A stretch of 20,703 bases of DNA from Lachnospiraceae bacterium (GTDB taxonomy: Bacteria > Bacillota_A > Clostridia > Lachnospirales > Lachnospiraceae): contig JAFWYN010000010.1 of the NCBI GenBank assembly GCA_017522685.1, positions 1 through 20,703 on the forward strand, written 5' to 3'. Position numbers and translations under genes: made by a program. Positions 1 to 20,703 of this stretch are shown here, piece by piece. Position 1 is the stretch's first letter. Every line of letters starts with the position of its first letter. Under the pieces are notes generated by a model that did not search any database, was not told the DNA's origin, and saw nothing but the letters and a program-made list of their open reading frames with translations.

Positions 1-459
1 AGCACCACCATGCTGAGACTCGGAAACACCTTTGTTCACATAGCCAAATTTACTATAATAAGGTATCAGCCGTTCCTTACATGTTAAGATACAGCCCTTA
101 CGCCCTTCTTTCCGAGCTTTAGCAATAAACGTTCGCATCAGCTCTGCCGCAACACCCCTGCACCGATATTCCGGAAGCACATCCAACCCAAATATACTTT
201 GCCACATTCCATTTTCTTTATGCAAAGAAGCATCTTCAAACATTTCATCGGCAATTGTTTCCCTGTCTGTGACCATCCCATTGATAAAACCGATTATTTT
301 TCCATCCATTTCCGCTATCAGAAAACAATTACCAAAGCTTTTCAACCTTGCCTCGAAAGATGCCAGCCCCGCTGCTTCCGACTTTGAAAAACAAATTGCT
401 TCAATATCCACAAGACATCCTGCATCATCAAAACACCCTTTTCTAATATTGATATCCAT
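1..459 (-). CDS. GNAT-family N-acetyltransferase, C-terminus cut off by window edge
   Basis: Reading leftwards, 153 codons stay open to the first base of the window, so the C-terminus is missing. The protein begins MDINIRKGCFDDA and contains the GNAT core: a strand and turn with EMDGKIIGFINGMVTD, then the acetyl-CoA binding segment LDVLPEYRCRGVAAELM (the Q/R-x-x-G-x-G/A pyrophosphate loop is RCRGVA). Next comes KGCILTCKERLIPYYSKFGY, the usual helix before the last strand. GNAT enzymes transfer acetyl from acetyl-CoA to an amine; the substrate cannot be read from sequence. The ATG at 459 is 14 bases from the GGAGG at 474-478. In-frame GTG at 468 or TTG at 465 are better spaced and may be the true start. 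The gene has its own promoter and is probably an accessory or chromosomal neighbour rather than a transfer gene. Family call is firm. Confidence 0.9.
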   Translation of the reverse strand, partial: MDINIRKGCFDDAGCLVDIEAICFSKSEAAGLASFEARLKSFGNCFLIAEMDGKIIGFINGMVTDRETIADEMFEDASLHKENGMWQSIFGLDVLPEYRCRGVAAELMRTFIAKARKEGRKGCILTCKERLIPYYSKFGYVNKGVSESQHGGA

Positions 460-515
460 ATACAACACCGATGCCTCCTTACTCCTTTACCTTCCTTAAT
501 TTGTGTTATGTCTTA

Positions 516-544
516 AATATACCAAACTTATATGTTGTTTTCAA
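516..544 (-). promoter_or_regulatory. Sigma-70-type promoter for the acetyltransferase gene
   Basis: On the minus strand there is TTGAAA (539-544), a 17-base spacer and TATATT (516-521), followed by a strong Shine-Dalgarno and the acetyltransferase start. A short palindrome, TGTTG-TTTT-CAACA (533-546), overlaps the -35 box and could be a repressor site. Box sequences and spacing are seen directly; operator function is a guess. Confidence 0.65.
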
Positions 545-637
545 CACAATTATGGTATGTGTAACATACTAACAGTTCCCGGTCCATGGTACGATGCTTT
601 TTCTCCAGATTTTATAAGAGACTTTGGTGACTTTACT

Positions 638-682
638 AACATTACGGAACATTACGATACATTGCATTTATATCGTAATGTT
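638..682. repeat. 12-bp inverted repeat with an extra direct copy (AACATTACG x3)
   Basis: AACATTACGATA (648-659) and TATCGTAATGTT (671-682) form a perfect 12-bp inverted repeat with an 11-base loop. The nonamer AACATTACG also occurs directly before it at 638-646, exactly 10 bp (one helical turn) from the copy at 648-656. There is no T-run, so this is not an intrinsic terminator. It lies about 100 bp upstream of the acetyltransferase promoter and about 50 bp beyond the terminator of the tRNA-like RNA. A binding site for a dimeric regulator, or a recombination or attachment-related site, are both possible. Confidence 0.5.
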
Positions 683-731
683 TACACTCACGTCATTAAT
701 TTGACCTCTTGATTAAATATAAATTGGTTTT

Positions 732-764
732 AAAAAAAAGCTCTTGAAAAATTCAAGAGCTTTT
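732..764 (-). terminator. Intrinsic terminator of the tRNA-like transcription unit
   Basis: Bases 736-748 and 752-764 form a 13-bp perfect hairpin (core CTCTTGAA/TTCAAGAG) with a 3-base loop. On the minus strand it is followed by eight T residues. It sits immediately 3' of the tRNA-like RNA. The plus strand also ends in TTTT, so it may work weakly in both directions. Confidence 0.85.
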
Positions 765-766
765 CA

Positions 767-866
767 GAGGCGTGAGCCGGATTTGAACCGGCGATGACGG
801 TGTTGCAGATTTAAGCCTGCTTTTCAAAAACCACGTATTTACGGGCATTAAAGCCCCTTCCGCCTC
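767..866 (-). tRNA. Non-canonical tRNA-like RNA, anticodon uncertain (Leu-UAA-like loop)
   Basis: The minus strand has a textbook T arm, GCCGG-TTCAAAT-CCGGC (about 776-792). The acceptor ends GAGGCG (861-866) and CGCCTC (767-772) pair perfectly over six bases, giving a 100-base RNA. A hairpin GCAG-GCTTAAAT-CTGC carries CTTAAAT, as in Leu-UAA anticodon loops, but has a 4-bp stem and an 8-base loop. A short GGGC/GCCC arm with a TTTAAT loop follows the acceptor and lacks the GG of a normal D loop. About 25 unpaired bases separate that arm from the anticodon-like hairpin. No CCA is encoded. Outside the 5' end, the leader (876-890) contains CAATTGGTGGAGA, resembling a Leu tRNA D arm. It could be a divergent tRNA, a rearranged pseudo-tRNA, or a tRNA-like regulatory RNA. 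T arm and terminator are certain; amino-acid identity is not. Confidence 0.45.
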
Positions 867-939
867 AAGACACCACTTTATCTCCACCAATTGCGGGAAG
901 CAGCAGCATCACATTCTTTAAACAACTCTGTTCATTCGC

Positions 940-968
940 ATTATAGCATTCTGCTTATTCACAAGCAA
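940..968 (-). promoter_or_regulatory. Sigma-70-type promoter driving the tRNA-like RNA
   Basis: The minus strand has TTGCTT (963-968), a 17-base spacer and a perfect TATAAT (940-945). Transcription would start near 933 and stop at the hairpin 732-764, giving an RNA of about 200 bases with a leader of about 65 bases before the tRNA-like part. It is divergent from the rightward gene starting at 1029. Confidence 0.65.
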
Positions 969-1028
969 TATACATAAGTAAATACTAATTATTTGGATTT
1001 TGAATTATCCACAACCGAGGAGGACACT

Positions 1029-2228
1029 ATGGATTATCAATTAGAAATCAAACAAATCGTGGATTATCCACGCTGTCGCATTTACCGCGATTTTATACGT
1101 ACTCTTATGCAAGATAGAAACATCCGTACCAATGGAAGTTCCTATCTTTTTTATTACACCGTGCTTTGCTCCTACGCCAACTTCCGTTCATCTTATCGAA
1201 AGCTGGACGGTATCTCCTACCTGATTGGTCCCGGAGAATGGATCTGCAAGGCATCCGAATTATCACAATGGTTCCGCATGCGCTACCAGCACCAGGCAGT
1301 ATCCGTACTGGAATATCTGCAAGGCCAGAATTATATTACCTTTACCAGATTGGGCAGGGGCAATCTCATTAAATTCTGTATTACCGACTGGAAAAAGCAT
1401 AACATGGCCTTTGATTACAACTACCCATGTCAGAAAGATGTGGGCTTTTTCTTTTTCCCCATTGCTGCCGTTCACGAACTGGTCAGTATGGGCAAATGTT
1501 CGGAAATGGACATCATCCTGGATCTTTGGATGCATACCATTTATAACGACGAACAGGTACAGGGTTCCGCAGTGGGTCCTGTCGTATACTTCAGAAACTG
1601 CACCGGTAATCCATTAATCAGTTACAGTGATCTGGCAATCCGTTGGAGTATCTCCAAGGCGACTGTCAGCCGCACACTGAACAAACTTCAGGAAGCAGAA
1701 TACATATCGCTGGTTTCTTTTACCGGAAAACACGGCAGTGTTATATATCTGTGTAACTATCTGTCTACTATGTTCAATATCAGTGACGTCATGATTGATA
1801 AGGAGGAAATATCCATGGCATTTCAAATACCCGTTCACCTTTCTGATACCCCATCCATATTGGAGGACATTGATATCAGGGATGAGCAAATAACTATTAT
1901 GGAGGACGAAACAAGCGTTTCATCCAATGCATTTAGCGTTTCAAAATCTGACATGCATTCTGTCATCAAAAAAGTGGCTAAAATCCTTGCTGCACAAGGG
2001 ATTCCATGCTGTGAATGCCCCAAAACCCAATATAAGTTATATCCTTTATCCGACTGGAATGAAAGTAATATACAGTACTCTCTACAGCTTGCCTGCGGAA
2101 ACGGGGATACCAGGTATCAGTTTGAGATTACCTTCCACCCGGCAGACAGTCCGACGAAGGAACACGTACTGTCTGAAAATACATCCGCATCATCCATCCA
2201 AACAGAAAGGAGCCTGAACCATGAATAA
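1029..2228 (+). CDS. Two-winged-helix DNA-binding protein, probable element replication/regulatory protein
   Basis: 399 residues from the ATG at 1029, which has GAGGAGG (1017-1023) five bases upstream; a longer reading from 993 lacks a ribosome site. The N-terminal third (about residues 45-120: SYLFYYTVLCSYANFR, then GEWICKASELSQWF and LEYLQGQNYITF) reads as a winged helix of the type seen in plasmid and conjugative-element replication proteins. A second helix-turn-helix lies at about residues 195-235 (YSDLAIRWSISKATVSRTLN, then KLQEAEYISL as the wing helix). The last 140 residues are acidic and Ser/Thr-rich and resemble no domain I know. The stop overlaps the next start by 8 bases, so the two genes are translated as a pair. 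It is the first gene of the rightward block, fitting a replication initiator or master regulator. The DNA-binding fold is likely; the exact role is inferred. Confidence 0.6.
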   Translation: MDYQLEIKQIVDYPRCRIYRDFIRTLMQDRNIRTNGSSYLFYYTVLCSYANFRSSYRKLDGISYLIGPGEWICKASELSQWFRMRYQHQAVSVLEYLQGQNYITFTRLGRGNLIKFCITDWKKHNMAFDYNYPCQKDVGFFFFPIAAVHELVSMGKCSEMDIILDLWMHTIYNDEQVQGSAVGPVVYFRNCTGNPLISYSDLAIRWSISKATVSRTLNKLQEAEYISLVSFTGKHGSVIYLCNYLSTMFNISDVMIDKEEISMAFQIPVHLSDTPSILEDIDIRDEQITIMEDETSVSSNAFSVSKSDMHSVIKKVAKILAAQGIPCCECPKTQYKLYPLSDWNESNIQYSLQLACGNGDTRYQFEITFHPADSPTKEHVLSENTSASSIQTERSLNHE

Positions 2229-2751
2229 AAAGTTACCGAAAGATGTCCTGGAAAACCCTGTTTACCATAACACATGGATCCTTTTAAAGAATTACCGGGA
2301 TGCAGTATGGAACCTGGAACTTGCCGTACAGCAGGTTCGCAGCAATTTCGAAATCGAGTATGGGACAACCATCGAAGAATTCCTGGATTCCATCTATCTG
2401 GCCGGAGCGGATCTGAATGGTTCTAAGCTGGAGGATTATGCAAAGAGCATTGAACGTTCCAACAAGATGTTAAAACTGATTGATTCCTCTGTGAACATAC
2501 TCAGAAACAAACATAAGCATGGAGAGCAGTATTACTGGATTTTATACTACAGCTTTCTCTCCCCGCAACAATTGCAGAATACGGATGAGATTATAGAGTG
2601 CCTGCATCCCCATATTGCAAACATCTCTACCCGTACTTATTACCGCAAACGTCCGGAGGCAATACGTGCTCTGAGCAGTATTCTCTGGGGATATACATCC
2701 AAGGAATGTCTGAGCATGTTGGACCAATTTGTTCCTCCGGAGGGACTATAA
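2221..2751 (+). CDS. ArpU/RinA-like putative transcription activator (sigma region 4-like C-terminus)
   Basis: 176 residues, overlapping the preceding gene by 8 bases with its ribosome site (GAAAGGAG) inside that gene. The N-terminal half is helical and charged. The C-terminal part has LQNTDEIIECL, then ISTRTYYRKRPEAIRALSSI, then LWGYTSKE. This S-x-R-T-Y-Y-R-x-R-x-x-A-I-x-x-L pattern is how the second helix of sigma-70 region 4-type helix-turn-helix domains reads in phage late-gene activators (ArpU, RinA, DUF1492 groups). Those proteins switch on late or export operons in phages and mobile elements. The gene ends only 38 bases before the promoter of the transfer operon (2789-2835), a natural place for its activator. 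Assignment is by motif resemblance only; it could be an unrelated helical protein. Confidence 0.5.
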   Translation: MNKKLPKDVLENPVYHNTWILLKNYRDAVWNLELAVQQVRSNFEIEYGTTIEEFLDSIYLAGADLNGSKLEDYAKSIERSNKMLKLIDSSVNILRNKHKHGEQYYWILYYSFLSPQQLQNTDEIIECLHPHIANISTRTYYRKRPEAIRALSSILWGYTSKECLSMLDQFVPPEGL

Positions 2752-2788
2752 CAGCATTCTGTTCCTTACATGGTTTAAAATGGGCGTT

Positions 2789-2835
2789 CATGGCACAGTT
2801 TTGCGATTTACGGGTCATTTTTGCCATGCTATAAT
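2789..2835 (+). promoter_or_regulatory. Promoter and upstream box of the transfer operon (copy 1 of a shared module)
   Basis: A TATAAT -10 box (2830-2835) lies 17 bases from a weak -35, TTTACG (2807-2812). Immediately upstream is GGCACAGTTTTGCGATT (2792-2808). The same block, with one change, stands at the same distance from the -10 box at 16524-16570 before the second operon. GCCAT/ATGGC (2823-2827, 2834-2838) form a small inverted repeat around the -10. A poor -35 with a conserved upstream box suggests activator dependence. Confidence 0.75.
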
Positions 2836-2881
2836 GGCTATGTTTAAAACTGTGTCCAAAATTTCATATCCAATCCAACAG

Positions 2882-2906
2882 GCATCCAAACTAAGGATGC
2901 TTTTTT
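2882..2906 (+). terminator. Leader terminator 1 (between promoter and first transfer gene)
   Basis: GCATCC (2882-2887), a 7-base loop, GGATGC (2895-2900) and six T residues make a compact intrinsic terminator. It is about 40 bases downstream of the predicted transcription start and upstream of the first gene of the operon, so it would cut the transcript short unless overridden. Confidence 0.75.
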
Positions 2907-2911
2907 ATTTC

Positions 2912-2943
2912 GGCAGGGAACAAGCACGTTTCCTGCCCTTTTT
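2912..2943 (+). terminator. Leader terminator 2, in tandem with the first
   Basis: GGCAGGGAAC (2912-2921) pairs with GTTTCCTGCC (2928-2937) over ten positions including one G-T pair, with a 6-base loop, followed by C and TTTTT (2939-2943). It lies 10 bases before the AAGGAGG ribosome site of the first transfer gene. Confidence 0.75.
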
Positions 2944-2969
2944 ATTACAATCAAGGAGGTATCAACCAA

Positions 2970-3365
2970 ATGAGACAAAAAGACACGTTCAATGTAACAG
3001 GAACACCACCAAAGAAATGCCGAAAGAAGTTTCCCAGGTATCCCGGAGGAAAGCTCATGGCAGCCTTGTATTTCTTGCTGCTGTATACAAAGCCCGTACA
3101 TGCAGCTGATATATGGGCAAAAGCCAATCTGCTTATGCGTAACATCTACAGTCAGATATTGGGGATTTCTACCATTGCTGCGGTTGTCACTGCATCCATT
3201 GCTCTATTACTTATGAACTTCAGCAGATCCGGACGAACCGTGGATGAATCCCGTGCCTGGTTAAAACGCATTATTCTCTGCTGGGCTATCCTAAACAGTC
3301 TGGGATTTATCCTTGCCTATATCACTCCCTTCTTCCAAGGCGGGCAATGGATTCCGGGAACATAA
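2970..3365 (+). CDS. VirB2/TrbC-like conjugative pilin candidate
   Basis: 131 residues with AAGGAGGT (2953-2960) ahead of the ATG. The N-terminus is long and very basic (MRQKDTFNVTGTPPKKCRKK). It is followed by a hydrophobic stretch ending LYTKPVHAADIW, a plausible leader-peptidase site after AHA-type small residues (P-V-H-A, about residue 45). Two further membrane spans follow: ILGISTIAAVVTASIALLL (about 62-82) and IILCWAILNSLGFILAY (about 100-117). A cleaved leader plus two hydrophobic helices with a short polar loop is the layout of VirB2/TrbC pilins, although this one is basic in the loop. It is the first gene of the type IV secretion block, directly before the VirB6-like gene, which fits. 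Sequence identity to known pilins is not evident, so the call rests on layout and position. Confidence 0.55.
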   Translation: MRQKDTFNVTGTPPKKCRKKFPRYPGGKLMAALYFLLLYTKPVHAADIWAKANLLMRNIYSQILGISTIAAVVTASIALLLMNFSRSGRTVDESRAWLKRIILCWAILNSLGFILAYITPFFQGGQWIPGT

Positions 3366-3380
3366 ACGGAGGCTTATGGT

Positions 3381-4091
3381 ATGGGCATTTTAGATAACAT
3401 TGTGGAGTGGATAGCCACCCAGGTAATGAATGGCCTGGACCTGATTACCACCTCGGTTTTAGGGGCACTGGGGTGCGATATGCAAACGTTCCTGCGCTAT
3501 TTCCCGGCTGCAGAAACCATGTATGAAATCTTTGTTGCCACCGCCATCGGACTGGTACTGCTCAACTGGGTATGGCAGTTGTTTAAAAACTTCGGTCTGG
3601 TTGCCGGAGTGGATGCCGAAGACCCAGTAAAACTAAGCCTTCGCTCTATCCTGTTTATTGCGCTTATTTTTTACTGCGGCCATATTACAGACATCATGCT
3701 GGATATAGGTGGAACCCCATACACATGGATACTTACTTCCGAGCTTCCACCTATTCGCTTTGCAGATTTTCATGCGGTCCTTCTGACAATCCTTGGTGTC
3801 TTTTCCAATGGTTCCGTGACTCTTATCGCACTAATTCTTGTTTTGATTCTTGCCTGGAACTACATCAAACTGCTGTTGGAAGCTGCTGAACGCTATATTC
3901 TTCTGGGTGTGCTGGTTTACACGGCGCCGGTAGCCTTTGCCACCGGAGCGTCCCAGTCCACCTCCGGCATTTTCAAATCCTGGTGCCGGATGTTTGCTGG
4001 TCAGATGTTCCTGCTTATCATGAACGCATGGTGCCTGCGCCTTTTTACATCCATGGTCGGCAGGTTCCTTGCAAATCCATTGTCACTGTAG
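3381..4091 (+). CDS. VirB6/TrbL-like polytopic channel protein
   Basis: 236 residues; GGAGG (3368-3372) is eight bases before the ATG at 3381. The ATG at 3376 is out of frame and stops at once. An amphipathic start (MGILDNIVEWIATQVMNGLD) is followed by about five to six membrane spans: around residues 50-68, 87-105, 130-160, 168-190 and 205-225. Typical of the family are the long central hydrophobic region, LAWNYIKLLLEAAERYILLG and YTAPVAFATGASQSTSGIFK. VirB6/TrbL proteins form the inner-membrane part of the DNA-transfer channel. The stop codon overlaps the ribosome site of the next gene, so the two are tightly coupled. In relatives the VirB6 protein often carries a long soluble tail; here the next gene may supply it. 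Confidence 0.75.
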   Translation: MGILDNIVEWIATQVMNGLDLITTSVLGALGCDMQTFLRYFPAAETMYEIFVATAIGLVLLNWVWQLFKNFGLVAGVDAEDPVKLSLRSILFIALIFYCGHITDIMLDIGGTPYTWILTSELPPIRFADFHAVLLTILGVFSNGSVTLIALILVLILAWNYIKLLLEAAERYILLGVLVYTAPVAFATGASQSTSGIFKSWCRMFAGQMFLLIMNAWCLRLFTSMVGRFLANPLSL

Positions 4092-4100
4092 GAGGACACT

Positions 4101-4982
4101 ATGAAACACAAGAAATTTTTACTTTTCTGTACCACCCTGTGTTTACTGGTACAGCCCGTAACGGCATTGGCTCTCACTGAAGAGGACGTGCTTGCCGTCG
4201 GAAAAGAAACTGCCACCGGCAACGTGTTTATCTGGTTTTTATGCGCCATTGCCTTTTTAAAGATTAGCCAAAAGATTGACAGCTTTATGAATAGTATAGG
4301 GATCCATGTAGGGCAGACCGGTGGTTCCATGCTGTCTGAGCTTATGGTTACAGCAAGAGGAATTACCTCTTTCAAAAATCTAGCAGGAGGGGGCTCCTTT
4401 AGCAGTTCCTCCCCGAGCAGCCGGGCAGCCAATCATGCTGCCATGTCCGGTGGGCTTGCCGGAATCATCAGCAGACAGTTTATGCAAAATACTATGACTA
4501 CCATGACCGGTCAAAGCAATAACGTCATTAACCGAAAAGCCTTTGAGAACTCCTTAAAAAAGGGAGGGAATTTCGCTAACAGCGTTACCGGGGCTGTGGC
4601 TCAGGGAAGCATCAGCCAGATTGGCTCCATGACAGGTGACCATGCTGCTGAAGCACTAACCTCCTATCTGGGGCAGACCGGTATGGAAGACATACCTAAC
4701 TACCATAATGTGGAAATTGGCGGCGGACGTATTACGGGCACGGAAACAAGCTCAAACCATCCGGATGGTGCTGCCTTTGCCATGTATCATGCAGACCTGT
4801 ATCTGCCACCGGAAGGAACATACGAAACCGTGCCCGCAGCAGACGATTCCGTCTGGTACAAGCAATATGCAGCCGACACCGTAGAACGTATCCCTTACCT
4901 GAACGAATCCGGCGATATTGCCTACCATGAAAGTATAGTGAAAAAGCTGCCGGATATACCACGGAGAAAGGACCGTGTATAA
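4101..4982 (+). CDS. Secreted/membrane Gly-Ser-rich transfer protein following VirB6
   Basis: 293 residues. A signal-type N-terminus (MKHKKFLLFCTTLCLLVQPV, then TALALTEED) is followed by one membrane span, NVFIWFLCAIAFLKISQ (about residues 48-64). The middle (about 85-200) is rich in Gly, Ser, Ala and Met, including a run of Ser/Gly at 98-112, and looks flexible. The last 80 residues are acidic and more ordered (GTYETVPAADDSVWYKQYAA) and end in a basic tail. AGGAGG overlaps the stop of the VirB6-like gene 10 bases upstream. In relatives, tails like this are fused to TrbL/VirB6, so a separate VirB6 C-terminal partner is the best guess. No enzymatic motif is seen. Confidence 0.5.
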   Translation: MKHKKFLLFCTTLCLLVQPVTALALTEEDVLAVGKETATGNVFIWFLCAIAFLKISQKIDSFMNSIGIHVGQTGGSMLSELMVTARGITSFKNLAGGGSFSSSSPSSRAANHAAMSGGLAGIISRQFMQNTMTTMTGQSNNVINRKAFENSLKKGGNFANSVTGAVAQGSISQIGSMTGDHAAEALTSYLGQTGMEDIPNYHNVEIGGGRITGTETSSNHPDGAAFAMYHADLYLPPEGTYETVPAADDSVWYKQYAADTVERIPYLNESGDIAYHESIVKKLPDIPRRKDRV

Positions 4983-4983
4983 C

Positions 4984-5622
4984 ATGACAGCCTACTTACT
5001 TTGGGAAAACAGAAAGCTAATCGGCAAGATTTTAGCTGCAGCTGCTTTCCTCTTTTTTCTGCCGATTTTATATATCATGATGCTTCCATCACTGATATTT
5101 GGCAGTGCTGGCATGGATACCGTTTCAGAAAACGTGCTGACCGATTCTTCCATTATCTCTGAAAATATAGGGGAAGCAGAATCTGCCATCTCTGATTTAT
5201 TAGCGGATGCCCATGATGCTGTTCTCTCCGAAATCCAAAAGGAAGTGGAGAACCTTGAAAAAAACGAGGAATACAGTATTTCGGATGACTTTGCAGACCA
5301 TAACCTATACGAAACGGCCTCTGTGATTTCCCAGTTCTGCGCCTCGGAGGAAAATTATCAGGAAATCAATCTTACCAAATTGAAGCATGTGTTAAAGCAA
5401 CATGAAAAGGAGTTCTTTGATTACAGCGTATCTGCTTCCAGCTATGAAAAGCAGGAAGAACAGACCCAAAAGAACATACGGATCACCCACTATCATTACA
5501 CGGTTCAGTATATCGGTAGTGCATACTTTGCAGATACCGTATTTGCTCTTACGGAAGAGGAAAAAATAATTGCAGAAGAATATGCAGCCAATCTGAATCT
5601 CTTACTGCAAGAAGAACCTTGA
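4984..5622 (+). CDS. Single-pass membrane transfer protein resembling the N-terminal part of VirB1-type hydrolases
   Basis: 212 residues from the ATG at 4984, one base after the preceding stop; a GTG at 4975 is an alternative that would overlap. One membrane span (about 14-38, KILAAAAFLFFLPILYIMML) is followed by a Glu/Asp-rich helical region likely to form a coiled coil (about 55-100). A compact domain ends HYHYTVQYIGSAYFADTVFA, then LTEEEKIIAEEYAANLNLLL. From memory, this N-terminal arrangement precedes lysozyme-like and NlpC/P60 or CHAP domains in the cell-wall hydrolases of Firmicute conjugative elements. Here the gene stops where the hydrolase should begin, and no such domain is seen elsewhere in the window. 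It may act as a VirB8-like scaffold, or have lost its enzyme part. Confidence 0.5.
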   Translation: MTAYLLWENRKLIGKILAAAAFLFFLPILYIMMLPSLIFGSAGMDTVSENVLTDSSIISENIGEAESAISDLLADAHDAVLSEIQKEVENLEKNEEYSISDDFADHNLYETASVISQFCASEENYQEINLTKLKHVLKQHEKEFFDYSVSASSYEKQEEQTQKNIRITHYHYTVQYIGSAYFADTVFALTEEEKIIAEEYAANLNLLLQEEP

Positions 5623-5649
5623 CACTATTTTTATACATGGAGGTATTAC

Positions 5650-8565
5650 ATGTCCACTAGACAAGAAGAACACGATACATATATCATACCGCCAAATTTT
5701 ATAGAAACCGGAACCCTGTTTGGCGGAACCATAAAAATCCGGAATGCCCTGGAAGCCCTGGTACTTACCCTGTTAATCGGGATACCGGTTTTCCATCTGC
5801 CATTCCCACTGACTACCAATATCATTATTGCCTGCCTGACCGTACTTCCGGCAGCACTGCTTGCACTCATCGGCATTGACGGGGACAGCCTGGGTTCCTT
5901 TATACTTCATTTTATCCGTTTTTTAAAGAACCGGCGTATGCTTGGAACCCCGGAAGGTGAGTATGTATCTGCCACCCCACAGAAAACCAGAGCAGACAAA
6001 CAACGAAAAAAGCACAAACCTCCAAAAGAGGATTTCGCAGAAGAATTTGGTCAAAGAGAACGGACAAAGAAAGGAACCGGCCCTAAAGAATCAGACACCG
6101 TACCTTTAAACCCTGTTGCCGCATATCTTCCCTTCCGGAAGGTGGAACAGGGTATTCTTTATACCAAAGACCACCGGTATGTGAAGATTGTGGAGGTACT
6201 GCCCATTAACTTTTTACTGAGAAGTGCAAGGGAACAGCGGAATATTATTTATTCCTTTGTCAGTTACCTGAAGATAAGCCCGGTCAAACTGCAGTTCAAG
6301 GTTCTGACCAAGCGGGCGGATATCAACAAGCATCTGACTACCTTGCAGGAGGAAATGGGGCAGGAAACAAACGAGAAATGCCTTGCCCTGCATAAAGATT
6401 ATGAGAAGTTGATTAAACGCCTTGGTTCCAAAGAAGCCACCACCAGACGTTTTTTTCTCATCTTTGAATATGAACCACTGACAGCCAACCGTAATTCAGA
6501 TGAAAAGGATGCCATTGCTACCCTGAATACCGCGGTCCGGACTGCGGCCACCTATCTGCAACAGTGCGGAAATGAGATTGTCCAGGCCGATGATGAAAAT
6601 GAAATGGTCCTGGAGCTCTTCTATCATCTGTTAAACCGGCACACCAGTTCCCATAAGCCATTTGGTACCCATGTAAGTGAAGTTATGACACAGTATATAA
6701 ATGCCGGACGAAGGGACGAGCTCTATACCATTCCGGCTGCAGAATTTGTAGCCCCCAAGTATATGGACTTTACACACGGAAACTATGTACGGATGGACGG
6801 AGTATACCACAGTTATCTCTTAATTCCTTCCAGCGGTTATCGCACACAGGTCTATGCAGGATGGCTTTCCCTTCTGGTAAACGCCGGGGAAGGAATCGAC
6901 GTGGACCTCTTTTTTGAAAAGCAGCCCAAAGACCGTATCCAGCAAAAGTTAGGTCAACAGCTGCGTATTAACCGTTCCAAATTAAAGGATGCCTCTGATA
7001 CCAATACGGACTATGACGATCTGGACAGTGCCATCCGTTCCGGATACTTCTTAAAAAACGGGCTGGCAGCCAATGAGGACTTTTACTATATGAGTGTCCT
7101 GATTACCGTAACCGCTGACACTCTGGAGGAGCTGGAATGGCGAACCAAGGAAATGCAGAAGCTATTGCTTTCTCAGGATATGGAAGCAGTTTCCTGTCAT
7201 TTCCGGGAAGAGCAGGCACTACTCTCTGCTCTACCTCTGGTTCATCTCGACACCGGGCTTTATAAACGTTCCCGCAGGAATGTGCTTACTACCGGCGTTG
7301 CAAGCTGTTATCCTTTTACTTCCTACGAAATGTGTGACGACAACGGAATCTTACTTGGTGTCAACAAACACAATAACTCCCTTGTCATTGTGGACATCTT
7401 TAATTCCAGGACTTACAAAAATGCCAATATAGCAATCCTTGGTACATCCGGTGCCGGCAAAACCTTTACCATGCAGCTCATGGCACTGCGTATGCGGAGA
7501 AAGAATATACAGATATTTATCATTGCTCCCTTAAAGGGACATGAATTTCACCGGGCATGCAACAATATCGGCGGTGAATTTATCCAGATTTCCCCGGCAT
7601 CCAAAAACTGTATTAATATTATGGAAATCCGCAAGGCTGACCACTCCGTCACAGACCTGATTGACGGTCCCAAGTCAGACCATTCGGAACTGGCCGCGAA
7701 AATCCAGCGTCTGCATATATTCTTTTCACTGCTCATACCGGATATGAGCCATGAAGAAAAACAGCTTTTGGATGAAGCCCTGATACAGACCTATAACCAA
7801 AAAGGCATTACCCACCATAATGAAAGCCTTGTTTCACCGGACCATCCTGATCATTACCGGAAAATGCCGGTACTGGAGGATGTGTACAACATCCTGACAG
7901 ACAACCCGGAAACCAAAAGACTTGCCAATATCATGAATCGTCTGGTACACGGCTCTGCCGCAACCTTTAACCAGCAGACCAACGTAAATCTGGATAATAA
8001 ATATACGGTGCTTGATATTTCCGAACTGACCGGCGACCTGCTTACGGTAGGAATGTTTGTGGTACTGGATTATGTCTGGGATAAGGCAAAGGAAGACCGT
8101 ACCGTGGAAAAAGCCATTTTCTTAGACGAGATATGGCATCTGATCGGGGCCTCCTCTAATCGTCTCGCGGCAGAGTTTGTTTTAGAGATCTTTAAGATCA
8201 TCCGTGGGTATGGTGGTTCTGCCATCTGTGCCACACAGGACCTGAACGACTTCTTTTCTCTGGATGATGGCAAGTACGGGAAGGGAATTATCAATAATGC
8301 GAAAACCAAGATTATCTTAAATTTGGAGGATGAGGAAGCAACGCGGGTTCAGTCCGTTTTACATCTGTCTGAGGCAGAAACTATGGCAATTACCCATTTT
8401 GAACGCGGTAACGGCTTGCTCTCTACCAACAACAATCATGTAACTCTGGAATTTAAGGCGTCTGAGCTGGAAAAGGAACTGATTACCACAGACCGTCAGG
8501 AACTGAAAAACCTGCTTGCCAAAGAACGGCTCCGCCAGACCATGCGGAAAACTATCAATATGTAA
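5650..8565 (+). CDS. virB4: VirB4-family conjugation ATPase with PrgI-like N-terminal membrane region
   Basis: 971 residues, ribosome site TGGAGG upstream. Residues 1-25 are polar (YIIPPNFIETGTLFGGTIK) and two membrane spans follow (about 30-48 and 53-72). This matches PrgI/VirB3-type proteins, so VirB3 and VirB4 appear fused. Residues about 150-560 correspond to the VirB4 N-terminal domain. The ATPase core has Walker A GTSGAGKT at 598-605, Walker B AIFLDEIWHLIG around 822-833 (D826, E827), and the ATQDLNDFF segment around 864-872 typical of the family. VirB4 powers assembly and substrate transfer at the inner membrane base of the secretion channel. Length is normal for the fused form. The gene's last 25 codons are duplicated downstream (see 8489-8907). 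The family call is certain. Confidence 0.95.
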   Translation: MSTRQEEHDTYIIPPNFIETGTLFGGTIKIRNALEALVLTLLIGIPVFHLPFPLTTNIIIACLTVLPAALLALIGIDGDSLGSFILHFIRFLKNRRMLGTPEGEYVSATPQKTRADKQRKKHKPPKEDFAEEFGQRERTKKGTGPKESDTVPLNPVAAYLPFRKVEQGILYTKDHRYVKIVEVLPINFLLRSAREQRNIIYSFVSYLKISPVKLQFKVLTKRADINKHLTTLQEEMGQETNEKCLALHKDYEKLIKRLGSKEATTRRFFLIFEYEPLTANRNSDEKDAIATLNTAVRTAATYLQQCGNEIVQADDENEMVLELFYHLLNRHTSSHKPFGTHVSEVMTQYINAGRRDELYTIPAAEFVAPKYMDFTHGNYVRMDGVYHSYLLIPSSGYRTQVYAGWLSLLVNAGEGIDVDLFFEKQPKDRIQQKLGQQLRINRSKLKDASDTNTDYDDLDSAIRSGYFLKNGLAANEDFYYMSVLITVTADTLEELEWRTKEMQKLLLSQDMEAVSCHFREEQALLSALPLVHLDTGLYKRSRRNVLTTGVASCYPFTSYEMCDDNGILLGVNKHNNSLVIVDIFNSRTYKNANIAILGTSGAGKTFTMQLMALRMRRKNIQIFIIAPLKGHEFHRACNNIGGEFIQISPASKNCINIMEIRKADHSVTDLIDGPKSDHSELAAKIQRLHIFFSLLIPDMSHEEKQLLDEALIQTYNQKGITHHNESLVSPDHPDHYRKMPVLEDVYNILTDNPETKRLANIMNRLVHGSAATFNQQTNVNLDNKYTVLDISELTGDLLTVGMFVVLDYVWDKAKEDRTVEKAIFLDEIWHLIGASSNRLAAEFVLEIFKIIRGYGGSAICATQDLNDFFSLDDGKYGKGIINNAKTKIILNLEDEEATRVQSVLHLSEAETMAITHFERGNGLLSTNNNHVTLEFKASELEKELITTDRQELKNLLAKERLRQTMRKTINM

Positions 8566-8907
8566 GATTTACAACTATCAATATGTAAGGTTTACATATT
8601 TACTGTGTTGAAATAGTGCTTTTATGCATCACTTTTTCCACTACGCAGACCGTCAAGAACTCCGTCAGAACGTGCCGAAACCATCAATATGTAAGATTTA
8701 TACATTTAAATTGTAGAAATAGTGCTTTTATATATCACTTTTTCGCTACGCAGACCGTCAGAAACTGAAAAACCTGCTCACCGAAGAACGGATCCGCCAG
8801 AATATGCAGATAACTATCAATATGTAAGGTTTACAACTATCAATATGTAATCTTTACATATTTAATACGTAGAAAGAGTGCTGTTATGTATCACTTTTTC
8901 CACTACG
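8489..8907 (+). repeat. Three tandem copies of the virB4 3' end plus its downstream hairpin
   Basis: Units begin with CAGACCGTCA and end with CTACG: unit 1 at 8489-8645, unit 2 at 8646-8750, unit 3 at 8751-8907. Units 1 and 3 are both 157 bases; unit 2 has lost about 52 bases in two internal deletions. Unit 1 encodes the real VirB4 C-terminus (DRQELKNLLAKERLRQTM, then RKTINM). Unit 3 still reads in an equivalent frame as DRQKLKNLLTEERIRQNM, then QITINM and stop, with no start codon of its own. The unit 2 frame is broken. Each unit ends in a stem with loop around AGTGC...ATCACT; in unit 3 it extends to TACGTAG/CTACGTA. The 391-base gap between virB4 and the next gene is almost wholly explained by this array. 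Confidence 0.85.
8551..8857. repeat. Five copies of a 22-bp element (ACTATCAATATGTAAG...), two forming palindromes
   Basis: ACTATCAATATGTAAGRTTTAC or a close variant occurs at 8551-8572, 8574-8595, about 8681-8702, 8813-8834 and 8836-8857, paired at 23-bp spacing in units 1 and 3. In the second copy of each pair it runs into CATAT, making perfect 8-bp arms ATATGTAA/TTACATAT around three bases. Iteron-like spacing suggests a protein-binding array, but part of the repetition simply follows from the larger duplication. Confidence 0.7.
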
Positions 8908-8956
8908 TAATCGTTAAGTATTCTATACGTAAAACTACTTTTTAAAGGAGGCTTAT

Positions 8957-9496
8957 ATGCTTCATACAAACCAAGAACATAAAACACACCTGAATGAGAT
9001 ATTAAAATTAGTATCCACCTATAAGGTTCTTTCCCAAAAGCAGCTGATAAAATGGTTTCCGGAGTTACCGGAGAAAAAGACACTGTCCTTGATACAGCAG
9101 TTGCAAAGAAAAGGCAGGCTCTTTTGTCTATTCGAAAATGAGTATGTCAGCTGCATAAAGGACTACTCTCCGGATTTTTCTCTCATAGCAGCCTTTTGGT
9201 TGTTACTGGATTTCCAGCCTCACGTGATTTATCACACTGCCAGTGATTTTCCGGTAACCTTAACCTTTTATACCAAAACCGATGGCTTTCATGTCATCCA
9301 TGTTCCATACGGAAAGGAACTGCTCATAAATCATGCCATGGGAGACTATGCAGATGACGACTTGACCAACTTAGTCATCGTTGAAAACATCTCGCAGATA
9401 TCTTCATTAACCATTCCGGGTGTCGGTGCTTACTGTACCGTATCCCCGGATGGTCAGGTACAATATTATCAAAAACAAGGAGTAACCATAACCTGA
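8957..9496 (+). CDS. Small winged-helix protein of conjugative elements (DUF5697-like)
   Basis: 179 residues, AAAGGAGG ribosome site seven bases upstream. Residues 10-65 look like a winged helix: HLNEILKLVSTYKVLSQKQL, IKWFPELPEKKTLSLIQQLQ, then the wing RKGRLFCLFENEYVS. Residues 75-179 form a mixed alpha/beta domain (LIAAFWLLLDFQ, a strand pair VTLTFYTKTDGFHVIHVPY, then LTNLVIVENISQ), somewhat like nuclease-fold tails but without an obvious catalytic set. The stop TGA overlaps the next ATG by one base, so it is translationally coupled to the RusA-like gene. I recall this family as DUF5697 in Clostridia elements, with no known function. Role in DNA processing is inferred from neighbours only. 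Confidence 0.55.
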   Translation: MLHTNQEHKTHLNEILKLVSTYKVLSQKQLIKWFPELPEKKTLSLIQQLQRKGRLFCLFENEYVSCIKDYSPDFSLIAAFWLLLDFQPHVIYHTASDFPVTLTFYTKTDGFHVIHVPYGKELLINHAMGDYADDDLTNLVIVENISQISSLTIPGVGAYCTVSPDGQVQYYQKQGVTIT

Positions 9497-10158
9497 TGGA
9501 CCGATATACCTTACGCACCCGCCTGGAACGGATCGAGGCGGATATACCAAAGCTTACCAATACGGTAAGTGCCATGAAAGCCACCAATATAGAAACCTAT
9601 GGAAAAAATTACGAAGCCCTTAGCCTGGAAGCTTCCCTGCGTGCAGAACGTATAGCCTGTTCCCTGCGCAATCTGATTTTTTCTGCAAACCTGGTGGCAA
9701 AACCCATTCTTTTAGAACAGGCTGCCCAGGTACAGGGCATTACCATTCACCATACCTCACAGATGGTAGAGATTACCCTACCAGGACTCATGCCCAAACG
9801 TACCAAACGTATCAACACTACCTACCTGACTGACCCTCTGTATGCAAGTATGGAACATTATGCAAGACTTCATGTGCTGCCCCACTTTCAGGAATGCGTG
9901 GTTTGCTTTACCCATGTATTTGACCGTGCCCTGTCCCTGAAGCGCATCCATGATTACGACAATCTGGAATGCAAGCAGCTGCTGGATACCGTATCCGGTT
10001 TCCTTTTAACCGACGATGGCAGCCTTTTCTGCGATGCCTACCATACTACCAGCTTAGGCCAGTCTGATTACACCATCCTTACCATCATGGAAAAAGACGC
10101 CTTTCCAGAGTGGCTGAAAAAGCAGGATAAGACGGAAAAAGAGATGTCCAATTTTTAA
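9496..10158 (+). CDS. RusA-like Holliday-junction resolvase domain protein (DUF6100-like)
   Basis: 220 residues, start codon overlapping the stop before it. Residues 1-75 are helical (a likely coiled coil or dimer arm). From about residue 90 the order of elements follows RusA: MVEITLPGLMPKRTKR (first strand and basic loop), TYLTDPLYASMEHYA, a strand FQECVVCFTHVF, then HDYDNLECKQLLDTVSGFLL, TDDGSLFCDAY and a last strand DYTILTIM. The acidic residues D153, D155 (with N156), D164, D173 and D174 and the lysine K160 fit the D-x-D-N...K...D...DD pattern of RusA, with one extra residue between N and K. RusA is a dimeric, metal-dependent nuclease that cuts four-way DNA junctions. I recall the family as DUF6100. 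The fold call is from pattern only; activity is inferred. Confidence 0.6.
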   Translation: MDRYTLRTRLERIEADIPKLTNTVSAMKATNIETYGKNYEALSLEASLRAERIACSLRNLIFSANLVAKPILLEQAAQVQGITIHHTSQMVEITLPGLMPKRTKRINTTYLTDPLYASMEHYARLHVLPHFQECVVCFTHVFDRALSLKRIHDYDNLECKQLLDTVSGFLLTDDGSLFCDAYHTTSLGQSDYTILTIMEKDAFPEWLKKQDKTEKEMSNF

Positions 10159-10185
10159 AGGATTTTCCTGAAATAAATTGGACAT
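10144..10185. repeat. Nested inverted repeat over the stop codon of the RusA-like gene
   Basis: ATGTCCAATTT (10144-10154) and AAATTGGACAT (10175-10185) are perfect 11-bp arms, with a second small hairpin AGGA/TCCT (10159-10169) in the loop. The first arm overlaps the last codons and stop of the gene. No T-run follows, so it is not a classical terminator. It could protect the mRNA end or be a structured DNA target. Confidence 0.6.
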
Positions 10186-10282
10186 TCCTTAACCAGCGGA
10201 AACTGCCCTGAATATGGGCATTTCATCCACTACTTCAGCAAAGGATTTTACCTGAGTTTCAGTCGGGTATGGTAAAAAACAC

Positions 10283-11422
10283 ATGGAGACTACTACTTTG
10301 AATCTTTCCAACAGCGCATACCGCATACTAACCTTAATTGCCCTGTCCGGAGAGTGCAGTCCTGATGCAATATCCCATCTTGGCATAAAACCTGCTTACT
10401 GCACCAAACTGATCACCGGGCTAAAAGAAAACAACTACATAAAGACCCACTACAAGGACCGGCTCAGAGGATACCGTCTAACAAACAGAGGAAAAAAGCT
10501 TCTGCTTAGGACCAATCCTGACCGCTTTTCCTTTTATCTGAAAGGTAATTCCGATACCAACAAACCACGAAGTGACTATACCAGAAGGCTCCGCCTTCAT
10601 CACGCATCCCGCGTATATGCCATGCTGATGAACAGTGACATCTCATTATATCGGGACCTAAAGCTTCCACTCTTCCGAAAAGGAGACAGCGAAGCACACG
10701 TCCTGTCCCTTCCGGCATTTTACCACTCCAGGGAAATCAAGGAACTTGGCAGCGAAACCATCAAAATAAATAATTCCAGGATTTTAGGTGTCCTGTTAAC
10801 TTCAAACGCTATCTATCCGGTCTTTTATACCGAGAATACCCTGATGAAATGGGAGTACCGGACCGAGATACGGCTAAAAGCATTCCTAAGGCATCACATG
10901 CGAAGCGGCGTTCTTTCCGGTTCCCATATCCTGCCCGGATATCATCCGGATACACCGGTAAAAGCCCTGATAATCGGGTCAGACATGGACACCAGTGTGA
11001 AACTGATGGAAAGTACCGGTGGATACCAGAAAAGTTATTTCTATCTGGATACCAGTTTTGACCATTTTCACTATCTGCCTGCTCCCCCTGCCGGGGAATG
11101 TATCCTGAAGCTGCTTTGCAATCCTGCAGTATCGGATGAGCTAAGAAAATTATTGTTATCGGACCTGCAGCCGGTGAATCCGGATTTAGGTCTGGAACAC
11201 GACGGAACCTGGAATCAGATTCCGCTGCAGCTTGCATTTGATTTTGATATGTTGCGCCTTTCCCGGTTCCATACTGCCCTATCCTTCCATGGACTATGTG
11301 GCAGATTAATCTGTTTTGATTTTCAAAAGGCTGCTTTACAGCAGTACTTTGGAAATATGGTAACCTTGGAAACCATCGACCTGAAAAAATTTGAAAGGAG
11401 ATTTTTTACAGATGAACACTGA
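10283..11422 (+). CDS. Large winged-helix protein, possibly replication-relaxation-like
   Basis: 379 residues; the ATG at 10283 has no strong ribosome site. The 124 bases upstream contain only short hairpins. Residues 5-75 are a clear winged helix: NSAYRILTLIALSGECSPDA, KPAYCTKLITGLKENNYIKT, then RLRGYRLTNRGKKLL as wing and last helix. Residues 95-260 (YTRRLRLHHASRVYAMLMNS; RILGVLLTSNAIYPVFYTEN; VKALIIGSDMDTSVKLM) read as an alpha/beta domain. A winged helix plus nuclease-fold-like domain is the arrangement of the replication-relaxation family (Pfam Replic_Relax) linked to rolling-circle and conjugative DNA processing. No catalytic tyrosine motif of a relaxase is clear. The end overlaps the coupling protein gene by 11 bases, which supports a role with the relaxosome or substrate delivery. 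Alternative: a plain transcription regulator. Confidence 0.5.
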   Translation: METTTLNLSNSAYRILTLIALSGECSPDAISHLGIKPAYCTKLITGLKENNYIKTHYKDRLRGYRLTNRGKKLLLRTNPDRFSFYLKGNSDTNKPRSDYTRRLRLHHASRVYAMLMNSDISLYRDLKLPLFRKGDSEAHVLSLPAFYHSREIKELGSETIKINNSRILGVLLTSNAIYPVFYTENTLMKWEYRTEIRLKAFLRHHMRSGVLSGSHILPGYHPDTPVKALIIGSDMDTSVKLMESTGGYQKSYFYLDTSFDHFHYLPAPPAGECILKLLCNPAVSDELRKLLLSDLQPVNPDLGLEHDGTWNQIPLQLAFDFDMLRLSRFHTALSFHGLCGRLICFDFQKAALQQYFGNMVTLETIDLKKFERRFFTDEH

Positions 11423-13361
11423 AAAGAAAAAGAAGCTGCTTTGCTTAGGTCTTATCCTGCCGGTTTTAGTATTGCTTTTCGCATATATTGGCGGATATAC
11501 AGCACAGCTTCTCCAGAACTACCAGATTTGGACATCCGCCGGAGGAACACCGGGTGATGGATCCGCACCCCATCTTCCCTCTGCCGCGTTTACTTCCTGC
11601 ATAAAAGCACTTACCATTTTCCCGTACAGTATGTATGGGATTTTTCTTTGTGTGGGGGCCGGTTTGTTTCTGTTTCTGATGATAATGCGATTGGACCTTG
11701 GCAGCAAGGGAACCTATGATAAGGAACGGAATCTGACCTATTCCAATAAGGGGACTTATGGAACCAGCGGATTCATGACCGATGAGGAAATGCATGACAT
11801 TTTGGAGTTGGTTCCCAATATCGCCCACAACCGTGGCGTGATTCTTGGGAAGCTCCACGGAAAAGCGGTATGTCTTCCGGAACACACCCGTATGAACCGC
11901 AATGTTGCTGTCTTTGGTGCCAGCGGAAGCATGAAGAGCCGCGCCTATGCGAGGAACGTAGTCTTTCAATGTGTTACCCGTGGGGAAAGCCTGATTATCA
12001 CGGATCCCAAATCCGAACTGTATGCAGATTTGTGCCTTTACCTTCAGAGTAACGGTTATCTGGTCCGGGTATTTAACCTGATCAATCCGGAAAACTCAGC
12101 CAGCTGGAACTGCCTCGCCGAAGTGGAGGGTCAGGAAATTCTCTCCCAGCTTTTTTGCGACGTTATTATGAAAAATACCGGTTCTGCGAAAGGGGACCAT
12201 TTCTGGGACAACGCGGAGATGAATCTGTTAAAGGCCCTTGTACTATACGTAGACCAGGGATTTCCACCGGAAGGCAGAAACATCGGTCAGGTATATAAGC
12301 TTCTTACCCTTTGTACGGAAAAGGAACTGAACAGCCTCTTTGACATACTGCCTATCAGTCATCCTGCCAAAGCACCTTACAATATTTTTAAGCAGGCTTC
12401 CGATACCGTCCGAAGCGGCGTCATCATTGGTCTGGGCACCAGACTGCAGGTATTCCAGAATAAACTGATTCGCCAGATTACCAGCTATGATGAAATCAAC
12501 CTGACACAGCCGGGGAAAGAAAAATGTGCCTACTTCTGTATTACTTCAGACCAGGACTCCACCTTTGACTTTCTCTCTTCCCTGTTTATGTCTTTTGTAT
12601 TTATCAAGCTGGTCCGATATGCTGACCGGTATGGGGAAGATGGACGACTACCGATACCGGTTCATATCCTGGCAGATGAACTTGCCAACGGAGGATGCAC
12701 CATAGCAGATCTCACCAAAAAGATCAGTACCATCCGATCCCGTGACCTGAGCATCAGCTGCATTTTCCAGAACCTGCCCCAGATGCAGAACCGGTATCCC
12801 CAGAACCAATGGCAGGAAATTATCGGTAACTGTGATACCCAGCTTTTCTTAGGATGCACCGACGAACTGACCGCCAAATTTATCAGTGAACGCGCCGGCA
12901 CCGTCAGCGTAGCAGTGTCCAGCAAATCCAAACAGCTACACACACTGCGTGTCACCGATTTTACACCGGGTTTCCGAGAAACCCATTCCATTGGAAAGCG
13001 TCAGCTCATGACTCCAGACGAAGTACTTCGCCTTCCCCTTGACCAGGCGCTTATTATACTGCGGGGACAGAAGATACTAAAGGTGGAAAAATACGATTTC
13101 ACCCTACACCCGGAAAGCGGCAAGCTGCAAAAATGCCGGGCAAGTGAGCATGTTCCTGATTGGCAGCAAAGCTCTGCTTCAGAAGAACTGGACAATGCTT
13201 ATCTTATAAGCCTTAAATCAAAAGGAAGATACTCCAGAGAACCCACAAAACCCGCAGGGGAACCTCAGAGCACGGAGTCTCCCACAAAATCACAGTCACC
13301 ACTCCAGTCGGAACCGGAATATAAGATTGTGATGACCGACAAACAATCCATTATGTCGTAA
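11412..13361 (+). CDS. virD4: VirD4/TraG-type conjugative coupling protein
   Basis: 649 residues from the ATG at 11412, with AAAGGAG upstream inside the end of the previous gene. Two membrane spans (about 7-27 and 66-87) enclose a short external loop. The Walker A motif is GASGSMKS at residues 169-176, a looser form of the usual GxxGxGKS. Walker B is ILADELAN with D422 and E423, followed by the family segments TIRSRDLSISCIFQNLPQMQ and NCDTQLFLGCTDELTAKFIS. Coupling proteins bring the relaxase-DNA complex to the secretion channel and hydrolyse ATP. The last 60 residues are a hydrophilic Ser/Pro/Glu tail. It sits downstream of virB4 and upstream of the S1-repeat gene, 30 bases away. Family call is firm. 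Confidence 0.93.
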   Translation: MNTEKKKKLLCLGLILPVLVLLFAYIGGYTAQLLQNYQIWTSAGGTPGDGSAPHLPSAAFTSCIKALTIFPYSMYGIFLCVGAGLFLFLMIMRLDLGSKGTYDKERNLTYSNKGTYGTSGFMTDEEMHDILELVPNIAHNRGVILGKLHGKAVCLPEHTRMNRNVAVFGASGSMKSRAYARNVVFQCVTRGESLIITDPKSELYADLCLYLQSNGYLVRVFNLINPENSASWNCLAEVEGQEILSQLFCDVIMKNTGSAKGDHFWDNAEMNLLKALVLYVDQGFPPEGRNIGQVYKLLTLCTEKELNSLFDILPISHPAKAPYNIFKQASDTVRSGVIIGLGTRLQVFQNKLIRQITSYDEINLTQPGKEKCAYFCITSDQDSTFDFLSSLFMSFVFIKLVRYADRYGEDGRLPIPVHILADELANGGCTIADLTKKISTIRSRDLSISCIFQNLPQMQNRYPQNQWQEIIGNCDTQLFLGCTDELTAKFISERAGTVSVAVSSKSKQLHTLRVTDFTPGFRETHSIGKRQLMTPDEVLRLPLDQALIILRGQKILKVEKYDFTLHPESGKLQKCRASEHVPDWQQSSASEELDNAYLISLKSKGRYSREPTKPAGEPQSTESPTKSQSPLQSEPEYKIVMTDKQSIMS

Positions 13362-13391
13362 CAATAATCATGAAAAAGGAGAACAACTATT

Positions 13392-14414
13392 ATGTCCACA
13401 AAGAATGTTTTAGAAGAAACAAATGAAGAATTGAATATCGACCAGCCAGAAGAACGTATAACCTCTGGAGAAAAAAGTGCATTTACAACAGAAGAACCAA
13501 GAAAACCGGCTCCTTCTTCTATTCTGACCTTAAATGCTGATATGGAAATAGAAACTCAGGAAAGTCGTGAAGATACGATCTGGCATGAACTGCAGAATGC
13601 GTACCGTACCCGAAAAGTATTAGTGGGAACTCTCGGCGGTATTGAGAAACTGGAAGGCGGAAACACCATCGCTATTGTATATTACAAAGGAATGCGCGTG
13701 GTAATCCCTCTCACGGAAATGATGATCAATCTGATCGTAGATGAAGCCCATGATTATGGGGAACTGTTCCAGCGGCAAAATAAGATTCTCGGAAATATGC
13801 TGGGATGTGAAATTGACTTTATCGTAAAGGGCCTTGATAACAGCACACGCAGTGTCGTTGCCAGTCGCAAAGATGCCATGTACAAAAAACGCCAAATCTT
13901 CTACCTGCCGGATGCCAATGGCAACTCCCGTGTTTGTGAAGACCGCGTGGTACAGGCCAGAGTCATTGCAGTCGCTGAAAAAGTAATCCGCGTAGAAATC
14001 TTTGGTGTCGAATGCTCCATTCTCGCCCGCGACCTTTCCTGGGACTGGCTAGGCGATGCCACCGAACACTTCCACGTAGGAGAACATATCCTAGTACGTA
14101 TCCTAAACATAAAGATTACTTCCCTTGAGAACATCGCTGTGAAAGCAGACGTGAAAAGTGTTACCAATAACACCAGCAAGGAAAACCTCGCCAAATGCAA
14201 AGTCCAAGGCAAATATGCCGGCACCGTTACCGACATCCATAAAGGCACTGTATTTGTCCGCCTTCATATCGGTGTCAATGCCATTGCCCATAGCTGCTAT
14301 GACGACCGCATGCCAGGCAAGAAGGATGAAGTCAGCTTCGTAGTTACCAGGATTGACGAAGAGAGGAATGTGGCGGTAGGGTTGATTTCTAGGATTATTA
14401 GGCAGAATGTTTAA
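13392..14414 (+). CDS. Multi-S1-domain (OB-fold) RNA/ssDNA-binding protein of the element
   Basis: 340 residues, AAAGGAG ribosome site before the ATG. The first 60 residues are acidic and disordered. Three S1-like OB folds follow: about 72-160 (TRKVLVGTLGGIEKLEGG to DFIVKGLDNSTRSVVASRKD), 180-255 (DRVVQARVIAVAEKVIRVEI, then the WDWLGDATEHFHVGEHILVR segment) and 270-338 (VQGKYAGTVTDIHKGTVFVR to DEERNVAVGLISR). The S1 fold binds RNA or single-stranded DNA, as in ribosomal protein S1. Similar S1-repeat proteins sit behind the coupling protein in other Firmicute conjugative elements as I recall them, with unknown role. It is the last gene of the first rightward operon; no convincing rightward terminator follows. 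Confidence 0.75.
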   Translation: MSTKNVLEETNEELNIDQPEERITSGEKSAFTTEEPRKPAPSSILTLNADMEIETQESREDTIWHELQNAYRTRKVLVGTLGGIEKLEGGNTIAIVYYKGMRVVIPLTEMMINLIVDEAHDYGELFQRQNKILGNMLGCEIDFIVKGLDNSTRSVVASRKDAMYKKRQIFYLPDANGNSRVCEDRVVQARVIAVAEKVIRVEIFGVECSILARDLSWDWLGDATEHFHVGEHILVRILNIKITSLENIAVKADVKSVTNNTSKENLAKCKVQGKYAGTVTDIHKGTVFVRLHIGVNAIAHSCYDDRMPGKKDEVSFVVTRIDEERNVAVGLISRIIRQNV

Positions 14415-14525
14415 ACCCAGAAGTTAATAAGCTCGGAGTAGAAGTATCAAGGTAATCAAAGTTTTTTAGATGCTAACATAATCTCTCTTGTAGGTTTAAT
14501 AAAATACTCCTCATTAATGTACAAA

Positions 14526-14560
14526 ACAAAGGTTGTCCTTGAAATACGGACAACCTTTGT
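14526..14560 (-). terminator. Terminator of the leftward three-gene cassette
   Basis: ACAAAGGTTGTCC (14526-14538) and GGACAACCTTTGT (14548-14560) form a perfect 13-bp stem with a 9-base loop. On the minus strand the stem runs out into TTTTGTAC, giving a T-rich tail. It lies 11 bases beyond the stop of the last leftward gene. In the plus direction no T-run follows, but the long stem may still slow transcription arriving from the S1 gene. Confidence 0.75.
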
Positions 14561-14571
14561 GGCAATTCCCA

Positions 14572-15147
14572 TTATTGTTTATTACTGTCTTCTGTCTCGA
14601 ATGTTCCTGTCTCTAATAAAAAGAATACATTAGCAAAAGTTAATACGTTAATGTTTTTTTTCTTTCTAGACAAATACAAATCTAAACATGTATTGTAAAT
14701 ATAATCTTCTCCATTTGTTGTTATTGGTTTGCATATACTATGTCGTTTTACATTATCTTTATTCTTACTTTGTTTTTCTTCATATATTCTAAAACTTTCA
14801 ACAATAGAAAAGGCAGTATACAAACCAATATACTCATTGATTAATGAATACTTTTGCGAAAACTTCTGGTCTTTTATAAACTTATCCCAAATTACGCTGG
14901 GTTTAATTGCTACAGGACGAACTTTTGCAATAGCATACATCATACAAGCAGCAATCTTATGTCTATCTAGATGTGTCTTAGGGTTTTGCATATAATTCAC
15001 TTTTAAGTAGGTTTTTTTCTTTTGATATTCTTTATACACCCTATCTTTTGCAAACAATTTTATATATACTTCTTCTTTTGGGTACAATTCATTACATACC
15101 GGCAAAACAATGTTCTGCCATATTTCATCATACTTTTCCCTTGTCAT
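14572..15147 (-). CDS. Unknown basic soluble protein, last gene of AT-rich leftward cassette
   Basis: 191 residues from the ATG at 15147, with AGGAG (minus strand, 15154-15158) six bases upstream; that site overlaps the stop of the small gene before it. I do not recognise the family. The protein is Lys-rich and mostly helical, without a signal or membrane span. The most distinctive stretch is KTHLDRHKIAACMMYAIAKV (about residues 57-76), with His-x-x-Arg-His, followed by SLINEYIGLYTAFSIVESFR. A catalytic motif is not evident. Codon use is much more AT-rich than in the flanking transfer genes, which suggests separate acquisition. It probably functions with the two membrane proteins encoded upstream; an accessory defence or toxin-immunity role is only a guess. 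Confidence 0.65.
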   Translation of the reverse strand: MTREKYDEIWQNIVLPVCNELYPKEEVYIKLFAKDRVYKEYQKKKTYLKVNYMQNPKTHLDRHKIAACMMYAIAKVRPVAIKPSVIWDKFIKDQKFSQKYSLINEYIGLYTAFSIVESFRIYEEKQSKNKDNVKRHSICKPITTNGEDYIYNTCLDLYLSRKKKNINVLTFANVFFLLETGTFETEDSNKQ

Positions 15148-15156
15148 CAATTTCTC

Positions 15157-15315
15157 CTAGTCAAAATGAAAAAATTGTTGCATTGGAACTTTGTCTATTA
15201 CTATTTCGTCATTAACGAATTTTTTTATTACAAATACGCAAGAATTAATGTAAGTCCAGGTACCACACATCAAAAAAAACAATGCAACTAAAATTGAAAA
15301 AATTAAAATACTCAT
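15157..15315 (-). CDS. 52-residue single-pass membrane peptide
   Basis: The reading frame MSILIFSILVALFFLMCGTW to MQQFFHFD has one strong N-terminal membrane helix (residues 2-18) and a short polar tail with KKFVNDEIVIDKV. The upstream ribosome site is weak (AAGAGAGAG on the minus strand). It lies 22 bases after the polytopic membrane gene. Its stop overlaps the ribosome site of the following gene, which supports a real, co-translated gene. Function unknown; size fits a small accessory subunit or toxin-like peptide. Confidence 0.55.
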   Translation of the reverse strand: MSILIFSILVALFFLMCGTWTYINSCVFVIKKFVNDEIVIDKVPMQQFFHFD

Positions 15316-15337
15316 ATTACTCTCTCTCTCTTAATAA

Positions 15338-15808
15338 TTAACTCTGTACTTGGTTTAATCTCCGTAGTCGAGTCATCAAAAGCCCTGGAACAATTGATGA
15401 CAAACCTATAAATAAAACACTCATCATAGCAAAAGAAATTTGTATTTTCCATGAAAGAAAAGCAGGAAAAACATTTGTAAAACTACATTGAGTAACTACA
15501 ATAACCATTCCTTTCTCTTTATCTAAAATAATATTAAGACCACCAAGTGCACCTATCAATTCAACAATAGTCAATAAAAAATTGCAAATAGCTAAACCAT
15601 AGCTAATATAATATATTCCCGTCTCTAGCTTTCCTACTCTTGCGTTTGCATCAATACACAAAAAAATTAAATCAAATACAATTGCGCCTGTATATATTAA
15701 AACCGAAGCAAAAAAAGTTTGACCATTGATTTTATCACCATCTAACCCCGTAAATAAAATAACCCACGATAATGTTAAAAATACAAGCTTTACTCCATAT
15801 GTAACTTT
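15338..15808 (-). CDS. Polytopic membrane protein of unknown function, first gene of the leftward cassette
   Basis: Starting at GTG 15808, which has GGGGA about seven bases ahead, the protein is about 156 residues; a TTG at 15838 would add ten residues but has no ribosome site. Four to five hydrophobic helices are seen: LVFLTLSWVILFTG, TFFASVLIYTGAIVFDLIFL, GIYYISYGLAICNFLLTIVE, LIGALGGLNIIL, and SFAMMSVLFIGLSSIVPGLL. There is no cytoplasmic domain of note and no family I recognise. It leads the three-gene AT-rich unit and has a plausible promoter just upstream. Confidence 0.6.
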   Translation of the reverse strand, partial: KVTYGVKLVFLTLSWVILFTGLDGDKINGQTFFASVLIYTGAIVFDLIFLCIDANARVGKLETGIYYISYGLAICNFLLTIVELIGALGGLNIILDKEKGMVIVVTQCSFTNVFPAFLSWKIQISFAMMSVLFIGLSSIVPGLLMTRLRRLNQVQS

Positions 15809-15876
15809 CACTATCTTTCCCCATCTTAATGTATCCAAAAATAACCCAAGTACGCCAATTACTTGAAATTATCATG

Positions 15877-15903
15877 TTTATACAATCGTCCCTATTTTTT
15901 CAA
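15877..15903 (-). promoter_or_regulatory. Possible promoter of the leftward cassette
   Basis: On the minus strand TTGAAA (15898-15903) and TATAAA (15877-15882) are separated by only 15 bases, shorter than ideal. Position, about 70 bases before the first cassette gene, is right. Confidence 0.35.
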
Positions 15904-15946
15904 CTCAGCATTCCTCTCATGTATAATCTGTATTGATATTATAAAC

Positions 15947-16055
15947 AAAAAACCTCGGTAAAACCAAGGCAATCGCAAACTACAATCGCCTCCGCAGGAT
16001 TTACAGAACTCCAACCTACTTCTCCGGCACTTTTATAAACACATAATTAATTATA
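15947..16055 (-). ncRNA. Possible small leftward RNA with intrinsic terminator
   Basis: A minus-strand TATAAT (16050-16055), though without a well-spaced -35, is followed about 100 bases later by CCTTGGT-TTT-ACCGAGG (15953-15969, one mismatch) and six T residues, a convincing intrinsic terminator. The stretch between has no open frame with a start but contains short GC-rich words (AATCGC twice, CTCCGGCAC) in an otherwise very AT-rich region. It may be a small RNA or the remnant of a lost gene's 3' end. Confidence 0.35.
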
Positions 16056-16244
16056 CTATCACAAAAACTGTCATTTTACAAGGAAAATATTTGTTGTTTT
16101 AATTAATTTTGATTATACACGATTTAAATTGATTTGGCAAGATAAAAAATATAAAATATGCTTATTGTCAGCACTAAAATGGTTTTATTTACTACTATCA
16201 TATGCTCGAAATTTTCTAAAAGCCATAAAAACCAATTATTTTAA

Positions 16245-16448
16245 TACAATTTTTTCAATATAAACGGTTGCTCCACACATTTCGTTCCAGAAAACCTTCT
16301 CAGTTGTATTGACGTTGAATCCGTAAAACTTAATATACGCTTTAATATAGACATCGCACTTGATGAAGATGCATTAACATTTTCCGATCACGTTCCAAAT
16401 ACTTCCGCAGAAATAATGAATACTATGGAAGAATACTTCTTTCATTAA
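16245..16448 (+). pseudogene. Gene fragment lacking a start
   Basis: From 16245 to the TAA at 16446-16448 one frame stays open and reads like protein: FVPENLLSCIDVESVKLNIR, then FNIDIALDEDALTFSDHVPN and TSAEIMNTMEEYFFH. There is no ATG, GTG or TTG with a ribosome site at its beginning; a stop lies just upstream. The content looks like the C-terminal end of a lost gene. I do not recognise the family. It separates the AT-rich island from the second operon promoter. Confidence 0.4.
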
Positions 16449-16497
16449 ATGACATATAGAACATTACTCTATACTTACATAATCCTTCTAACCACTT

Positions 16498-16570
16498 CCC
16501 ATTTTGGCACAAATCTTTCCCAACATGGCACAGTATTGCGATTTACACTGTCATTCTGTCATGCTAAAAT
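16498..16570 (+). promoter_or_regulatory. Promoter and upstream box of the pilus operon (copy 2 of the shared module)
   Basis: TAAAAT (16565-16570) lies 17 bases from TTTACA (16542-16547). The upstream box GGCACAGTATTGCGATT (16527-16543) differs by one base from the box at 2792-2808 and lies at the same distance from the -10 box. The motif CCCANNNTGGCACA appears twice here, at 16498-16511 and 16519-16532, a 21-bp period that would put two protein-binding half-sites on the same face of the DNA. Confidence 0.75.
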
Positions 16571-16597
16571 AGGTATTGTGATAATTCATATTTACAG

Positions 16598-16643
16598 AAA
16601 ACGCAGGTATTGAAGTTTCCCCCTCCTTCCGCCTGCGTTTTTT
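16598..16643 (+). terminator. Leader terminator of the pilus operon
   Basis: AAAACGCAGG (16598-16607) pairs with CCTGCGTTTT (16632-16641) over ten bases with a 24-base loop, ending in a run of six T (16638-16643). It begins about 20 bases after the predicted transcription start and lies before the first gene's ribosome site, repeating the arrangement seen in the first operon. Confidence 0.7.
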
Positions 16644-16654
16644 CTGTTTGGGAG

Positions 16655-17086
16655 GTGAAATCAATAAAAAAACTTAAACACAGGCTTTTATCGGAAAGGG
16701 GTGAAGCCTCTTACATCAGTACCTTTATCTATATTTTAGTGGTGGTAATTATGATTGCTTTCATATTGAATGTATTTCACATCATATCCGTAAAGCAGGA
16801 AATGGATCATCTGGCGGATCAGATGGTAAAGCAAATCCAGTTAAACGGCGGAGTAAACCATGACACGGATGCATTGTTTGCATATCTATCCGATAATATT
16901 TCCGGGACGGAACCCATCACTTATGACCTTACCTGTAGTGGGAATCCCAGCCGGATTCAGATAGGTACTCCTTTTTATATCTCCGTGTCTGCCACCTGTT
17001 ACCTTGGAGGATTTGGGAATTTTAATCTGTTTCCCATTCACATCCGGTCCCAGGGTGCGGGAGTCAGTGAGCATTACTGGAAATAG
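16655..17086 (+). CDS. TadE/DUF4320-like pseudopilin
   Basis: About 143 residues if read from the GTG at 16655. The N-terminus is basic (KKLKHRLLSERGEASYISTF) and is followed by one membrane span, IYILVVVIMIAFILNVFHII. The R-G-E before the hydrophobic helix matches TadE-type pseudopilins, in which a Gly-Glu pair marks the prepilin peptidase site. The rest is a small beta-rich domain ending EHYWK. Start selection is odd: the GTG overlaps the GGGAGG ribosome site, while the perfectly spaced codon at 16664 is ATA. The longer reading from a TTG at 16610 would begin inside the leader terminator and is unlikely. I recall the family as DUF4320. It lies eight bases before the next pseudopilin. Confidence 0.65.
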   Translation: MKSIKKLKHRLLSERGEASYISTFIYILVVVIMIAFILNVFHIISVKQEMDHLADQMVKQIQLNGGVNHDTDALFAYLSDNISGTEPITYDLTCSGNPSRIQIGTPFYISVSATCYLGGFGNFNLFPIHIRSQGAGVSEHYWK

Positions 17087-17094
17087 GGGGTGCC

Positions 17095-17574
17095 ATGAAG
17101 AAACGTATACACAATGAAACCGGTGCATTGAACATCCTGTCCACATTTATTATGCTGGCAGTCACCATGCTGATGTCTTTTGTGTTACTTGCTGCTTCTG
17201 TGCAGATAAACTGTATCAACATCCGCAATGCTGCCAAAATGGAATTAAACAATATCAGTGCCCGTATTTATCCAGACACCTATCCGTCCCAGCGGGAAGT
17301 GGATCTTAGTTATTACATGGATACGCTGAACTTCAGTCAGCTCTACCAGAACACCCTGCGGGCAGATTTTATAAACGGACTTTCCACCAGAATTCCGGTG
17401 GAAAATGAGCATTATACAATTTCAAATATCCACCTGCAGTTTTCCAGAGCGTCGGATACCATTCGTTATGAAATGAACTGCGATGTTACCTTCCATCTTC
17501 AGATGTTTGGAAACCGTTATCCTATCACCATACAGCAAATTGTTCTGACCGGCTCACATAAAATTAAAATTTAA
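17095..17574 (+). CDS. Second TadE-like pseudopilin
   Basis: 159 residues, with AGGGGG eight bases upstream. The start MKKRIHNETGALNILSTFIM is followed by a membrane helix LAVTMLMSFVLLAASVQI (about residues 18-40). T-G-A in place of the usual G-E makes the peptidase site less standard. The extracellular part (45-159) has a helical segment, then predicted strands ending ITIQQIVLTGSHKIKI. It pairs in length and layout with the preceding gene, as TadE/TadF do in Tad pilus systems. These proteins are minor pilins placed in the membrane with the body outside. Which is the major subunit cannot be told from sequence. Confidence 0.6.
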   Translation: MKKRIHNETGALNILSTFIMLAVTMLMSFVLLAASVQINCINIRNAAKMELNNISARIYPDTYPSQREVDLSYYMDTLNFSQLYQNTLRADFINGLSTRIPVENEHYTISNIHLQFSRASDTIRYEMNCDVTFHLQMFGNRYPITIQQIVLTGSHKIKI

Positions 17575-17636
17575 AGTTGTAAATCAGGACCCCAATTCGT
17601 ATAGGGTATATAGATACAGGAAGGGAGACGTACCTT

Positions 17637-18230
17637 ATGAAGAAAATAAGCAATCATACAAAAATAAAATGTATCCTGTTAGGATTGTCTATCTTTGCAA
17701 TCCTAATTTCTTTAACGGACTGGAGATTTACTCAGGATCCGGCTCAGAACTTTACACCAATGCCGGAAGAAACCGGCTCCATGACCGATACCTGGGAAGA
17801 GGAGCCTTACTATCCGGAAATCCTGATAGCAGGTGATAGTCCGGATGCCGCGTCCGGTCATGTGGATTCTACGCCGGGACCGGAAACAATCGAGGCTTCT
17901 GACCAGAACCTTTTTGACTCTGAGCAAACGGTATCTTTATCTGTTTCCACCACTAAGGACACCACAGACACTACACCTCCGGAGGAAAAACCGGTTACCA
18001 CCGATTCTTTAACCAATCCGGATAAGAAGCCGGAATACGACGAGTCTGTGCCACTCCATACCGAGACCAAGGATTTCAAGGAACCGAAACGCAGCGAAAC
18101 CGTTTCTGTTACCTCTTCCGGTCAGGTTTATGATCCGGTCTTTGGCTGGATTCAGACCGGAGATACCAATCAGAACGTAGTGGACAGCAGCGGCGACATT
18201 AACAAACAAATCGGAACAATGGGTAATTAA
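17637..18230 (+). CDS. Single-pass extracytoplasmic protein of the pilus operon (DUF6550-like)
   Basis: 197 residues. A short basic start and one membrane span (KCILLGLSIFAILISLTDW, about 11-30) precede a long low-complexity stretch rich in Thr, Ser, Asp, Glu and Pro (about 35-155), probably extended and cell-wall spanning. The C-terminus is conserved in look: SGQVYDPVFGWIQTGDTNQN, then VVDSSGDINKQIGTMGN. I recall this tail from a family named DUF6550, function unknown. GGAAGGGAG serves as the ribosome site. The tail may hold a partner or the wall near the pilus base. No enzyme motif. Confidence 0.55.
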   Translation: MKKISNHTKIKCILLGLSIFAILISLTDWRFTQDPAQNFTPMPEETGSMTDTWEEEPYYPEILIAGDSPDAASGHVDSTPGPETIEASDQNLFDSEQTVSLSVSTTKDTTDTTPPEEKPVTTDSLTNPDKKPEYDESVPLHTETKDFKEPKRSETVSVTSSGQVYDPVFGWIQTGDTNQNVVDSSGDINKQIGTMGN

Positions 18231-18242
18231 TAAGAACTTTTT

Positions 18243-18269
18243 GGGCATGGTCAAGCACCATGTCCTTTT
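18243..18269 (+). terminator. Weak intra-operon hairpin terminator
   Basis: GGGCATGGT (18243-18251) and ACCATGTCC (18257-18265) pair over nine positions with one G-T pair, followed by TTTT. It lies between two pilus-operon genes, just ahead of the next ribosome site, and may reduce read-through. Confidence 0.5.
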
Positions 18270-18295
18270 CATTGCCCGGAAAGGAGGCATATTTC

Positions 18296-20068
18296 TTGCT
18301 TTATAAAAAAAGAACAATTTTTCCACTTATATTTGCCGTAATTCTTTATTTGTCCACATCCCTGACATGTTTTGCTGCAGGAGATGGAAATATTGACAGC
18401 GGAGGCGGCTTAATGGGAGAAGGCACCGCTACAGACGTATGGCATCATGAGGATGGCGTTCGTGTCACCGTGGTTACTGCAGACGGTACCATAGTGGCCA
18501 CGCCCTTTGACCTGACCAACTATGATATCGGAGATAATATCATTCATTTTGGTAAAGTATGTAAGCTTCAGTATACTGCGGGTACCGAGCTTTCCCCCGG
18601 AAGCACATACAGCTGTTCCAAACCCGGAACGGCACTGCCGCATATAATCAGCCGGACAACTACACGAGTAAGTCTGGATGAAATCAAACGGTATTTCTGT
18701 TCGGAATATGCCGCCCAGCTGGTGGCTGCCCAAACCGGTATTTCTTTTGAAGAATTGATTTCCGGTAATTACAAGCTGGTGATTGAACCCATTGCCTATT
18801 TCACCCATGGCGGACGAAATTATGCCATGACCGCTACCGAAGCAGCACTGTATAACCAACTGTCCCATGGCGCCTTACGAAGAACCATGGTCAGTCTGTC
18901 CCACCAGAATCTGCCCCTTGCCCTGTTTTTGGAATATCCGGACCTGGGATATCCTGCATGGACGGGAACCCGTAACAGCAGTGTTTCCGATACGGAGATT
19001 CTGGATGCTTTGGGTATCGGTATTGTCCGGTATCCGGACCCATCCGATACGCCGGACCAGGCACCGGATTATACATACCGGGTAGATACGGATGTAATCA
19101 CCAGTATCACCCTGACCAGTACCACAGAAGTCAATCCGGAGGATCCTGCAAGTGTTACTTTTCATATTCTGGGACAGGACTATACCGTAAATAACATTGT
19201 CATGCCGGCGGGGAGCTCCCAGTTAGTATGGGTAAAATGGCATACACCAGCATTCCCTGGTACCGTTTCCATAGATGTGACGGTAACAGGAGTCTCCGCT
19301 GCCAAAACAGATTTTCTTGCCCAGATTATTTCCCTGGACGAGAACCCGCCACCGGATCCGCAGGCAACGGATACCTATCCGGGATTCCGCACTCCAACCC
19401 TGCCTTCCGATTATGAAAACACGTATGTAAGCTGGAGCGTATGGAATGCCCACTGGGTACCGGACTGGCAATGGGACGAGCAGTGGAAATGGCTCCTTGG
19501 TCCCTTCTGGACAGAAGGGGAGTGCACGGAAGAATGTCCGGTGAACTGCACAGAGGACCACAGCGGTTGGAAAACCGATTGGCACTGGGAAGACCAGGGG
19601 GAATGGGTGGACCATGGAGAATATGAGTTTACCTCAACCGGTTATTATGCTTCCATAGAAGGCAGTATGCAAATTTATCCGGATGTTACCATCCCGGATT
19701 ATCCGGAATATTATATGCGCAGCGGCTATGGCATCACCGAATCTGCCGTCGCTTACGTTTCCAGCAATGCTCCCGATCAGATAACCAAAGCACAAAACGC
19801 CGTATCCTATTTTCCGGAATTTCACTACGCCACGTACTGGCGTCTTCTTGCTTTAGATGGGCAGCATTTCACGTTCCGTTCCAACCCCTACTCCATTCAG
19901 GGAAGGAACGTACATTTTACACCGGTCTGGTTTCCGGATGAAAGCTACACCGTGTACACCCGTGTGCTGGATGCCTGGACACCGGCCGGCATGCTGTCCA
20001 TAAATGTACACGATTCCATACAGATCCAGGGCAGTCTGTATGACGATTGGTACAGTAAACGTGAATAG
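18296..20068 (+). CDS. Large secreted surface protein with CARDB-like domain and Trp-rich block
   Basis: 590 residues when started at TTG 18296, eight bases after AAGGAGG; the ATG at 18260 lies inside a hairpin and is unlikely. Residues 1-28 (MLYKKRTIFPLIFAVILYLS, then TSLTCFAA) are a clear signal peptide. Residues about 30-250 form a beta-rich domain of unknown kind (YFCSEYAAQLVAAQTGISFE; GGRNYAMTATEAAL). About 263-335 resemble a CARDB-type immunoglobulin fold (ITSITLTSTTEVNPED to VSIDVTVTG). About 380-440 hold 12 tryptophans and three cysteines (ECTEECPVNC), alternating with acidic residues. The C-terminal 140 residues are again beta-rich. No LPXTG or membrane anchor is seen. In this operon it is a candidate tip adhesin or pilus-associated factor. 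Function unknown. Confidence 0.65.
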   Translation: MLYKKRTIFPLIFAVILYLSTSLTCFAAGDGNIDSGGGLMGEGTATDVWHHEDGVRVTVVTADGTIVATPFDLTNYDIGDNIIHFGKVCKLQYTAGTELSPGSTYSCSKPGTALPHIISRTTTRVSLDEIKRYFCSEYAAQLVAAQTGISFEELISGNYKLVIEPIAYFTHGGRNYAMTATEAALYNQLSHGALRRTMVSLSHQNLPLALFLEYPDLGYPAWTGTRNSSVSDTEILDALGIGIVRYPDPSDTPDQAPDYTYRVDTDVITSITLTSTTEVNPEDPASVTFHILGQDYTVNNIVMPAGSSQLVWVKWHTPAFPGTVSIDVTVTGVSAAKTDFLAQIISLDENPPPDPQATDTYPGFRTPTLPSDYENTYVSWSVWNAHWVPDWQWDEQWKWLLGPFWTEGECTEECPVNCTEDHSGWKTDWHWEDQGEWVDHGEYEFTSTGYYASIEGSMQIYPDVTIPDYPEYYMRSGYGITESAVAYVSSNAPDQITKAQNAVSYFPEFHYATYWRLLALDGQHFTFRSNPYSIQGRNVHFTPVWFPDESYTVYTRVLDAWTPAGMLSINVHDSIQIQGSLYDDWYSKRE

Positions 20069-20510
20069 CTTACCAACCTGGTATCTCATAGGTACCATCC
20101 TGTATCTGATAGGAATTGCCCTGTATGACATCCGCCATCATAAGATTAAGAACCTTGCCCTGTTCTTATTTTTAATCTGGTGCCTGTTCTCCCTGCCTCT
20201 TGGGTTACAGGGCGAATGGAACCAGATACTTTCCCGCATCCAGGATAGCCTGATTGGATTTTTCCTGGGTGTCTTTCTTTTTCTGATTGTTTCCTACCTT
20301 CCGGGTTGCCATATGGGTGGTGGGGACATCAAGCTTGCTGCACTGTTAGGCATTCTGGCAGGACCTAAAGGAATCCTTACCATTTCCTTTGTCGGTACGG
20401 CCTATGCTTTACTTTACCTGCAGCTATGGTGCAAAAAGCCGCAACAGGCAATTCCCTTTGCACCCTTTTTCCTATTAGGAACCTTAACACAATTGATTAT
20501 TTGGAGGTAA
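20040..20510 (+). CDS. A24-family prepilin peptidase (TadV/CpaA type)
   Basis: 156 residues if started at ATG 20040, overlapping the surface protein gene; a GTG at 20061 would give a shorter form with 8 bases of overlap, and neither has a strong ribosome site. The catalytic aspartates are seen in ALYDIRHHKIKN (D30) and in the GxGD motif, here MGGGDIKLAALLG (D96). Four or so hydrophobic helices surround them. The short form, without the N-terminal methylase domain, is typical of Tad/Flp pili. It cleaves the leader of pilins on the cytoplasmic side; the pseudopilins upstream in this operon are the natural substrates. Family call is firm. Confidence 0.88.
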   Translation: MTIGTVNVNSLPTWYLIGTILYLIGIALYDIRHHKIKNLALFLFLIWCLFSLPLGLQGEWNQILSRIQDSLIGFFLGVFLFLIVSYLPGCHMGGGDIKLAALLGILAGPKGILTISFVGTAYALLYLQLWCKKPQQAIPFAPFFLLGTLTQLIIWR

Positions 20511-20512
20511 CC

Positions 20513-20703
20513 ATGAAAATTAACACTCGATTACTATATGGAATCCTAAGCATCATCCTGGCCATGATCATCGCATTCATTGCCATCCCTGTGGTAACAA
20601 AGAAAACCGCATCCACTACGGAAATTATCCGGATTGCCAAAACCGTCTACGCAGGAGAATGTATTGCAGCTGACCATCTGGAAACCGTTACCGTAGGAAA
20701 TTA
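20513..20703 (+). CDS. CpaB/RcpC-like SAF-domain pilus assembly protein, truncated by window edge
   Basis: 63 codons are seen from the ATG at 20513, which has GGAGG 6 bases upstream and lies two bases after the peptidase stop. MKINTRLLYGILSIILAMII is a basic start plus membrane helix. Then TEIIRIAKTVYAGECIAADH, LETVTVGN reads as the start of an SAF domain (a strand, 'G-x-x-I-x-x-x-x-L', then a second strand), as in CpaB/RcpC. Those proteins sit in the envelope and support the Flp pilus secretion complex. The missing rest, and probably ATPase and TadB/TadC genes, should lie to the right. Confidence 0.75.
   Translation, partial: MKINTRLLYGILSIILAMIIAFIAIPVVTKKTASTTEIIRIAKTVYAGECIAADHLETVTVGN

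Follow-up and report, generated by a model that had tools for sequence, protein, structure and literature searches.

Why would a transfer operon be given a promoter that is followed, before any coding sequence, by two terminators, and how would RNA polymerase get past them? The question arises from the window, i.e., the whole 20,703-nt stretch of Lachnospiraceae DNA analysed here, for which a sequence-only reading had placed two tandem intrinsic terminators between a promoter and the first transfer gene and proposed that the operon is released by antitermination. Both hairpins and their U-tracts lie where that reading put them (Table 1); T2 has the 10-bp stem and U5 described for it and T1 the reported U6 (a T run ending at 2906), while the stem of T1, given earlier as 6 bp, has eight pairs in our scan. 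Structure prediction, named earlier as a check and run here on the RNA 2842-2975, returns the T1 and T2 hairpins together with a short helix that closes the structure (-31.9 kcal/mol, z -3.1), and the leader RNA before T1 is largely unstructured in the window. In the ~37 nt before T1 no leader peptide equipped with a ribosome site is seen, as had been stated, and only 26 nt separate the T run of T2 from the start codon at 2970, which leaves no room for another promoter between T2 and the gene, the arrangement that would have spoken against the layout. The predicted default product of the promoter with T1 and T2 is an RNA of 60-100 nt. The score of the promoter is tied with that of one other site in 1500-6000, which lacks the TG, and since the scan as a whole gave 10 sites vs. 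8.7 in shuffles, i.e., no excess, the support for this promoter is its conservation (below). A transcription start at ~2842 would be consistent with it.

Table 1. Predicted features of the two leaders, the adjoining genes and the second operon in the window (all on the forward strand).
Feature	Position	Strand	Description
411-aa winged-HTH protein	993-2228	+	TTG start as listed; overlaps 176-aa gene
176-aa RinA/ArpU-like regulator, candidate antiterminator	2221-2751	+	directly 5' of promoter
Conserved DNA block TGGCAC..TGCGATTT	2791-2812	+	extends into -35 (TTTACG 2807-2812); column conservation, 44 non-redundant modules
Promoter	2807-2835	+	TTTACG-17-TATAAT with TGn; 10/12 consensus matches
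Extended -10, TGC TATAAT	2827-2835	+	hexamer 2830-2835
-10-like hexamer TATGTT	2839-2844	+	begins 9 nt after -10 start
AAAACTGTGTCC	2846-2857	+	inverted partner of upstream block CACAGTTTT 2794-2802; repeat I2, 9/9
T1	2880-2906	+	stem-loop 2880-2902 and T run to 2906; 8 pairs, 4 G-C, loop 7
T2	2912-2943	+	stem-loop 2912-2937, T5 at 2939-2943; 10 pairs, 6 G-C, loop 6
First transfer gene, 131-aa membrane protein	2970-3365	+	AAGGAGG at 2953-2959
Second promoter module TGGCACAGTATTGCGATTTACA	16526-16579	+	TTTACA-17-TAAAAT with TG; -10 TAAAAT 16565-16570
-10-like TATTGT of second copy	16574-16579	+	
Terminator of second copy	16598-16643	+	11-bp stem, long loop, T run; fold z -3.6
Second, pilin-like operon	16610-20510	+	DUF4320, 159-aa ORF, DUF6550, 602-aa ORF, prepilin-peptidase-like gene (Pfam)

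The first transfer gene encodes a membrane protein that we read as VirB2-like ('fimbrial protein' is the name in the source records). Because it is followed by genes for a TraG-domain (VirB4-like) ATPase, DUF5697, DUF6100, a VirD4-like coupling protein (CD1115 family) and an S1-domain protein, the element is, judging by its gene content, a conjugative one. The 131-aa protein has 4282 relatives, and among the best 120 of these, for which details were obtained, the two named by taxon are both from Lachnospiraceae; no relative of this gene was found in the viral contigs searched. The gene for the S1-domain RNA-binding protein (13392-14414; Pfam S1, 2.4e-13) lies behind the VirD4-like gene, and it is conceivable that its product acts with the leader RNA. 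Two opposite-strand ORFs without Pfam matches (14572-15838, minus strand), which look like inserted cargo, separate the transfer operon from the pilin-like operon.

The terminator layout is not peculiar to the window. We took the best 80 of 313 loci from species genomes that encode relatives of the first gene, plus two plasmid records, set the start codons with a ribosome-site heuristic, and scanned the resulting 82 leaders (330 nt each, merged to 77 distinct ones) with one terminator detector throughout. At least two terminators were found in 54 of the 77 distinct leaders and at least one in 76, compared to two and 61, respectively, of 770 dinucleotide shuffles, and to none and 38 of 309 control regions 5' of other downstream ORFs in the same loci. 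Candidate terminators scored inside the operons gave a mixed picture: across 69 regions there were 58 sense vs. 33 antisense sites at a score of at least 15 and 152 vs. 156 at a score of at least 11, with about 19 of the 37 strongest sense sites representing, by eye, two orthologous sites.

The promoter is conserved along with the terminators. A first profile, for which 62 of the 82 leaders were chosen by motif, nine left out and the remainder reduced to 37 distinct sequences, matches 77 of 83 sequences (E <= 4e-5); its members match by construction, and the Blautia-like class, which was absent from profile building, is matched as well. In 76 sequences (L001 left out) the match ends 98-370 nt 5' of the chosen transfer-gene start, and the six loci without a clear match (L006, L023, L026, L029, L057 and L070) each have two terminators and a homologue of the regulator described below. 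In these six, a mostly Oscillospiraceae-like class, T2 carries by eye a near-constant apical GATCGCACTRTC on a variable stem, as if the loop were a recognition point for a protein or RNA. Merging 88 profile matches gave 77 modules, thinned to 44 at 85% identity, and in 76 of the 77 distinct modules a hairpin begins at most 140 nt from the -10 (median 43), L041/L096 being the case with the module and no terminator by the detector used. The promoter and its terminator are thus kept together as a unit. The stems vary (49 distinct ones for T1 and 32 for T2 among the modules) and pairing is kept nonetheless, although these module counts do not represent independent events since the modules share ancestry.

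Conservation within the module is centered on DNA at and around the promoter, the conserved columns being the TGGCAC..TGC block, the TT of the -35, bases in the -35/-10 spacer, the -10 itself and a second -10-like hexamer. All 77 modules have TGn before the -10, a figure that is partly built in because the -10 was picked by a rule requiring A2/T6 and favouring TGn. The -10-like hexamer at offset 9 has A2 and T6 in 39 of the 44 non-redundant modules; A2/T6 hexamers are also found at offsets 15 (29/44), 16 (37/44) and 18 (24/44), so hexamers of this kind are common in the region, and the one at 2839-2844 is a possible candidate for a sigma-dependent element at which polymerase would pause. The block at 2791-2812, part of a profile match with E 3e-16 (the window was among the sequences from which the profile could be built), is likely a regulator site, as judged from its conservation. 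Further, a perfect 9-bp inverted repeat (2794-2802/2846-2854) brackets the promoter of the window; it may serve as an operator, either of a repressor or of the regulator, and its downstream half is absent, by eye, from the Blautia-like leaders and the second copies. Seven Blautia-like leaders (L060, L075, L076, L077, L078, L081 and L082) carry, again by eye, a motif near GAGGCnGGAAAACTATAAGC in the stretch that separates their two hairpins and, in many cases, a GGAGGTGA-like motif past the first hairpin. Finally, 41 of 74 modules have their closest 5' ORF on the opposite strand (at least 300 aa long in 17 of these), and although the caller was crude and small ORFs are possibly spurious, this weakens the idea that T1 and T2 are merely the end of an upstream operon.

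The window contains a second copy of the module (profile match at 16521-16576; E 1e-5 with the first profile and 3e-9 with the second), which has its own terminator and is followed by the pilin-like operon (Table 1). The first ORF of this operon, listed from a TTG at 16610, probably starts later. A GGGAGG (16650-16655) is well spaced from an in-frame ATA (16664-16666), and the BLAST alignment of the DUF4320 ORF with its homologue in L084 begins at the ATA residue, beside the GTG of the L084 ORF; a rare ATA start is thus possible on sequence grounds. Two module copies were also found in eight of 10 other elements (G003, G010, G074, G140, G142, G157, G187 and, on two contigs, G067; G003 and G187 are nearly identical in the module region), and the other two (G052 and G162) have one copy each on contigs that end nearby. 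In L084 (and L110, the same DNA) the gene behind the second copy is a DUF4320 homologue, 48% identical to that of the window. In the Blautia-like element G010, one copy lies 3' of the 176-aa gene (see below) and 5' of an operon with DUF5697 (34%) and VirD4-like (62%) homologues, and the other lies 5' of a VirB2-like gene; G142, G140 and G074 resemble this layout (the first two by eye). Since such split operons each keep a copy, the module appears to accompany the operons even when these are split. Among the loci L083-L122, 20 of 21 module copies (profile E < 0.05; some identical to earlier ones) have a terminator within 250 nt, the exception by the detector being L096, and the best profile match in the reversed sequences of the same loci has E 0.08. 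The linkage of terminator to promoter in many elements and the same layout at a second operon strengthen the earlier proposal of release by antitermination, and the sequence-only interpretation as a whole is partly supported.

What, then, could release the operons? Directly 5' of the first promoter are two overlapping genes, for a 411-aa and a 176-aa protein (Table 1). The former matches Pfam HTH_Tnp_4 (2.9e-6) and the DnaD-like phrog_7498 (3.9e-9), its HTH region matching DnaD-like and replication-initiator phage families. Each of the two families is present in 39 of the 83 sequences, and the 411-aa gene is a conserved partner of the 176-aa gene. Of 13 genomes that carry the transfer gene, 12 have the 176-aa family, vs. 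seven of 137 others (Fisher 3.6e-12, a nominal value because the genomes are related). The 176-aa gene ends 79 nt from the -10 in the window, with similar gaps in many relatives, and lies 3-19 kb from the promoter in some other relatives. Among PHROG families, the 176-aa protein matches phrog_1558 (3.9e-14), phrog_248, a 'transcriptional activator' (4.4e-4), and phrog_36 (0.026), and the last two are also matched by RinA of phage phi11. Direct hhalign comparison of its profile with two phage RinA proteins was weak (E 0.12 and 0.44), and its kinship to RinA-type phage late regulators is therefore distant at best. The AF2 model is all-helical; the best hit of a PDB sequence search with the profile had E 0.43, and a Foldseek search of the model against the PDB gave nothing at E <= 0.001, Q structures being absent from the matches listed. 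The Q-like phrog_79 was not matched by the window protein, only by phi11 RinA (E 0.17) and the distant homologue in L083 (0.033).

The explanation that we favor, to which we give roughly an even chance, is promoter-loaded (Q-type) antitermination of the transfer operon by the 176-aa protein. Specifically, the sigma-A-type promoter would yield a short leader RNA that normally ends at T1 or T2. On induction of the element, the 176-aa protein, perhaps together with its 411-aa partner, would bind the conserved promoter DNA block, meet RNA polymerase paused at the -10-like sequence just past the start, and ride with the polymerase, which would then pass T1 and T2 and read the operon; the same factor would free the pilin-like operon via the second copy (16526-16643). 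DNA binding by the 176-aa protein, polymerase pausing and terminator bypass by the modified polymerase are the steps that we infer. Q systems, according to the accessible part of the literature, depend on a DNA site within the late promoter together with a -10-like pause sequence early in the transcribed region, and they render polymerase resistant to the terminator downstream (PMC6606751). Terminators between promoter and first gene are present in 76 of the 77 distinct modules, and the conserved block reaching into the -35, with the conserved bases of the -35/-10 spacer, may hold a DNA site for the factor. The anatomy of the module appears to match that of Q-type systems in most points.

How far might such a switch extend among related regulators? 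We scanned the 420 nt that follow each of 16 distant homologues of the regulator (for L108, 175 nt). Seven have one or two terminators within 250 nt downstream, six of these with an extended -10 as well (L083, L101, L118, L119, L121 and L122, of which L083 and L122 are near-identical; L115 is without), and nine show no terminator layout downstream. Three distant loci with both regulator genes (L099, L100 and L102) gave no module match. Two homologues lie on phage-labelled contigs: L124 shows a promoter-like TGCTATACT plus a single terminator-like site that does not exceed shuffles, and no such layout was seen in L123. Among genes of the phage RinA type, tested on nine of 109 matching records, a terminator precedes the next gene in seven of nine, with 0.11 expected from shuffles; because three share a leader and two are alike, this amounts to about four independent cases vs. 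two misses (D6E and Vegas). The end of the searched gap was set at ~490 nt for zrk29-2, D6E and Vegas and at 1768 for JNU_P1; the gene annotated next in Vegas starts at 1443, with no terminator ahead of it, and in phi11 a hairpin terminator lies between rinA and terS. In 12 promoters chosen by eye from both sets, a second -10-like hexamer lies 8-10 nt past the first; the Vegas promoter has such a hexamer, the JNU_P1 promoter has none, and SA97 and D6E were outside this comparison. By eye, tRNA-like sequence lies between the phage RinA gene and the terminator in L129:1311-1800 and L131:1332-1855.

We tentatively extend the proposal, with somewhat less than even confidence, to the RinA/Ltr/ArpU 'activators' of Gram-positive phages and conjugative elements in general, which would be promoter-loaded, sigma-region-4-like antiterminators and so correspond, on the Gram-positive side, to lambda Q, AlpA and GafZ. 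Their signature would be a regulator gene followed by a promoter, a -10-like pause element, one or two intrinsic terminators and then the operon. If these proposals are correct, a family of elements that is widespread in gut Clostridia would have its conjugation switched on by terminator bypass and one small protein would coordinate two operons. RinA-type late regulators, which are held to be activators, would need a revised working mode, and the signature would offer a simple way of spotting such switches.

Alternatively, the 176-aa protein might be a pure activator, with T1 and T2 as leak-stoppers against basal and outside read-through and escape from two imperfect terminators sufficing once the promoter is activated. 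This is the main rival since RinA/Ltr proteins, with genes directly 5' of their own promoter, are described as promoter activators in what is available of the Phi13 Ltr paper (PMC13123087), a text in whose accessible part the word 'terminator' is absent. Further in its favor, the -35 is poor (two or three of six matches) in 16 of the 44 modules, as in activator-dependent promoters, repeats are found 5' of the -35 (partly by eye), and the nine distant homologues noted above lack the terminator layout. However, terminators behind a regulated promoter would tax the activated state too, the promoter of the window has a consensus extended -10, and the opposite-strand neighbours in 41 of 74 modules (crude caller) argue that T1 and T2 are not simply the ends of upstream operons. 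In addition, AlpA is an antiterminator rather than an activator, as the accessible part of its description has it (PMC7969949). We consider a pure activator unlikely, while giving it appreciable weight.

Two explanations place the switch in the leader RNA, and we regard both as improbable. Under the first, a cis-acting RNA of the put, EAR, canT or conAn2 type would render polymerase terminator-resistant, and the antitermination systems canT and conAn do belong to Gram-positive conjugative elements (PMC11658703 and PMC8955417, each in its accessible part). However, only ~37 nt of RNA precede T1 in the window (the median hairpin start is 43 nt after the -10), compared to 452 bp for canT, this stretch has little structure in the window, and no Rfam family reached its gathering score in the window and 10 loci. 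Under the second, classical attenuation, the first 20-40 nt of the leader would base-pair with a portion of T1, the choice of fold being set by a metabolite, tRNA, ribosome or second RNA. The earlier remark that no obvious anti-terminator stem was seen largely stands: it holds for the 5' arm of T1, with which leader pairing is at shuffle level (mean z -0.15), and less so for the 3' arm, with which pairing is slightly above shuffles (mean z -0.68, n = 43), reaching -8.1 kcal/mol (z -2.0) in the window and -15.8 kcal/mol (z -4.5) in L069; in 19 of the 43 leaders a duplex with one arm falls below -8 kcal/mol. Pairing with the 3' arm alone does not remove a terminator, however, T2 would need a separate switch, and in five second copies (window 16565, L084, L086, L089 and L097) the 3' arm is at shuffle level (z 0.1 to 1.0). 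We rejected an RNA antiterminator as the leader-T1 pairing is weak and inconsistent.

It is highly improbable, in our view, that the short leader RNA acts in trans while the operon is expressed otherwise: an RNA of the predicted default length would be available for such a role, but past its promoter-proximal part the leader differs, by eye, from class to class and from one copy to the other within an element, and the 26-nt gap holds no promoter that could serve the operon instead. Recruitment of a NusG paralogue of the LoaP type, which the sequence-only reading had offered beside a phage-like factor, has the smallest chance of all, since nine of 13 related host genomes with such elements (the window's own genome is not among them) have a single NusG-domain gene; extra ones in the other four speak in its favor. 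The phage-like factor fits better, a RinA-like protein being encoded directly upstream.

Promoter-loaded antitermination by the 176-aa protein can be set beside the systems already described. In the openly accessible literature on RinA/ArpU/late-regulator, LoaP or Lachnospiraceae-element antitermination, the arrangement reported here was not described among the matches listed. Common to the RinA/Ltr/ArpU regulators and the 176-aa protein are matches to phrog_248 and phrog_36 (for phi11 RinA), a gene directly 5' of a promoter (here in the window and many relatives) and, in phi11, the rinA-terS terminator, but RinA/Ltr/ArpU proteins are described, in the available portions of the sources, as phage activators, whereas the present gene is in a conjugative element, 5' of transfer genes. 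The accessible accounts of canT of Tn916, most likely a long cis RNA (452 bp; PMC11658703), and of ConAn of pLS20, a protein plus an RNA at the operon start (PMC8955417), describe antitermination of conjugation operons in Gram-positive elements, as proposed here. The conserved part here, however, is promoter DNA, with a leader of ~37 nt before T1, and the first gene of the operon is VirB2-like; ConAn, compared by description, has the ConAn1 protein and conAn2 RNA at the operon start.

The favored explanation likens the module to antiterminators that load at a promoter. In lambda, Q is likewise encoded upstream, and our detector places a terminator behind it (L134:1022-1076). The -10-like element of lambda is ~12 nt after the -10 start, compared to 9 nt for the hexamer here. 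Unlike lambda Q, the 176-aa protein has no solid Q sequence match, the hosts are Gram-positive and there are often two terminators in tandem; the -10-like element, a putative promoter DNA site and the terminator before the operon are shared with lambda and 21 Q (pR'-tR'), as far as the accessible text describes these (PMC6606751). The GafYZ regulators of the Caulobacter gene transfer agent are likewise encoded as a two-gene operon, GafZ being, in the available part of the report, an antiterminator with a predicted sigma-like HTH and a putative promoter site (PMC11150451); their terminator comes after the first gene and IHF is required, and the likeness is one of anatomy. AlpA of Pseudomonas aeruginosa targets cell-lysis genes in a Gram-negative bacterium. 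Its likeness to the arrangement proposed for the window is anatomical and lies in one small protein, a site in the promoter, and two target operons, in which, as the accessible text has it, the first ORF is preceded by one and by two intrinsic terminators, respectively (PMC7969949).
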